Origin: an uncultured Methylococcaceae bacterium
GTDB lineage: Bacteria; Pseudomonadota; Gammaproteobacteria; Methylococcales; Methylomonadaceae
DNA length: 64,000 nt
Direction of reading: 5' to 3'
Assembly (NCBI GenBank): GCA_903945375.1
Contig: CAJAVP010000086.1
Location: 1 to 64,000 of the forward strand
The position numbers and the translations under genes were made by a program. Within the stretch, counting starts at the first letter, position 1; every line of letters starts with the position of its first letter. The notes under the pieces were generated by a model, which did no database searches, was not told the origin of the DNA, and was given only the letters and a program-made list of their open reading frames with translations. This document shows, one piece after another, positions 1 through 64,000 of this stretch.

Positions 1-1
1 C

Positions 2-61
2 ATCTTTTGGAATGATGACATTGATATTAGCGAATATGAGTTGTGGATTAACGGCAAGTAG
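2..61 (+). CDS. C-terminal end of an upstream gene (partial)
   Basis: An open frame enters from the window edge and ends at TAG 59-61, giving a 19-residue tail that ends in ELWINGK. It lies 54 bases upstream of a type III restriction Res gene, where the Mod methylase subunit normally sits, so it may be the end of mod. The tail itself carries no diagnostic motif, so the identity is inferred only from position. Confidence 0.4.
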   Translation: MFWNDDIDISEYELWINGK

Positions 62-115
62 GCGTGTAGTGCTTGATTTTTAACGCTGTTTTTAAGGAAT
101 AAATAGGTCGTCTTG

Positions 116-3100
116 ATGAAACTTAAATTTAAACACCAAACGTATCAAACCCATGCCGTGCAAGCGGTGGTGGAGTGTTTTAAAGGCCAGCCGCCCAGTA
201 GTGGTACGGTATACCGTGTTGATCCAGGTCGGGCTAACAAAAGCGGACAACTCAGCCTGTTAGAGGAGTCTGGCTTTAAGAATAGTGAGCTTGCCCTAAC
301 GGGTACGCAGTTACTGGAGGCTATTCAGCATAGCCAACACAGCCAAAACCTGCCGCTGTCTTCGACATTGGTTACAGATAAAAAAACCGGTTGTGCGGTT
401 AATCTCGATATTGAAATGGAAACCGGCACGGGCAAGACCTATTGCTATATCAAGACCGTGTTTGAGCTGAACAAACGCTATGGCTGGAGCAAGTTTATTA
501 TTGTCGTGCCCAGTATTGCGATTCGTGAAGGGGTGCATAAGTCGTTACAGATTACGGCTGAACATTTTCTGGAAGATTATGGCAAAAAAGCCCGCTTTTT
601 TATCTATAACTCTAAGCAGTTGCATAATCTGGAGAGTTTTTCTTCGGATGCCGGTATCAATGTCATGATTATCAATGTGCAGGCGTTTAATGCGACGGGC
701 AAGGATAATCGCCGTATTTATGAAGAATTGGATGATTTCCAGTCGCGTAAACCCATTGAGGTGCTTGCCGCCAATCGTCCCATTTTGATTTTGGATGAGC
801 CACAAAAAATGGAAGGGGCTAAGACCTTGGAATCGCTCAAGGGCTTTAAGCCGTTGATGATTTTGCGTTACTCTGCCACCCATAAAACCGAATACAACAA
901 AATTCATCGTTTGGATGCACTCGATGCGTATAACCAGAAGCTGGTGAAGAAGATTTCTGTGCGTGGTATTGCCGTTAAAAATTTAGCCGGTACGAATGCC
1001 TATTTGTATTTGGGCGGTATTGGTATTTCGACCACCCGACCACCGGTGGTACAGGTGGAATTGGAAATTAAACAGAAGACCGGCATTAAGCGTGTGTTAC
1101 GCAAGTTAAGCAAGGGCGATAATTTGTATGATTTGTCGGGTGGGCTGGATCAATACAAGAATGGTTTTGTGGTGGCGGATATTAACGCCACGACGCAGAC
1201 ATTGAGCTTTACCAATGGCGTGGAGCTGGTGGTGGGTGATGCCACGGGCGATGTCAATGAAACGGCATTGCGCCGGATTCAAATTCGTGAAGCCATTAAA
1301 GCCCATTTTGAAAAAGAGCAGGTGTTATTCCATCAGGGCATTAAGGTGCTGTCGTTGTTTTTTATTGATAGCGTTGCCAAATACCGTTGTTACGATGAAA
1401 ACGGGGAATCGAGCGGCGAATATGCCCAGATGTTTGAGGAGGAATACAACACTCAGCTTAATGAAGTCCTGACGCTTGATGACAATCCGTACAATGCTTA
1501 TCTGTGCGGTATTGAAACAGGCAAAACCCATCAAGGCTATTTCTCGATTGATAAAAAATCCAAACGCTTGATTGATCCGGTGACGGGCAAAAAATCCACC
1601 GAAACCGATGATGTGGCGGCGTATGATTTGATTTTGAAGGATAAGGAACGTTTGTTATCACTGAACGAGCCGGTGCGTTTTATCTTTTCTCATTCTGCAC
1701 TGCGCGAAGGCTGGGATAATCCCAATGTCTTTGTTATTTGTACCTTAAAGCACAGCGACAATACTATTTCACGTCGTCAGGAAGTGGGGCGTGGGATGCG
1801 GCTATCGGTCAACCAACTGGGCGACCGTATGGATAATCCGGCGACTGTCCATGATGTCAATGTGCTGACGGTGGTGACCAGTGAAAGTTACACCGATTTT
1901 GTCGCGGCTTTGCAACGCGATATCAGCGAGTCCTTGTCAGCGCGTCCTCGTATTGCTGATGAGAAATACTTTACTGGCAAGATGTTAAAAACCCCGTCTG
2001 GGGATGTGGAAATAACACCGCCACTTGCCAAATTACTTTATAAGTATTTGCTGAAAAATGATTACACCGATGATACTGACAAAATCACTCAAACTTATCA
2101 TGACGCTAAAAAAGCAGAGCAGCTTGCCGATTTGCCCACTGAGTTAGCGGTTCATGCCCCACAGGTGTTTGAATTGATTGATACGGTGTTCAGTGATGCC
2201 CAATTGCCACCGGTTGATAATGGTCGTAATCAAAAAACTAATCCCTTGAACACCAATTTTGATAAACAGGAATTTAAAGCACTTTGGCAGCGTATCAATC
2301 ATAAAGCAGCGTATACCGTTAATTTTGCCAGCCCAGAACTAATCAATAAATGTGTGGCTAAATTGGATGAGAAACTGCGGGTTAGTCCTTTGCAGTACAC
2401 CATTAAGCGGGGTGAACAAAAGGATGATGTAACTTATGAAGCCGTTAAACAAGGCGAATCGTTTAAGGTGATGGAAACAAGCACTGAATCCAATAAGCAT
2501 TCCGTTCATTCTGTTGTTAGCTATGATCTTATTGGTAAATTGGCGGAGCAAACCCAACTGACCCGCCGAACGATTAGCCAAATTATGCAACGCATTAGGC
2601 AGACTACCTTTAGTCAATACCCAACCAATCCAGAAGCATTTATTGCCACTGCGACACAGCTGATTAACGAACAGAAAGCAACCGTTATTGTTGAACATTT
2701 GACGTATGACACCCATGCCGGGACGTATGACACAGACATTTTTACCCAAGCACAAACAACCCTCGAGTTCAGCACGGCAGGGGATAAGCTCAACCGGCAT
2801 ATTTACGATTATGTGGTGACGGATTCCAAGATAGAACGTAAGTTCGCCCAAGAACTCGATACCTGTAACGATGTCGTGGTGTATGCCAAATTACCCAAAG
2901 GTTTTTTTATTCCAACACCCGTAGGCAACTACAACCCTGACTGGGCTATTTCCTTCAAGGAAGGTACGGTAAAACATATCTATTTTATCGCTGAAACCAA
3001 AGGCTCTATGTCGTCAATGGAATTGAGAGAAATCGAGCAATGTAAAATAAAATGCGCGACTAAGTTCTTTGACAATCTGAATAAACTTAATGCCGATCAA

Positions 3101-3154
3101 GTTAAATACGCGACGGTGGATAGTTATGGGGCATTGATGGCTTTGGTGAAATAG
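116..3154 (+). CDS. res: Type III restriction endonuclease, Res (helicase/nuclease) subunit
   Basis: This is the ATP-dependent DNA translocase and nuclease subunit of a type III restriction-modification system, which acts together with a Mod methylase. The 1012 residues match the usual size of Res. In order it shows Walker A (ETGTGKT, about residue 103), a DEAD-like motif II (ILDEPQK, about 225), motif III (YSATHK), motif VI (QEVGRGMRL, about 555), and a C-terminal PD-(D/E)XK nuclease signature (NPDW about 940, AETKG about 959). All motifs look intact. A TTG at 113 precedes the ATG at 116; I prefer the ATG, with a weak AGG about 8 bases upstream. The stop codon overlaps the start of the next gene by one base. 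Confidence 0.93.
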
Positions 3155-3486
3155 TGGTGGAAGCGACATTGCCATCAGTCAGTAATATACGGGCTATCTG
3201 TTCATCTGACAGCAGCACGGAGCAATTCTTCCTGCTACTGAGTACGCCTACGCTAAGGCTGGAGAAAATAGAATCTCATGGCTGTGCAACACCGATAGGT
3301 TATTGGTATGACCAAGAAGATACCGAGTGGGTGATGCTGGTTACTGGCAGTGCAATATTGGCATTTGAATCGGGCAACTTACTGTCATTAAAGGCAGGCG
3401 ATTATGTCACCCTACCACCACACTGTAAGCACCGTGTTGAGTGGTGTTCTGAAGAGGCTAGCTGGTTGGTGTTGCACTGTAATTGA
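3154..3486 (+). CDS. Small single-domain cupin protein
   Basis: A 110-residue cupin. The beta-barrel signature is visible around EWVMLVTGSAILAFE, then LKAGDYVTLPPH and CKHRVEW, with histidines that could bind a metal. No substrate can be assigned; small cupins range from sugar isomerases to simple metal-binding proteins. The GTG start shares its G with the TAG stop of res (TAGTG), so translation is probably coupled to the restriction gene. A second in-frame GTG directly follows at 3157. The coupling suggests one transcript with res, but a functional link to restriction is not established. Confidence 0.75.
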   Translation: MVEATLPSVSNIRAICSSDSSTEQFFLLLSTPTLRLEKIESHGCATPIGYWYDQEDTEWVMLVTGSAILAFESGNLLSLKAGDYVTLPPHCKHRVEWCSEEASWLVLHCN

Positions 3487-3600
3487 ACGATTAAATAGTT
3501 CGTTAAGACAAGGGTGGAATAATTTATGACGGTTGGAATTTACGAGCAGGCACTGTAGACGAAGAGTCGCTCCCAAATATCGACAGTAGGCATTGAGTTA

Positions 3601-4248
3601 TCACCACACCTTGGCTATAAATTGCTCGTCGTTGCGTAATTCTAAATGATCGCCATTTTGACCAATAACATATAAGCCTTGACTCATGGTATACCGTGCC
3701 ACATTTTCTGGAATCACCATGCCTGCAACAGCCCCTAAAATTTGCTTACTACTGTACGTGGGAATCAGACGTTTGATTTTTTCTAGGCGGTTAATATGGT
3801 CTTTAATATGCTCATTGCCCAAGTTGCTTTTGCATTCTATGGCAATGGCATATTGTTCGTTGACAACGAGTAAATCAATTTCTAAGCCTTCACCGTGGCG
3901 TTTAGCCACTACGTTTTGATGCACTTCATGCACCTCAATACCGCGCTCTTTAAACAAACGCACGGCGGACGGTCTCACGGCTTCTTCTACAAACTCGCCT
4001 AATCGGTTGCTTAAGCGACCAACGGATTCGCTGACGGCTTTGATTTCTCGTTGGGTTTCTTTAAACAAGAGCTTGATTTCTTGAAATTGTTGATCAGTAT
4101 CCTGAAACTTACGGTCGGTGTCCTGAAATTTGCGGTCAGTGTCCTGAAACATACGCTTGGTTTCCATAAACTGACGATCGGTTTCTTCAAAACGTCGAGC
4201 GACTTCTCTAAATAATGCCCAAACTTCGTCACGCGTAACAGTTGTCAT
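3601..4248 (-). CDS. Coiled-coil protein with PD-(D/E)XK-like domain (DUF3782 type)
   Basis: The first 75 residues form a coiled coil built from a repeated seven-residue unit (FQDTDRK and variants). A C-terminal domain of about 110 residues follows, with a nuclease-fold signature (GLEIDLLVV then AIAIECKSNL, giving D-x-ExK). This layout matches the DUF3782-type proteins common in gammaproteobacteria and cyanobacteria, whose role is unknown. The DNA behind the coil contains 21-bp near-identical units at 4101-4163, so the coil length has probably changed by repeat expansion. A GGAG lies 8 bases before the ATG. It is transcribed towards the res/cupin pair and could be part of the same defence-rich patch, which is inference. 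Confidence 0.7.
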   Translation of the reverse strand: MTTVTRDEVWALFREVARRFEETDRQFMETKRMFQDTDRKFQDTDRKFQDTDQQFQEIKLLFKETQREIKAVSESVGRLSNRLGEFVEEAVRPSAVRLFKERGIEVHEVHQNVVAKRHGEGLEIDLLVVNEQYAIAIECKSNLGNEHIKDHINRLEKIKRLIPTYSSKQILGAVAGMVIPENVARYTMSQGLYVIGQNGDHLELRNDEQFIAKVW

Positions 4249-4457
4249 GATGTTATCTCCAAAAGTCTACTGAAAGTCTTCATTATAAAGCAGATACAAA
4301 GGCTAACTATTAGAAAAATAAGCAAGTAACACAAAACGTCCGTCATATTCACTAATCAAGCCTTTCAAAATTATGCTCGAATAAATGCTTTATTAAGACT
4401 AAGATTACCGGCGTTTTTAGGTCGTTTTCTTTTGGCTTCTTAATATAGGGTGGTCTT

Positions 4458-7400
4458 ATGCAACACATGGAAATTCAAACAGTTACTATCGATGGTAATC
4501 AAGCCGCAGCTACCATTGCCCATAAACTCAACGAAGTCATTGCCATTTATCCCATAACGCCTGCGTCACCAATGGGGGAATGGTCGGATGAATGGTCAGC
4601 CAAAGGTCAACTTAACTTGTGGGGTACTGTGCCGCAGGTGATTGAAATGCAAAGTGAAGCAGGCGCGGCAGGCGCGATACACGGGGCTTTGCAAGCCGGC
4701 TCTTTAGCCACCACCTTTACCGCCTCGCAGGGTTTGTTATTGATGCTGCCCAATATGTACAAAATTGCGGGTGAATTAACACCGACGGTATTCCACATTG
4801 CCGCTCGCTCACTCGCTTGTCAGGGCTTATCTATTTTTGGCGATCACAGTGATGTCATGGCGGCACGTATGACCGGCTTTGGTTTACTATGCTCCAACTC
4901 ACCACAGGAAGTGATGGATTTTGCCCTAATCGCTCAAGCGGCAAGCTTAGCCAGTCGAATACCGCTAATGCACTTTTTTGATGGCTTTAGAACCTCGCAT
5001 GAGGTCGCCAAATTGCAAGCTATTGATGATTCCGTATTGCGAGCAATGATACAAAACGAATGGATCAGCGCCCATCGTCAACGAGGCTTGACACCAGATA
5101 AACCCGTATTACGAGGTACGGCACAAAATCCTGACGTGTATTTTCAGGCGCGTGAATCGGTGAATGGTTTTTATCAAGCCCTGCCTAACATCGTTCAAAA
5201 TACAATGAATCGTTTTGCCGAACTGACCGGTCGCCACTATCGTTTGTTTGATTATGTCGGAGCGGAGCAAGCCGAACATATTATTATTTTGATGGGCTCT
5301 GGGGCTGAAACGGTTGAAGAAACGGTGAATTATTTAAATCGCAACGGTGCGTCTGTTGGCGTTTTGAAAGTCCGCTTGTATCGTCCTTTTGATGCTCAAA
5401 AACTGTGCGCGGCATTACCGGCAAGCTGCAAAAAAATTGCGGTATTGGATCGTACCAAAGAACCCGGTGCAGATGGCGAGCCGCTTTATAAAGATGTTGT
5501 CACCGCCATTGCTCAAGATCACAGCAGATTCTCAGGTTTCCCAACGATTATAGGCGGACGTTACGGACTATCGTCCAAAGAATTTACACCGGGTATGGTG
5601 AAAGCTGTTTTTGATAGCCTTCAAGCCTCGCAACCCAAAAATCAATTTACCATCGGTATCCATGATGATCTCAGCCATACCAGCTTGGCATGGGATGACA
5701 CTTACCGTACTGATGCGCATGTCGATACCTTTCAGGCTATGTTTTATGGTTTGGGTAGTGATGGAACGGTTAGTGCAAATAAAAATACGATTAAAATCAT
5801 TGGCGAAGCAACAGAGTTATACGCTCAGGGTTATTTTGTTTATGACTCAAAAAAATCTGGAGCCGTGACCGTCTCGCATTTACGTTTTGGCAAACAACCC
5901 ATTCATTCCAGTTATTTAATCAGCGATAATGATGCCCAATTCATCGGCTGTCATCAAAGCTTGTTCTTAGAACGCTACGATATGCTCAATAACGCCGCCG
6001 ATAATGCGGTGTTTTTATTGAACTCGCCGCAACCCGATGCACTCGTTTGGTCGTCTCTACCTGCTCTTATGCAGCAACAAATGCGAGCTAAAGCCATCCG
6101 TTTTTATGTGATTGACGCTTATAAAGTTGCCGAGCAATGTGGCATGGGCAAGCATATCAACACCATTATGCAGACGTGCTTTTTTGCCATTTCTGGCGTG
6201 TTGCCAGAGAAACAAGCGATTGATGCCATTAAACACGCCGTAGAAAAAACGTATAGTAAAAAGGGGCAGCGGATTGTCGAGCTGAATTTCAAAGCGATTG
6301 ATGAAACTTTAGCAAATTTACAGCGTGTTGATTTTACGCTGTTGAGCGATACGGTTTTTGGTCGTGGTATTCAAGCCCGGATTCCTGACAGTGCGGCAGA
6401 TTTTATTAAACAGGTGACGGGTGAAATCATCGCTGGTCGCGGCGATCTACTCCCCGTGAGTGCGATGCCGATTGATGGTACGTTTCCAACGGGCACAGCC
6501 GCTTATGAAAAACGCAATCTGGCCTTAGAAATTCCTGTGTGGGAAACCGATTTATGCACACAATGCGGTAAATGTGTGATGGTGTGTCCGCATTCGGTGA
6601 TTCGTAGCAAAATATATCCAACAGAACAATTAAACGATGCACCGGAAACCTTCAAACATGCACCGATGCTGGGTAAAGACTTTCCCGCAGGATTAGCCAT
6701 GAGCTATCAAGTTGCTCCCGAAGATTGTACGGGCTGCACACTGTGCGTAGACATTTGCCCCATACGTGATAAATCCAACGCCAGCCGCAAAGCATTAAAC
6801 ATGCGACCACAAGCCCCGTTACGTGAAACGGAGCGGCGCAATTGGGAATACTTTTTAACGATTCCGGAATACGACCGCCGTTTGATAAAGACGAATACTA
6901 TTAAAGGCTCGATGGTTATGCAGCCTTTGTTCGAGTTTTCAGGGGCTTGTGTCGGTTGTGGTGAAACGCCGTATTTAAAACTTGCCTCGCAATTATTTGG
7001 TGATCGAATGGTGATTGCCAACGCCACGGGTTGTTCGTCAATTTATGGCGGCAATTTACCGACCACGCCGTGGACTAAAGATGCACAAGGTCGAGGGCCT
7101 GCGTGGAATAACTCCTTGTTTGAGGACAATGCGGAATTTGGTTTGGGATTGCGGGTTGCACTCGATAAACAAACCGAGACGGCTAAAGAGCAACTGAATG
7201 CACTGCGTGAAATGTTAGGTTCTGAGTTTATAGCCGCGATTCTCACCGCCGATCAATCTGATGAAGCCGGTATTTACGAGCAGCGTCTGCGTATCGCGGA
7301 CTTAAAACAAAAATTGGCAAACGCCACCGATAGCACCGCCGCTAGTTTGCTGGAACTCGCTGACAGCTTGTGCAAAAAAAGCGTCTGGATCATTGGCGGC

Positions 7401-8084
7401 GACGGCTGGGCGTATGACATCGGTTTTGGCGGTGTCGATCACGTGTTAGCAAGTGGACGTAATGTGAATATTTTAGTGCTAGACACCGAAGTCTATTCCA
7501 ACACGGGGGGGCAAACATCTAAATCAACCCCATTAGGTGCCGTTGCAAAATTCTCAGCCGGCGGTAAGGCGACCGCTAAAAAAGACTTAGCACTCTTAGC
7601 CATGGATTATCCGAATGTCTATGTCGCGCATGTGGCCTATGCCGGTAAAGATACCCAAACGCTTAACGCCTTTCTGGAAGCGGAGGCGCACGATGGCCCT
7701 TCGATGATTATTGCTTATGCGCCCTGTATCGCGCATGGTGTGGATTTATCGAACAATCACCGCCAGCAAAATTTAGCGGTAAAAAGCGGACATTGGCCCT
7801 TATTCCGGTTTGATCCCAGCAAGATAAAACAAGGTAAAAATCCGATGCACCTAGATTCTCCCGAACCCTCTATTGCATATCGCGATTTTGTGATGACAGA
7901 AACACGCTTTAGCCTGTTATGGCAAACTCATCCGGAGCAAGCCGAACTTTTTTTAAAACAAGCTCAACAAGATGTTAAGCACCGTTATCATTACTATAAA
8001 CAATTATCCGAGCTGGCATGGGATGAAAACACGTCGGTGTCGGCCATAAAAGCTCAGTTAAAAGCCGAGGTGACTCATGGTTGA
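4458..8084 (+). CDS. nifJ: Pyruvate:ferredoxin (flavodoxin) oxidoreductase
   Basis: Oxidatively decarboxylates pyruvate to acetyl-CoA and CO2 while reducing ferredoxin or flavodoxin. It is the single-chain form, 1208 residues, as expected for NifJ. The N-terminal pyrimidine-binding domain is seen (AIYPITPASPMGEW, residues 29-42). Two ferredoxin-type 4Fe-4S clusters follow (CTQCGKCVMVCP from about 700; CTGCTLCVDICP from about 757), then a further cysteine motif (ACVGCGE, about 830), and the C-terminal TPP site (GGDGWAYDIG about 980, VYSNTGGQ about 1012). AGGGTGG lies 4 bases before the ATG; a second ATG is at 4467. Its last codons overlap the start of the DHODH-like gene, so the two form an operon. 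No nif genes are nearby, so a role in central carbon metabolism is more likely than nitrogen fixation. Confidence 0.97.
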   Translation: MQHMEIQTVTIDGNQAAATIAHKLNEVIAIYPITPASPMGEWSDEWSAKGQLNLWGTVPQVIEMQSEAGAAGAIHGALQAGSLATTFTASQGLLLMLPNMYKIAGELTPTVFHIAARSLACQGLSIFGDHSDVMAARMTGFGLLCSNSPQEVMDFALIAQAASLASRIPLMHFFDGFRTSHEVAKLQAIDDSVLRAMIQNEWISAHRQRGLTPDKPVLRGTAQNPDVYFQARESVNGFYQALPNIVQNTMNRFAELTGRHYRLFDYVGAEQAEHIIILMGSGAETVEETVNYLNRNGASVGVLKVRLYRPFDAQKLCAALPASCKKIAVLDRTKEPGADGEPLYKDVVTAIAQDHSRFSGFPTIIGGRYGLSSKEFTPGMVKAVFDSLQASQPKNQFTIGIHDDLSHTSLAWDDTYRTDAHVDTFQAMFYGLGSDGTVSANKNTIKIIGEATELYAQGYFVYDSKKSGAVTVSHLRFGKQPIHSSYLISDNDAQFIGCHQSLFLERYDMLNNAADNAVFLLNSPQPDALVWSSLPALMQQQMRAKAIRFYVIDAYKVAEQCGMGKHINTIMQTCFFAISGVLPEKQAIDAIKHAVEKTYSKKGQRIVELNFKAIDETLANLQRVDFTLLSDTVFGRGIQARIPDSAADFIKQVTGEIIAGRGDLLPVSAMPIDGTFPTGTAAYEKRNLALEIPVWETDLCTQCGKCVMVCPHSVIRSKIYPTEQLNDAPETFKHAPMLGKDFPAGLAMSYQVAPEDCTGCTLCVDICPIRDKSNASRKALNMRPQAPLRETERRNWEYFLTIPEYDRRLIKTNTIKGSMVMQPLFEFSGACVGCGETPYLKLASQLFGDRMVIANATGCSSIYGGNLPTTPWTKDAQGRGPAWNNSLFEDNAEFGLGLRVALDKQTETAKEQLNALREMLGSEFIAAILTADQSDEAGIYEQRLRIADLKQKLANATDSTAASLLELADSLCKKSVWIIGGDGWAYDIGFGGVDHVLASGRNVNILVLDTEVYSNTGGQTSKSTPLGAVAKFSAGGKATAKKDLALLAMDYPNVYVAHVAYAGKDTQTLNAFLEAEAHDGPSMIIAYAPCIAHGVDLSNNHRQQNLAVKSGHWPLFRFDPSKIKQGKNPMHLDSPEPSIAYRDFVMTETRFSLLWQTHPEQAELFLKQAQQDVKHRYHYYKQLSELAWDENTSVSAIKAQLKAEVTHG

Positions 8085-9090
8085 TTTAAGTACGCAGTAT
8101 TTAGGCATAACGCTTGCCAATCCCTTAATAATTGCTGCCTCCCCGTTAAGCAAAGACATCGATCAGGCCTTACGTTGTCAAGATGCAGGGGCATCGGCGG
8201 TCGTCATGTCATCCTTATTTGAAGAAAAAATCGAAGCCGAAAATCAACAGCTTGCCCGCTTTTTTTATCAGCAAGCCATCGGTCATGGCGAAGCCGATTC
8301 TTTTCATCCCCTCTCGGATACGATTAAAACTTATCAAGAACAGTACCTAGAACGGCTACAAAAATTAAAATCACGCTTGAGTGTGCCCGTCATTGCCAGT
8401 TTAAATGGCATCTCGTTAAGCGGTTGGTTGGATTATGGACGCGCCTTACAAGAAGCCGGCGCTGATGCTCTGGAGTTAAACATTTACCATGTGGCGGCTG
8501 ATAGTAACGAGGATAGTTTGGCAGTAGAAAATCGTTACCTTGGCATTGTACAAGAGCTAAAACGTCATATCCGACTCCCGATTGCGCTAAAACTGTCTTC
8601 TCAATTTAGCTCTCTCATTCATTTTGCCAAACAATTGGAAAGCGCAGGCGCTGAAGGTTTAGTGTTGTTCAATCGTTTTTACCAGTCCGATATTGACTTA
8701 GATACTTTGCAGGTTGTGCCTAAGCTGGAACTCTCAACACCAGCTGAAGCTTTATTGCGGGTACGCTGGACAGCGTTGTTATATGGTCGCGTCAAAACCT
8801 CACTCGCGGTAACTGGAGGATTTCATCAAACCTCAGACATTCTCAAAGCCTTATTAGCCGGCGCGGATGTCGTGCAGCTTTGTAGTGTGTTATTACAGCA
8901 CGGCCCAGATCATGTGCAAACCTTGCTGTGCGAACTTGAAAATTGGTTAACTGAGCGAGACTATACGTCTATCCAACAAATGAAGGGCAGTGTCAGTCAG
9001 CAACATGCCATTGACCCTACCGCCTATGAACGAGCCAATTATGTGCAAGTGCTGGATAGCTATTCTTGCCCAGCCGGTGTTCGACGTTAG
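8077..9090 (+). CDS. Dihydroorotate dehydrogenase-like protein, NifJ partner
   Basis: A 337-residue TIM-barrel flavoprotein of the dihydroorotate dehydrogenase superfamily. Recognisable parts are the N-terminal LGITLANPLIIAASPLS, the VIASLNG strand, LELNIY, IALKLS, and the phosphate-binding end AVTGGFHQTSDILKALLAGA. It overlaps nifJ by 8 bases. Proteins of this type are commonly found next to nifJ and are named DHODH-like, but they are not the pyrimidine-pathway enzyme PyrD, and the natural substrate is not settled. Translational coupling suggests it works with, or matures, the oxidoreductase; that is inference. Confidence 0.85.
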   Translation: MVDLSTQYLGITLANPLIIAASPLSKDIDQALRCQDAGASAVVMSSLFEEKIEAENQQLARFFYQQAIGHGEADSFHPLSDTIKTYQEQYLERLQKLKSRLSVPVIASLNGISLSGWLDYGRALQEAGADALELNIYHVAADSNEDSLAVENRYLGIVQELKRHIRLPIALKLSSQFSSLIHFAKQLESAGAEGLVLFNRFYQSDIDLDTLQVVPKLELSTPAEALLRVRWTALLYGRVKTSLAVTGGFHQTSDILKALLAGADVVQLCSVLLQHGPDHVQTLLCELENWLTERDYTSIQQMKGSVSQQHAIDPTAYERANYVQVLDSYSCPAGVRR

Positions 9091-9125
9091 GCTTGGTGCA
9101 GATTGTTAAGCCGTTAAATAAAAGT

Positions 9126-9165
9126 GAGCGGGCTTTAGCCGCAAGTGCCGGATAAAGCCCTGCTC
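9126..9165. terminator. Hairpin between convergent nifJ operon and acsA
   Basis: GAGCGGGCTTTA at 9126-9137 pairs with TAAAGCCC and GCTC at 9153-9165, a 12-bp stem with one bulged T. It lies in the 102-base gap between two converging genes, the usual place for a bidirectional terminator. There is no clear T-run on either side, so termination is inferred. Confidence 0.55.
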
Positions 9166-9192
9166 CCCTATCTCATCAATTTGAACATCGAC

Positions 9193-11133
9193 TTAATCAT
9201 GTACATAACGATGCGTGATAATCTCCTCAACGACGCTAGGATCGGCCAGCGTTGATAAATCGCCCATATGCTCCAAATCATTCGCCGCAATTTTACGCAA
9301 AATACGACGCATAATTTTTCCAGACCGCGTTTTTGGTAAGCCCGTCGCCCATTGGATTACATCTAAGGCTGCAATCCCGCCGATTTCTTCCTTAACCAAG
9401 GCAATGAGTTCTTGTTTTAGCGTCTCAGATGTTATCGCTCCGACATTCAAGGTGACAAACGCATAAATGCCTTGCCCTTTAATATCATGCGGAAAACCGA
9501 CGACCGCCGACTCGGCGACCAGCTCATGTAAATTCAAAGCACTTTCAATTTCCGCCGTTCCCATTCGATGACCGCACACATTTATCACATCATCGACACG
9601 ACCGGTAATCCAATAATAGCCGTCTTCGTCACGACGCGCCCCATCACCCGTGAAATAACAATTGGGATAATGCTTAAAATAGGTATCAATAAAACGCTGA
9701 TGATCGCCATACAAACTACGCGCTTGCCCCGGCCAAGAATGACTCAGCACCAATACACCTTCCGCCGCACCGCTCATTACTTGTCCTTCATTATTGACAA
9801 TTTCCGGCGTAATACCAAAAAACGGCAGACTGGCAGAGCCGGGTTTTAATGCTGTAGCACCGGGTAAGGGCGTAATCATGATGCCGCCCGTTTCAGTTTG
9901 CCACCAAGTATCAACCAACGGACAACGCGCATTGCCGACGACATGGTAATACCATTCCCACGCCTCTGAATTTATCGGCTCACCGACACTGCCTAAAATA
10001 CGCAAACTGCTACGATCGGTTCGTGTCACATAGCCATCACCCTGCGCCATTAAGGCTCGAATCGCCGTCGGTGCGGTATAAAAAATCGTCACTTGATGTT
10101 TATCAACAACGCGCCAGAATCGATCGGGCTCGGGATAAGTCGGGACACCTTCAAACATTAAGGTTGTCGCGCCATTACACAAAGGCCCATAAACCACGTA
10201 AGAATGTCCGGTAATCCAGCCGACATCTGCGGTACACCAATAAATATCGTGATCATGCCAATCAAAAACCAGCTTGTGCGTCATCGCGGCATACAATAAA
10301 TACCCCCCCGTGGTATGCAGAACGCCTTTAGGCTTACCCGTAGAACCTGAGGTATAGAGAATAAACAAGGGCTCTTCCGCTGCCATCATTTCTGGCTCGC
10401 AAACATCCGAGGCCTCCGCCATCGCGTCGTGATACCAAAAATCACGTGTCTCATGCCAAGGCACCGGCTGTCCGGTATGCCGAATCACTAGGATGGTGGC
10501 TAAATTAGGGCAATGGCTGGCAGCTTTATCGACTGTCATCTTAATTGGAATGGTTTTACCACCACGATGACCTTCATCGGCGCAGACTAAAAATTTGCAA
10601 TCCGCATCTAAGATACGATCTTTTAAGGCTTCGGCAGAAAAGCCACCAAACACAATAGAATGCACCGCGCCAATGCGCGTACAGGCGAGCATCACCACCG
10701 CTGCTTCTGGAATCATCGGCAAATAAATACAAACGGGATCACCTTTTTTAACGCCATGCGCTTTTAACACATTCGCGCATTGGCAAACTTGTCGATGTAA
10801 TTCATTAAATGTAAGCGTGCTGGACTGCGCCGGATCATCGCCTTCCCAAATAATGGCGATTTGTTCACCGCGCTCGGGCAAATGGCGATCTAAGCAATTG
10901 ACGCTAACATTAAGTTGACCGCCATCAAACCAGCGGATGAGTGCGGTTTCAAAATCATACGCCATAACCGTATGCCAAGGCGCATCCCAGGTTAAATACT
11001 GAGCCGCCTGTTCAGCCCAAAACTGCTCCGGTTCATTAATCGAACGCTGATACAGTGCCCGATAGGTTTCTGGATTAATATGCGCTTGTGCGGAAACTTC
11101 AGGGTTGACGGGGTGAATAATGTGATCTGACAT
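9193..11133 (-). CDS. acsA: Acetyl-coenzyme A synthetase
   Basis: Activates acetate to acetyl-CoA through an acetyl-AMP intermediate. The 646 residues match the family length. Adenylate-forming motifs are present: [15 protein letters not shown], the WWQTETGG motif, [20 protein letters not shown], and near the C-terminus [11 protein letters not shown], whose lysine is the known acetylation site of Acs enzymes. A TTG two codons upstream (11139) is possible; the ATG is preferred, although no strong Shine-Dalgarno is visible. It is convergent with nifJ, so both routes to acetyl-CoA lie side by side. Confidence 0.96.
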
Positions 11134-11427
11134 GGCCAATAGTTCGGAAAGTTTTTAAACGTCTTACTAGAAACGATTTTAGAAAAAATGTCCAGTATTA
11201 CAAAAACACCAAAACTTTTTGATGCTATACCCTGAATAATTATAGGTTTCTAACATACCGTGCTAGGTATTTGTCAGATAAGATAAGGTGGATCAAACAG
11301 CACAAAAAATCATCAGGTAATGCCCCGTAAACGCAGTTTAATTTTTAACTCAAGTATTTTTAACATCTTATTCATGACGAATATGGGATAATTAAAGCAT
11401 TGTTTATTTTCAAGAGGGAATACCGTC
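11134..11427. promoter_or_regulatory. Divergent intergenic region acsA / cysM
   Basis: This 294-base, AT-rich gap separates two divergent genes and must hold both promoters. GATAAT occurs near 11388, upstream of cysM, but I found no well-spaced -35 partner. No riboswitch fold or long inverted repeat was recognised. For cysM the ribosome-binding site is AGAGGGAA, about 8 bases before its ATG. Confidence 0.45.
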
Positions 11428-12318
11428 ATGACTTATCCTACTATCGAATCCTTTGTTGGCAATACACCTTTGGTCAGGTTACAACGCTTGCCCGGCGAAA
11501 CCAATAACACCATCTTACTTAAATTAGAAGGCAACAACCCCGCAGGTTCAGTGAAAGACCGTCCCGCATTGAGCATGATTGCACAAGCTGAGGCTAGAGG
11601 AGATATTAAACCAGGCGATCGCTTAATTGAAGCCACTAGCGGCAATACCGGTATTGCGCTGGCAATGGCTGCGGCAATCAAGGGTTATCAAATGACCTTA
11701 ATCATGCCGGATAATATGAGTGAAGAACGTCGCGCATCCATGAAGGCTTATGGCGCTGAAATTATCCTAACACCCGCTGCTGGCAGTATGGAAGCAGCGA
11801 TTGATCTTGCCAAAAGTATGGAAGCGGATGGCAAAGGCAAAATACTCGATCAATTTAGTAATCCCGATAATCCACGCGCACATTATCTGGGAACCGGCCC
11901 TGAAATCTGGCGTGATACGCAGGGAAAAATCACCCATTTTGTCAGTGCTATGGGTACAACGGGTACGATTATGGGAACATCGAGATTTCTTAAAGAGCAA
12001 AACGCAGGCATTCAAATCATTGGCGTACAACCGCAAGGCGAATCAAAAATTCCTGGCATCCGTCGCTGGCCACAAGCCTATTTACCCAAGATTTACCAAG
12101 CGGAGCGAGTCGATCAAATTATTGAAGTCGAACAAATCGATGCTGAAAATACCACCCGCGCCTTAGCGGCTAGAGAAGGGATTTTTGCTGGCGTGTCAAC
12201 TGGCGGCGCAATTTATGCCGCGCTATCATTATCGACTGAATTGAATAATGCTGTCATTGTGGTGATTAACTGCGACCGTGGCGATCGTTATTTATCAACC
12301 GGCGTTTTTCCAGGCTAA
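11428..12318 (+). CDS. cysM: Cysteine synthase B (O-acetylserine sulfhydrylase)
   Basis: A PLP enzyme that makes cysteine from O-acetylserine and sulfide or thiosulfate. The 296 residues fit the shorter CysM branch rather than CysK. Visible motifs are NTPLVRL (12-18), the PLP lysine in NPAGSVKDRP (K43), the substrate-binding loop EATSGNTG (69-75), and a C-terminal GVSTGGAIYAAL glycine loop. It stands alone, upstream of rlmD with a 52-base gap. A strong AGAGGGAA precedes the ATG. Confidence 0.93.
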   Translation: MTYPTIESFVGNTPLVRLQRLPGETNNTILLKLEGNNPAGSVKDRPALSMIAQAEARGDIKPGDRLIEATSGNTGIALAMAAAIKGYQMTLIMPDNMSEERRASMKAYGAEIILTPAAGSMEAAIDLAKSMEADGKGKILDQFSNPDNPRAHYLGTGPEIWRDTQGKITHFVSAMGTTGTIMGTSRFLKEQNAGIQIIGVQPQGESKIPGIRRWPQAYLPKIYQAERVDQIIEVEQIDAENTTRALAAREGIFAGVSTGGAIYAALSLSTELNNAVIVVINCDRGDRYLSTGVFPG

Positions 12319-12370
12319 ACACATTAATCCTTATCACTTAATCATCCTAATGGAATTAGAAAAATAAAAA

Positions 12371-13714
12371 ATGTCTCGTACTCGTTCAAGAAGAAAACCA
12401 CTCCCCGATACTCCTATAAAAGTGACCATAAGCGCATTAGCCCATGATGGGCGCGGGGTCGCGCATGTCGATGGTAAAGTCATTTTTATTGATGAAGCCT
12501 TACCCGGCGAGGAGCTTGAATTTCTGTACACCGATATCCGTAAGGATTATGCAGAAGGCAAGATAGTCAATTTACTGAGTCGCAGTCCCCTTCGTGTTGA
12601 GGCGGCATGTCCGCATTATGGCGTGTGTGGCGGTTGTAGCTTTCAGCATGTTGCCCCTGAAGAGCAAATAAAAATCAAACAAGATTTACTCGTCGAACAA
12701 TTTAAACGCCTTGGCAAAGTTGAAATACCTGAAATATGGCCTCCATTGACTGGCCCTCATTGGGGCTATCGCCGCAAAGCACGTATGGGTGTTAAATACG
12801 TGGCCAAAAAAGACCGCGTGTTGGTTGGCTTTAGAGAAAGACGACATCCTTATTTGGCCGAAATCGACAGTTGTTTGGTCATGCACCCCAAAGTGGGAAC
12901 GCAATTATTGGCGTTGGGTGAATTAATTGGCGCGTTAAGCTTGCGCGATAAAATTCCGCAAATTGAAGTGGCAATTGGTGATGAGCAATGTGTATTAGCG
13001 ATTCGAGTCTTAGAACCCGCTAGCGAAGAAGATCAAGCTAAATTGCGGGCTTTTGCAAATACACATGAGATGAGTCTTTGTTTGCAAGCTAAAGGCCCTG
13101 ATACGATTACGCCATTGGAGGGCGAGCCAGAAATCATTCCAACTTATGCTTTGCCTAATCACGGTATTGAATTTAAATTTAGACCGGCTATGTTTACGCA
13201 AGTAAATTATGAAATCAATCGGCAAATGATTGATCGCGTGATTGAAACATTGGATTTAAATGGCAACGACTCGGTATTAGACTTATTTTGTGGCTTAGGT
13301 AATTTTACATTGCCTATGGCTAAAAAAGCAGGATTTGTCGTCGGTATAGAAGGGGATCAACCTTTAGTTAATCACGCCAAAGAAAATGCCAAGCATAATG
13401 GTATAAACAACGTAGAATTTTATGCGGCAGATTTAAGTAAAGATATCAGCGATCACGCTTGGGCAAATCGTAACTATACTAAAATTCTGCTCGATCCCTC
13501 CCGAGCTGGTGCCTCTGAAGTCCTACCTCATTTTAAAAAATGGCAGCCTGAACAAATTATTTATGTGTCGTGTAATCCTTCAACACTTGCGCGAGATGCC
13601 GGTATATTGGTTAATGAATTGGGTTATCAATTGGTTAAAGCAGGCGTGATGGATATGTTTCCACAAACCGGTCATGTTGAATCAATTGCCTTATTTACGA
13701 AAAAATTGAAATAA
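12371..13714 (+). CDS. rlmD: 23S rRNA (uracil(1939)-C5)-methyltransferase
   Basis: Methylates U1939 of 23S rRNA using SAM. The 447 residues show an N-terminal TRAM domain (about 12-70), a 4Fe-4S site with cysteines 80, 86 and 89 (CPHYGVCGGC) plus a later cysteine in DSCLVMHP, the SAM motif DLFCGLGNFTLP, and the C-terminal catalytic region YVSCNPSTLARD. All are intact. No clear Shine-Dalgarno precedes the ATG. The next gene, an ABC exporter, starts 80 bases downstream. Confidence 0.95.
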   Translation: MSRTRSRRKPLPDTPIKVTISALAHDGRGVAHVDGKVIFIDEALPGEELEFLYTDIRKDYAEGKIVNLLSRSPLRVEAACPHYGVCGGCSFQHVAPEEQIKIKQDLLVEQFKRLGKVEIPEIWPPLTGPHWGYRRKARMGVKYVAKKDRVLVGFRERRHPYLAEIDSCLVMHPKVGTQLLALGELIGALSLRDKIPQIEVAIGDEQCVLAIRVLEPASEEDQAKLRAFANTHEMSLCLQAKGPDTITPLEGEPEIIPTYALPNHGIEFKFRPAMFTQVNYEINRQMIDRVIETLDLNGNDSVLDLFCGLGNFTLPMAKKAGFVVGIEGDQPLVNHAKENAKHNGINNVEFYAADLSKDISDHAWANRNYTKILLDPSRAGASEVLPHFKKWQPEQIIYVSCNPSTLARDAGILVNELGYQLVKAGVMDMFPQTGHVESIALFTKKLK

Positions 13715-13794
13715 TTGTAAGGTGGGCAGCATTTTTCTGTCTCTCTTAATGACTCACAGTCTTTTTATAACACGCTGCTCAATTAGGATACATT

Positions 13795-15405
13795 ATGAAA
13801 CTATTCCATTTTTTTAGAAAAGAAAGTCGTCCACCTAAATCGCAAATATTTTTCACAGCTATCGTATCCGGATTAGCCAACGGTTATCTGTTGATGATCA
13901 TTAATAGCGCGGCAGAAGCCGTTAATAAAAGTGATGAAATTCAATTTAATAATTTAATATTATTTTTTGCTGATCTCCTTTTATTGCTTTACACCAAACA
14001 ATATTCATTAAAACAAGCAACGGTGATTGCGGAAAATGCAATCAATCGCGTCAGAATGCGCGTTACCGATAAATTACGTCGCACGGAATTAGCGTATATC
14101 GAAACGACCGGACATGCGGATATTTATACTCGAATTACCCAAGATACCAGTTTAGTTTCTGAATCAGCCATTATCCTTATTAATGCGTGTCAGCAATTAA
14201 TTGTTGTGGTGGTCTGTTTAGTGTATATCGCCTGGCTCTCTATTCCCGGTTTTCTTATTACGGTTTCCGTATTGGGTTTTGCGGTTGTCATGTATCTGTA
14301 TAATTCAAAACATATCGGCAATAATTTGCATAAAGTTTCTGTCAAGGAATCAGAGTTTTTTAATGGCATTGATAGCATTTTAGCCGGTTTTAAAGAAATA
14401 AAAATAAACCGTAATAAAAATGATGCCTTATTTTCGCATATAGAAACTATTTCTGAAGAAACAAAAGACATAAAAATTTCTACTGGTTTAAATTTCGTTA
14501 TTGAATTGATGTTTGCCCAAACTTCATTTTTTATTTTATGTGCGGCAATTATCTTTGCTTTACCTGTTTTAAGCCCAACTTTTCTAGGACAAATTGTCGG
14601 CATTACCGTCGCGGTACTCTTTTTATTCGGGCCATTAAGCATGGTAGTCGGTGCAGTGCCGATGTTTATACGGGCGAATGTGGCGGTAGAGAATATTTAT
14701 CGATTAGAAGAGGATATTGATGCCGCCAGTAAAGATTGGCAGGATATTGAAACACAAGCCCCTGATTTTGAATCATTAGAGTTATCACAAATTCGTTTTC
14801 GATACCCTGAACATAATCAAGGTAGCGGTTTCGGGGTTGGCCCAATTGATTTAAAGATTAATAAGGGCGATATTTTATTTATTGTCGGGGGTAATGGCAG
14901 TGGTAAATCGACTTTAATTAAACTACTAACCGGTTTGTATTATCCTTTATCAGGGAATATTTATATTAATAATAAGCCATTAGCTACCGATGATTACGCA
15001 CATTATCGTGAATTGTTTTCCTCAATTTTTGCGGATTTTCATTTATTTGAAAATCTTTATGGGGTTGGCGAAGTAGATCAAAACCAAGTCGATGCTTTAT
15101 TGAGAACAATGGATTTAGAAAAGAAAACGACGTTTAAAAATAAAGCATTTTCTAATACTGATTTGTCAACAGGGCAAAAAAAGCGTTTGGCTTATATTGC
15201 TTCAGTATTGGAAGATAAACAGATTTATGTCTTCGATGAATGGGCGGCAGATCAAGACCCAGAATTTCGAAAATATTTCTATGAAGTCTTATTACAAGAT
15301 TTAAAAAAGAAAGGTAAAACTGTTATAGCCGTTAGCCATGATGATCGCTATTTCTCAGCGGCCGATAAAGTCATCAAATTAGAATATGGCAGTATTACTA
15401 AATAA
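13795..15405 (+). CDS. Cyclic-peptide-type ABC exporter (membrane and ATPase domains fused)
   Basis: A 536-residue half-transporter. Residues 1-310 hold about six membrane segments and residues 330-536 the ATPase, with Walker A GGNGSGKSTL (about 365), signature LSTGQKKR (about 456) and Walker B IYVFDEWAADQDP (about 477). The D-E-W-A-A-D-Q sequence and the LSTGQ signature are typical of the SyrD/PvdE/YojI group, which exports cyclic or lasso peptides and siderophore precursors. No peptide synthetase, precursor peptide or maturation enzyme is adjacent, so the cargo is unknown. AGGA lies 6 bases before the ATG. The gene is more AT-rich than its neighbours, a mild sign of transfer. Confidence 0.87.
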   Translation: MKLFHFFRKESRPPKSQIFFTAIVSGLANGYLLMIINSAAEAVNKSDEIQFNNLILFFADLLLLLYTKQYSLKQATVIAENAINRVRMRVTDKLRRTELAYIETTGHADIYTRITQDTSLVSESAIILINACQQLIVVVVCLVYIAWLSIPGFLITVSVLGFAVVMYLYNSKHIGNNLHKVSVKESEFFNGIDSILAGFKEIKINRNKNDALFSHIETISEETKDIKISTGLNFVIELMFAQTSFFILCAAIIFALPVLSPTFLGQIVGITVAVLFLFGPLSMVVGAVPMFIRANVAVENIYRLEEDIDAASKDWQDIETQAPDFESLELSQIRFRYPEHNQGSGFGVGPIDLKINKGDILFIVGGNGSGKSTLIKLLTGLYYPLSGNIYINNKPLATDDYAHYRELFSSIFADFHLFENLYGVGEVDQNQVDALLRTMDLEKKTTFKNKAFSNTDLSTGQKKRLAYIASVLEDKQIYVFDEWAADQDPEFRKYFYEVLLQDLKKKGKTVIAVSHDDRYFSAADKVIKLEYGSITK

Positions 15406-15441
15406 CAATGTTATTGATAGATAAATTATATTAACGACTTT

Positions 15442-15470
15442 GGTGCAATACGCCTAGAGGCTATTGCACC
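15442..15470. terminator. Hairpin between ABC exporter and rsmA
   Basis: GGTGCAATA (15442-15450) pairs with TATTGCACC (15462-15470), and GCCT/AGGC inside extends the stem to 13 pairs with one bulged C. It lies where two genes converge and overlaps the last bases of rsmA. No T-run follows. The right arm runs on into CCTACGC, recalling the ends of repeat family A. Confidence 0.55.
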
Positions 15471-16260
15471 CTACGCTAGATGTATGAGTTAACAGTTGCG
15501 CTAAATGAGCAAAATCACTAAGTGAGAGCGTTTCTGCTCTAGCGGATGGATCGATATTGACCGCGCTAATCTGCTCTTCAGTGAAGAGTTTGCTGAGTGA
15601 GTTACGCAAGGTTTTACGGCGTTGCGAGAAGGCATTTGTAACAACTTGGTTTAATAGTGCCACATTGTCAATATGCACCGGCGGTTCTGTATGTGGCACT
15701 AAGCGCACAATGGCCGACATGACTTTAGGTATGGGTTCAAAACTTTCGGGCGGTACATCAAACAAACATTCCGTTGAGCAATAATACTGCATCATGATAC
15801 TCAGTCTGCCGTATTGCTTACAGCCCGGCTGGGCACAGAGACGATCGACGACTTCTTTTTGTAGCATAAAGTGCATGTCTTGGATGCAGTGCGCGTTTTC
15901 CAGTAAATGAAACATTAATGGCGTGGAAATGTTGTACGGTAAGTTGCCAATAATGCGTAGTTTTTGGCTATCTGTGGCAAGCGATGCAAAATCAAAGCGA
16001 AGTGCATCGCCACTGTGAATCGTTAAATGTGCGTAGGCTTGAAATTTGTTGCTTAAAAAAGCGACCAAATCCCGATCCAGTTCAACCACATCAAGGCGAA
16101 GCCCTTGGTTTAATAAAGGTTGGGTCAATGCGCCCAGTCCTGGGCCTATTTCTACCCAATGCTCATCGGTATGGCTTTGCAAGCTGGAGAGAATCGTTTG
16201 AATAATAGAGTGATCATGCAGAAAATTCTGACCAAAACGTTTGCGGGCAATATGTGACAT
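15454..16260 (-). CDS. rsmA: 16S rRNA (adenine(1518)-N6/adenine(1519)-N6)-dimethyltransferase
   Basis: Also known as KsgA. It dimethylates two adjacent adenines near the 3' end of 16S rRNA during small-subunit assembly. The 268 residues are of normal length. Motifs include the N-terminal RKRFGQNFL (7-15), SAM motif I EIGPGLGALT (37-46), and the catalytic NLPYNIS (106-112). It follows pdxA with a 2-base gap, the widespread pdxA-rsmA order. Confidence 0.97.
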   Translation of the reverse strand: MSHIARKRFGQNFLHDHSIIQTILSSLQSHTDEHWVEIGPGLGALTQPLLNQGLRLDVVELDRDLVAFLSNKFQAYAHLTIHSGDALRFDFASLATDSQKLRIIGNLPYNISTPLMFHLLENAHCIQDMHFMLQKEVVDRLCAQPGCKQYGRLSIMMQYYCSTECLFDVPPESFEPIPKVMSAIVRLVPHTEPPVHIDNVALLNQVVTNAFSQRRKTLRNSLSKLFTEEQISAVNIDPSARAETLSLSDFAHLAQLLTHTSSVGCNSL

Positions 16261-16262
16261 GG

Positions 16263-17267
16263 TTAGAGGCTCGAGTGGGGGCGATAAGACATCATGGTCA
16301 ATGCCGTTTCTAGGGCAAGTTGTAAGCTACTGACATTGGCTTTGCCGGTGCCGGCTAAATCCAGTGCGGTGCCGTGATCGACCGATGTGCGAATAATCGG
16401 CAGTCCTAAGGTGATATTGACCGCTTGCCCGAAGCCTTTGTGTTTTAACACGGGTAAGCCTTGGTCATGATACATCGCTAAAACAGCATCAGCGGTTGCT
16501 AGGTATTTGGGCGTAAACAAAGTATCCGCCGGTAAAGGGCCTATGAGGTCTAAGCCCTGTTCACGGAAATGAGCTAATACGGGTTCGATTATTTCGATTT
16601 CTTCGCGTCCTAAATGACCACTTTCACCGGCATGGGGATTTAATCCGCAGACTAAGATTTTGGGTTGAGATAAATGAAAGCGTGTACGTAGATCGTGATC
16701 GAGAATCTCAATGATCGTTCGCAAACGGGTGGCGGTGATTGCCGGACTGACCTCGGCTAAAGGCAAATGATTGGTGACTAAGGCCACACGGAGACCGGCG
16801 GTGGCTAACATCATGACCGGATATCCGCCAGTGATGTCGGCAATGTATTCCGTGTGACCGCTAAAGGCAAAGCCGGCTTCGTTAATAATGGCTTTATGCA
16901 CAGGGCCTGTCACCATTGCCGCAAATGTTCCATCCAAACAGCCGGTGCTGGCGCGAGCGATGGTGTTTAAAACATAAGCACTGTTGGCCGCATTCAATTG
17001 ACCGGTTTGTGTCGGTTCGGCCAGTTCAATAGGTAAAACCATCAGTTGACCGGCCGGTTTAGAACGTGCGGGGAGCTGGCTATCAAAGCTGCGGATGTTG
17101 AGCGGCAAACCTAATACTTGGGCGCGTTGTTTGAGCAGGCTAGGGCTGGCAATAACGACGGGTTCATAATCTAATGTGGCTTGTGCTAATTGTATGCACA
17201 GGTCAGGGCCTATGCCCGCTGGTTCTCCGGCGGTTAAGGCGAGGCGGGGAATACGCTCAATGCTCAT
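16263..17267 (-). CDS. pdxA: 4-hydroxythreonine-4-phosphate dehydrogenase
   Basis: Oxidises 4-phosphohydroxy-threonine in the DXP-dependent pyridoxal phosphate pathway. The 334 residues include the N-terminal TAGEPAGIGPDL (12-23) and the metal-binding histidines in SGHTEYIAD (H138), NPHAGESG (about 210) and YHDQGLPVLK (about 267). It is transcribed directly into rsmA, with which it forms an operon. Confidence 0.96.
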   Translation of the reverse strand: MSIERIPRLALTAGEPAGIGPDLCIQLAQATLDYEPVVIASPSLLKQRAQVLGLPLNIRSFDSQLPARSKPAGQLMVLPIELAEPTQTGQLNAANSAYVLNTIARASTGCLDGTFAAMVTGPVHKAIINEAGFAFSGHTEYIADITGGYPVMMLATAGLRVALVTNHLPLAEVSPAITATRLRTIIEILDHDLRTRFHLSQPKILVCGLNPHAGESGHLGREEIEIIEPVLAHFREQGLDLIGPLPADTLFTPKYLATADAVLAMYHDQGLPVLKHKGFGQAVNITLGLPIIRTSVDHGTALDLAGTGKANVSSLQLALETALTMMSYRPHSSL

Positions 17268-17420
17268 GGTTTGCTGGTCTAGTTGAGGGTTAATTTATAG
17301 TACAGTGATAAAGGCTTTATTCGGGGCTGACTAACGCACTGGATTATGAAAAACATAGTATCATCACTGATCGTTTCTATCAGAAAAAATAACTCAAGAA
17401 CAACCCATAGGTTAAATCGC

Positions 17421-17870
17421 ATGAAGGTATTTAATAAAGCACATCGTACACGTCAGTGTCTGTTTGTCATGTTACTCTTGCTGCCGGTTATCAGTGGCGC
17501 GGTGGAAAGCTCGACAACAGTCCACGTGACTGAATTGCTTAAAACGACTGGCAGTTGGAATGGTGCACCTTTAGTTTATCCCAGTGGTATTGCTGAAGTG
17601 ACGGGCATGTTGGTTGAAATTGCGCCAGGTGGCGAAACCGGCTGGCATTTGCATCCAGTCCCCTCATTTGGCGTTATCTTGGAGGGTGATCTTCAGGTGC
17701 AATTACGCAGTGGTGAGAACAAGGTTTTTAGTGCAGGAACGGCGATTTCAGAAGTCGTCAATACCGAGCATAACGGTCGTAATATTGGGCAGATACCGGT
17801 CAAGATTGCCGTGTTTTATGTCGGTGTCGTTGGAAAAAAAACGACGGTCAGAGATGAGAGTAAGCCGTAA
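17421..17870 (+). CDS. Exported cupin-domain protein
   Basis: From the ATG at 17421 the protein has 149 residues and begins with a signal peptide (positive stretch KAHRTRQ, hydrophobic LFVMLLLLPVISG). A cupin barrel follows with GWHLHPVPSFGVILEGD, the expected H-x-H metal pair, and a second half ending KIAVFYVG. The frame is open back to an ATG at 17346, but the internal start places the signal sequence correctly. Its role is unknown. It converges with bamE across a strong hairpin. Confidence 0.72.
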   Translation: MKVFNKAHRTRQCLFVMLLLLPVISGAVESSTTVHVTELLKTTGSWNGAPLVYPSGIAEVTGMLVEIAPGGETGWHLHPVPSFGVILEGDLQVQLRSGENKVFSAGTAISEVVNTEHNGRNIGQIPVKIAVFYVGVVGKKTTVRDESKP

Positions 17871-17895
17871 GCGACCGAGCGGGATAGCTTATTAT

Positions 17896-17927
17896 TTGGA
17901 GTCAAAAAGCATGATTTTTGACTCCAA
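17896..17927. terminator. Strong bidirectional hairpin after exported cupin
   Basis: TTGGAGTCAAAAA (17896-17908) pairs perfectly with TTTTTGACTCCAA (17915-17927) around a 6-base loop GCATGA, a 13-bp stem between two converging genes. A and T runs inside the stem make it suited to both strands. The same core, CAAAAA-CATGA-TTTTTG, recurs at 32216-32233. Confidence 0.75.
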
Positions 17928-17975
17928 TACACATTAAAGCTATGCGTCGCATAGACGACTCAACAGCATTGACCC

Positions 17976-18479
17976 TTAGTGTGGTGCATCATCATCTCTA
18001 GGTTTGGATTTTAGGTTGGAGGACTCTTTACTGTCACTGCCATAGCTGAATAGACTGGATACTTTTTCCAACATAGTACGATCCAGTGAACGCTTAGGAA
18101 CGTCAACGGTGGTTTCATTTTGAGCACTTGTGATAGAGACCGCATTGGGTTTTAAATCACCTTGAATGCCAATAAGCAGATCATTTTCAAAGATTAAAGT
18201 CATTCTTTTTTGTACGCGATCCTTGCCACTGATTTGATCGGAATAAACATAATCCCAGCGTTTAGGATGAAAAGCATCAATGAGCATGGGCGAACCCATC
18301 ACATAAAGCACTTGGCGTTTGTTCATGCCGGGCTTTAATTGATCGACCATCGCTTGGTCAACAATATTGCCTTGCTGAATTTCTAGCGAATAAACGCCAG
18401 GTAGATTGTTGAGAACAGGAGAACAAGCCGCAAGTAGGAGACTTGCGGTTAAGGATAAAGTAAGAGGCAGCGTCTTCAT
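17976..18479 (-). CDS. bamE: Outer membrane assembly lipoprotein BamE (SmpA/OmlA)
   Basis: A lipoprotein of the BAM complex that inserts beta-barrel proteins in the outer membrane. The 167-residue product has a lipoprotein signal ending in LLLAAC (lipidated C19), then the BamE core: LEIQQGN, DQLKPGMNKRQVLYVMGSP and the W-D-Y-x-Y element. The C-terminal 50 residues are polar and family-variable. The fur gene often found divergent from bamE is not here. Confidence 0.93.
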   Translation of the reverse strand: MKTLPLTLSLTASLLLAACSPVLNNLPGVYSLEIQQGNIVDQAMVDQLKPGMNKRQVLYVMGSPMLIDAFHPKRWDYVYSDQISGKDRVQKRMTLIFENDLLIGIQGDLKPNAVSITSAQNETTVDVPKRSLDRTMLEKVSSLFSYGSDSKESSNLKSKPRDDDAPH

Positions 18480-18834
18480 GGGCGAGTTGCAGTGATTAAA
18501 AATAAAAAAATCATACAGGATTTTGAAAGGATATCCTATAAACTGTTATACGTCAGTATTCTAAATAATGTCATGGTCTGTTATTCATAAAAAAAGGCTA
18601 ATCGTTAGCCCACTTTTTAAAGTTGATCAGACGATCATCCACCCCAATACCGCTTGCTCCCAAGCGCTGGCTTCCTGTCTATTGGTTCGTGAAGCTTGAA
18701 GCTTCGTGGGGCACATTCCCAAGGCAGCGCTAGTGAGAAGTGATAGGGTTGAGTTGGCTTATAGAGATCAACGGTAGCGACAATTGTGCTTGAAAGCGTT
18801 TCTAATAAATAAAATATCCAAAATGAGGTTGAAG
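18480..18834. other. Divergent gap bamE / glk
   Basis: A 355-base gap between divergent genes. It contains a short hairpin (GGCTAA, loop TCG, TTAGCC at 18596-18610) flanked by an A-run on the left and a T-run on the right, which would read as a small terminator on both strands. It also holds a palindromic stretch with two AAGCTT sites near 18690. Open frames in this gap carry no recognisable protein. No promoter is clear. Confidence 0.4.
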
Positions 18835-19854
18835 ATGAGATTAGCAGGTGATATTGGTGGGACAAAAACCTTATTATCCCTTTTTGAGGCTCGGTCTGAT
18901 GGGCGTTGGCATTGTCAACATGAGCAAGTATTTGCCAGTCAGGCATTTGCTCATTTTGAAGACATTTTAACAGCGTTTCTACCCGCAGATAGCGATATAA
19001 GTAGTGCTTGTTTTGGTGTGGCAGGGCCGGTCGTTAACCAACGTTGTCAGGCGACCAACTTACCTTGGTTGATTGATACTGCGGACTTACAGCAACGTTT
19101 GGGTACGTCGCAAGTGAAATTACTTAATGATCTGGAAGCGATGGCAATGGGAATGTTGTGTTTGCCCGAACAGGATTTGCTGGAACTGAATCCTAATGCC
19201 CAAGCACAAACCGGTAATATCGCCGTGCTGGCGGCGGGTACAGGATTAGGTGAGGCCATTCTATATTGGGATGGTAAGCAACATCAGCCAATAGCCACGG
19301 AGGGTGGACATTGTGACTTTGCTCCGCAAACGGCTCAGCAAGATAGACTATTGTGTTTTTTGAGATCGCTATATCCTGATCATGTCAGTAATGAGCGTGT
19401 TATTTCGGGTATGGGAATTGGTCATTTATACGATTTTCTTTGTCAGGATAATTTTGCTCCCGTTTGCTTGGCGGTTTCGACCTACGATGCCGAACACGCC
19501 GAAGGGGATCGAAATGAGCTGATTACTCAGTTAGGCATTAACGGTGCTGACCCGCTTTGTACAGAAGTGGTCAGATTGTTTGTTGAGCTTTATGGCGCGG
19601 AGGCGGGCAATCTGGCGTTGAAATCCTTGGCAACCGGCGGCGTGTTTATTGGTGGCGGTATTGCTCCTAAGTTGTTGTCGGCGTTACAGGCCGGTGGATT
19701 TATGAATGCCTTTTGCGCTAAAGGTCGGTTTTTTCCTTTGCTTAATAACGTGTCAGTCAAAGTCGCCTTAAATCCACGTACGCCCGTGTTGGGTGCGCTG
19801 AGTTATTTTGCACGAACCGTGCAGGAACAAGACCGCATTTTGGAATGCGCCTAA
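18835..19854 (+). CDS. glk: Glucokinase
   Basis: Phosphorylates glucose with ATP. From the ATG at 18835 it has 339 residues and opens with the phosphate-binding DIGGTKT (6-12). It then shows CFGVAGPV, LLNDLEAMAMG, AAGTGLGEAIL, and EGGHCDFAP, the pattern of the Glk family rather than ROK kinases. GAGG six bases before this ATG decides the start; the frame is open from a TTG at 18784 and another ATG at 18823. A C-terminal GGVFIGGGIAPKLL is intact. Confidence 0.92.
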   Translation: MRLAGDIGGTKTLLSLFEARSDGRWHCQHEQVFASQAFAHFEDILTAFLPADSDISSACFGVAGPVVNQRCQATNLPWLIDTADLQQRLGTSQVKLLNDLEAMAMGMLCLPEQDLLELNPNAQAQTGNIAVLAAGTGLGEAILYWDGKQHQPIATEGGHCDFAPQTAQQDRLLCFLRSLYPDHVSNERVISGMGIGHLYDFLCQDNFAPVCLAVSTYDAEHAEGDRNELITQLGINGADPLCTEVVRLFVELYGAEAGNLALKSLATGGVFIGGGIAPKLLSALQAGGFMNAFCAKGRFFPLLNNVSVKVALNPRTPVLGALSYFARTVQEQDRILECA

Positions 19855-19940
19855 CATGATGATGTTTTTATACAAGACACGCTAGGCCCTGAACTTTATT
19901 ATTTAAAAATACAGCCCATTAAAGGCATAAGGAAAAAAAC

Positions 19941-21038
19941 ATGATTCCAATGGTAAATCTAAAAGCACAATACGCTGAAATAAAAGAAGAAATTGAGTTT
20001 GGCTTGGCACAAACGATCGATAACTGCACATTCATTTTAGGCCCCAATGTGCAGGCGTTTGAACAAGAAACCGCCGCTTATTTAGGGGTTAAACATGCTA
20101 TCGGCGTAGCATCAGGTACCGATGCGCTCCACTTGGCTTTGCTGGCGGAAGGTATTGGCGAAGGTGATGAGGTGATTACCACCGCTTTTACCTTTATCGC
20201 GACGGCAGAAGCGATTAAATACGTGGGGGCGGTACCTGTTTTTGTCGATATTGACCCTAAGACTTTTAATATTTGTCCGGAGGCGATTACCAAAGCAATT
20301 ACGCCCAAAACTAAAGCGATAATGCCCGTCCATTTATTTGGTCAACCCGCTGATATGGGCAAAATTTCAGCAATTTGTCAGCAGCATCAGTTGAAATTGA
20401 TTGAAGATTGTTGTCAATCATTTGGTGCGCGTATCAATGGTAAACAAACGGGAGCAATCGGTAGCAGTGCGGGTTACAGCTTTTTCCCGAGCAAAAATCT
20501 TGGTGCATTTGGTGATGGTGGCTTGGTGGTAACGGATTGTGATGAGACCGCCGCTATGCTGAGACAATTGCGTAATCATGGCTCAAACGTTCGCTATTAT
20601 CATGATGTTGTAGGGTATAACAGTCGTTTAGATGAAATGCAGGCGGTGATTTTGCGGGCAAAATTAAAACGCATTGATCAATACAACCAAGCGCGTCGGC
20701 GAGTTGCACACCGCTATTCTGCATTAATGGCGGATTTGCCTTTGACAACACCTTATGAAGATGGATTAGGCGAGCATGTTTATCATCAATACACCTTGCT
20801 GTCCGAGCATCGTGAGGATGTTTTGCAGGCTTTGCAAGCAGCGCAAATCGGTTGTGCAGTTTATTATCCCGTACCGTTACATCAGCAAAATGTGTTTAAA
20901 CAAGAATGTGCTGGAGTGCATTTACCGGTGACCGAAGCAGTTGCTGCAACTTGTTTTTCATTACCTATTTGTCCGTTTTTGGCGGATGAGTCTATTGAAA
21001 AAATTGTGGGCGTTATTCGTGACCGCTTACAGGCTTAA
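19941..21038 (+). CDS. DegT/DnrJ/EryC1-type sugar aminotransferase
   Basis: A PLP-dependent aminotransferase acting on nucleotide-linked keto sugars. The 365 residues show the cofactor lysine in FFPSKNLGAFGDGG (K185), IEDCCQ with D156, and ASGTDALHLAL (58-68). It resembles WbpE-type enzymes that make 3-amino sugars. It starts after AAGGA and ends 5 bases before lpxB, so the two share a transcript. That context raises the possibility of a 3-amino sugar for lipid A (a GnnB-like role), but no GnnA-like oxidase is present here, so O-antigen or capsule sugar is equally possible. Confidence 0.88.
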   Translation: MIPMVNLKAQYAEIKEEIEFGLAQTIDNCTFILGPNVQAFEQETAAYLGVKHAIGVASGTDALHLALLAEGIGEGDEVITTAFTFIATAEAIKYVGAVPVFVDIDPKTFNICPEAITKAITPKTKAIMPVHLFGQPADMGKISAICQQHQLKLIEDCCQSFGARINGKQTGAIGSSAGYSFFPSKNLGAFGDGGLVVTDCDETAAMLRQLRNHGSNVRYYHDVVGYNSRLDEMQAVILRAKLKRIDQYNQARRRVAHRYSALMADLPLTTPYEDGLGEHVYHQYTLLSEHREDVLQALQAAQIGCAVYYPVPLHQQNVFKQECAGVHLPVTEAVAATCFSLPICPFLADESIEKIVGVIRDRLQA

Positions 21039-21043
21039 GCGCC

Positions 21044-22189
21044 ATGTCATCCACTAAACCCTTAAAAATTGCTTTTAGTGCGGGCGAATCTTCGGGTGAT
21101 CAACATGCTGCCCATTTATTTCTGGAGATGAAAAAACGCCACGCGGATTTAAGTGCTTGTGGTATGGGCGGTGTAAAAATGGCAGAAGCGGGAATTAGCA
21201 TTCAGTACGATTCGACACAAATTGCCGTGATTGGTGTTATTGAAGTGATTAAGCATTATCCAGAAATTCGCCGTGCTTTAAAAGCAATGCAACGCTTGCT
21301 GCGTGAGCAGCAGCCTGATTTGCTGATTTGCGTTGATTACAAGGAATTCAATTTTAAGCTGGCGCGTTTTGCTAAACGCCTCGGTGTTAAAGTGCTGTTT
21401 TATGTCAGTCCGCAAGTTTGGGCATGGCGAGCTGGGCGGGTTAAGCAATACGGTAAAGTCATTGATAGGATGGCAGTGATTTTTCCTTTTGAAACGGCAT
21501 ATTATGAAGCAGAGAATATCCCCGTGAGCTATGTCGGTCATCCATCGGTCGATAAAGTTCATCCGCAATTGACGAAAATGGTCGCTTTTGTACAGTTTGG
21601 ACTGGACGCTCAGCGCCCTCTGGTGGGGCTGTTGCCAGGTAGTCGAGTTAATGAAATCAAACGTATGTTGCCGGTGATGTTGGCGGCAGCAGAAAAATTG
21701 CAGGTTAATTTGCCAAGCCTTCAGTTTATTTTGCCGCAAGCCAGCTCAATTGATGATGATTTACTCGCCAGTTATTTACACCAATCACCCGTTAAAATCA
21801 CCGTGATTAAAAATCAACCATATGATGTCATGCAATGCTGTGATGTCATTATGACCGCTTCTGGAACGGCAACTTTAGAAATTGCCTTGCTGGGTGTGCC
21901 GATGGTTATTGGCTATAAATTAGCCTGGATAACGTATTGGCTGGGTCGCTGGCTGGTAAAAACCCCCTTCATTGGCTTGCCCAATATTATTGCTGGTCAA
22001 CGTATTGTCAAAGAATTGATACAACGGGAAGCAACCGCTAACAATCTAGCGGAGGAGTTGTTGCGTATTCTGACCGACCCAGCTTACGCGCTGCAAATGC
22101 GTGAAAATCTGGCCGATGTAAAACAAAAACTGGGGCGGGGCGGCGCATCTAAAAAAATGGCAGAGTTAGCATTAGCCATGCTGTACTGA
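21044..22189 (+). CDS. lpxB: Lipid-A-disaccharide synthase
   Basis: A glycosyltransferase that joins UDP-diacylglucosamine and lipid X to make the lipid A disaccharide. The 381 residues begin with the typical IAFSAGESSGDQHA and include YVSPQVWAWRAGR, YVGHPSVD, LLPGSRVNEI and the C-terminal TASGTATLEIAL and LPNIIAG motifs. It starts 5 bases after the aminotransferase gene. The rest of the usual lpx cluster is not in the window. Confidence 0.96.
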   Translation: MSSTKPLKIAFSAGESSGDQHAAHLFLEMKKRHADLSACGMGGVKMAEAGISIQYDSTQIAVIGVIEVIKHYPEIRRALKAMQRLLREQQPDLLICVDYKEFNFKLARFAKRLGVKVLFYVSPQVWAWRAGRVKQYGKVIDRMAVIFPFETAYYEAENIPVSYVGHPSVDKVHPQLTKMVAFVQFGLDAQRPLVGLLPGSRVNEIKRMLPVMLAAAEKLQVNLPSLQFILPQASSIDDDLLASYLHQSPVKITVIKNQPYDVMQCCDVIMTASGTATLEIALLGVPMVIGYKLAWITYWLGRWLVKTPFIGLPNIIAGQRIVKELIQREATANNLAEELLRILTDPAYALQMRENLADVKQKLGRGGASKKMAELALAMLY

Positions 22190-22271
22190 GTCTATGTTAT
22201 GTCCTTGGCTGCATGTAGCCGAAGCGGAGCGACCCGCAGGGCTTCAACTACACACGCTAACGGCAAAGCTT

Positions 22272-23663
22272 TTAAATGCCCAGTTGTTGCTGTGCCAACT
22301 GTATAGCTTTTTTTACCGTTTCTGGCGCAGTGCCACCGATATGATGACGGGCCGCGACTGAGCCTTCTAAGCTTAGGCACGCAAAGACATCTGCGCTGAT
22401 CAAATCTGAAAAATGTTGTAACTCAGTCAAGCTGAGTTCAGACAAATCACGTTGGCTTTCTAAGCCTAAGCGCACCGCTTTACCGACGACTTCATGGGCA
22501 TCACGGAACGCCATACCTTTACGCACTAAATAATCAGCCAAATCGGTAGCCGTCGCAAAGCCGCGTTTGGCGGCCTGATACATCACTTCTTTTTTAGCGG
22601 TGATATGGGGCACCATATCGGCGTAAGCGCGTAGACAATTGATTAAGGTGTCTACGGTATCAAATAACGGTTCTTTGTCTTCTTGATTATCTTTGTTATA
22701 CGCGAGCGGCTGCGCTTTCATTAGCATGAGCAATGCCATTAAATGTCCGGTGACTCGACCGGCTTTGCCGCGAACCAGCTCAGGGACATCAGGATTTTTC
22801 TTTTGCGGCATAATCGATGAACCCGTACAAAACGCATCGGGCATGTCTATAAAATCAAATTGGGCACTTGACCATAAAATCAATTCTTCTGAAAAACGCG
22901 ATAAGTGCATCATGATTAAGCTGGCGACTGCTGTAAATTCGATGGCAAAGTCACGGTCACTAACCGAGTCTAAGGAATTTGCCGTAGGCGCACTAAAGCC
23001 CAGTAGTTCAGCGGTAAGCTCCCGATTAATCGGGTAAGTAGTACCCGCTAATGCCGCTGCACCCAAAGGCAGCATGTTGATACGTTTGTTACAATCTTGT
23101 AAACGGGCTTGATCGCGACTTAACATTTCAAACCATGCCATTAAATGATGACCAAAGGTAATGGGTTGAGCCACTTGTAAATGCGTAAAGCCCGGCATAA
23201 TGGTATCGGCGTGTTGCTCGGCTAAATGCAAAATAGCGGTTTGTAAGCGGGTTATTTGCGCGGCGATTTGTACAACCTCGCTACGCAGATAAAGCCGAAT
23301 ATCCGTAGCCACTTGATCGTTACGCGAGCGACCGGTATGCAGTTTTTTACCGGCGATACCAATTAAATCCGTAAGACGGGCTTCAATATTCATGTGGACA
23401 TCTTCTTGTTGAATCGACCAAGAAAATTCACCTTTGGCAATTTCTGCGCTTATCTGATTAAGCCCATTGATAATGGCATCACGCTCTTCAATGGTTAGGA
23501 TATGAGAAGCGCACAGCATGGTGGCATGGGCAATTGAGCCTTGAATATCGTGTTGCGCCATACGCTGATCGAAATGAACAGAAGCGGTAAATTCTTCAAC
23601 AAAAGCATCGGTTGCCTCTGCAAAGCGGGCACTGGATAGTTTGTCTGTATTAACTGAAGTCAT
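22272..23663 (-). CDS. argH: Argininosuccinate lyase
   Basis: Last step of arginine synthesis, splitting argininosuccinate into arginine and fumarate. The 463 residues carry the superfamily signature [16 protein letters not shown] with its catalytic serine, the [13 protein letters not shown] substrate loop and GFTHLQ. It converges with lpxB across 82 bases, and no partner arg gene is beside it. Confidence 0.97.
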
Positions 23664-23962
23664 AGTGTGTTTATGGTAATGGCTAAGGTGGAATGAAGAG
23701 GTTGGTATTGAGAAACGAATACAAAACAGTGCGACTTGGTCAGTCTAGCGTACAAAATTTGGGCTGTAAACTTTGCCGTCAGTTTCACCTGCTCCTTTGG
23801 CTAATTCCTATCATTTACAGCGATTTTAGTCGCTGTTGATAACCTAAAGCTGGAGTGACAGCTTAACTGAGGGCAGTCAAACAGCGCGTGGGATTGAGAA
23901 AATAACTTAAAAAATAATCGAAAAATATGGAATTTTTATATAAGGTTTGACCTCATTTTTAA

Positions 23963-24004
23963 CCTACCGCCTACTACCTACCACCTACAACCTACAACCT
24001 ATAA
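23963..24004 (+). repeat. Heptanucleotide tandem repeat, six units
   Basis: Six contiguous 7-bp units, all beginning CCTA: CCTACCG, CCTACTA, CCTACCA, CCTACAA, CCTACAA, CCTATAA. They sit in the 505-base gap between argH and the hybrid kinase, about 165 bases before the kinase start. The rest of that gap is AT-rich, with no gene seen. Variation between units suggests drift after expansion. Confidence 0.85.
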
Positions 24005-24168
24005 TGTGAAAAAAAAGAAAGTTAAACATAATGGACGGCAATACATTTGTCATTGAAAACTGCTAAACTATAAGTGAAATTGTGGGAATTAGAATTTATG
24101 ACGCCTATGATTAATCATCATCTTGGCTATTTACTAATAGAGCGTAATTAAATAACTCAAACCTTGCT

Positions 24169-27100
24169 ATGCTCAAACTACTAAAAATAAAATCATCGAC
24201 CTCGACGTTTCCATTACAAGCGAGTGCTTTTGTATTATTGATTGTTTTGTTTTCATCCATCGGCTTTACTTTTCTACTAGGGCATGAAAGCGGGCACACC
24301 GCACTAGAAGTCAATCTTGCCGGACGGCAGCGGATGTTAACCGAACGCATGAGTCTATTAGCATATCAACTGGTTGCAGCTAGAAACTTAGGATTATCTG
24401 AAACCGATTTTAAAAAAGACCTTACCAAAGCCATTACACTTTTTGATGAAACACATAAGGCTTTTAAAGAAGGTTCTGATGGCCAAGATGCCTTCAATCC
24501 TTCGTTAAAAATTAATGCCAATACTCGGGTCGAATGCATTGCTTTACTTCAACAAGTTGACGAAATATGGCACAACTATCGGCGATTATTAGAAAGTCTA
24601 CTGAATAATCCATTGATTAAGCAGATCCCGCCAGAGTTGATTCAACAACTTAAGCAACTGGAAACCCATCAATTAAATTTAGCCAACCGATTTACTGAAA
24701 CAACGCAACAGTACAATGAGGCGCAGTTTCGACACTTAAATCTAATTAGAATAGTTCAATTTTTAGTTGTGTCGGGGTTAGCCTGCCTTAGTTTTTATCT
24801 TTTTAACGTACGCTGGGCTTCCATGCAGAAGTTAAATATCGAACAACAAAATCTGATCAATCTGCTGAACACCTGCATGGATAAGGCCAATGATGTCATT
24901 ATGGTCACCGAGGCCGAGCCTTTTGACCTTCCCGGCCCTCGTATTATTTATGTCAATGAGGCGTTTACCCAAGTTACGGGTTACTCGGCAGAAGAGGCAA
25001 TCGGCAACACGCCGCGCATGTTGCAAGGGGTTAATTCGAGTAAGGAAGTCAGTGAAACAATCCACAAAGCGTTAAGACGTTGGCAAACAGTACGTGCTGA
25101 GGTGCTAAATTATAAGAAAAATGGGGAAGAGTTTTGGGCGGAACTAAATATTACCCCCATTGCGAATGAAAAAGGCTGGTTTACTCATTGGTTATCCGTG
25201 CAACGCGATATTACTGAGCGCAAGCGATTCGAAGAACAAGTGGATCAATTATCTCAGCGCTATAAAAACATCCTCGATAATATCCCTGCGCTGATTGGAT
25301 ATTGGGATAAAAATCAATGTAATGTTTTTAGTAATTTAGCATATACCGATTGGTTTGGTCAGGATTTAACACCGGCAATAGGCTCGCACCTTCGGGAATT
25401 GTTAGGGGATGAAACATACCAATATAATCTCCCTTATATTGAAGGTGTGCTTCGAGGTGAAAAGCAACGTTTTGAGCGTATTTTGCCGTATACCAAAGGC
25501 AATCAAATTAGGCAAACGATTACAGAATATATTCCTGATAAATATCATGGCGAAGTGAATGGGTTTTATGTCATGGTTATAGATATTACGGATTTACGAC
25601 TAGCCGAAGCCAGTAAAATGGCGAATGAAGAAAAATTATCTGCGTTGTTTAATTTGTGTCCATTGGGCATTGCTAGAACGGATATGGCAGGACGTTTTGT
25701 CGAGTTTAACGAGGCGTTTCGTATGATCTCTGGCCATTCTGAGGAACAACTCAAAAACATCGATTATTGGCAACTCACCCCGCCGGGTTACGAGGTTCAG
25801 GAAGCTGAGCAGATCGATAGTTTAAAGCGGACAGGCTATTTTGGCCCTTATGAAAAAGAATATCGGCGTGCAGATGGGCAATTAGTTCCCGTTTTGCTCA
25901 ACGGTTTAAAAGTTACGGGTGAAGATGGGCTTGAGTATATTTGGGCGATTGCTGAAGACATCACAAAACGTAAGCAAGTTGAACTGCAATTATTAAAAGC
26001 CAAACAAGCGGCGGAAGCCTTAGCCGAATCAAAATCTCAGTTCTTAGCGAATATGTCGCATGAAATCCGCACACCGATGAGTGCTATTTTGGGCTTATCT
26101 GAGTTATTACTTAATCAAAATGTTTCTGATCAAGTACGCGATTATTTAAATAAAATCAACGAATCATCAACAAGCTTATTGGGTATTCTCAATGACATTC
26201 TGGACTTTTCTAAATTGGAAGCCGGTAAGTTTAGTATTGAACAGATGCCGTTCAATTTAAATCAATTGATTAACAACTTATACAATTTATTTGCTCATGC
26301 CGCTGAGAAAAAAAATATCCAGTTTAAAATTAAGATACAAGAAGGGACTCCGTGTGAATTATTGGGTGATGAGCTACGAATTCAGCAAGTGTTGTCTAAT
26401 TTATTGAGTAATGCGATTAAATTTACTCAGCAGGGTAGTGTTCAGTTGAGTATTGTGTTGCTGGCTGTTGATGAGGGGCAGGCACGATTGAAATTCAGTG
26501 TCAACGATAGCGGTATCGGTATCAGCGAACAAGATTTGGGCAAGCTGTTTCAAGCGTTTAGTCAGGCTGACAGCTCTAATACTCGCCGATTTGGCGGTAC
26601 GGGCTTAGGGTTGGTGATTAGTCAAAAGTTGTTAAATGTAATGGGTAGTGACTGTCACGTGATCAGCGTTCCTAATCAGGGGTCTTCATTCAGTTTCGAG
26701 TTATCGCTGGAACGCTCTGATACCTCAGTTGCTACGCCATCTTCCAGTCACGACGCTACTCAAGAAGGTTCATTGTCTGCACAATTAACTCATGGTGGTC
26801 GTTCGCTTGCAGGTAGTCGCGTGTTAGTTGTGGAAGATAATCCTATCAATCAACTCGTCGTTAAAGAGTTTCTCGTTTTATCAGGTATTCAGGTCGACAT
26901 TGCCAATCATGGTAAAGAGGCCTTAAATAGGCTGGAATTAAATCAGTACGATGCTATTTTGATGGATGTGCATATGCCAGAAATGGGCGGCGTTGAAGCG
27001 ACGCAACACATTCGTCAACAGTCACAGTATAAACATTTACCGATTATTGCCTTAAGTGCGGGGGTGACACAGGAAGAGCGCACACATATTCTCGAATGTG

Positions 27101-27183
27101 GAATGAATGCTTTTGTCGCCAAACCGATTGTGCCCAACATATTGCTTGCCACGTTGGAAGAATGGATTGGTAGGTATCACTAG
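24169..27183 (+). CDS. Hybrid sensor histidine kinase with PilJ-type sensor and PAS domains
   Basis: A 1004-residue inner-membrane sensor. Membrane segments lie at about 16-37 and 187-207. Between them is a PilJ/NarX-like helical sensor beginning LAGRQRMLTERMS. Then come three PAS domains (about 228-350, 365-470, 485-605), a HisKA domain with phospho-accepting H631 (SHEIRTPMSAIL), an ATPase with NLLSNAIKFT, DSGIGI and GGTGLGLVISQ, and a C-terminal receiver with D933 (LMDVHMPEMGG). Membrane and PAS input together suggest it senses both external and redox or small-molecule signals. No response regulator or output gene is adjacent, so it is an orphan. Confidence 0.92.
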   Translation: MLKLLKIKSSTSTFPLQASAFVLLIVLFSSIGFTFLLGHESGHTALEVNLAGRQRMLTERMSLLAYQLVAARNLGLSETDFKKDLTKAITLFDETHKAFKEGSDGQDAFNPSLKINANTRVECIALLQQVDEIWHNYRRLLESLLNNPLIKQIPPELIQQLKQLETHQLNLANRFTETTQQYNEAQFRHLNLIRIVQFLVVSGLACLSFYLFNVRWASMQKLNIEQQNLINLLNTCMDKANDVIMVTEAEPFDLPGPRIIYVNEAFTQVTGYSAEEAIGNTPRMLQGVNSSKEVSETIHKALRRWQTVRAEVLNYKKNGEEFWAELNITPIANEKGWFTHWLSVQRDITERKRFEEQVDQLSQRYKNILDNIPALIGYWDKNQCNVFSNLAYTDWFGQDLTPAIGSHLRELLGDETYQYNLPYIEGVLRGEKQRFERILPYTKGNQIRQTITEYIPDKYHGEVNGFYVMVIDITDLRLAEASKMANEEKLSALFNLCPLGIARTDMAGRFVEFNEAFRMISGHSEEQLKNIDYWQLTPPGYEVQEAEQIDSLKRTGYFGPYEKEYRRADGQLVPVLLNGLKVTGEDGLEYIWAIAEDITKRKQVELQLLKAKQAAEALAESKSQFLANMSHEIRTPMSAILGLSELLLNQNVSDQVRDYLNKINESSTSLLGILNDILDFSKLEAGKFSIEQMPFNLNQLINNLYNLFAHAAEKKNIQFKIKIQEGTPCELLGDELRIQQVLSNLLSNAIKFTQQGSVQLSIVLLAVDEGQARLKFSVNDSGIGISEQDLGKLFQAFSQADSSNTRRFGGTGLGLVISQKLLNVMGSDCHVISVPNQGSSFSFELSLERSDTSVATPSSSHDATQEGSLSAQLTHGGRSLAGSRVLVVEDNPINQLVVKEFLVLSGIQVDIANHGKEALNRLELNQYDAILMDVHMPEMGGVEATQHIRQQSQYKHLPIIALSAGVTQEERTHILECGMNAFVAKPIVPNILLATLEEWIGRYH

Positions 27184-27806
27184 AGGTCGGTCGGTCTTCA
27201 GATAGCTCTCCTAGAAACCGCTTGCGGAAAGTGTTAAATTTGTCATGGTCTGCGTCACTGCCATTAAGTTAAGGAAAATCGTCTATACAGCAAATAATTA
27301 TGTTGATAAATCCCCTCTAAGCCCTCGTTTTCAAGGGGGCGAATTATTGGCTTTTTCTCTGACATGGTATGAAAACAGTTCCCCCACTTTGAAAAAGAGG
27401 TACTGAGCCTGTCATGAGCAGGTCGAATGAGTGGACTTGCAAAGCTTGCAATATATTGATTTTTAATCTATTAATTTTTATCTTAATGGCCGTGCCGTAG
27501 TTCCCGGGTACGAACCTTAACCACGCATAGCCCGCTTTAGTTTCCTAATGCGATGATTTTCGATGCAGATCATGCTTCTTCACTTTGTTTGCCAATCTTG
27601 CCAATCTCAGTGACAATACCTCTGTTAGCTACGCGTATAGCTGGTGTTGTTCTGTTTTTTTGTCATTTTAATGATACAGATATACCGTGGCTAGTTTTGC
27701 GTTTTGTACCGTTTTAGTTGGTAGCCGTTTTCATTACGCGTTAATGGTTGAGCTTATTCAGCAGGCTAGGATGTCAATTTTAATTCATTTTAAAGAGGTG
27801 TTTCTG
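27184..27806. other. Long gap with imperfect inverted repeat
   Basis: This 623-base gap precedes the carbonic anhydrase. An imperfect inverted repeat (CCTCGTTTTCAAGGGGG at 27323-27339; CCCCCACTTTGAAAAAGAGG at 27381-27400) resembles the C-run/A-run MITE-like elements dispersed in many bacteria. A stretch at 27405-27433 (GAGCCTGTCATGAGCAGG) looks like another degenerate repeat. TTGCCAATC occurs twice near 27590-27610. The frame of the anhydrase is open from 27687, but that part shows no family similarity. Confidence 0.45.
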
Positions 27807-28439
27807 ATGTTTAATCCAGACAAACTGCTTTTAGAAAATAAGGCTTGGTCGCAAAATGTTGTCAGTCGTGATCCTGATTTTTTTGTGAATCTAGCCAAAG
27901 AACAAAATCCTAAGTTTTTATGGATAGGCTGCTCTGATAGTAGAGTGCCAGCGGAAACAGTCGTCAACGCCAAGCCTGGGGAAATTTTTGTTCATCGTAA
28001 TATTGCCAATCAAGTCATCAACACAGATTTTAATTGCTTAAGTGTTTTACAGTATGCCATCCAAGTTTTGCAGGTAAAGCATATTATTGTTTGCGGACAC
28101 TATGGCTGTGGTGGTATTAAAGCGGCTCTCGAGAAACAGCAAACAGGGCTGGTGATTACGAATAAGTGGCTCATGCACATCAAAGATATTTATCGATTAT
28201 ATCAAGATGAATTAAGTATTCTTCCTTCTGACAAAATGCTGAATCGACTCATTGAATTAAACATTATGGAACAGGTATATCGTTTAGCCCATACATCCAT
28301 TGTGCAATCCGCCTGGAAGAGAGGACACAAAACCACCTTACATGGCTGGGTTTATGGTTTAGATGATGGTTTATTGACCGAGCTGATTAAGCTGGATGAG
28401 ACTAGCCCTATCAATAAAATTTATCAATACACAGACTAA
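27807..28439 (+). CDS. can: Beta-class carbonic anhydrase
   Basis: Interconverts CO2 and bicarbonate with an active-site zinc. The 210 residues show the zinc ligands C42 (CSDSRVPAE), H98 and C101 (VCGHYGCGGI) and the D44-R46 dyad, so the active site is complete. The start was placed at the ATG after AGAGG; the frame is open 40 codons further upstream without family similarity. A SulP transporter begins 25 bases after the stop, which suggests paired bicarbonate handling. Confidence 0.94.
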   Translation: MFNPDKLLLENKAWSQNVVSRDPDFFVNLAKEQNPKFLWIGCSDSRVPAETVVNAKPGEIFVHRNIANQVINTDFNCLSVLQYAIQVLQVKHIIVCGHYGCGGIKAALEKQQTGLVITNKWLMHIKDIYRLYQDELSILPSDKMLNRLIELNIMEQVYRLAHTSIVQSAWKRGHKTTLHGWVYGLDDGLLTELIKLDETSPINKIYQYTD

Positions 28440-28464
28440 TTCACGCCATCAAAGGGAGGATAGA

Positions 28465-30012
28465 ATGGATTATTATTTAAAACATCTACGTCAAGACCTG
28501 TCGGCTGGATTGGTGGTGTTCTTGGTGGCTTTACCTTTATGTTTAGGGGTAGCATTAGCTTCTGGCGCACCGCTGTTTTCCGGCATTATTGCCGGTATCG
28601 TTGGGGGCATGGTCGTTGCTTGGGCGAGTGGTTCGCAATTGAGTGTATCAGGGCCGGCGGCTGGATTAACGGTTATTGTCTTTAATGCCATAGAAACGCT
28701 CGGGGGATTCGGCGGTTTTTTATTAAGTTTAGTCATGGCAGGTATTTTGCAACTTGGCCTTGGCTTTTTAAAAGCAGGGGTTATTGGCGCGTTTTTTCCG
28801 GCATCCGTCATTAATGGTATGTTGGCAGCGATAGGTTTAATTTTGTTTATCAAACAAATACCCCATGCTACGGGTTATGATGCCAGCTTTGAAGGTGACG
28901 AAAGTTATATGCGTGAGACCGCTGAAAGCAGTCTATTTGAATTGTACCAAGCCTTAGATGCTATAACTGCGAGTGTTACGCTAGTTAGTATTGTTGCGTT
29001 GTTAATACTCATCGTTTGGGATACTTATCTGGTAAAACGATGGACTTTTTTAGCGATTATTCCTGCCCCCTTGATAGCAGTAATGTGGGGTGTTTTGTAT
29101 AACAACATTGCACTGCAATTTGCTCCTGACTGGGTTATCGAGTCTAAGCATCTGGTTTCTTTGCCAGAATTAAACAGTCCACGCGCATTTTTTGATCAAT
29201 TACAGTTACCTGATTTTAGCTACTTAACAAATTTGAGTGTGTATAGTCTGGCTGTGAGTTTGGCAATTATTGCGAGTATTGAAACGTTATTAAGTATAGA
29301 AGCCGTGGACAAACTGGATCCACATAAACGTATAGCCCCGACTAACCGTGAGCTAAAAGCTCAAGGACTAGGAAATATTATTAGCGGCTTAATGGGCGGG
29401 TTACCGATTACCGCCGTTATTGTACGAAGTTCAGCGAATATCAATGCAGGCGGTCAGACGCGAATGTCGAGTTTTGTACATGGTGTGCTGCTTTTGCTCA
29501 GTATCTTGTTTTGTGCACAGTTTCTAAATACGATCCCTATGGCTTGTTTAGCTGCGATCTTATTGCAAACCGCCTACAAACTAGCAAAACCTAAACTGTT
29601 TTTGGAGTTTTATCGTAAAGGTTGGAATCAGTTTTTACCGTTTGTGATTACTATCGTAGCAATTTTAGTGACTGATTTATTACTCGGTATTGGCATAGGA
29701 ATGGCTTGCGGTTTCTTTTTTGTGTTGAAGGCTAATTTCCATTCCGCGATTACCTTGACTCAGCATGGCTCATTGTTTTTATTACGCTTGCATAAAGATG
29801 TGTCTTTCCTCAATAAAGCGCTACTAAGGAAATATTTACGCGTCGTACCGGATGGCAGTGAGCTGATTATCGATGGTGTTAAAGCGCAGTTTATTGACCA
29901 TGATATTATGGAAACCATTTCTGATTTTCTGTTGGCCGCACCAGAGCGTAACATAGAAGTTGAGCTACATGGCTTAGAATTTAGCCAGCTAATTCCTAGT
30001 TCGCCCCATTAG
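28465..30012 (+). CDS. SulP-family anion transporter, probable bicarbonate carrier
   Basis: An inner-membrane transporter of 515 residues with about 10-12 membrane segments. The N-terminal YLKHLRQDLSAGLVVFLVAL and SVSGPAAGLTVIV are SulP hallmarks, and NINAGGQTRMSSFVHG lies in the later transport core. A short STAS-like C-terminal domain ends the protein. GGGAGG four bases before the ATG at 28465 fixes the start. SulP members carry sulfate, bicarbonate or dicarboxylates. The linked carbonic anhydrase and absence of sulfate genes favour bicarbonate; this is inference. Confidence 0.88.
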   Translation: MDYYLKHLRQDLSAGLVVFLVALPLCLGVALASGAPLFSGIIAGIVGGMVVAWASGSQLSVSGPAAGLTVIVFNAIETLGGFGGFLLSLVMAGILQLGLGFLKAGVIGAFFPASVINGMLAAIGLILFIKQIPHATGYDASFEGDESYMRETAESSLFELYQALDAITASVTLVSIVALLILIVWDTYLVKRWTFLAIIPAPLIAVMWGVLYNNIALQFAPDWVIESKHLVSLPELNSPRAFFDQLQLPDFSYLTNLSVYSLAVSLAIIASIETLLSIEAVDKLDPHKRIAPTNRELKAQGLGNIISGLMGGLPITAVIVRSSANINAGGQTRMSSFVHGVLLLLSILFCAQFLNTIPMACLAAILLQTAYKLAKPKLFLEFYRKGWNQFLPFVITIVAILVTDLLLGIGIGMACGFFFVLKANFHSAITLTQHGSLFLLRLHKDVSFLNKALLRKYLRVVPDGSELIIDGVKAQFIDHDIMETISDFLLAAPERNIEVELHGLEFSQLIPSSPH

Positions 30013-30128
30013 CGTGATTGCGACCAGATCAATCAGTATTAGGCGATGTCTATAGCCTCGTCGGTTGGGTTGAATGCTTTTCGCAATCCGGCATATGATG
30101 CCAAAAAACATTGGGTTGCAAACAGCTC

Positions 30129-30212
30129 GCGTAGGGTGGATAAGCGTTAGCGTCATCCACCAACAACCCTTATATAAGGTGCACATGACGCTAACGCTTA
30201 TGCACCCTACGC
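30129..30212. repeat. Palindromic intergenic repeat, family A, copy 1
   Basis: Two 28-bp arms, beginning GCGTAGGGTGGATAAGCG at 30129 and ending CTTATGCACCCTACGC at 30212, are inverted copies with a single mismatch, around a 28-base centre. A second copy is at 40504-40583. The rest of the 632-base gap (30013-30644) holds a family C copy and the upstream region of manC, with no gene seen. Confidence 0.88.
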
Positions 30213-30330
30213 TGCTACCGGTGTATCCAGATAGCTCGTATCTAGTTGGGTCAGTGGTCGCTTAGTATCATGTGCTATAGTTTTTCTTTTTTCGCGGGAA
30301 AATGCTAGGTTTTTTTAATGCGGTGGCTAA

Positions 30331-30362
30331 ACGGTTGTTCACGTTATTTCATGCACGCTCCT
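30331..30362 (+). repeat. Dispersed repeat family C, copy 1
   Basis: GTTGTTCACGTTATTTCATG followed by CACGCTCCTT. It differs from the three other copies at a few positions and lies about 280 bases before manC. Confidence 0.65.
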
Positions 30363-30644
30363 TGTATACTGTACACAAAGAACGCCAGGCTTTTTTCGAC
30401 AGCCTAGTTAAACGCTAGTGAACTAAATTTAAAAACTTGAACATCGAGTATTAAGACAATTAGTTAGTCGCAGTTTCACTTGTAACGAAAATACATTATT
30501 GGTACACTGCCGGCACGTTAAATCTAGCGATAACAACTACTCCTAGGGTGCAGAGAGTTACATGTATCCCATTCGGCGATGCAAAAGCCTATACCAAAAT
30601 CCTCAAACTCAACACGCTAAAATATCAAACTTAAACTTGCAAAC

Positions 30645-32096
30645 ATGACTACACAGAAAACGCCGCTTATCCCTGTTATTCTTTCCGGCGGAGCCGGAAC
30701 CCGCCTTTGGCCCATCTCCCGTGAAGGACATCCTAAACCCTTCATGAAACTGCAAGATCATCAATCTTTAATTGAAAAAACCTACCGTCGCGCACTCGCA
30801 TTGCCGCATGTTGAGAGCATCGTGACGGTAACCAAACGCGATTACTACTTTGCTTGCCGAGATGAGCTGAGTAAAGCCTCTGAAAACACCGTCAAAGGCG
30901 CGTATCTATTAGAACCCTTTGGACGAAATACCGCGCCTGCTATTGCGCTCAGCGCCTTATATATCGCTGAACAATTTGGCGATAATGCCTTAATGCTAGT
31001 GCTGGCATCAGATCATCTCATTCAAAACCAATTAGCCTTTGCGGATGCTGTCAATAGCGCAATCAACTTAGCTCAACAAGGCTATCTGGTTACCTTTGGC
31101 ATCACGCCCACTGCACCTGAAACCGGTTTTGGCTATATCGAAGCGGGCGCAGCTATTGACGACCACGGCAATCACGTCAAACGTTTTGTAGAAAAACCAA
31201 GCCTAGCCGTTGCCGAGCAATACCTCGCCGAAGGTACTTACAGCTGGAATTCCGGTATGTTCTGCTTTACCGCTGCCAACCTGCTCTCTGAAATGGCTTT
31301 ATACGCGCCAGATAGCCTAGAAAAAGCCAAAGAATGCTTTGTTGTGGCAAAAAATAGCTGGAACACTGCCTTAAATTGCGCCGAACTCAGCGAAGACATC
31401 TTCAAACAATTTAAAGATGTATCCATCGACTACGCCTTAATGGAAAAATCGCAGCGAGTCGCTGTTGTACAAGCCCAGTTTGATTGGAGCGATATTGGCT
31501 CATGGGATGCCGTCGCAAACCTACTGCCCAAAGATCAAAACGGCAATCAAATCGCCGGTGATGTCGCGGCAATTGATGTCAATAATAGCTATGTTGACAG
31601 CCAAACCCGCGCCGTAGGACTCATTGGTCTCGACAACCTTATCGTTGTCGACACCCCTGATGCGCTACTCATTGCCGCAAAAGACCGCGTTCAAGAGGTT
31701 AAACACATTGTCAGCCAACTCAAAGCCGATGGCCATCAAGCAGCGACACTACATCGCACCGTCTTTCGTCCTTGGGGCAGCTATACTGTTTTGGAAGAAG
31801 GTGCAAACTTCAAAATCAAACGTTTAGAAGTCAATCCGGGCAACTCCCTATCCTTACAAATGCACTATCACCGTAGCGAGCACTGGGTGGTCGTCAGTGG
31901 CATGGCAAAAGTCACGCTCGACGATAGAGATTATCTCGTTGATACCAATGAATCGACCTTTATTCCTGCCGGACACAAACACCGCTTAGAAAATCCAGGG
32001 CTGATGACTTTAGTCATGATCGAAGTACAAAGTGGGGCATATGTGGGTGAGAATGATATTGTGCGGTTTGATGATATCTACGGACGAACAAAATAG
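30645..32096 (+). CDS. manC: Mannose-1-phosphate guanylyltransferase / mannose-6-phosphate isomerase
   Basis: A bifunctional enzyme that supplies GDP-mannose for surface polysaccharide. The N-terminal nucleotidyltransferase begins with LSGGAGTRLWPISREGHPKP (14-33) and includes RFVEKPS near 187. The C-terminal cupin domain carries the isomerase residues in LSLQMHYHRSEHW and FIPAGHKHRLENPG. The 483 residues fit the AlgA/ManC family. It stands alone, with repeat-rich DNA on both sides and no glycan cluster in view. Confidence 0.95.
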   Translation: MTTQKTPLIPVILSGGAGTRLWPISREGHPKPFMKLQDHQSLIEKTYRRALALPHVESIVTVTKRDYYFACRDELSKASENTVKGAYLLEPFGRNTAPAIALSALYIAEQFGDNALMLVLASDHLIQNQLAFADAVNSAINLAQQGYLVTFGITPTAPETGFGYIEAGAAIDDHGNHVKRFVEKPSLAVAEQYLAEGTYSWNSGMFCFTAANLLSEMALYAPDSLEKAKECFVVAKNSWNTALNCAELSEDIFKQFKDVSIDYALMEKSQRVAVVQAQFDWSDIGSWDAVANLLPKDQNGNQIAGDVAAIDVNNSYVDSQTRAVGLIGLDNLIVVDTPDALLIAAKDRVQEVKHIVSQLKADGHQAATLHRTVFRPWGSYTVLEEGANFKIKRLEVNPGNSLSLQMHYHRSEHWVVVSGMAKVTLDDRDYLVDTNESTFIPAGHKHRLENPGLMTLVMIEVQSGAYVGENDIVRFDDIYGRTK

Positions 32097-32133
32097 CTGG
32101 ATGGTTGACGTGTTCTAACATGATGTACAAAAA

Positions 32134-32195
32134 ACAGCCCCGAAGCCCAGCAATTCTCATTATGGTCATCACGATCCAATCGCTTCAGAGGCTGT
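32134..32195. terminator. Long inverted repeat after manC
   Basis: ACAGCCCCGAAGC at 32134 and GCTTCAGAGGCTGT ending at 32195 form an imperfect stem around a 35-base centre, 38 bases after the manC stop. It may end manC transcripts, although it has no T-run. The gap that follows (to 32537) holds a palindrome and copies of repeat families B and C. Confidence 0.4.
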
Positions 32196-32215
32196 GAGCG
32201 ATGCGTATTCGGAAG

Positions 32216-32233
32216 CAAAAATCATGATTTTTG
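32216..32233. repeat. 18-bp perfect palindrome shared with 17896 hairpin
   Basis: CAAAAATCATGATTTTTG is a perfect palindrome. It matches 17 of 18 bases of the core of the hairpin at 17896-17927, so the two are probably members of one small repeat family or a shared terminator type. Confidence 0.6.
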
Positions 32234-32289
32234 ACGCCAGCATAGTCTACTAATCAAGCCATTGTTCCAGTCATAATGAGAATGACGGC

Positions 32290-32384
32290 TAACGAGTGGG
32301 GTGCAAGCTCCGCCTAAAGCGCCTACTGTTGGTGCTTGCCTGTATTGACTTGCAGGCAGAGCCTTAGGCGAAGCTTGCACTCCA
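32290..32384 (+). repeat. Dispersed repeat family B, copy 1 (complete)
   Basis: A 95-base element with inverted ends (left GTGCAAGCTCCGCCTAAAG, right CTTAGGCGAAGCTTGCAC) around a centre containing CCTACTGTTGGTGCTTGCC and TATTGACTTGCAGGCAGAG. It is the most complete of the three copies and directly abuts a family C copy. Confidence 0.85.
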
Positions 32385-32425
32385 GCCGCACACCGTTGTT
32401 CACTTTATTTCATGCTCGCTCCTTA
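32385..32425 (+). repeat. Dispersed repeat family C, copy 2
   Basis: GCCGCACACCGTTGTTCACT then TTATTTCATGCTCGCTCCTTA. It immediately follows family B copy 1; the same B-then-C order recurs at 56352-56403. Confidence 0.8.
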
Positions 32426-32537
32426 ATGGAATAGTGGCGTGACCATTACCTCGAAAGAATTGACGTTAATTAAATTTAAATGTCGATTAGTTTACCTGTC
32501 TTAGTTTAAAAATCTGAACCTTGAGTAAAAATAACCA

Positions 32538-33560
32538 ATGATAAAAGCTTTTGACGCCTGTAGTGATGCGGTTCAAATGAGTAAATTTAAGTCTCACAGA
32601 TTCTGTGTTGCACCGATGCTAGATTGGACTGATCGGCATTGTCGATTTTTTCATCGGTTACTTTCGCAACGCGCCTTGCTTTATACTGAAATGGTGACGA
32701 CAGGGGCTTTGATTCACGGCGATCATCACCGTTTTTTGCAATTCAATGGGGCTGAGCATCCTTTGGCTTTACAATTAGGCGGCTCTAATGCAAGAGAGCT
32801 GGCTATTTGTGCGAAAATGGCTGAAGACTACGGTTATGATGAAGTGAATCTCAATGTGGGTTGTCCTAGCGATCGTGTGCAAAACGGTCGTTTTGGTGCG
32901 TGTTTAATGGCTGAACCAGATTTAGTCGCGGATTGCGTTGCGGCAATGTGTGCGGCCGTCACTATTCCCATAACTATTAAGTCACGCATTGGTATCGATG
33001 ATCGCGATTCTTATGCTGAATTACTGCATTTTATAAGCCGCAGTGCCGAGGCTGGCTGTAACACCTTTATTGTTCATGCCAGAAAAGCCTGGTTAAGTGG
33101 CTTGTCTCCTAAACAAAATCGTGAAGTTCCACCATTACGTTATGAGGTGGTTTATCAGCTCAAGCAAGACTTGCCTGCTTTTGCTTTTATTCTCAATGGT
33201 GGGGTGAGCTGCTTGAATCAAGCAGAAGATATCTTGACCGATGTGGATGGTGTTATGGTTGGACGTGAAGCTTATCAAAATCCTTATTTGTTAGCCGACG
33301 TGGATCGGCGACTGTTGGGTTTTAATGCTAATCCGGTTAGTCGGCACGAGGTTATTACTCAATTGATACCTTACATCACGGATGAATTAAAAAAAGGGGT
33401 TCGATTGAATAGTATCGCTAGACATATTTTAGGTTTGTTTCATGGTGAGCCTGGGGCGCGAAGTTGGCGTCGTTATCTAAGCGAGAATGCTTGCAAAACC
33501 GGTGCCGATGAATCAGTTGTTTTGAAGGCATTAACATTCACCATTCATGATGTATACTGA
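32538..33560 (+). CDS. dusA: tRNA-dihydrouridine(20/20a) synthase
   Basis: A flavoenzyme that reduces uridines 20 and 20a in the D-loop of tRNA. The sequence shows [20 protein letters not shown] near the start, [14 protein letters not shown], the active-site cysteine in [19 protein letters not shown] (C109), and KSRIGIDD. The 340 residues fit DusA. An internal ATG at 32577 would give 327 residues, and neither start has a good Shine-Dalgarno. The gene leads a run of + strand genes through folE and hemH. Confidence 0.93.
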
Positions 33561-33589
33561 CAGCAATTTTTACTATCGAGATAACGAGC

Positions 33590-34132
33590 ATGGAAGAGCA
33601 ATTTGCTAAATTAATTGAATCTATCGGTGAAGATTTAAACCGTGAGGGTTTGGTTGATACTCCAAAGCGTGCCGCTAAGGCATTTAAATATTTGAACAAT
33701 GGTTATGAAAAAACCTTAGAAGAGGTGCTCAACGGTGCTGTTTTTACCGCTGAAACCGAGGATATGGTCATCGTCAAAGACATTGAATTGTATTCTTTGT
33801 GTGAGCATCACTTACTACCGTTTATCGGGCGGTGTCATGTTGGCTATTTACCGCAAGGTAAAGTATTGGGTTTATCAAAGGTTGCTCGTATCGTGGATAT
33901 GTACGCGCGACGTTTACAAATTCAAGAAAAGCTGACTAAACAGATTGCCGATGCGATTGAAAGCTCAATAGATGCCCGTGGTGTTGCGGTAGTTATTGAA
34001 GCAAAACATTTGTGTATGATGATGCGCGGTGTCGGTAAGCAAAATTCGGTGATGACGACTTCGGTGATGACGGGTATTTTCCGTAAACATATTAGTACCC
34101 GTTCGGAATTTTTAAACTTGCTTAATCGATAG
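33590..34132 (+). CDS. folE: GTP cyclohydrolase I
   Basis: First step of folate (tetrahydropterin) synthesis, turning GTP into dihydroneopterin triphosphate. The 180 residues contain the zinc ligands C71 and H74 ([10 protein letters not shown]) and C142 (HLCMMMRGV), plus the [18 protein letters not shown] region, so it is a complete type IA enzyme. It ends 7 bases before hemH. Confidence 0.96.
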
Positions 34133-34139
34133 GCACTCT

Positions 34140-35111
34140 ATGAGCTCTCCTAATACCGGTGTTATTCTCGCTAATCTAGGTTCACCTACAGCACCGACTA
34201 CGGCGGCTGTACGCAAGTTCTTAAAAGATTTTTTATGGGATCCTCGCGTAGTTAATATTCCACGGCCGATTTGGTGGCTTATTTTACATGGCGCGGTTCT
34301 GCCGTTTAGACCCGCTAAATCTGCTCAGGCTTATCGTAAAGTATGGGATGACGAAAAAGGTTCGCCGTTAGCCTTTTTAACACGTCAATTAAGTGAGAAA
34401 TTAGCGCATCGTCTTAATGAGCAAGACATCGATGTGGTTTATGCCATGCGTTATGGCGAGCCGTCTATTGCAAATCAATTACTACGGTTTAAATCCTTAG
34501 GGATTAATCGAATTATCGTATTGCCGTTGTATCCTCAGTATTCTTCAACAACAACGGCTTCGGTCTATGATGACTTAATCAGTGAGCTCAATCATTGGCG
34601 GCATTTGCCTAGTTTTCAGTTTATCGGTGATTACCATCAAAACAGCGCTTATATCACTGCGATTGCGGATTCAATTAAGCAAAGTTGGGATGAGCACGGT
34701 AGAAATGAGCTACTGATGATGTCGTTTCACGGCTTACCTGAGCAGCTAACTACCTGGGGCGATCCTTATTTTCATCAATGCCATAAAACAGCGGCTTTAA
34801 TTGCTGCACAATTAGAACTAAATGATAAGGAATGGATGATTGTCTTTCAATCACGGTTTGGTAAAGCCGAGTGGCTAAAGCCTTATTGTGTTAATACCTT
34901 AGAAGAGTTACCGACTCAAGGGATTAAGACCGTTGATATGATTTGCCCAGGTTTTGCTGTGGACTGTCTTGAAACCTTGGAAGAGATTGCGATGGAGAAT
35001 AAAGCGATCTTCTTGGAATCCGGTGGCGCAGATTATCGTTACATTCCGGCGCTAAATGATGGCGATGCCCATGTTGATGTTTTAATGAATGTCTTGATGC
35101 AAACTTTATAA
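34140..35111 (+). CDS. hemH: Ferrochelatase
   Basis: Inserts ferrous iron into protoporphyrin IX, the last step of heme synthesis. The 323 residues start with VILANLGSPTAPTTAAVRKF and carry the active-site histidine in MSFHGLPEQ (H197), then SRFGKAEWLKPY and the PGFAVDCLETLEEI block. It is closely spaced behind folE. Confidence 0.96.
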   Translation: MSSPNTGVILANLGSPTAPTTAAVRKFLKDFLWDPRVVNIPRPIWWLILHGAVLPFRPAKSAQAYRKVWDDEKGSPLAFLTRQLSEKLAHRLNEQDIDVVYAMRYGEPSIANQLLRFKSLGINRIIVLPLYPQYSSTTTASVYDDLISELNHWRHLPSFQFIGDYHQNSAYITAIADSIKQSWDEHGRNELLMMSFHGLPEQLTTWGDPYFHQCHKTAALIAAQLELNDKEWMIVFQSRFGKAEWLKPYCVNTLEELPTQGIKTVDMICPGFAVDCLETLEEIAMENKAIFLESGGADYRYIPALNDGDAHVDVLMNVLMQTL

Positions 35112-35176
35112 GTGCTGGCAGTCTGTAACTATTTTGCAGCACATATTGGCTAGCATAAACCTACCAGGCGGATTTT

Positions 35177-36760
35177 ATGAACGACTTACTAACAACTTGG
35201 AAGCATGAACACTGGCCGATCATTAAATCGACACCAGCTTTAGAGCTTGGTGAAGGGGTTATTGATGAAGGAACATTCAATAGTATTGAAGTGGACAAGT
35301 TATTTGAGTCTATTAATTATGCGTCAACTACGATAGGTCAAGCCGTCTTATTCCGCTCATTAGCTCGACCGCTATCAGATATTGCAGAGATTCAAGCAAA
35401 ACAATCAGCAGTTGAAGAGCTCCGTAGTCATGTCGCGTTGCGTGACGGATTGGAAAAAGTTATCGAACAGGCTGCAAGTCACGAGTCCAATTTTTATTTA
35501 CTGTTATTCGGTGAATTTCATAGCTCGCTAGGTTCGATGCAAGATGTGCACGAAATAGATGGTTACGGCTATCGGCATTATAGAAAAGGCGTTCAACTAT
35601 TAATCGACTTGGTTGATCAAATACAATCTCTCGATAAACCGCAAAGTCCGTATCTTAGTCAGCTTTTTGAAAGGATAACGCAGTTTTCTGAAACACACGC
35701 TTATTCTTTAATGAAAGGCCCAGTTTTTATTACCGAAAATGGTATTCAATGTAAGCAAGAGCGTAGTGACTCATGGCTACCGGCTATTATTTTTATTCCC
35801 CGTATCATTAAACCGATATTGCTCGGCGCTATTTTTGCGAGTATCTGGTTAGTCAGTCATTTTGCCCCGGAAGCGGTTTTAATTGAGATTCCAGACGAGG
35901 CCATTTTTTTAACGCCATTTAGTCTGTTATATTTTCCTCTGGTGGGTGGTTTCGATCGCGATCATTGCATGATGCCTTTGCGAAATCTTTACAAAAATTC
36001 TGAAGCAGTCGCTGATACGTTGGATGCTCTTGGACAATTGGATGAATTATTATCCTTTTTAAAATTTGCTGATCATTTTGGACATCAAACCGTGCTTCCT
36101 ACCTTGGTCGAAGGGCATCATCACCGACTAAATTTAACAGACGCTAAAAATCCTGTTTTAGCAAAAACTCGTCTGGACTATGTGGGCAACGATTTGGTGT
36201 TAGATGATGAAAAATTACTGTTAGTAACAGGGCCCAACAGTGGTGGTAAAACGGCGCTGTGCAAAACCGTAACCCAAATTCAAGTGTTAGCCCAAATAGG
36301 CTGTTTTGTTCCGGCTTATTCCGCCACACTGACCGTTGCGGATAAAGTGTTTTATCAAGCCCCAGAGATCAGTCACTTAAATGACGGCGAAGGACGGTTT
36401 GGAACGGAGTTAAAACGCACTAAAGATATTTTTCTTGCGACAACAGCAAAAAGCCTAATCGTTCTGGATGAAATGTCAGAAGGAACGACATTTGAAGAAA
36501 AAATGGAATCCTCTGCTAATGTACTTAACGGCTTCTATCGCAAGGGTAATAGCACGATTCTTATTACTCATAATCATCAATTAGTTGATATGTTTGTCAA
36601 ACAAAGAACGGGTGTTGCCAAACAGGTTGAGTTTGCTAACGATGCGCCAACTTACAAAATTATTCCCGGCATTTCTCGTGTTAGTCACGCGGATCGCGTT
36701 GCCAAAAAAATCGGTTTTTCAAAAGAAGACATTGACCATTATCTTGAGGACAGCCAATGA
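35177..36760 (+). CDS. MutS-family ATPase with membrane segments
   Basis: A 527-residue MutS-related protein. The first part resembles the MutS core/lever region ([40 protein letters not shown]). The C-terminal ATPase has Walker [12 protein letters not shown] (about 352), [17 protein letters not shown] (about 430) and the ILITHNH switch histidine. The N-terminal mismatch-reading domain of MutS1 is absent. Two hydrophobic stretches (about 203-226 and 238-258) look like membrane segments, which true MutS proteins lack. The stop overlaps purT by four bases. It is unlikely to do classic mismatch repair; a membrane-linked DNA or nucleotide role is only a guess. Confidence 0.8.
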
Positions 36761-37953
36761 AAATAGGAACACCGCTAACAAAGAATGCAACTAAAGCTCT
36801 ACTTTTAGGGAGTGGTGAATTAGGCAAGGAACTTACGATTGCGTTGCAACGATATGGTGTGGAAGTTATTGCGGTGGATCGATACGCCTATGCGCCCGCA
36901 CATCAAGTCGCTCATCGTTTTCATGTCGTTGATATGACAAATATTAACGAAGTAAAAGCGTTAATAGAGAAAGAAAAGCCAGATTTTGTAATTCCAGAAA
37001 TCGAAGCGATTGCTACAGCGGCTTTGTTCGATATTGAAGAACAAGGTAAATGTACGGTTGTTCCCAATGCGACGGCTATTCAATTAACGATGAATCGTGA
37101 AGGTATTAGGGTTTTAGCATCAAAACAGTTAAAAATCCCGACATCGCCTTTTGCTTTTGCCTCTTCTTATACCGAATTAACGCAAGCCGTTTCAGAAATT
37201 GGTTACCCGTGTTTTATTAAGCCAACCATGTCTTCTTCTGGTAAAGGACAATCATTAGTAAAATGTGATGAAGAATTGCAAGCCGCCTGGGAATACGCCA
37301 AGTCAGCGGGGCGAGTAGACACCGGAAAAGTCATTATTGAGGGAAAAATCGAGTTTGATTTTGAAATCACCTTACTGACAGTTAGAGCCATCAACAGCAA
37401 AGGCGAAATTCAGACTTATTTTTGTGCACCAATCGGTCATCGCCAAGAGCATGGTGATTACCGTGAAAGCTGGCAGCCACAAATTATGACAAAAGCGGCA
37501 CTAAGTCAATCTCAAGCCATCGCAAAAACAATAACCGATTGCATCGGTGGCTTGGGTTTATTCGGTGTTGAGTTGTTTGTTAAAGGCGATCAGGTTTGGT
37601 TTAGTGAAATTAGCCCAAGACCCCATGATACTGGCATGGTAACGATGGTAACCCAAAAGCAAAATGAATTTGAATTACATGCTCGAGCTATTATGGGCTT
37701 ACCTGTCGATACGAGATTACATTCGCATGGGGCTAGTGCCGTTATTTTAGGGGGTATTGATGCGTGCGGAGTGAGTTACCATGGGTTGGAAAATGCCTTG
37801 GCGGTTCCTGATAGCGAAATTCGTTTGTTTGGCAAGCCCGAAGCTTTTGTAAACCGTCGTATGGGAGTTGCCTTAGCGACTGCCTCGTCTATCGATGAGG
37901 CAAGAATTAAAGCGACTATTGCGGCAAACATGATCGTGATTAAAGCCGAATAA
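36757..37953 (+). CDS. purT: Formate-dependent phosphoribosylglycinamide formyltransferase
   Basis: A purine-synthesis enzyme that formylates GAR with formate and ATP, the folate-independent alternative to PurN. The 398 residues have the ATP-grasp layout: [19 protein letters not shown] near the start, [11 protein letters not shown] as the ATP loop, and [16 protein letters not shown] as the metal-binding part. ATGA overlaps the MutS-like gene, so the two are translated from one message. Confidence 0.95.
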
Positions 37954-37963
37954 CGGATGACTA

Positions 37964-38608
37964 ATGATACTGAAATGGGTGACTGCTTTATGTTTATTGG
38001 TCTCCGCTGATGACGGATGTGCTGATATTTATAAATTCATTGATAGCAATGGACATACTTATTACACCAATTCACCCAAAACAACCCGTTATTTAGACGC
38101 TAATGGTCAGGGTTATTATGCGGATCAACCGCGTAATTTAGTATCTAAGCAAATATTCCGTTTTAAAACCCGAACCTACACGGCGAAAGACTTTACACCT
38201 CAAGCCGTTCGTTATTTTTCAGCTAACAAACGCCGTTATAGCGATCTCATCGAACAAACCGCTTTTCGGCATCAAGTAGACCCTAAGTTAGTCCACGCCG
38301 TTATTCAAACAGAATCAGCTTACAATTCGTCTGCCATTTCTTCGGCAGGTGCAATCGGCTTAATGCAATTAATGCCTGGCACGGCAAAGCGCTTTGGTGT
38401 TGATAATCCAGTTGATCCTAATCAAAACGTTGAGGGCGGAATACGGTATTTAAAACATTTATTGGGTTTATTTGACTCCAACTTAGATTTGGCGGTGGCA
38501 GCGTATAATGCGGGTGAAAATGCAGTCATCAAATATAATCATTCTATTCCGCCTTATCCTGAAACCCAAAACTACGTGAAACAAGTTTTAGCACTGTATA
38601 AGCATTAG
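37964..38608 (+). CDS. Lytic transglycosylase with DUF4124-like N-terminus
   Basis: A 214-residue exported protein. The short hydrophobic N-terminus (VTALCLLVSADDGCA) looks like a signal peptide. A DUF4124-like segment (IYKFIDSNGHTYYTN) is followed by an SLT domain (about 105-210) with the catalytic glutamate in HAVIQTESAYNSSAISSAGA, then GLMQLMPGTAKRFG and AVAAYNAGENAV. It cleaves peptidoglycan glycan strands in the periplasm. It starts 10 bases after purT. Confidence 0.9.
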   Translation: MILKWVTALCLLVSADDGCADIYKFIDSNGHTYYTNSPKTTRYLDANGQGYYADQPRNLVSKQIFRFKTRTYTAKDFTPQAVRYFSANKRRYSDLIEQTAFRHQVDPKLVHAVIQTESAYNSSAISSAGAIGLMQLMPGTAKRFGVDNPVDPNQNVEGGIRYLKHLLGLFDSNLDLAVAAYNAGENAVIKYNHSIPPYPETQNYVKQVLALYKH

Positions 38609-38677
38609 TTCCCGGCAATAATCCCTACAAATCAATGCAGATGGCATTCATTAGCAATTTTTGACATAAAAACCATT

Positions 38678-38715
38678 CGCACACAGTTGTTCACTTTATT
38701 TCATGCTCGCGCCTA
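38678..38715 (+). repeat. Dispersed repeat family C, copy 3
   Basis: TCGCACACAGTTGTTCACTT then TATTTCATGCTCGCGCCT. This copy is not flanked by family B. It lies between the transglycosylase gene and the broken methylase. Confidence 0.75.
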
Positions 38716-38784
38716 ATTTACATTAGCCGCTCCGAGCTACAAATGTTACGTTTTTACACTATTTAATACGGCAGATTTAACCAG

Positions 38785-39599
38785 ATGAGACCTTTTTTAA
38801 AGTGGGCAGGCGGAAAGTACAAAATAATTCATCGAATCCAGCAGGCTTTACCTAATGGAAGGCAATTGATAGAGCCTTTCGCTGGTTCGGGGGCCGTTTT
38901 TTTAAACGTCGATTTTGAAGAGTATCTGATTGCTGACACAAACGCAGATTTAATAAACCTCTACAAACAAGTTCAGGCGCACGGTAATGACTTCGCTCTC
39001 TATGCCTCTGGGTTATTTACACCAGATAACAACACCGAGGCAGCATTCTATGACCTACGAGCAGAATTCAATGCTTGTACAGACCTTGCCAGAAAATCGG
39101 CGATTTTTTGTGTACCTGAACAGACACTGCTTTAACGGACTATGCCGCTACAATTCAAAAGGTCAGTTTAATGTACCTTTTGGTCGCTATACCAAGCCAA
39201 CCTTCCCGAATGTCGAGATGCTTAATTTCCACGAAAAGAGCAAGCGTGCTGTTTTTGAAATTGCAGACTTCAAAGTTATCATGGAAAAGGCGGACATCGG
39301 CTCGGTAGTGTATTGCGATCCGCCTTATGCACCATTGACAACTATGGCAAACTTTTGCAGTTACACAGAATGAATGTACTCTAAATGTTCAACAGACATT
39401 ATTTGATTGCGCCAAGAATCCCATTGGGCGTGAAATTCCTAAGGTGATTAGCAATCACAATACTGATTCAACACAATCCCTGTACTCAAAACTAAAATTA
39501 CATCCTTTGTGGTATTCGTTCAAAGAATTAGTATGTTTCAGCCCAGCTTCGTATATATCAGGAAATTTGTATGCAATTAACTTGGCAGCAAGCAGTTAA
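38785..39599 (+). pseudogene. Dam-type DNA adenine methylase, broken by two frameshifts
   Basis: Homology to D12-class (Dam) adenine methylases runs through three frames. The N-terminus (FLKWAGGKYKI, LIEPFAGSGAVFLN) is in one frame and stops at 39135. The middle, with YLNRHCFNGLCRYNSKGQF and the catalytic CDPPYAPL, is in a second frame that stops at 39373. The C-terminus (NPIGREIPKVISNHNTDST) is in the third and ends at 39597-39599. All conserved parts remain, so decay is recent or the reading is a sequencing error. Its end overlaps the start of an intact endonuclease gene, so the two once formed a restriction-modification operon. Confidence 0.85.
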
Positions 39600-40284
39600 G
39601 GCTGGCTTGTTAAGATACGCCACTAAAAACTCAACAGTCCAAATTGAACGCAACCGGTTTTTACAGCAGGAATTGCCGAGAATCATTGTTGATACTGTTA
39701 GCGCTGGAAAAACACCATCACAAACAGTAAGTCGGGTCTTACAAGAGTTACGAGATGACGGTTTTTTGTTTTTTTCAAGCACTGGCCTGTACACATTAAA
39801 TCAAGTAGTAATTAATGCATCAAGCGAAGATTTTCCTGATGACGTTTTAGAAAATGCTATTGAAAAAGGATTTCTCGAATTACCCGATGTTGTAACATCA
39901 AGCGATGATGCGGTTGTTAGAATAAGACGTGGTATGAATGCCTTGAGAAAAAAGACATTGTCTAACTATCGAAATAGTTGCGCCCTTTGTGATGTAAATG
40001 ACCCAGGGCTTTTGGTCGCTAGTCACATCGCTCGCTGGGCAGACCATCCAGAAGCACGAGGTTTACTATCAAATACAATCTGCTTTTGTACACTTCATGA
40101 TAAGTTGTTTGAAAATGGTTATTTTTCAATGAACGACGAATTGGAATTAATCTGGAAATCTCCCCAAACTATCAAAGTCATTGATATTTGGCGTCAACAA
40201 TGTACTATCAATTTCAAATTTCCACAGACCATAAATCCAGCACTAACTTTTATCAATGAACATCGAATCCGTGTTGGCCTTTAA
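39571..40284 (+). CDS. HNH endonuclease with DpnI-C-like winged helix
   Basis: A 237-residue protein. The N-terminal 70 residues resemble the winged-helix domain of DpnI and Dam-replacing proteins (SQTVSRVLQELRDDGFLFF, GLYTLN). The C-terminal HNH nuclease shows SNYRNSCALCDV, SHIARWADHPEARGLLSN, and CTLHDKLFENGYF, so the metal site looks intact. AGGAAATTTGT precedes the ATG. It overlaps the methylase pseudogene by 29 bases. It is probably a type II or methyl-dependent restriction enzyme; the target is unknown. Confidence 0.82.
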   Translation: MQLTWQQAVKAGLLRYATKNSTVQIERNRFLQQELPRIIVDTVSAGKTPSQTVSRVLQELRDDGFLFFSSTGLYTLNQVVINASSEDFPDDVLENAIEKGFLELPDVVTSSDDAVVRIRRGMNALRKKTLSNYRNSCALCDVNDPGLLVASHIARWADHPEARGLLSNTICFCTLHDKLFENGYFSMNDELELIWKSPQTIKVIDIWRQQCTINFKFPQTINPALTFINEHRIRVGL

Positions 40285-40296
40285 GGAGCAATTGTT

Positions 40297-40497
40297 ATGA
40301 ATAAAAATGAACGAATAAAATGGGCTGCTGCAATAGCAAAACGTATAAGTGATGAATGGGATGGTTCCAAACAATTTCCTGAAGATGCGGCTTTGCTAAG
40401 AGGGTATCTGCAAAAGACCCTAAGTAAAGATGGCGATGCTATTAAGTCTTTTATTGGGACGGGGATAATTGAAAATGATTATTTTAAAAAGATATAA
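40297..40497 (+). CDS. Small protein after the endonuclease (unknown)
   Basis: A 66-residue polar protein without signal or membrane segment. It has a strong AAGGAG eight bases before the ATG and lies 12 bases after the HNH gene, so it is very likely translated from the same message. It could be a restriction-associated accessory or control protein, but no helix-turn-helix is evident. I do not recognise the family. Confidence 0.6.
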   Translation: MNKNERIKWAAAIAKRISDEWDGSKQFPEDAALLRGYLQKTLSKDGDAIKSFIGTGIIENDYFKKI

Positions 40498-40503
40498 CCG
40501 CCC

Positions 40504-40583
40504 GCGTAGGGTGGATAAGCGTAGCGTCATCCACCGATAACCCTTATTAAGTGCTTAGGCGCTATCGCTTATGCACCCTACGC
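40504..40583. repeat. Palindromic intergenic repeat, family A, copy 2
   Basis: Left arm begins GCGTAGGGTGGATAAGCG at 40504, and the right arm ends CGCTTATGCACCCTACGC at 40583. The outer arms match copy 1 (30129-30212), including the same G/C mismatch position, while the inner parts have diverged. It sits in the 122 bases between the small ORF and the DUF1640-type gene. Confidence 0.85.
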
Positions 40584-40619
40584 ACTCGACCGATTCAAAA
40601 AATAACCGGATTTAAAATC

Positions 40620-40841
40620 ATGACGACGATAACTTTTGATACTCTTAAATTTGTTCGTACCCTTAAATACGCGCAGGGGGAGTCAGAATTAGCCACCCAA
40701 ATTGATAGACATGATGTTCGTAGAGATATAACAGACCTTGAAAATCGTATGGATACGCGATTTGAGTGCATTGACGGCGAATTAAAGTTAATGCGCTGGA
40801 TGCTTGGCGTATTTTGGCTGGCGTTATTTCGCTGGTTTTAA
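40620..40841 (+). CDS. Shortened DUF1640-type coiled-coil membrane protein
   Basis: A 73-residue protein that opens with TTITFDTLKFVRTLK and then YAQGESELATQ, both typical of DUF1640 (CCDC90-like) proteins. The 15-20 residues normally between these blocks are missing, and the C-terminal membrane helix (MLGVFWLALFRWF) is short. This looks like a deletion derivative, perhaps not functional. The frame is open upstream to 40551, into the family A repeat, but that part is not similar to the family. Confidence 0.6.
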   Translation: MTTITFDTLKFVRTLKYAQGESELATQIDRHDVRRDITDLENRMDTRFECIDGELKLMRWMLGVFWLALFRWF

Positions 40842-40887
40842 AATATAAAAACCAATATCATCCCGTCGATTCATAATAAGGAATACA

Positions 40888-40961
40888 GGCTCTGCCTGCA
40901 AGTCAATACAGACAAGCAGCAACAGTAGGCGCTTTAGACGGAGCTTGCACTCCACTCGTTA
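40888..40961 (-). repeat. Dispersed repeat family B, copy 2 (one end missing)
   Basis: Reverse-orientation copy: GGCTCTGCCTGCAAGTCAAT, then CAACAGTAGGCGCTTTAGACG and GAGCTTGCACTCCACTCG. The end corresponding to 32362-32384 is absent. It lies between the DUF1640-type gene and sufT. Confidence 0.82.
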
Positions 40962-41051
40962 ATTATCAATTATTTTCCAATTAACTTTGGCCAGTGAAGC
41001 TTGAACTGGAGAAGAAGCATTCAACAGCATAGCGCCAAACGGGTTACAAAC

Positions 41052-41600
41052 TTAAAATAAGCCAAGCTGTAACTTCGCTACTTCTGACATCATCTCCCTA
41101 GACCAAGGAGGGTCTAGCACCACCTCAACATCAACCGCACTCACGCCGGGCAATGCCCGAATACTCCTTTCTACATCGCTTTGGATAACCGGCCCCATAC
41201 CACAGCCGGGGGCGGTTAAGGTCATCATCACATGCACCTCATGCTGATCGTGCTCTGTTGCCTTAACCTGACAGTGATACACCAAACCTAAATCCACAAT
41301 ATTGACGGGGATTTCAGGGTCATAAACCGTTTTCATCACTTCCCAGCAATTTTTTTCTACCGCTTCGGCATTGCTTTCCATTGCCAAGGTATTCAACTGC
41401 TGCACTTCTTTGCCAAGCGCGTCGGCATCAATACCGGCGATGCGTACCATATGACCATAACTGGTGATTACGGTGTAATTATCACCTAAAGCCTGATGTA
41501 CCGTGACCCATTCGCCCTGTCTCAACATACCGATAGCACCATCAGGAATGGTGACGATATTGACGTCTCGGGTTAAAACTATGCTTTCTCGTTCTGCCAT
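41052..41600 (-). CDS. sufT: Fe-S cluster assembly protein SufT
   Basis: A 182-residue MIP18/DUF59 protein that helps mature iron-sulfur proteins. The N-terminal half (REGSIVL-like start, YTVITSYGHMVRI) and the DUF59 core (VYDPEIPVNIVDLGLVYHC) are clear, with the conserved cysteine in TLTAPGCGMGP and VVLDPPWSREMMS. It is the last gene of the ubiG-mupP-SDR-sufT run and starts 11 bases after the SDR gene. Confidence 0.93.
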   Translation of the reverse strand: MAERESIVLTRDVNIVTIPDGAIGMLRQGEWVTVHQALGDNYTVITSYGHMVRIAGIDADALGKEVQQLNTLAMESNAEAVEKNCWEVMKTVYDPEIPVNIVDLGLVYHCQVKATEHDQHEVHVMMTLTAPGCGMGPVIQSDVERSIRALPGVSAVDVEVVLDPPWSREMMSEVAKLQLGLF

Positions 41601-41611
41601 ATCAAACTCGT

Positions 41612-42340
41612 TTATAAATGAAAAGTGCGGGCATCCACTAGCTGCCCCGTAACGCCAAGGCTTGCTGAGCCAAATAGATACACATAAGCTGCCGCAAGCG
41701 TCGCCATATCGGGTAATTTAGCTTTGTCTTCAGCCGGGTAGGCGCGTTTTCTTAAAGGCGAATCAACCGGCCCTGGAATAAGGACGTTGACTCTAACTTT
41801 GTTGGCGGCCATTAATTCTTCTGCCATAATTTTTGCCAAGCCTTCCAAAGCTATTTTGGCTACACCGTAACTGCCCATATACGCTTTGGCTTCCCGCGCT
41901 GAAGAATCGGAGGTAAACACAATCGCCGCGTGTTCACTTTTTTGTAAAACAGGTAACAGCATTCGACTTAATAAAAAGGGTGCGTTTAAATTAACATTCA
42001 ATCCATGTCCCCAATCTTTGGTCGGCACTTGGGCAATGGGTGTAAACGCTGTAAATTCAACCGCCGAATGTAGCAGGCCCTGTAAAGCTCCGTATTTGTC
42101 TTCAATGCGATCGACTAATTCCTGATAGTCGTTTTCATTAGCTCCGGCCAAATCGAATGGATACATGATGGGAGTTGGCGCTTTTGCCGCAACAATGGCA
42201 TCGTAAACGACTTCCAACTTAGCTATATTTTTGTCCAGCAAAATAATATGTGCCCCTTGTTTTGCTAAACTCAGTGCCGCTGTGCTACCTAGACCGCCAC
42301 CTGCGCCGGTGATTAAAATAACATGATTTTTTAATGACAT
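41612..42340 (-). CDS. Short-chain dehydrogenase/reductase (YciK-like)
   Basis: A 242-residue Rossmann-fold oxidoreductase. The cofactor loop ITGAGGGLGSTAAL is near the start, and the catalytic region shows SSAREAKAYMGSYGVAKIAL with the Y-x-x-x-K pair. The VLIPGPVDSPLRKRAYP segment is typical of YciK-type proteins. Its position after mupP matches the ubiG-mupP-yciK order seen in Pseudomonas. It overlaps the end of mupP by 10 bases. The substrate is unknown. Confidence 0.88.
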   Translation of the reverse strand: MSLKNHVILITGAGGGLGSTAALSLAKQGAHIILLDKNIAKLEVVYDAIVAAKAPTPIMYPFDLAGANENDYQELVDRIEDKYGALQGLLHSAVEFTAFTPIAQVPTKDWGHGLNVNLNAPFLLSRMLLPVLQKSEHAAIVFTSDSSAREAKAYMGSYGVAKIALEGLAKIMAEELMAANKVRVNVLIPGPVDSPLRKRAYPAEDKAKLPDMATLAAAYVYLFGSASLGVTGQLVDARTFHL

Positions 42341-43008
42341 AAGGCTGAATCAATCCAGTTAGCAAGGTGTTTAGGCGTTGCGATTAACGCATCCGCTCCC
42401 CAAGTTTCGGGGGTGTCTGTGGGCTTTAAGTAACCATAAAGCGCGGCTAAGGTTTTCATTTGCGCTGCTTTGCCAGCCGTAATATCGTGGCTCGCATCAC
42501 CAATATAAACACATTCCAAAGGATTAGTCTGGGCTTGTTGGCAGGCCGCCAGCATGGGTTCAACATGCGGTTTAGGATTAGCTGTCGTGTCACCACTGAT
42601 GATACACGCCGCGCGGTGAGTTAAATTGAGTGCCGCCATCAAAGGTTGCGTAAAACGTTCGCGTTTATTCGTGACAACCCCCCATTTCAAACCACGCGCA
42701 TCAAGGCTTGCCAGTAAGTCCGGAATGCCTTCAAAAAAACGACTGTATTCAGCAATATTGCGTTGATAACAATCCAACATGGTAGTCAACAGTAGGGCAC
42801 GAAGAGGTTCTGGTACCTCATCATCCAAACTTTTATCGATCATTGCCGCAGCGCCGTAAGAAATAAAGGGCTTAACCTGAGCTGGATCAGCCTTGGCAAA
42901 ACCGTGTTGCAACAAGGCAATATCTAAACAGTCGAGTAAATCTGGCGCGGTATCAACGAGTGTTCCGTCTAAATCAAATAACACACAGGATAATTTGAAA
43001 TTCATCAT
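42331..43008 (-). CDS. mupP: N-acetylmuramic acid 6-phosphate phosphatase (HAD family)
   Basis: A 225-residue HAD phosphatase with the nucleophile motif LFDLDGTLVDTAPDL (D12, D14), VVTNKRERF, and the metal-binding YIGDASHDITAGKAA. By sequence alone it could be called phosphoglycolate phosphatase (Gph). Its place between ubiG and a YciK-like SDR is the conserved mupP position, so the cell-wall recycling role is preferred. Two ATGs (43008, 43005) lie just after the ubiG stop; longer starts would overlap ubiG. The frame is open to 43104. Confidence 0.83.
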   Translation of the reverse strand: MMNFKLSCVLFDLDGTLVDTAPDLLDCLDIALLQHGFAKADPAQVKPFISYGAAAMIDKSLDDEVPEPLRALLLTTMLDCYQRNIAEYSRFFEGIPDLLASLDARGLKWGVVTNKRERFTQPLMAALNLTHRAACIISGDTTANPKPHVEPMLAACQQAQTNPLECVYIGDASHDITAGKAAQMKTLAALYGYLKPTDTPETWGADALIATPKHLANWIDSALCH

Positions 43009-43012
43009 ACAT

Positions 43013-43720
43013 TTACTCGGAACGGCGATAAGCCGCAAGATAATTGACCTTAATGTCTTTACCCAAACGAAAGCGTTTGCTAATGGGGTTGTACTCGATG
43101 CCAATCATACCTTGCAACTCTAAGCCAACCGTTCGCGCAGTTTGACTGAGTTCAGAGGGTTTGATAAAGGTTTTAAAGTCGTGCGTTCCTTTAGGTAGCA
43201 TTTGCAATAGGTGTTCCGCAGCAAGAATAGCAAAAACATAGGCTTTAGGCTGGCGATTCAGGGTTGAAAAAAACACCATTCCACCTGGTTTAACCAATTT
43301 TGCACAAGCGGCGATAATTGAGCCTGGATCTGGCACATGCTCAAGCATCTCCATGCAAGTGACATGATCGAAACTGGCTGGCTGTTGTTCTGCTAAAGCT
43401 TCTGCACTGATGTGTTGATAATGAGCGCGAATACCGGTTTCAAGTCCGTGTAAATCGGCAATATCAACCAAATCGGCACTAAGATCTATGCCCATAGCAT
43501 CCGCACCTTGCCGAGCCAATGCCTCTGTCAAAATACCGCCACCACATCCCACATCGACAATCCGCTTGCCTTCAATTTGGGCATAACGGCGAATAAACTC
43601 CAGACGTAGCGGGTTAATGTCGTGCAAGGTTTTAAATTCACCTTGTGCATCCCACCACCGCTCCGCCTTAGAGCCAAACTTGTGGATTTCGTGAGCATGT
43701 ACGTTTTCTGTTGCAGTCAT
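43013..43720 (-). CDS. ubiG: Ubiquinone biosynthesis O-methyltransferase
   Basis: A 235-residue SAM-dependent methyltransferase that performs both O-methylations in ubiquinone synthesis. SAM motif VDVGCGGGILTEALA is near 55-69, and FDHVTCMEMLEHVPDP is the second family signature. WWDAQGEFKTLHDINPLR near the start is typical of UbiG. It leads the operon with mupP, SDR and sufT. Confidence 0.95.
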   Translation of the reverse strand: MTATENVHAHEIHKFGSKAERWWDAQGEFKTLHDINPLRLEFIRRYAQIEGKRIVDVGCGGGILTEALARQGADAMGIDLSADLVDIADLHGLETGIRAHYQHISAEALAEQQPASFDHVTCMEMLEHVPDPGSIIAACAKLVKPGGMVFFSTLNRQPKAYVFAILAAEHLLQMLPKGTHDFKTFIKPSELSQTARTVGLELQGMIGIEYNPISKRFRLGKDIKVNYLAAYRRSE

Positions 43721-44135
43721 GAGTGTAGAACCATAAAAATTGATGCGTATAGTTTACTATATCGCTGGGTTATTAGTAGAGGTTTAATAGCGGTGTAAGT
43801 ATTCACCGCCCCTTTAATTTGAAGGTGCGGAATAAGTACAGAGCGGTTACTGAATGTGATTCAACGGGTAACGCGCTATTTTAACCGACATTACAGACTC
43901 TAAATTTATTTTACCGATGATAACTTATTATTTTTACACAGCCTAGGTAACGCGCATGGTGTCAAGTCATAGCGAAATCTGAATAATTACAATCACTCAT
44001 CACGTGTTTATACCGCGATGGGGTCATTCAAAAAAACACTCTAATAGCAGATGTTTAAGAAGGCTATGGTAAAGTAGGGCAATTAGGCTCACGCTGTCAC
44101 GGCAACTTCTCGTTATTTAAAGAGTAAAAAGTGTT
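43721..44135. other. Divergent gap ubiG / darP
   Basis: A 415-base AT-rich gap that holds the promoters of two divergent genes. A short hairpin (GCGGTG at 43790, CACCGC ending at 43809) is present. No repeat from families A-C, and no coding frame with recognisable content, was seen. Confidence 0.5.
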
Positions 44136-44714
44136 ATGAATGAAGAATTTGATTATGAATACGAATATGATGAAAATGGCGAAATCGTTTATTACGCGAT
44201 TCGTCCTAATAAAACTCAGCTAAAAAAAGATATTGCCGTGCTGTTTGCATTGGCTGAAAAAATGTCAACACTAACCCCCGTGCAATTATCCCGACTGGAA
44301 CTGCCTGAAAACATACTTAAGGCGGTTCTTGAGGTCTCAGGTATGCCGCATAAAGGCGCACGCAAACGCTTATTAAAATTTATCGCCGGACAATTGCATA
44401 AAATAGATGTTGATCCTATTAACGAAAAACTAGCTCGATTAGAAAATAGAAGTGCCCATGCCATTAGAGAGCATCATATTGTCGAACGCTGGCGTGATCG
44501 ACTTATTTCCGGCGGTAATGAGGCACTCGCGACATTACTAGATGAACAACCGGAAGCTGATAGACAACATTTAAGACAGTTGATCCGTAATGCACAAAAA
44601 GAGGCGGAAACCAATAAACCGCCTAAATCTTCTCGCCTTATTTACCGGTATCTCAAACAGTTATTCAATTTTGAATCAGAAGAAATAGAGGGGGAGATTA
44701 ATGATACAGAATAA
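44136..44714 (+). CDS. darP: Ribosome biogenesis factor DarP (YjgA, DUF615)
   Basis: A 192-residue protein that assists large-subunit ribosome assembly. The family pattern is clear: an acidic start, PNKTQLKKDIAVLFALAEKM, LELPENILKAV, GARKRLLKFIAGQLHKID, and the HIVERWRDRLI helix with a late HLRQLIRNAQKE. It stands alone between two long gaps. Confidence 0.9.
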   Translation: MNEEFDYEYEYDENGEIVYYAIRPNKTQLKKDIAVLFALAEKMSTLTPVQLSRLELPENILKAVLEVSGMPHKGARKRLLKFIAGQLHKIDVDPINEKLARLENRSAHAIREHHIVERWRDRLISGGNEALATLLDEQPEADRQHLRQLIRNAQKEAETNKPPKSSRLIYRYLKQLFNFESEEIEGEINDTE

Positions 44715-44821
44715 TAACGTTTACTCTTTCAACATTCGTTTTGATAACTTTTCCGGGCTACCAACGTAAAAAAGGACATAGTCAGCCATTCTCATTATCA
44801 CATTCAACGTAAATGAGGAGA

Positions 44822-44886
44822 GCAGGCCCGCAAGTCAATACAGGCAAGCACCAACAGTAGGCGCTTTAGGCGGAGCTTGCACTCCA
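44822..44886 (-). repeat. Dispersed repeat family B, copy 3 (one end missing)
   Basis: Reverse-orientation copy: GCAGGCCCGCAAGTCAATAC, then CCAACAGTAGGCGCTTTAGG and CGGAGCTTGCACTCCAC. It is truncated at the same end as copy 2. The remaining parts of the 387-base gap (44715-45101) show no gene; the ribosome-binding site GAGGA precedes the next ATG. Confidence 0.82.
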
Positions 44887-45101
44887 CAGGTCATAGTCTA
44901 TCCACGCTGTCTCGTACCGGACACTCAAACAAGGGCTTAACCTTTAACTATGTCCCGCGTTAAGTCGGTAGCCGCTTTGGGCAAATGCTCGAGTAAGGTA
45001 AAATGGCACTCAGCAATGGACTAAACCGCTATCACATAATATGGTGTTGACTCTATTGCTTATAGACACCTTGATAAAAATAACCCCAATGAGGAATTTC
45101 C

Positions 45102-45503
45102 ATGAATAAAAAATTGATTTTGGCTATTGCCCTGTTAGTTTCAAACAACGCGTTTGCTGGTGCTGATCATTATTTGTTGCGTGATGGTAATCATGTGCAG
45201 CATTTAAAAATTGCTAAGTTAGGTGATGATCTGCTGATCACGGCAGATGTCGATTTTGAGCCTAATGCCAACGAACAAAATGCCCATCCCTGTTCGGCGG
45301 ATATTAACGGTGTTGGCAAGCTGTTGGCTGAAAACGAGTTGGTTTTAAAGAAACACTCTGAGAGTGAGGCGAGCTATTGCGAGTTAAAAATCCATTTAAG
45401 CCCTAATGGTGCAAAAGTTGAGCAATCAAAAGACTGCGATAATTTTGCACCGGGTATTTGCCGTTTTGCTACTGATAGCAAAGAGATGGTGTTGGTTAAA
45501 TAG
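45102..45503 (+). CDS. Secreted protein with four cysteines (unknown)
   Basis: A 133-residue protein with a clear signal peptide (MNKKLILAIALLVSNNAFA). The mature part is about 114 residues with four cysteines (HPC, SYC, KDC, GIC), likely two disulfides, and a beta-rich pattern. GAGGA precedes the ATG. It resembles small periplasmic proteins of lysozyme-inhibitor size, but no family was recognised with confidence. Confidence 0.65.
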   Translation: MNKKLILAIALLVSNNAFAGADHYLLRDGNHVQHLKIAKLGDDLLITADVDFEPNANEQNAHPCSADINGVGKLLAENELVLKKHSESEASYCELKIHLSPNGAKVEQSKDCDNFAPGICRFATDSKEMVLVK

Positions 45504-45509
45504 GATTGT

Positions 45510-45541
45510 GCTCGTTCCTAATCGCTGCTTTAGGAACGAGC
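45510..45541. terminator. Perfect 12-bp hairpin between converging genes
   Basis: GCTCGTTCCTAA (45510-45521) pairs exactly with TTAGGAACGAGC (45530-45541) across an 8-base loop. It lies in the 48 bases between the secreted protein and fumC, so it probably ends both transcripts. A related half (GCTTAGGAATGAGC) occurs just after the response-regulator gene, near 56327. Confidence 0.7.
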
Positions 45542-45551
45542 GTAAAGGCAC

Positions 45552-47180
45552 TTATGCGCTGATGCCGCCTTGTGTTAAATGGCTGGGCTCTAGCAATTTC
45601 TCTAACTCGGTACGGCTTAAATCGGTCATTTCTGCGGCAACGTCAATAATCGGACGACCTTGTTTATAAGCGGCTTTGGCAACTTCAGCGGCTTTGGCGT
45701 AGCCGATAATGGGATTTAAGGCGGTGACTAATATAGGGTTTTTGGCGAGTGCTTGGTCTAAGTTGTCTTCTCTGACGGTAAAGCCAGCAATGGCTTTATC
45801 GGCCAGCAAATGACTGACATTGCCGAGTAAGGTGATGCTTTGCAAAATGTTGTAGGCAATGACGGGCAACATGACGTTTAATTGAAAACTGCCCGATTGT
45901 CCAGCAATCGTTATAGTGGTGTCGTTGCCGATTACTTGTGCGGCAACCATTGCGGTGGCCTCGGGAATAACGGGATTGACTTTGCCCGGCATGATGCTGC
46001 TACCGGGTTGCAAGCTGGGTAATTCAATTTCACCCAATCCCGCTAAGGGCCCTGAATTCATCCAGCGCAGGTCGTTGGCGATTTTCATCAAACTGACCGC
46101 GATAACTTTCAGTTGTCCGGATAATTCTACTATTGCATCTTGGCAGCTGAGGCTTTCAAAAAATGAGCTATTGGGCTCAAAAGCTAAGCCGGTTTGCTGG
46201 CTGAGTGCTTGAGCAAATTGCTCAGCAAACTCAGGATGTGCATTGATTCCTGTACCTACGGCTGTGCCACCTTGCGCCAGTCGATAAACTCTTGGTAAGG
46301 TGGCATTAATCCGCGCAATGCCGTTGCGGATTTGTAAGCCCCACCCGCCGAGTTCTTGGCTCATACGCACTGGCATGGCATCCATTAAATGGGTGCGTCC
46401 GGTTTTGGTGACGTGATTTAAGGCGACCGCTTTTTGTTCAATGGTTTCTGCCAGATGCAATAAGCCAGGCAGCAAGGTATCCCGACAGGCTAAGGCGGCA
46501 CTGACATGAATGGCGGTTGGAATAACATCATTGCTACTTTGTCCTTGGTTGACATGATCGTTGGCACTGACGGTTTGTCCGATCGCTTGGCTTGCCAACT
46601 GTGCAATCACTTCGTTGACGTTCATGTTGGTGCTGGTTCCAGAGCCGGTTTGAAAGACGTCTATGGGAAATTGCTCGGCGTGTTGTCCGTCAATGAGATG
46701 CTGAGCCGCATCGATAATCGCTTTGCCAAGCTTAGGTTCTAATTCCCCTAACGCCATATTAACCGTTGCCGCGACTTGTTTTAGCAAGGCGACCGTTTTG
46801 ATGAACGAGGCAGGCATGGCAATGCCGCTAATGGGGAAATTGTCTATCGCACGTTGGGTTTGTGCGGCGTACAGCGCGTTAATTGGTACGTGTAACTCGC
46901 CCATGCTGTCTTTTTCTAATCGATATTCGGTCATAATGATGTCCTGTATGAATGTGCTAATTTCGGCTAACTCAAAAGGCCAGCCTAGGTCTGTTTGGGT
47001 TTTGGGGTGAAATAATACGGGAATGCGTATGGCATATTGTGCTTGCCAATGTTCGGCCTCGGCAATATCAATCTTTTCAACTTGCACGCCGGCTTGATGA
47101 CTTATCGCTTGTGCAACAAGTGCTTCTGCTTGCTCGCACAAATGACAGGCAGCTGTCCCTAATAATAGAAAGTGATTCAT
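45552..47180 (-). CDS. fumC: Glutaredoxin-like domain fused to class II fumarase
   Basis: One open frame of 542 residues. Residues 1-80 form a glutaredoxin-like (DUF836-type) domain with a CHLC motif (C12, C15) and IRIPVLFHP. From M83 (46934) a complete class II fumarase of 460 residues follows, with [28 protein letters not shown] and [16 protein letters not shown]. Normally these are separate proteins. AGGA lies 7 bases before M83, so the fumarase may still be made alone from an internal start. The gene overlaps yqhA by four bases. The fusion could be real, or a lost stop codon between adjacent genes. Confidence 0.88.
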
Positions 47181-47686
47181 GCGTGCTTGGTGATTTTGTC
47201 TAAGTAGCCCATGAGCAGCGCGGAGATGACTAGGGTGAGATGTATGACAACATACCAGAGTAGTTTGTCATTCTCGGTTGCGTTGATGTTCATGAAAATT
47301 TTGAGCAAATGAATGGATGAAATCGCCACAATGGAGGAGGCGACTTTAATTTTCATTGAGCCATAATCATGCGTCCCCAGCCACTCCAATTTTTCGGTTG
47401 TCTCGCCAATATCTAGACGGGATACAAAATTTTCATAACCGCTAAACATGATAAGTACAATCAGACTGCCGACTAAGGTCAGATCAATCAGGGTGAGTAA
47501 GGTGAGGATAAAATCGGTTTCGCCGATTTCAAAAAGATGGGGGATAAACTCATAAAGCTCTTGGAAGAACTTAACGAAAAGCGCCATTAATATCAGGCTC
47601 ATGCCTAAATAAATCGGTGCTAAAATCCAGCGACTAGCGTATATGAGTCGCTCCATGCTGTGTTCAATGCTTTGCTTAAAGCTCAT
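47177..47686 (-). CDS. yqhA: UPF0114 membrane protein YqhA
   Basis: A 169-residue inner-membrane protein with about four membrane segments. The start ([20 protein letters not shown]) and [10 protein letters not shown] match the UPF0114/YqhA family, whose function is unknown. GAGGGG precedes the ATG. Its stop overlaps the start of the glutaredoxin-fumarase gene. Confidence 0.9.
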
Positions 47687-47710
47687 TTTTTTATCCCCTC
47701 TTTGTAATAA

Positions 47711-48661
47711 TTAGCGGCTTTTGCGTAAATTGAAGCTTTTACTCGACCTGGCTTCTGGTTTAACCGTAGCGGTAGCGGGTTTTTCTTTGGTCATTCCCGC
47801 AAATTCAAACAGTAAATCCAGTTCTGATTCAGCCAGTTCATAATGTTTGCCAGCCGGTAAATATTCAGGAAGTACAACCGGCCCATAACGGACGCGCATT
47901 AATCGACTAACAACCACATTTTGTGACTCCCATAAGCGTCTGACTAAACGATTGCGTCCTTCGCTGACTATCACGTAGTACCATTTGTTTGCGCCTTCGC
48001 CGCCGTTAAAATGGATCTCTTTGAATTTAGCTAAACCATCTTCTAATTCAACACCTTGCTGTAAGCTGGCTAAGGTCTGCTCCGGCACATCACCTAAAAT
48101 ACGGACAGCATATTCACGTTCAACTTCTGAGGAGGGGTGCATTAATCGGTTGGCTAATTCGCCGTTATTGGTCACAAGCAAAAGCCCAGAGGTATTAATA
48201 TCTAATCGCCCCACCGCAATCCAGCGCCCGACGGCTAACTCCGGTAAGCGGGAAAAAATAACCGGGCGACCTTGTGGGTCACTGCGGGTGACAATTTCAC
48301 CCGTCGGCTTATGGTAAAGCAAGACACGCGAGGTTTGACCGCTGAATTTTTCCCAATCGACTCCCCGTTCATTAATTTGCAGATAATCACCCGCTCTGAG
48401 GCGTGTGCCAAGTGTGGCTTGAACGCCGTTGACTTTGACACGACCTTCTTCCATCCAGCGTTCAATTTCTCTGCGTGAGCCCAATCCGCCTTGGGCTAAA
48501 AGCTTTTGTATTCTTACGCCAGTGGTTGCCGCATTAGTGGGCTTATCGGCGAGTAGCGCTTGAGTTATTTCTGGCGTTTGAGTCGCACTTTTAGGTTTTT
48601 TTCGTAGCGGCTTACGTTCATGAGTCGCACTGGAATTGGGGAATGGTTTTTTGTTTTTCAC
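47711..48661 (-). CDS. rluB: 23S rRNA pseudouridine(2605) synthase
   Basis: Converts U2605 of 23S rRNA to pseudouridine. The 316 residues include an N-terminal S4 domain (RIQKLLAQGGLGSRREIERW), the catalytic motif GRLDINTSGLLLVTNNG, and the NRLVRRLWES segment. About 50 basic residues precede the S4 domain and a basic tail follows. The GTG start overlaps the scpB stop (GTGA), continuing the scpA-scpB-rluB order common in proteobacteria. Confidence 0.94.
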   Translation of the reverse strand: MKNKKPFPNSSATHERKPLRKKPKSATQTPEITQALLADKPTNAATTGVRIQKLLAQGGLGSRREIERWMEEGRVKVNGVQATLGTRLRAGDYLQINERGVDWEKFSGQTSRVLLYHKPTGEIVTRSDPQGRPVIFSRLPELAVGRWIAVGRLDINTSGLLLVTNNGELANRLMHPSSEVEREYAVRILGDVPEQTLASLQQGVELEDGLAKFKEIHFNGGEGANKWYYVIVSEGRNRLVRRLWESQNVVVSRLMRVRYGPVVLPEYLPAGKHYELAESELDLLFEFAGMTKEKPATATVKPEARSSKSFNLRKSR

Positions 48662-49206
48662 TCGTTGCCTGCTAGGGTTGGGGTTTCTGCTAAAGACTCA
48701 AAACGCTGTAGCGTTGGCAGCTCATTGAGCGTGGTTAAATTAAAATAATCTAAAAATTGTTTGGTCGTGCCTAATAAAGCCGGACGACCAGGGACTTCTT
48801 TGTGCCCCACCACGCGCACCCATTCGCGCTCCAAGAGGGTTTGTATGATGCTGGAGCTAACACTTACGCCGCGTATATCTTCAATATCGCCGCGTGTTAC
48901 GGGTTGATGGTAGGCAATGATTGCCAGGGTTTCTAATAAGGCTCGGGAATATTTAGGCGGCTTTTCTGCAAAAAGTGTAGCAACCCAGTCTGAAAATTCA
49001 GCTCGGACTTGAAAACGGTAGCCGCTCGCCACTTGTTTTAGCTCAATCGGGCGTGTTTGATAATCTTCAGTAATCAAAGCAATCGCCTGTTGTATATCGT
49101 TGAGATCGGGTTTGTCAATTTCTGGAAAAATCTGCTGAATTTGTTTACACGTCATGGGTTGTTTGGCGGCAAATAAAATCGCTTCGACAATTTGCTTATA
49201 GTTCAT
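48658..49206 (-). CDS. scpB: Segregation and condensation protein B
   Basis: A partner of SMC and ScpA in chromosome condensation. From the ATG at 49206 the product has 182 residues, the normal ScpB size, with two winged-helix domains (IVEAILFAAKQPMT; LLETLAIIAYHQPVTRGDIE; VGHKEVPGRPALLGTT). GGAAGG four bases upstream supports this start. The same frame is open to 49614 and codes a proline/lysine-rich stretch overlapping the end of scpA, so a longer protein is possible (for example from ATG 49446). Confidence 0.88.
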   Translation of the reverse strand: MNYKQIVEAILFAAKQPMTCKQIQQIFPEIDKPDLNDIQQAIALITEDYQTRPIELKQVASGYRFQVRAEFSDWVATLFAEKPPKYSRALLETLAIIAYHQPVTRGDIEDIRGVSVSSSIIQTLLEREWVRVVGHKEVPGRPALLGTTKQFLDYFNLTTLNELPTLQRFESLAETPTLAGNE

Positions 49207-49393
49207 ATTGCCTTCCGTCTGCCAGGTCACGGTCGGCATCGCCGTTGCTAGGGGGTTGAGCGTTCTACGCTTTGTCCTTAATTTAGCATAAGGACGCGGC
49301 TTAACCGGTGTCGTTAAAACAGGTTCAGTAATTGCCAGCGCTTCTTTAATGGGGGCGGGCGTAATGATTTTCGGCTGTGCATCGGCTTTGGGT

Positions 49394-50227
49394 TTAGTCG
49401 TTCGTTTCGGTTTGACTGGCTCGGGCGGCTCTAACTCGGATGGCATCAAAGGGCTCGGGCTGGATAATTTCGATGAGTCGTTCTTTGCTGAGTTCGAGGA
49501 TGGCCAAAAACGCGACAACGGCTCCGGGACGACCTTCTTTTCTGATAAATAATTGCGGGAAAAGGAGGCTATTTTCTCCTTCAAGTTTTGCCAAAATGGT
49601 TGCCATTCGTTCACGTACTGATAAAGCTTCTTTGGTAATTTGGTGGTGGCTATGTTGTTCGACGCGCTTTAGCACATCTTGAAAAGCCAGGAATAGTTCA
49701 TTTAATTGGACATCGGGCAATGCACGTTTTACGGTTAATGCTGACACATCCACTTCGACGGCAACGATTTCGCGCTCCATTCTGGGCAGTTGGTCTATCT
49801 CGTAGGCGGCATTGCGGATGCTTTCGTATTCTTGCAAGCGGCGGATTAATAAAGCTCGGGGGTCTTCTTCCTCATCTTCGATTTCTGTTTGTCTGGGCAG
49901 TAGCATTCTGGATTTTATCTCTGCCAAAAGTGCTGCCATGACTAAGTATTCGGCGGCCAGTTCAATATTTAATAGCCCCATAAGTTCTATATAATTAATG
50001 TATTGGCGCGTTATTTCGGCAATTGGGATATGGACGATATCAAAGTTTTGCCGTTTGATTAAATACAGTAATAAATCCAGTGGGCCTTCAAAGAGTTCTA
50101 AAAAAACTTCTAGGGCATCGGGTGGAATATATAAATCTTCAGGTAATTGGCTAAAAGGTGTCCCATTAACTTTGGCAAAGACATTTTCTGTGGTTAATGC
50201 CGTTTCTAGTCGCGCTTCATTTTGCAC
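49394..50227 (-). CDS. scpA: Segregation and condensation protein A
   Basis: The kleisin subunit of the SMC-ScpAB complex. The 277 residues carry the N-terminal FEGPLDLLLYLIKRQNFDI, typical of ScpA, followed by EYLVMAALLAEIKSRMLLP. It starts with GTG immediately after the stop of the M50 protease gene (TAAGTG), so translation is coupled. Confidence 0.93.
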   Translation of the reverse strand: MQNEARLETALTTENVFAKVNGTPFSQLPEDLYIPPDALEVFLELFEGPLDLLLYLIKRQNFDIVHIPIAEITRQYINYIELMGLLNIELAAEYLVMAALLAEIKSRMLLPRQTEIEDEEEDPRALLIRRLQEYESIRNAAYEIDQLPRMEREIVAVEVDVSALTVKRALPDVQLNELFLAFQDVLKRVEQHSHHQITKEALSVRERMATILAKLEGENSLLFPQLFIRKEGRPGAVVAFLAILELSKERLIEIIQPEPFDAIRVRAARASQTETND

Positions 50228-50878
50228 TTACAATCCAGCGATAGAATAAAACACATTTTGGGCAATATACATGGGATATTCCAAAATGATGTTTAATACT
50301 TTGAAATATAACAGCGCAATTAAAATATAAAAACCGTAAGGCTCTAGTCGGTTGTATTGCCAAGCCAGCCGGTGTGGTAAGAGTCCCGTTAAAATGCGAC
50401 TCCCATCCAATGGCGGAATGGGGATGAGGTTAATCAGCGCCAATACCAAATTGATAGAGATGCCCGCCGCGCCAGTGTAAATTAATGGCAAGGTAATGAC
50501 CTCAACGCCAATCAATATGCCTAAGCGAGCTAATAATGCCCACGCCGTCGCCATGAGTAAATTGGCAATAGGGCCAGCGGCGGCAACAACCGCCATCGCG
50601 TGCAATGGATTTTTAAAGTTTCTAGCATCGACAGGCACGGGCTTTGCCCAACCGAAAATAAAGCCAGTGCCGGTCATTAATAGCAAGCCGGGTAAGATGA
50701 CGGTGCCAAACCAATCGATATGTTTAATGGGATTAAGCGTCAATCGACCTTGGCTAGAGGCGGTGTTGTCACCAAATTTCTTGGCCATCCAGCCGTGCGC
50801 GACTTCATGAACCGTAATCGCAAAAACAACGGGCAAAATCCATACAACAATGCGCTGTATTAAACTCAAGTCATTCAT
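50228..50878 (-). CDS. Site-2 protease family (M50) membrane protein
   Basis: An intramembrane zinc metalloprotease of about 216 residues and six membrane segments. The zinc motif HEVAHG is near residue 25, and the distal ligand motif IPIPPLDGSRIL is near 150. Small M50 proteins of this kind (YwhC-like) are common beside scpAB, but their substrates are unknown. A GTG one codon upstream (50881) is a possible alternative start; AGGA lies nearby. Confidence 0.88.
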   Translation of the reverse strand: MNDLSLIQRIVVWILPVVFAITVHEVAHGWMAKKFGDNTASSQGRLTLNPIKHIDWFGTVILPGLLLMTGTGFIFGWAKPVPVDARNFKNPLHAMAVVAAAGPIANLLMATAWALLARLGILIGVEVITLPLIYTGAAGISINLVLALINLIPIPPLDGSRILTGLLPHRLAWQYNRLEPYGFYILIALLYFKVLNIILEYPMYIAQNVFYSIAGL

Positions 50879-50890
50879 CACGTTTTTTCC

Positions 50891-51511
50891 TCAATTGAGT
50901 AGATTGGCAATACCTTTGCCTTGTCTGATGACGACCGGACCATTGCTGGTAAATTCAATCACCGTGGTTTGTTCAAATTCGATAATGCCAGCATCAAGCA
51001 CTAAATCCAATTCATGATCGAGTTTGTCGCGAATGTCATACGGGTCGGTTAAGGCGGTGTCTGCATGAGGTAAAATGAGGGTAGAGCTGAGTAAGGCCTC
51101 ATCCAGCTCGCGTAACAGGACGGCAGCGACTTGGTGATCGGGTATCCGAATACCAATGTTTTTTTTCTTGGGATGCTGTAGTCGGCGGGGGACTTCTTTG
51201 GTGGCATCTAAAATAAATGTGAAAGGCCCGGGAGTTAAAGCTTTAATCAAACGGAAAGCGTCATTACCAATTTTGGTGAAATTGGAGACTTGCGTAAGGT
51301 CTTTACAAACCAATGCAAAATCATGTTTATCGTCCAATTGCCGAATGCGACGGATTTTATCCATCGCTTGTTTATCGCCAATATGACACGCTAACGCATA
51401 CGAAGAATCGGTTGGATAGGCGATTACTCCACCTTGCTGGATAATATCAACAGCACGATGAATTAAACGTAATTGTGGGTTTTCAGGATGAACTTCAAAA
51501 TATTGGGCCAT
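50891..51511 (-). CDS. yciO: YciO/YrdC-family protein
   Basis: A 206-residue YrdC-fold protein, with VIAYPTDSSYALAC and KRHDF-like HDFALVC near the start. The family includes threonylcarbamoyl-AMP synthase (TsaC), but the sequence and genome position are closer to YciO, whose function is not fixed. The ATG at 51511 was chosen because the frame upstream (to 51556) shows no similarity. Confidence 0.83.
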   Translation of the reverse strand: MAQYFEVHPENPQLRLIHRAVDIIQQGGVIAYPTDSSYALACHIGDKQAMDKIRRIRQLDDKHDFALVCKDLTQVSNFTKIGNDAFRLIKALTPGPFTFILDATKEVPRRLQHPKKKNIGIRIPDHQVAAVLLRELDEALLSSTLILPHADTALTDPYDIRDKLDHELDLVLDAGIIEFEQTTVIEFTSNGPVVIRQGKGIANLLN

Positions 51512-51596
51512 ATGGGGTATCACACTCAGGCTAATCAAGCTCAGATTATAGCGCAAATCCCCCTTGACTTGCAGCAGTAATGCCTAAACTCAAGAA

Positions 51597-52079
51597 TTAT
51601 GGTGTGCGGTCTTTACAATATTGCTCAACAGGTTCTACCGTGGGCAGCTTGTAAATGACCTGAACACGCTCGTCTAAATGACAAGGTAAAATATAACCTA
51701 TCGCTCCGGCGGTGCTGGTTACAAAACGCAGCATGGCTTCCTCGGAGGCAACCACGTGCGGTGGCACAATTCCTTGGAAATATTGTTCATTCCAATAGGT
51801 CTCAAGAGCTTCGGGGCGTTTTTTGAACAAGCTGAGCGAAAAGGCTTGGCGCAATGGATGCTCAGTACCTAAATTGAGGGGTATCCAACGCACCCCAGCA
51901 TCATTCAACAAGGATTTTCTCAAAAAAATATTCTCCAGTTTTTTCGTGCTGAAGTCTTTTAGTGCGCTGTTAGGTTGCGTTATCACCAAAATCTCATCCG
52001 CAGCAGCGTAAGATAAGGTCACGGCAGCGGCTGACAGGGTAATCACCTGAATCAGCCTTGGTAAAAATAATGCTATCAT
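51597..52079 (-). CDS. Small periplasmic binding-protein-like protein (PstS-like)
   Basis: A 160-residue exported protein with a signal sequence ending near SYAAA. The body resembles the PBP-like domain of phosphate-binding PstS proteins (LKDFSTKKLENIFLRKS, TSTAGAIGYILP), but it is about half the length of a true PstS. A TTG precedes the ATG; the ATG overlaps the porin stop by one base (TGATG). It is probably co-expressed with the porin. Ligand unknown. Confidence 0.75.
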   Translation of the reverse strand: MIALFLPRLIQVITLSAAAVTLSYAAADEILVITQPNSALKDFSTKKLENIFLRKSLLNDAGVRWIPLNLGTEHPLRQAFSLSLFKKRPEALETYWNEQYFQGIVPPHVVASEEAMLRFVTSTAGAIGYILPCHLDERVQVIYKLPTVEPVEQYCKDRTP

Positions 52080-53128
52080 CAAAAGAACATTGAAATCGAA
52101 GTAAAAAAGCCGCTAGGCGCCACATATTGATTTTGTTCGCCGAACAAATATTCCGCTTTAATAACTAAAGGCGTGAACGGTCGCCAAGCGATACCACCTA
52201 CGCCGATATGGGTATCAGTCGGGATGTATCGATGGATACCGTTGACATATTCATAGCGCCCAATGACAAAGATTTGCTCGATGATAGGAATAACGCTTTG
52301 TAGATAGAGACCTTGTTCATCACCTTGGTTATCTTGGGCGGTACGATAAATTGCTTCCATTTCAACTTCATATCCGTCTTTTTTCCAAAGTAAATCAACA
52401 CCAAATAAATTATTTCTGGTTTTATGGGTGATTGAGCGATTTTTATAATCCAAAAATGAAGCACCTAGCTGTAATTGTTCGGTAATATCAAAGGTCACTC
52501 GGCTGCCGATTGCATTTTCAAAGCCCAATTGGTTATCAAGCACATCGAGTTCTTCAGAGTTATCCGCGTAAAAACTAATATCTAAGTTATGATCGTTAAT
52601 ATCAACTTTCTGGCTGAGCATGAACCCGCTGGCATGTGAGGTAAATAAGCGTCGTTCAGTGACTAAGGGGCGCGTGGTTGTCCATATCAGTGGGGCGGCA
52701 TGAGTGACATTCCAGCGACCCACGGGTGTTAAAAATTTGCCGAGTCGCAAGGTGGTCGATTCCGTGGCTAACAGGTCAACATAAAGTCGTTCTGCGCGTA
52801 CGACATGTTCTATTTTGTCGATACCGGTAGTGGATAGCCAATCATTAAGGTCAATTTCAGAAAAAAATCGTATGCGTTGATGGGGTGACCAGGTAAAGAA
52901 AAAACCTAATTCATCTAAGGCGGTTTTATTTTGTATGAATTCTGGCTGTTGATACGAGGCGTTAAAATATCCGCCCAAGTTCACATTGGCCGCCGGCCAA
53001 CTGAGTCCGCGTCCCCATTGGTAAGAAAGTGGGAAATGAAATTCGGTGTTATCGGCAAAAGTATAAGTAAAATTGCCCAACAGCAGATAAGATAACAAAA
53101 CAGTGAGAGGCTTTAAACGCTTGAACAT
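52079..53128 (-). CDS. Outer-membrane porin-like beta-barrel
   Basis: A 349-residue protein with a signal peptide ending near YTFA and alternating beta-strand pattern, closing in the aromatic residue FF (SISMFF), as expected for outer-membrane barrels. Strands such as LGGYFNASYQQPEF and RLGKFLTPVGRWN recall phosphate/anion-selective or alginate-type porins. It is divergent from the sensor kinase with only 31 bases between, so the two promoters overlap coding DNA. Confidence 0.78.
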   Translation of the reverse strand: MFKRLKPLTVLLSYLLLGNFTYTFADNTEFHFPLSYQWGRGLSWPAANVNLGGYFNASYQQPEFIQNKTALDELGFFFTWSPHQRIRFFSEIDLNDWLSTTGIDKIEHVVRAERLYVDLLATESTTLRLGKFLTPVGRWNVTHAAPLIWTTTRPLVTERRLFTSHASGFMLSQKVDINDHNLDISFYADNSEELDVLDNQLGFENAIGSRVTFDITEQLQLGASFLDYKNRSITHKTRNNLFGVDLLWKKDGYEVEMEAIYRTAQDNQGDEQGLYLQSVIPIIEQIFVIGRYEYVNGIHRYIPTDTHIGVGGIAWRPFTPLVIKAEYLFGEQNQYVAPSGFFTSISMFF

Positions 53129-53159
53129 AGTGCTTTTGATTTAAACAAAGGGAGTATGA

Positions 53160-54929
53160 ATGACTATCCGCTATACATTACTGATGTCTTATCTGTTGAT
53201 TAGTCTAGCATCAGCCTTGCTGATTACCTTAATGATTTTCGTCCATCTACGGGAAATTTTACGCGCTGAAATTGAAGAAAAGCTTAAATCGCAAGCGACA
53301 ACGATAATGCAACAAATTGATACGACCTTATTTGAGCGCATGGAAAACATGGCCATGTGGAGCAGTTTAGAGGTTATGCAAGAAGTCCGCATTCGCGATG
53401 TCGATAAACGTCTGTCTCATTTTTTAAATGAATTACACACCGGTTACGATGGTGTGTATGAGCAGATTTTTGCGGTGGATCAGCGTGATGAAACGGTGTC
53501 TGCCAGCGATGCCAAAATGATTGGTACGCGCTATCCGCAAGCGCGTCCTTGGCTGACGGCGACACACAACAACCATACGCATTCTTTGCAACATCTGGAT
53601 GCCCATGATGAAAAATTGTATTTTTCTATTCCCATTGAAGATGCTTTTGCCAGTGGTGTACTAGGGCGATTGTATGCGGGGTTCGATTGGAAAGAAATAT
53701 TCCGATTATTGGATGCGCCGCTGCCATTTACTGCCGATGCACAATCGTATGCTCTATTGGTTGATCAAGAGGGTCGTATTATTGCCAGTTCATCGGAGCT
53801 GCGTAATCAAACGTTTCAATTTCAGCGTTTGCCGGACATTTTACAATTGATGACAACGCCCAATGGCTCACTAACCACTCAGGCGGATTTTCTCAATAAT
53901 GAATATGTCCTCGTGGGCTATGCACGATCGCCCGGCTATCGTACGTTTAAAGGATTTGGCTGGACGGTTTTGATTTTACAACCCAGCCGTAGTGCGTTTG
54001 CGCCAGTGTGGGATTTATGGCTAGCGATTTTAGTCTTTTTATGTCTTACCTTGATATTAGGTGTGATCGTATCGTTTTGGATGTCGGCAAAAATTGCGCG
54101 TCCAATTGTGCGGCTGGCGGAGTTTACCCGCGAGTTTATGCAAGGCAAACAAGTGGCGTTGCCCCATATAAAATCCAGTCGAGAATTGGAGGAATTAAGT
54201 ACACAATTTGCGCTGATGATTGATAATCTCGAACAATCTCGGCAAGATTTGGTGCGTGTTGCTAAATTGGCCGTTATTGGTGAAATGGCGGCCAGTATGG
54301 CGCATGAAGTGCGAACCCCTTTAGGTATTTTGCGCTCTTCGGCACAAATTTTACAACGCGAGCCAGGTCTGACCTCAATTGGACAGGAAATGACTGACTT
54401 CATCCTCAGTGAAACGCAACGCTTAAATGAATTGGTGACGACCTTGCTGGAATGTGCAAAACCGAGGCCGCCACAGCTCAGTCCACAAAATTTACAACAT
54501 GTGATTGGACATACCATTGAGCTTTTACAAAGCCAAGCGGACGCGAAACACGCCACACTGGTCTTGCAACCTTGTCTCAATGAGCCATTATTGTCTTGCG
54601 ACCGCGATCATCTTATTCAAGTTTTTCTAAATTTAATCATGAATGCACTGCAACACATTGACAACGGAGGGCGTGTTGAATTGGCTATCCATGAGCATGA
54701 GGACTGCCTCGAGACGTTGATTAGTGATGACGGGGCAGGCATTCCAGATGATAGAAAAGCTAAAGTCTTTGAGCCCTTTTTCACTCAGCGCAAAGAGGGC
54801 ATCGGCTTAGGCTTGACTGTTGTTCAGCAGATTATTTTTGCTCATCATGGTAAAATTTTTGTCACTGACAGTGCATTAGGCGGCGCTTGCTTTCATGTTC
54901 TGTTACCCATTTCTCCCGCCGGAAACTAA
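53160..54929 (+). CDS. Sensor histidine kinase (NtrB/ZraS type)
   Basis: A 589-residue membrane sensor. Two membrane segments (about 7-30 and 285-308) enclose a large periplasmic sensor domain, probably dCache-like. HAMP (about 310-360), a HisKA domain with H382 (SMAHEVRTPLGIL), and an ATPase with NLIMNALQHI, DDGAGIPDD and GIGLGLTVVQQ follow. GGGAG precedes the ATG. It is paired with the sigma-54 regulator that starts 4 bases after the stop, and faces the porin/binding-protein pair, which may be its target or signal input. Confidence 0.92.
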   Translation: MTIRYTLLMSYLLISLASALLITLMIFVHLREILRAEIEEKLKSQATTIMQQIDTTLFERMENMAMWSSLEVMQEVRIRDVDKRLSHFLNELHTGYDGVYEQIFAVDQRDETVSASDAKMIGTRYPQARPWLTATHNNHTHSLQHLDAHDEKLYFSIPIEDAFASGVLGRLYAGFDWKEIFRLLDAPLPFTADAQSYALLVDQEGRIIASSSELRNQTFQFQRLPDILQLMTTPNGSLTTQADFLNNEYVLVGYARSPGYRTFKGFGWTVLILQPSRSAFAPVWDLWLAILVFLCLTLILGVIVSFWMSAKIARPIVRLAEFTREFMQGKQVALPHIKSSRELEELSTQFALMIDNLEQSRQDLVRVAKLAVIGEMAASMAHEVRTPLGILRSSAQILQREPGLTSIGQEMTDFILSETQRLNELVTTLLECAKPRPPQLSPQNLQHVIGHTIELLQSQADAKHATLVLQPCLNEPLLSCDRDHLIQVFLNLIMNALQHIDNGGRVELAIHEHEDCLETLISDDGAGIPDDRKAKVFEPFFTQRKEGIGLGLTVVQQIIFAHHGKIFVTDSALGGACFHVLLPISPAGN

Positions 54930-54933
54930 AACC

Positions 54934-56319
54934 ATGCCCCAACAAAGTATTCTTGTCGTTGATGACGAAGCAAAAATGCGTCGTCTGTTAGAAATCATGC
55001 TCACGCAAATGGACTATGAAATTCTGCAAGCCGCCGATGGTATGGAGGCTTTAGAGCAACTGACAAGTCATGCTGTTGATTTAGTCATTACAGATTTGCG
55101 AATGCCGCGTTTAGACGGGATTGGTTTGTTGCGGCAATTGCGCGAACAACACAATGATATTCCGGTTATTGTCGTAACGGCTTACGGTACAGTTGAAAGT
55201 GCCGTAGATGCCATGAAATACGGTGCCAGCGATTATATCGTCAGACCATTTGAAATGGATGCGGTGCAAGCGGCTGTGCAACGGGCGTTAAAACTGGGCA
55301 AAGTGCAGCGAGAAAACCGCTATTTACGTCAAGAAATGGAGCAAGGTTGGCGCGGCTTTATCGGTTCTAGTTCAGCAATGAAGCAGATTTATACTCAAAT
55401 CGAGCAAGTCGCTCCTACCAAAACCGGCGTGTTAATCCAAGGTGAAACCGGCACTGGCAAAGAATTGGTTGCACGCGCAATCCACAATGCGTCACCACGA
55501 GCGCAATCTTTGTTTGTTTCCATCAATTGCGCGGCGATTCCAGCGGATATTTTAGAGAGTGAGTTATTCGGTTACAGTAAAGGCGCGTTTACTGGTGCCA
55601 ATAAAGAGAGAATAGGCAAATTTGAATTGGCAGATGGAGGAACCTTGTTCCTCGATGAAATCACAGAAATGGATTTTAATATTCAAGCCAAATTATTGCG
55701 CGTATTGCAAGAGCGCACCTTGGAGCGCTTAGGGAGTAATCGTACCATTGCGGTTGATGTGCGCGTGATTGCGGCATCCAATCGCAATCCGCGCCAGGCC
55801 ATTCTTGACCAGAAGCTGAGAGAGGATTTGTTTTATCGGCTTAATGTTTTTACCATTGCGCTACCGCCATTAAGGGATCGACTGGATGATATTTTGCCTT
55901 TGGCGCGATATTTTTTGGAAAAACATGCCAAAGAATTTGCTTTTCAATTTAATGGCATTGAAGACGATGCGGCACAATGTTTAAACGCATACGCTTGGCC
56001 GGGTAATGTGAGGGAGTTGGAAAATATGATGGAACGTGCGATTGTGTTAAGCGGTGGCAAGACCATTAGCATTGGACATTTATCCAGCGATATTTTGGAA
56101 GATGAAGTGCAAGTAGGGAAACACGTAACAAACAACATCGCAGATAGTGCCCATGAGCCGCTATCAGGTCGCTTAGGACTAAATATTCAAGTTGAGCAAC
56201 TGGAGAAGCGACTGATTCAAGATGCTTTACAAAAAACCGGAGATAATAAATCCAAAGCCGCTCAATTGCTGGAAATTAGTGAACGTTCATTATGGTACAA
56301 GATAAAAAAATACATGTGA
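54934..56319 (+). CDS. Sigma-54-dependent response regulator (NtrC family)
   Basis: A 461-residue regulator with a receiver domain (phospho-acceptor D54 in [12 protein letters not shown]), an AAA+ domain with GETGTGKEL (Walker A), the sigma-54 contact loop GAFTGA and FLDEITEM, and a C-terminal Fis-type helix-turn-helix ([15 protein letters not shown]). All parts needed for activation at -24/-12 promoters are present. The ATG at 54934 starts the receiver cleanly; the frame is open to 54895. I found no clear -24/-12 promoter in the gap upstream of the transporter genes. Confidence 0.93.
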
Positions 56320-56351
56320 CCGAGGGCTTAGGAATGAGCATGGAATAACTT

Positions 56352-56403
56352 AGGCAAGCACTAACAGTATAGCCGCACACAGTTGTTCACTTTATTTCAT
56401 GTT
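56352..56403 (+). repeat. Family B fragment joined to family C, copy 4
   Basis: AGGCAAGCACTAACAGTA (56352-56369) is a short piece of family B, followed at once by AGCCGCACACAGTTGTTCAC and TTTATTTCATG of family C. The same B-then-C joint occurs at 32290-32425. It ends 6 bases before the PilZ gene's stop. Confidence 0.72.
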
Positions 56404-56409
56404 CAGACC

Positions 56410-56805
56410 TTATTTGAAAATCAAATGCTCTTGAGTTTCGAGTAGATAATCCCCTAATTCATCGTTAAAACGGTCAAATTTTATGCCGTATTCGGTAGGA
56501 GAGGTGGTGGAAATCCTGATAACTGTGCCTTGTAACTGAAATTCTTTACCTGATTTGAAGCGCAGTGATAGTTTTATTTTTTTTCTAAGTGTAAGTTTTC
56601 GTTGACACTCAATCAGCAAGCCTTTGCTAGAGATATCGAGCAGCTCAACCCGAGAAACTCTCCCCAATTCAAACAAATGCAAGCCACTAATTGAGACCGT
56701 AATATCTTTGCGAATGTAGCGAGTTGCAACACGGTGGTTTTTTGCGAGACCTATTTCGGGTAAGTGGATGGGTATCCTTGTCTCGTTATCACAGTCCAAA
56801 ATCAC
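56410..56805 (-). CDS. PilZ-domain protein
   Basis: A 131-residue cytoplasmic protein of one PilZ domain. The c-di-GMP-binding signatures are present: RxxxR in HRVATRY (about residues 24-30) and DxSxxG in LDISSKGLLI. It is likely a c-di-GMP receptor with an unknown output. The GTG start was taken because no ATG precedes the domain; AAAGA lies upstream. It is divergent from the PQQ-linked ABC set. Confidence 0.85.
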   Translation of the reverse strand: MILDCDNETRIPIHLPEIGLAKNHRVATRYIRKDITVSISGLHLFELGRVSRVELLDISSKGLLIECQRKLTLRKKIKLSLRFKSGKEFQLQGTVIRISTTSPTEYGIKFDRFNDELGDYLLETQEHLIFK

Positions 56806-56972
56806 ATTCTTTCTCTTTCAAATTATAGGGGACAAGAATAACCCAAAATGGGCAAAGACGCTTAGTTTCGGTGGAATTTTATATAGGCTTTTGAAAAAAT
56901 TGCAATAATTAAGTGATCAATCCGCTAAAATTAGGACTATTAACTTTTCAATTTTTGCTAGTGAATTTCGTC

Positions 56973-58160
56973 ATGTGTCGTTCAATTCTAACTTTATTTT
57001 GGTTTTTATTTATTTTTCAGTCAGTTGCAAATGTTTCCGTAGCAGCAAATGCCGAACAAGTTATCCATATCGCCTATCTGACACGCGAACAAATACCATC
57101 AGCGGCTATGTCTAATCTTGATCCTTTTGTGCCTAATAAGGGCTTTGACGGCGCACAATTAGCAATACTCGACACGAATACAACAGGCAAGTTTACACAT
57201 CAAAATTATGTACTGCATCCCTTTACGCTAGCCATTGATGGCAGTCTGGTTGATATCGTTGCCCAACAAATTGCCGGCAAATTTGATTTGCTGATCGTAC
57301 TATTGCCAAGCCAAGATATTACTACCCTGGCTGATTTGCCGGCGGCTAAAGCGATGTTGATTTTTGATGCAGCCAGTCGTGATGACGCATTGCGTAATGA
57401 GGCGTGCCGCGCCAATGTGCTTCACTTATTGCCTAGTCGCGCGATGCGAGCTGATGCCCTAGGGCAATATTTGATGAAAAAACGCTGGCATAAATGGTTT
57501 TTGGTCGTGGGGTCTGCGCCAGAAGACCAATTGGCAGCGGAAGCACTTAAACGAGCTGCCAAGCGTTTTAACATGAAAATTGTTGCTGAAAAAAATTGGG
57601 AACATACGCCCGATGCGCGGCGTACGGCACAAGCGGATGTGGCTGTGTTTAGTCAAGTGGATGAGGATTATGACGTGTTAGTCGTTGCCGATGAACAAGG
57701 CTTGTTTGGTGAATATTTGGATTATCGAACCTGGATACCTAGACCGATTGTCGGCACACAAGGTTTGACAGCAACGGCTTGGCATCCCACTCATGAGCAA
57801 TGGGGCGCGAGCCAAATTCAAAACCGTTTTCAAGCCTTGGCGGGGCGCTGGATGAGCGAGCAGGATTATGGCGCTTATTTGGCCGTTCGCGCCATTGGTG
57901 AGGCCGCAACACGAACGCACAGTAATCAATTACAGCCAATACGCGATTATCTTTTCAGCGACAAATTGGCGTTACAAGGCTATAAAGGTAACCCGTTGTC
58001 ATTTCGGGCTTGGGATGGGCAATTACGTCAACCGATTTTATTAGCAGCGCCCCGTTCACTGGTTGCGGTCGCGCCTATTGAAGGTTTTTTACATCCTAAA
58101 ACAGAACTGGATACCTTAGGGACTGATCAACCTGAATCACATTGTCATTGGAATCACTAA
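56973..58160 (+). CDS. PQQ-associated ABC transporter substrate-binding protein
   Basis: A 395-residue periplasmic protein with a hydrophobic leader (ILTLFWFLFIFQSVANVSVA). The body (VIHIAYLTREQIPSAAMSNL, DLLIVLLPSQD, RANVLHLLPSRAMRADAL) resembles the substrate-binding component linked to PQQ-dependent alcohol catabolism in methylotrophs and Pseudomonas (ped type). It starts a four-gene unit with a beta-propeller, an ATPase and a permease. A GTG at 56913 is an alternative start. Ligand unknown. Confidence 0.85.
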   Translation: MCRSILTLFWFLFIFQSVANVSVAANAEQVIHIAYLTREQIPSAAMSNLDPFVPNKGFDGAQLAILDTNTTGKFTHQNYVLHPFTLAIDGSLVDIVAQQIAGKFDLLIVLLPSQDITTLADLPAAKAMLIFDAASRDDALRNEACRANVLHLLPSRAMRADALGQYLMKKRWHKWFLVVGSAPEDQLAAEALKRAAKRFNMKIVAEKNWEHTPDARRTAQADVAVFSQVDEDYDVLVVADEQGLFGEYLDYRTWIPRPIVGTQGLTATAWHPTHEQWGASQIQNRFQALAGRWMSEQDYGAYLAVRAIGEAATRTHSNQLQPIRDYLFSDKLALQGYKGNPLSFRAWDGQLRQPILLAAPRSLVAVAPIEGFLHPKTELDTLGTDQPESHCHWNH

Positions 58161-58163
58161 ATC

Positions 58164-59123
58164 ATGAATAAATGCCTTGTAAGTTTATTATTGTTAGCCA
58201 ACGTTATGTCGGCGTCGGCCGAAACTGTTTTTGTCACCCTAGAAAAAGATAATGCCGTAGCGGTTGTTGATCCGCTTGAGGGCACTTTGCTGAAAACCAT
58301 TCCCATTGGTCAGCGTCCACGCGGCATTGCTTTGAGTCCTGATAATAAATTATTGTATGTTGCGACCAGCGATGACAACACTATCAAAGTCTTTGATAGC
58401 GATACGCTCAACGAACGTGCGAAGCTGCCATCCGGCAAAGATCCTGAGACATTTGCATTAAATCCGGTCGGCGATAAGCTGTATGTTTCTAACGAAGATG
58501 ACAGCATGGTCACGGTAATTGATACGGCGAAAAACAAAGTCATCAAACAAATTAAGGTGGGGGTTGAGCCCGAGGGAATTGCTGTAAGTCCAGACAATCA
58601 CTGGCTCATCAGTGCCTCTGAAACAACCAACATGGTGCATTGGATTGATATTAAAACGCATGAAATTGTCGAAAATACTTTGGTGGATACGAGGCCACGT
58701 GCCGCGTCGTTCACTGCGGATAGTCAACAGTTATGGGTCAGTTCTGAAATGGCAGGAACAGTGACGGTTTTTGATACCCCATCGAGACAATTAGTCCAGA
58801 CGATTCATTTTGAAATCCCAGGTATCAGCTCGGATAAAATTCAGCCAGTGGGCATCGCCATAGATCAAAGTCGGCGGTTCGCTTATATCGCCTTAGGGCC
58901 AGCTAATCGCGTGGCGGTGGTTAATGCACAAACTTTCCAAGTGGAAAAAATGCTGTTGGTGGGGGCTCGTGTTTGGAATTTGACTTTTTCACCCGATCAA
59001 AAACGGCTATACACCACCAATGGCTTAAGCAACGATATATCCATCATTGATCTTGACAGCCAAACAGTGACGAAATCAATCGGTGTGGGTAATTATCCTT
59101 GGGGCGTGGTGGCAAAACCATGA
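58164..59123 (+). CDS. YVTN-type beta-propeller, PQQ-catabolism associated
   Basis: A 319-residue exported protein: a signal peptide (LLLLANVMSASA) followed by about seven repeats of the YVTN type (IPIGQRPRGIALSPDNKLLY, VGVEPEGIAVSPDN, VGARVWNLTFSPDQKRLY). This propeller is a marker of the PQQ-linked ABC sets; its job may be binding or protein contact in the periplasm. It begins 3 bases after the substrate-binding gene and overlaps the ATPase gene by four bases. Confidence 0.87.
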   Translation: MNKCLVSLLLLANVMSASAETVFVTLEKDNAVAVVDPLEGTLLKTIPIGQRPRGIALSPDNKLLYVATSDDNTIKVFDSDTLNERAKLPSGKDPETFALNPVGDKLYVSNEDDSMVTVIDTAKNKVIKQIKVGVEPEGIAVSPDNHWLISASETTNMVHWIDIKTHEIVENTLVDTRPRAASFTADSQQLWVSSEMAGTVTVFDTPSRQLVQTIHFEIPGISSDKIQPVGIAIDQSRRFAYIALGPANRVAVVNAQTFQVEKMLLVGARVWNLTFSPDQKRLYTTNGLSNDISIIDLDSQTVTKSIGVGNYPWGVVAKP

Positions 59124-59860
59124 GTTTACATTCGGCGTTATCAGTTGAAAATTTAAGTTTTTCCTACGGAGCTCATAAAGCCTTATCTCAGCTTAGTTTT
59201 AGCATTCAACCTAGCCAATGTACCTTGCTGTTAGGGCCCAATGGGGCGGGTAAAAGTACGTTATTCGCCTTGATTACGCGACTTTATGATACAAGAGCAG
59301 GTCAGATTCATTTATGTGGCTATGATATTAAACGGCAAACGCGTCAGGCGTTGGCGCAATTAGGCATTGTTTTTCAACAAACGACCTTAGATATGGATTT
59401 GTCGGTGCTACAAAATTTGCATTACCACGCAGCGCTTTACGGCATGAGTCGTAAATATGCTAATAGTCGTATCCAAGAAGAGCTAGAACGTTTAAATATG
59501 TTTGATCGGCGTTTTGAGACAGCCAGACAACTCAATGGCGGACATCGACGTCGCGTTGAAATTGCCCGCGCTTTGTTGCATAAGCCCACTTTGCTGCTTT
59601 TAGACGAACCAACCGTGGGGTTGGATGTGCCCAGCCGTTTGGCGATTGTTGAATACGTACATCAATTAGTCAGTCAAGAAAAATTAGCCGTCTTATGGGC
59701 AAGTCATCTGATGGATGAGGTTTATCCAGAAGATTATTTGCTGATTTTACATAAAGGCCACATCAAAGCCAGTGGACGTGTCTCTGATGTGCAGCAATCC
59801 ACCGGAACAACGACGGTTAAGGATGCGTTTTATCAGTTAACACAAGGTGAGCAAGCATGA
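59120..59860 (+). CDS. ABC transporter ATP-binding protein, PQQ-catabolism associated
   Basis: A 246-residue ATPase with Walker A LLGPNGAGKSTL, Q-loop VFQQTTLD, Walker B LLLLDEPTVGLD and the H-switch WASHLMDE. The signature reads LNGGHRRR instead of LSGGQ, a change shared within this subfamily rather than decay, as far as I can tell. The ATG at 59120 overlaps the propeller stop (ATGA); an in-frame start at 59099 is less likely. It drives the permease that follows. Confidence 0.9.
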   Translation: MSLHSALSVENLSFSYGAHKALSQLSFSIQPSQCTLLLGPNGAGKSTLFALITRLYDTRAGQIHLCGYDIKRQTRQALAQLGIVFQQTTLDMDLSVLQNLHYHAALYGMSRKYANSRIQEELERLNMFDRRFETARQLNGGHRRRVEIARALLHKPTLLLLDEPTVGLDVPSRLAIVEYVHQLVSQEKLAVLWASHLMDEVYPEDYLLILHKGHIKASGRVSDVQQSTGTTTVKDAFYQLTQGEQA

Positions 59861-60660
59861 GTTTATTACATTACTGGCGAGCGATGTCGGGCATTGTCGG
59901 CCGAGAGCTGTGGCGTTTTGTCACGCAACGCGAGCGATTTATCTCCGCGCTAGTTCGACCTTTAGTTTGGCTGTTTGTTTTTGCCGCCGGTTTTAGGACG
60001 GCTTTAGGTCTTGCGATCAATCCACCGTATGAGACGTATATTCTCTATGAGGTATACATTACGCCCGGCTTATGCGGCATGATCCAGCTGTTCAATGGGA
60101 TGCAAAGTTCCTTATCGATGGTCTATGACCGTGAAATGGGAAGTATGCGTCTGTTGATGGTCAGTCCATTACCGCGTTGGTTTTTATTAATCAGTAAATT
60201 ACTTGCAGGAACTGGGGTGTCTGTTTTGCAAGTCTTCGTATTTTTGCTAATTGCTTTAGCGTATGACATACAAATGCCTTGGCAAGGCTATGTGCTGGTA
60301 CTGCCTGCTTTGTTGTTGACGGGTTTGATGTTGGGGGCGTTAGGGCTGCTGCTGTCATCGTTTATTAAACAATTGGAAAATTTTGCTGGCGTCATGAATT
60401 TTGTTATTTTCCCCATGTTTTTTATGTCCACTGCACTTTATCCCTTATGGAAGCTTAAGGAGTCCAGTGTGTTATTACATCATTTGGCGCAATATAATCC
60501 ATTTTCTCAGGCGGTTGAGTTAATTCGATTTGCGTTGTATGGACAATTTAATTTAGTCGCTTTTGTTTATACACTGTTAGCCTTTCTTATTTTTATGGCA
60601 CTTGCCATCGTCGGTTATAACCCTTCCAAAGGGATGATGACGCGCAAAGGTTCAGTCTAG
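59857..60660 (+). CDS. ABC-2-type permease, PQQ-catabolism associated
   Basis: A 267-residue inner-membrane protein with six membrane segments and an ABC-2 motif region (YDREMGSMRLLMVSPLPRW; FPMFFMSTALYPLWKL; YNPFSQAVELIRFALYG). It is of the exporter-like kind, so the set may move material out of the cytoplasm, perhaps a toxic alcohol or aldehyde product or a cofactor. It overlaps the ATPase gene by four bases. Confidence 0.9.
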   Translation: MSLLHYWRAMSGIVGRELWRFVTQRERFISALVRPLVWLFVFAAGFRTALGLAINPPYETYILYEVYITPGLCGMIQLFNGMQSSLSMVYDREMGSMRLLMVSPLPRWFLLISKLLAGTGVSVLQVFVFLLIALAYDIQMPWQGYVLVLPALLLTGLMLGALGLLLSSFIKQLENFAGVMNFVIFPMFFMSTALYPLWKLKESSVLLHHLAQYNPFSQAVELIRFALYGQFNLVAFVYTLLAFLIFMALAIVGYNPSKGMMTRKGSV

Positions 60661-60700
60661 CGATGACCTTTGATATGACAAAATTAATTCGGTGAGTTAA

Positions 60701-62251
60701 TTGAAAAACTCTTTTTTTCTTGTCATACCCAAACAGCAACCTGTGCCTGAGCGCTTGAAAGAATTTGAAGCGAAAGCATTGGCACAATGGATTGCTGAAT
60801 TACCGTTTGCTAACCCCTTGTTAGCGACACGGCTTTTCTATGAATACCTCGTAGAATTTAATAGCATAAAAATGCCGGCACAATTAAAGCTGGATGCCTT
60901 AGAACAATTGCAGCCGAGTTTGCAAGCGGTTGAAAATTATTTGATTTCCCGATTGGTTCAAAATGGCTTTCCTAAAGATAATAATGATAATAAAACCTTG
61001 GGATTGTTAGCGGCGATTGAAAAACAATTTACCTTAGGGTACTGGATTATTATCAAAGAATTAACAGGACATGATATTAGCTGGTTTCAGGGTAAAAATG
61101 CGGCTTTATCGATCCAGCGCTGCATTAAAGGCCTGAGTAGTTTGGTCAAAACTTATCTGATGATGGGGATGTCAGTACCCAATTGGATATGGATGGATTT
61201 GCATTCACTGTACAAACTGAGTGTAAAGATTAAAAAAAATACGGCACAAGTTCCATCAAGTCATTCAGGGTATTCAAATAAAACTTCCAGTCCAGAAATC
61301 GCCTATCTGCAAATTATCTTGCTCAGTCTTGCCGATGCAAGAGGCCTAATGCAAAAAGAAATCGCCCTAGTTTATGATTTTATAGAAACAATTCAGACTT
61401 TGGTCTCTTTTAAGCACCGCCCCATCCAAGAACAAGCTGTGCAATGTGTTATCTTTACGGACGAGGATATGCCTCCTTTGTTCTTAGCAGATGACGCGAT
61501 AACCGATGTGGATAGCGCGAAACTTTACGTCAATGTGACGAAGCTGCTTGCGGTTTTAGATCAAGGTGGAATTGCAATCAATACCGCTGAGGCCAGATTT
61601 AACGCGCTACATGTGACAAAAAATGCGATTGAGCAACCAACAAAATGTTTATTAGATTATTTGCAACAACGATGGTCTGGCGTTCAATTACAAAGTGCGC
61701 CAATCTTTAGCGATCGTTTAGATCGGTATTTAGCCATTGGGCTTACCTCAACGTTTAAATTACAGAAAGCCTTAACAGCTAATAACGATGAACAGCTTGA
61801 ATATCTCGCCCATTCAGCATCCAATCGGATGCTGTCTTGCGTTTTCAACAAAACAGACGTTTTGTCTGTAGGGAGTTTGGTGAGCTTTCGACGTATTGAT
61901 GCACCAGAGCATAAGCGTTTTTTGGGTATTGTTGACTTGCTAGTCGTAGAAAAGGAGGAAGGCGGGATTAGCTTTGGTGTTAACATGCTGACACATCATT
62001 GCATTCCAGTGACTTATTTGCCCTTAAATGCCACAATGCAAACTGTGCCTAAGCCGGGATTGTTTTATAAATCTCAAGAATCTGAGGGAGGGAGTTATCT
62101 CATCACCGAAACCTACTTGTTAAAAGATAACGACGTCATACGTTTATTTATACATCAAGAGGATTTCACTATCCTTCTGAGAAAAAAAGAAAATATTGGC
62201 ATCGGTTATTGGTGTTTTGAGTGTATGCAAATAACAGAAAAAAGAAAATAG
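60701..62251 (+). CDS. Large cytoplasmic protein of unknown function
   Basis: A 516-residue protein with no signal peptide or membrane segment. The first 250 residues are helical (LAQWIAELPFANPLLATRLFYEYLVEFN), a pattern seen in conserved gammaproteobacterial proteins sometimes listed as PilZ-linked or chaperone. The C-terminal 130 residues are beta-rich (GSLVSFRRIDAPEHKRF, GGISFGVNML), possibly a divergent PilZ, but RxxxR and DxSxxG are not seen. The start is TTG with GGTGAG upstream. It follows the ABC permease by 40 bases but need not belong with it. Confidence 0.7.
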   Translation: MKNSFFLVIPKQQPVPERLKEFEAKALAQWIAELPFANPLLATRLFYEYLVEFNSIKMPAQLKLDALEQLQPSLQAVENYLISRLVQNGFPKDNNDNKTLGLLAAIEKQFTLGYWIIIKELTGHDISWFQGKNAALSIQRCIKGLSSLVKTYLMMGMSVPNWIWMDLHSLYKLSVKIKKNTAQVPSSHSGYSNKTSSPEIAYLQIILLSLADARGLMQKEIALVYDFIETIQTLVSFKHRPIQEQAVQCVIFTDEDMPPLFLADDAITDVDSAKLYVNVTKLLAVLDQGGIAINTAEARFNALHVTKNAIEQPTKCLLDYLQQRWSGVQLQSAPIFSDRLDRYLAIGLTSTFKLQKALTANNDEQLEYLAHSASNRMLSCVFNKTDVLSVGSLVSFRRIDAPEHKRFLGIVDLLVVEKEEGGISFGVNMLTHHCIPVTYLPLNATMQTVPKPGLFYKSQESEGGSYLITETYLLKDNDVIRLFIHQEDFTILLRKKENIGIGYWCFECMQITEKRK

Positions 62252-62484
62252 ACATAAACAGTAAAAACAACTATTTTATCAGCCGCAACTTAATAGTATA
62301 AAAATTGGTACGCTGAAAAACTTGAAAAGATGATTTATCGTGGTAAGTTGTTCCTAGTTTTTTGACAGCCATTAATAATGAATTTAGGAAATAGCACTTG
62401 TAGGGTCAGTCATCGATAAGTTTTGATCGTTTTTTAATAACATTTTGATAAAAATAATAAATAATCTATTGTGAGGACGAAATA

Positions 62485-62964
62485 ATGAGTAACGAAGAAA
62501 ACACCAATCAACCCGTTGAAAAAACAAAGGAAGTGGCTAGTAACGTCACGGCCAAGCTTTTGGAGTTAAAAGAAAAGAATCCAAAAGTTTTTTTTGGTGG
62601 TATTGGGGCGGGGGTTGTTATCATAATCTTATTAATGATGAGCGGCGGTAATTCAGACACGGTTTCTAATTCAGCTATGAAGAATTTAGTGATTGGTCAA
62701 GCTTATCAGCTAAAAAGTGCAAACGCATATGATAAGGATGCCACCGTACGTTTAATTAGCGTTCCTGGCGCTATTGCCGCTTACGATGACACTGAGGAAG
62801 CAGATAGAAACGGAGTCTGTCAGCATTTAGCACAAGGTACACCGGTTACCGTTGTTGAACTTCAAGATGCCTATGGCAAGAAAAATGCTTATGCAAAGGT
62901 TCAAATCACGGATGGTGATTGCAAAGGCAATTCAGGATGGGCATTATCAATTGATGTTCAATAA
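62485..62964 (+). CDS. Membrane-anchored SH3-like protein
   Basis: A 159-residue protein. A polar N-terminus (1-36) and one membrane segment (about 37-54, FFGGIGAGVVIIILLMMSGG) are followed by a domain of about 95 residues with an SH3b-like pattern (AIAAYDDTEEA, LAQGTPVTVVELQDAYG, YAKVQITDGDCKG, WALSIDV). The topology suggests a periplasmic SH3-like domain. GAGGAC precedes the ATG. The 233 bases before it show no gene. Confidence 0.68.
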   Translation: MSNEENTNQPVEKTKEVASNVTAKLLELKEKNPKVFFGGIGAGVVIIILLMMSGGNSDTVSNSAMKNLVIGQAYQLKSANAYDKDATVRLISVPGAIAAYDDTEEADRNGVCQHLAQGTPVTVVELQDAYGKKNAYAKVQITDGDCKGNSGWALSIDVQ

Positions 62965-62973
62965 TAAAAAATA

Positions 62974-63001
62974 TTGACAGGGTGCGATTTATCCTTATAA
63001 T
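62974..63001 (+). promoter_or_regulatory. Consensus sigma-70 promoter of the tRNA pair
   Basis: TTGACA (62974-62979) and TATAAT (62996-63001) with a 16-base spacer, both perfect consensus. It lies 19 bases before tRNA-Gly, the expected place for a strong tRNA promoter, and just after the SH3-like gene. Confidence 0.85.
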
Positions 63002-63020
63002 ACGCCAAATAAATTGCAGT

Positions 63021-63095
63021 GCGGGAATAGCTCAGTGGTAGAGCACAACCTTGCCAAGGTTGGGGTCGCGAGTTCGAATCTCGTTTCCCGCTCCA
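63021..63095 (+). tRNA. tRNA-Gly (GCC)
   Basis: A 75-base cloverleaf including CCA. Acceptor GCGGGAA pairs with TTCCCGC, the D-arm has AGCTCAGTGGTAGAGC, the anticodon loop TTGCCAA carries GCC, and the T-arm has GTTCGAATC. CCA is encoded. Confidence 0.96.
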
Positions 63096-63103
63096 AAAAA
63101 TTC

Positions 63104-63130
63104 AAAAAGCCGCGTAACTCGCGGCTTTTT
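63104..63130 (+). terminator. Rho-independent terminator after tRNA-Gly
   Basis: AAAAAGCCGCG and CGCGGCTTTTT form an 11-bp stem around TAACT, followed by a T-run. It lies between the two tRNAs, so some transcripts may end here while others read on to tRNA-Cys. Confidence 0.85.
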
Positions 63131-63144
63131 TGTTTTACTTTTAA

Positions 63145-63218
63145 GGTTGCGTAGCAAAATGGTTATGCAGTGGCCTGCAAAGCCATCTACGCCGGTTCGA
63201 TTCCGGCCGCAACCTCCA
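63145..63218 (+). tRNA. tRNA-Cys (GCA)
   Basis: A 74-base cloverleaf with encoded CCA. Acceptor GGTTGCG pairs with CGCAACC, the anticodon loop CTGCAAA carries GCA, and the T-arm is GCCGGTTCGATTCCGGC. Its D-arm (TAGCAAAATGGTTATGC) is typical of bacterial tRNA-Cys. Confidence 0.95.
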
Positions 63219-63252
63219 AATCTTTGTTTCAAACGATTCCAGATAGTACCAG

Positions 63253-63286
63253 AACCTGCAAGCCATAAGGCTTAGCGGGTTTTTTT
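63253..63286 (+). terminator. Terminator downstream of tRNA-Cys
   Basis: AACCTGCAAGCC and GGCTTAGCGGGTT form a stem with one bulge and a G-T pair around ATAA, followed by seven T. It ends the tRNA transcript. Similar sequence is often found at island insertion points beside tRNAs. Confidence 0.75.
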
Positions 63287-63405
63287 ATGTCCGTAATGTC
63301 TCATAAGGTTTATTGACATATCAGTCAAGTAGGGGGGTACATTCGGGGGTGTAATTAAAAGTATGGGGATGCTGTAAAATACCGTTATTTAACTTGACTT
63401 AGCCC
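63287..63405. other. Island-boundary-like region (GGGGGTA motifs)
   Basis: The 119 bases between the tRNA terminator and the transposase remnant hold GGGGGGTACA and CGGGGGTGTA about 12 bases apart, then ATGGGGAT. G-rich GGGGGTA blocks of this kind are frequent between tRNA attachment sites and integrase genes of genomic islands. No integrase is present here, only the transposase. This may be the remnant of an island edge, but the evidence is pattern only. Confidence 0.4.
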
Positions 63406-64000
63406 ATGGACACAAACAAAGATCAGCTTTTTATCAGCCGCCTTAACCAACACCCAAAACTACGTGAGCGAATGGAATCCTTGCTTCATGTGGTTGAAAA
63501 CACAGCTGGAGACTTCACCAAAGCTGATGATGCCGAGCGTCATGTCATTGAGGAATTGCGCAAGATGGGCAGCGATGCTCTGCATTGTTGGGCCGAAAAG
63601 GCGGCCCAAGAAGCGACGGAGGCATTACGTGAACAACAGCCCAAACTTCACGGTGACGGTAATACCCACACGGGGCACTAGAAAAAAGTTTGTTGGCATA
63701 CTACCTTTGGAATGATCATGGTTATGGAGCCCCAGCTTCGTTACTTCGGTCAGCGGTTCAGGCCGTTTTCAGCGTCCGCTGGGGTTGGCGCGCGTTGCTG
63801 CTCAATGCCATTGCAGCGCGTAATGACCGATTTCGGAGCCGACCATGCGTTTGGACAAGTCCCCAAAAAACTGCAAGAACATTATGGCATCGAAATGCCG
63901 GTAAGCACGGTCGTCAAAGTCACCGAACATCACGGGCAACAAATGCAACGGACGGGTGCATGTTGCCAATAGTCACAGCAAGGACAGACGAAGGCGATAA
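63406..64000 (+). pseudogene. ISKra4-like transposase, interrupted and cut by the window edge
   Basis: The frame from 63406 gives the N-terminal part (RMESLLHVVENTAGD, WAEKAAQEATEALREQQP) and stops at TAG 63679-63681. The same frame continues with VMEPQLRYFGQRFRPF, VMTDFGADHAF and LQEHYGIEMPVSTV, then shifts by one base near 63948 into DGCMLPIVTARTDEGD. The pieces align in order with ISKra4-family transposases. Two separate lesions make this a dead copy, unless the sequence contains errors. It runs past position 64000; terminal repeats could not be placed. Confidence 0.72.

Follow-up and report, generated by a model that had tools for sequence, protein, structure and literature searches.

The window analysed here, a stretch of 64,000 nucleotides on a contig of an uncultured Methylococcaceae bacterium, contains an intact gene for a 237-aa protein that joins an N-terminal winged helix to an HNH nuclease domain, and the start of this gene overlaps the end of a broken Dam-type methylase gene. 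We conclude, with moderate confidence, that the product of the HNH gene is a self-sufficient endonuclease of the winged-helix-HNH (wH-HNH) type, most likely modification-dependent (type IV) and independent of the decaying methylase beside it. The domain architecture, the active-site residues, the occurrence of the nuclease without a methylase in relatives, its low dN/dS and the broken state of both Methylococcaceae methylases are direct observations; dependence on a modification, the mark that would be read and the activity of the nuclease are what these observations suggest.

Features of the wH-HNH module and the broken Dam-type methylase gene (positions in the window)
Feature	Position	Strand	Remarks
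Dam-type methylase segment 1	38785..39105	+	frame 0, open to a stop at 39135; FLKWAGGK and EPFAGSG
Dam-type methylase segment 2	39107..39373	+	frame 1; target-recognition stretch NRHCFNGLCRYN..NVPFGRY and catalytic DPPY
Dam-type methylase segment 3	39345..39500 (start approximate)	+	frame 2; 68% DNA identity to L071 over 39373-39500
Methylase tail	39500..39580	+	frame 1; usual C-terminal motif not recognisable; ends within the HNH gene (10-base overlap)
Ribosome-binding-like AGGA	39560..39563	+	seven bases before the HNH ATG, by eye
Winged-helix-HNH nuclease gene	39571..40284	+	237 aa, intact ORF
N-terminal winged helix	39571..39810	+	residues 1-80, DpnI winged-helix-like
HNH_2 domain	39979..40131	+	residues 137-187; H152, N168, H176, D177, E181
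66-aa gene	40297..40497	+	after HNH; also behind HNH in two Gallionellales MAGs

A previous sequence-only reading of this stretch had described an intact HNH gene overlapping the methylase end and preceded by a good ribosome-binding site. Both statements hold: the reading frame is uninterrupted, its HNH_2 domain (PF13391) scores 30.1 bits against a Pfam cut-off of 21, and the AGGA is suitably placed. All five active-site residues listed for the domain are invariant in the six HNH sequences aligned, as are two pairs of cysteines (residues 137, 140, 171 and 173; 39979-40089), which form a possible zinc site. The sole PDB match at E <= 1 in a phmmer search with the 237-aa protein was VcaM4I (6yex, E 2e-4), an EVE-HNH modification-dependent enzyme, in which H224, D250 and D254 align with H152, D177 and E181 of the window protein and are reported to matter on the basis of mutation (PMC7897488). 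Compared over 188 codons with its Methylococcaceae homologue (L071, see below), the HNH gene has a dN/dS of 0.13 at a dS of 0.16. The AlphaFold model is confident for residues 1-80 only and poor for the HNH half, and Foldseek with the whole model gave no match at E <= 0.001. The PADLOC matches included a type II HNH family (E 1e-8), and the matches in PADLOC and PHROGs were confined to general HNH or unnamed families; the single NCBIfam match, NF045808 (phosphorothioate restriction), stayed far under its cut-off (36.8 vs 180). The catalytic domain is of the HNH_2 type and not the PD-(D/E)XK domain of DpnI or drg.

In a structure comparison of residues 1-80, the winged helix of DpnI (4kyw 184-254) was top of the 995 solved chains aligned (Z 9.8, rmsd 1.9, 71 residues). 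The DpnI-like winged helix proposed earlier is, therefore, correct as far as the fold is concerned, where DpnI comes first but is tied with other winged helices; the fold alone is no proof of kinship with DpnI, because six further winged-helix rows score no more than one Z unit away from it. Kinship is supported by the sequence, since BLASTP aligned the protein at 18/30 identical residues with the winged helix of L091, a PLD protein whose Pfam DpnI_C domain scores above the cut-off. The window protein itself does not reach the DpnI_C cut-off, its Calidithermus relative scores 14.9 bits where 23 are required, and a winged-helix profile searched against PDB chains found nothing better than E 0.76. 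We class the protein as a wH-HNH fusion with a DpnI-related N-terminal winged helix, though other winged helices score close. It differs, however, from a Gm6ATC reader of the DpnI type: K229 and R231 in the winged helix of DpnI (PMC4117772) are replaced by T52 and S54, according to a mapping in two steps, from the window protein to L091 and from L091 to DpnI, on a shared LQxLRD and with the chain numbering shifted by three. Both replacements are invariant in the six aligned sequences.

Homology to Dam-type methylases extends from 38785 to approximately 39500, and the broken gene as a whole occupies 38785-39580. Pfam PF02086 (D12 methylase) matches segment 1 at E 5.8e-24 and segment 2 at E 2.9e-26; segment 3 has no match to any Pfam family and was detected only with NF008152, a Dam-type model of NCBIfam (E 1e-4). 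These E-values exclude chance as the origin of the matches. The features of a Dam-type GATC methylase, i.e., the FxGxG-type motif, the target-recognition stretch and DPPY, all lie within segments 1 and 2. The residues taken to contact GATC are those of E. coli Dam. Frame 1 is resumed after segment 3 at approximately 39500 and ends with a stop codon at 39578-39580, so that methylase and HNH gene share ten bases. The three frames noticed earlier are real, but the gene has to be described as four segments separated by three changes of frame. The accompanying claim that the homology is complete from the N- to the C-terminus was too strong: the stretch R..IS..G..R..V.ELLA, common in outline to the intact methylases used for comparison (those of the related genome G101, Alicyclobacillus and Legionella), is not recognisable in the C-terminal part of either the window or the L071 methylase. 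A 16-base deletion common to these two, hinted at by the DNA alignment, was dropped as a candidate, as the protein reading, with QRIS in frame, allows another placement. The methylase gene next to the HNH gene is best explained as a decaying gene.

The L071 homologue, from a Methylococcaceae MAG, is 95% identical to the window nuclease over 188 residues and is truncated by the contig end. Its neighbourhood is different (cobalamin genes, by eye), and its methylase and HNH genes likewise overlap by 10 bases. The L071 methylase is open from near its N-terminus, but unrelated sequence stands in place of approximately its first eleven residues, among them the WAGGK motif. Neither of the two known copies of the methylase is, therefore, undamaged, and their lesions differ. 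For the 5' two-thirds of the methylase the window and L071 differ with a dS of 0.37 and a dN/dS of 0.16. The identity between the two is 67% over 39373-39560, as opposed to 90% before and 95% after this block, which is bounded by a frame change and the HNH start and may represent a mosaic or relaxed segment. With G101 as outgroup, the 285 sites of segment 1 hold 2 window-derived vs 17 L071-derived changes; the corresponding numbers are 10/10 for segment 2 and 14/8 for 39373-39500. With Alicyclobacillus as outgroup they are 4/11, 6/11 and 20/13, respectively. In view of the dN/dS of 0.16 and the few window-derived changes in segment 1, the window methylase was probably under constraint and still functional in the recent past, perhaps alongside the nuclease; its last third appears to have another history. 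Synonymous change also differs between the HNH gene and the methylase (Fisher p 0.009), which fits separate histories through recombination but is no proof of them. A recently constrained methylase is the main result left unexplained by a simple story in which the nuclease excludes the methylase.

The genome scan yielded five close relatives of the nuclease: L071, three proteins from Gallionella / Gallionellales MAGs (L072, L073 and L074; 71-73% identity) and one from Calidithermus (L075; 44%). Around the last four, none of the 49 ORFs that reach 80 aa contained a methylase motif of the [DNS]PP[YFW] or PCQxFS type, the sequence upstream of L074 being 0.5 kb only. The four genomes hold no Dam-family gene above the TIGR00571 cut-off; one of them (G202) has two weaker matches to this model, and N6_N4 methylase family matches occur elsewhere in all four. 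Dam-like genes are uncommon anyway, segment 2 being matched in 33 of 200 related genomes, its own included, and their absence from these four genomes consequently shows that the nuclease is independent of the methylase rather than that the two are in conflict. The absence of a methylase beside L072-L075 is provisional, three of the four being MAGs. In the flanks examined, the nuclease thus occurs without an adjoining methylase in four of its five relatives and next to a damaged one in 2/2 Methylococcaceae copies; no intact cognate methylase of the kind expected in a type II pair was found near it in the window, at L071 or at L072-L075.

Searches of 200 related genomes (E <= 0.001), 369 genomes of the class (E <= 1e-15), 158 Gallionella-family genomes (E <= 1e-15) and 50 Calidithermus-family genomes (E <= 1e-20) revealed no additional full-length relative, and viral contigs held no HNH relative. 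Plasmid and phage records (10 and 2, respectively) matched from residue 77 onward only. By eye, the plasmid-borne HNH relatives inspected, from Vibrio, Hydrogenimonas, Hymenobacter, Paracoccus, Natribaculum, Niallia and Exiguobacterium, have differing N-termini, and the winged helix of L074 alone found nothing among the plasmids at E <= 0.5. On the Paracoccus plasmid (L080, 2238-4351) an intact Dam-family methylase gene overlaps the HNH gene by 4 bases; the N-terminus of this HNH protein is longer than and different from that of the window nuclease. More distant HNH proteins (L005-L030), which have other N-terminal parts and of which several lie beside cytosine methylases (by eye), were excluded as family evidence, as was a match in Neisseria gonorrhoeae.

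The source genome contains no paralogue of the HNH gene, the sole match at E <= 0.01 being the gene itself. It had been suggested from the letters that another methylase protects the site, and a second Dam-family gene was indeed found, the only other D12 methylase in this genome (L001, G000:C59:31946-32623), next to an ORF that by eye resembles an integrase. Its TIGR00571 score is just above the cut-off (120.8 vs 114.85), and it has an N-terminal TNQP repeat and a different target-recognition stretch. Because NGLxRxN..NVPFGRY, the stretch associated with GATC, is missing, this enzyme is unlikely to methylate GATC, which weakens the suggestion. There are, in addition, four N6_N4 methylase matches in the genome.

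Dispersed repeats lie on both sides of the module, at 38620-38668 and 40500-40583. The former, located behind slt where the module begins on its left side, is common to the genus (96% in G003, G009, G010 and G011); the latter recurs at G000:C92 (94%) and in many related genomes, often with matches on both strands. The sequence after slt varies among members of the genus. In 16/16 other loci of the genus purT and slt occur together, and the flanks examined at those 16 loci gave no match to the methylase, the HNH protein or the 66-aa protein. The latter is 64-67% identical to its counterparts behind the HNH genes of L073 and L074; in L072 the gene is no longer intact, and an IS30-like ORF (by eye) comes after it. 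The 66-aa protein matches no family above a cut-off, has no plasmid or phage relative at E <= 0.01 and none among the viral contigs. Its model is predicted to be mostly helical (pLDDT 85) and matched nothing in the PDB at E <= 0.001, with two rows at E 7.2. It may be a partner of the nuclease or may inhibit it.

The sequence-only reading held that an active nuclease without its protecting methylase would be lethal. Our results do not support this, nor the underlying premise that this methylase protects against this nuclease. Of the three ways out that it offered, a methyl-dependent or otherwise self-sufficient nuclease is the best supported, because four of five relatives show no neighbouring methylase and the architecture is shared with wH-HNH enzymes regarded as type IV. 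Counted against a stand-alone enzyme are the overlapping ends of the methylase and HNH genes, which look like those of a coupled pair. This overlap, preserved over 10 bases in both copies, would be expected if the locus were the remnant of a type II pair, i.e., a sequence-specific HNH nuclease from which the Dam-type methylase formerly protected the cell and a different methylase does so today. The recent constraint on the methylase, the C59 gene and the four N6_N4 matches as candidate guardians, the PADLOC type II match and the precedent on the Paracoccus plasmid all point the same way. We nevertheless assign this explanation only a minor, though real, chance: the relatives do without such a methylase, the C59 enzyme lacks the relevant target-recognition stretch, the HNH gene has been kept where both known methylases are damaged, and the Paracoccus protein begins with a different N-terminus.

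Sequencing or assembly error, with a methylase intact in the cell and thus an ordinary pair, would agree with the recently functional appearance of segments 1 and 2. It is unlikely, as it would require three frame changes in one gene of 0.8 kb within a window where ORFs of 90 aa or more take up 90% of the sequence; moreover, the L071 homologue is damaged too, and the drop to 67% identity between much more similar flanks is beyond base-calling error, although a chimeric assembly could produce it. That the nuclease is catalytically dead or unexpressed, leaving nothing to protect against, is highly improbable; the poor model of the HNH half would suit it, but the active-site residues are kept in all six sequences, the dN/dS of the gene is low and the AGGA is well spaced before its start. 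A further option is that methylase and wH-HNH nuclease form one overlapping operon with mutually exclusive products, a modifier and a nuclease attacking the modification, and that lineages switch from methylating to restricting by breaking the methylase. This would explain a recently constrained methylase beside a constrained nuclease, yet we hold it to be distinctly unlikely.

For the reading that we prefer, a self-sufficient and probably modification-dependent enzyme, the N-terminal winged helix would read a modification on incoming DNA and the HNH domain would cut near it, so that the nuclease would operate independently of the neighbouring Dam-type methylase. If Gm6ATC were read as in DpnI, loss of the methylase would be a condition for keeping the nuclease and pose no danger. 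A simple Gm6ATC reader is, however, disfavoured by the replacement of the two DpnI residues, by the lack of in vitro cleavage in the published wH-HNH table discussed below and by the recent constraint on the methylase. If our reading is true, the locus is a genomic scar, in a bacterial methanotroph, of the conflict between DNA methylation and the nucleases that read it. The two damaged methylases and the four relatives with none nearby would provide a test set for the question of whether wH-HNH proteins without the DpnI residues read 6mA. The locus also cautions that neighbouring nuclease and methylase genes are not always a classical restriction-modification system.

Of all relatives searched, G101 has the methylase most similar to the broken one (72% over segment 2); it belongs to a DpnII-type system (L042), in which it is followed by a CcrM-like methylase (below the cut-off of that model) and a DpnII-family nuclease, not an HNH one. 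VcaM4I resembles the window nuclease in combining a reader domain with a related HNH domain with matching active-site positions; its reader is an EVE domain for modified cytosine instead of a winged helix (PMC7897488). A parallel in architecture is provided by the wH-HNH fusions described in 2024 (SruGXI, HpaD253I, HhaN23I and others; 224-283 aa), which their authors regard as probable stand-alone modification-dependent (type IV) enzymes (PMC11037411); the likeness is one of architecture and not of direct sequence comparison. Table 1 of that paper lists seven wH-HNH proteins of < 300 aa, of which four were strongly, two mildly and one not toxic in Dam+ E. coli; in vitro none of the seven is marked active there (three '-', four not determined), while the introduction nonetheless states that active representatives were found. 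The published winged-helix motif occurs in about 10% of the fusions, SruGXI being the exception named there, which is toxic with Dam without having it. As with the relatives of the window nuclease, the winged-helix fusions mostly lack a nearby methylase (87% of > 1,000 have no methylase gene among three genes on each side). The seven proteins in that table are haloarchaeal, whereas the window protein is from a methanotroph and adjoins a Dam-type pseudogene end to start. Loss of a methylase at the site of a nuclease is also known from drg (dam-replacing gene, NmeBII) of Neisseria, which is inserted at dam and encodes a DpnI-like product (PMC516771); the window nuclease is an HNH enzyme and its methylase remains as a pseudogene. 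A drg-like arrangement, in which the HNH gene would interrupt the methylase in its middle, was rejected, as the HNH start sits where intact methylases end. Finally, some PD-(D/E)XK-wH genes, i.e., those of Moraxella ovis and a Bacteroidota isolate, are directly adjoined by frameshifted methylases (PMC11037411). Their nuclease fold differs from the HNH fold of the window protein, but the arrangement is the same, and the locus described here is a new example of this already described pattern of a winged-helix nuclease beside a broken methylase.
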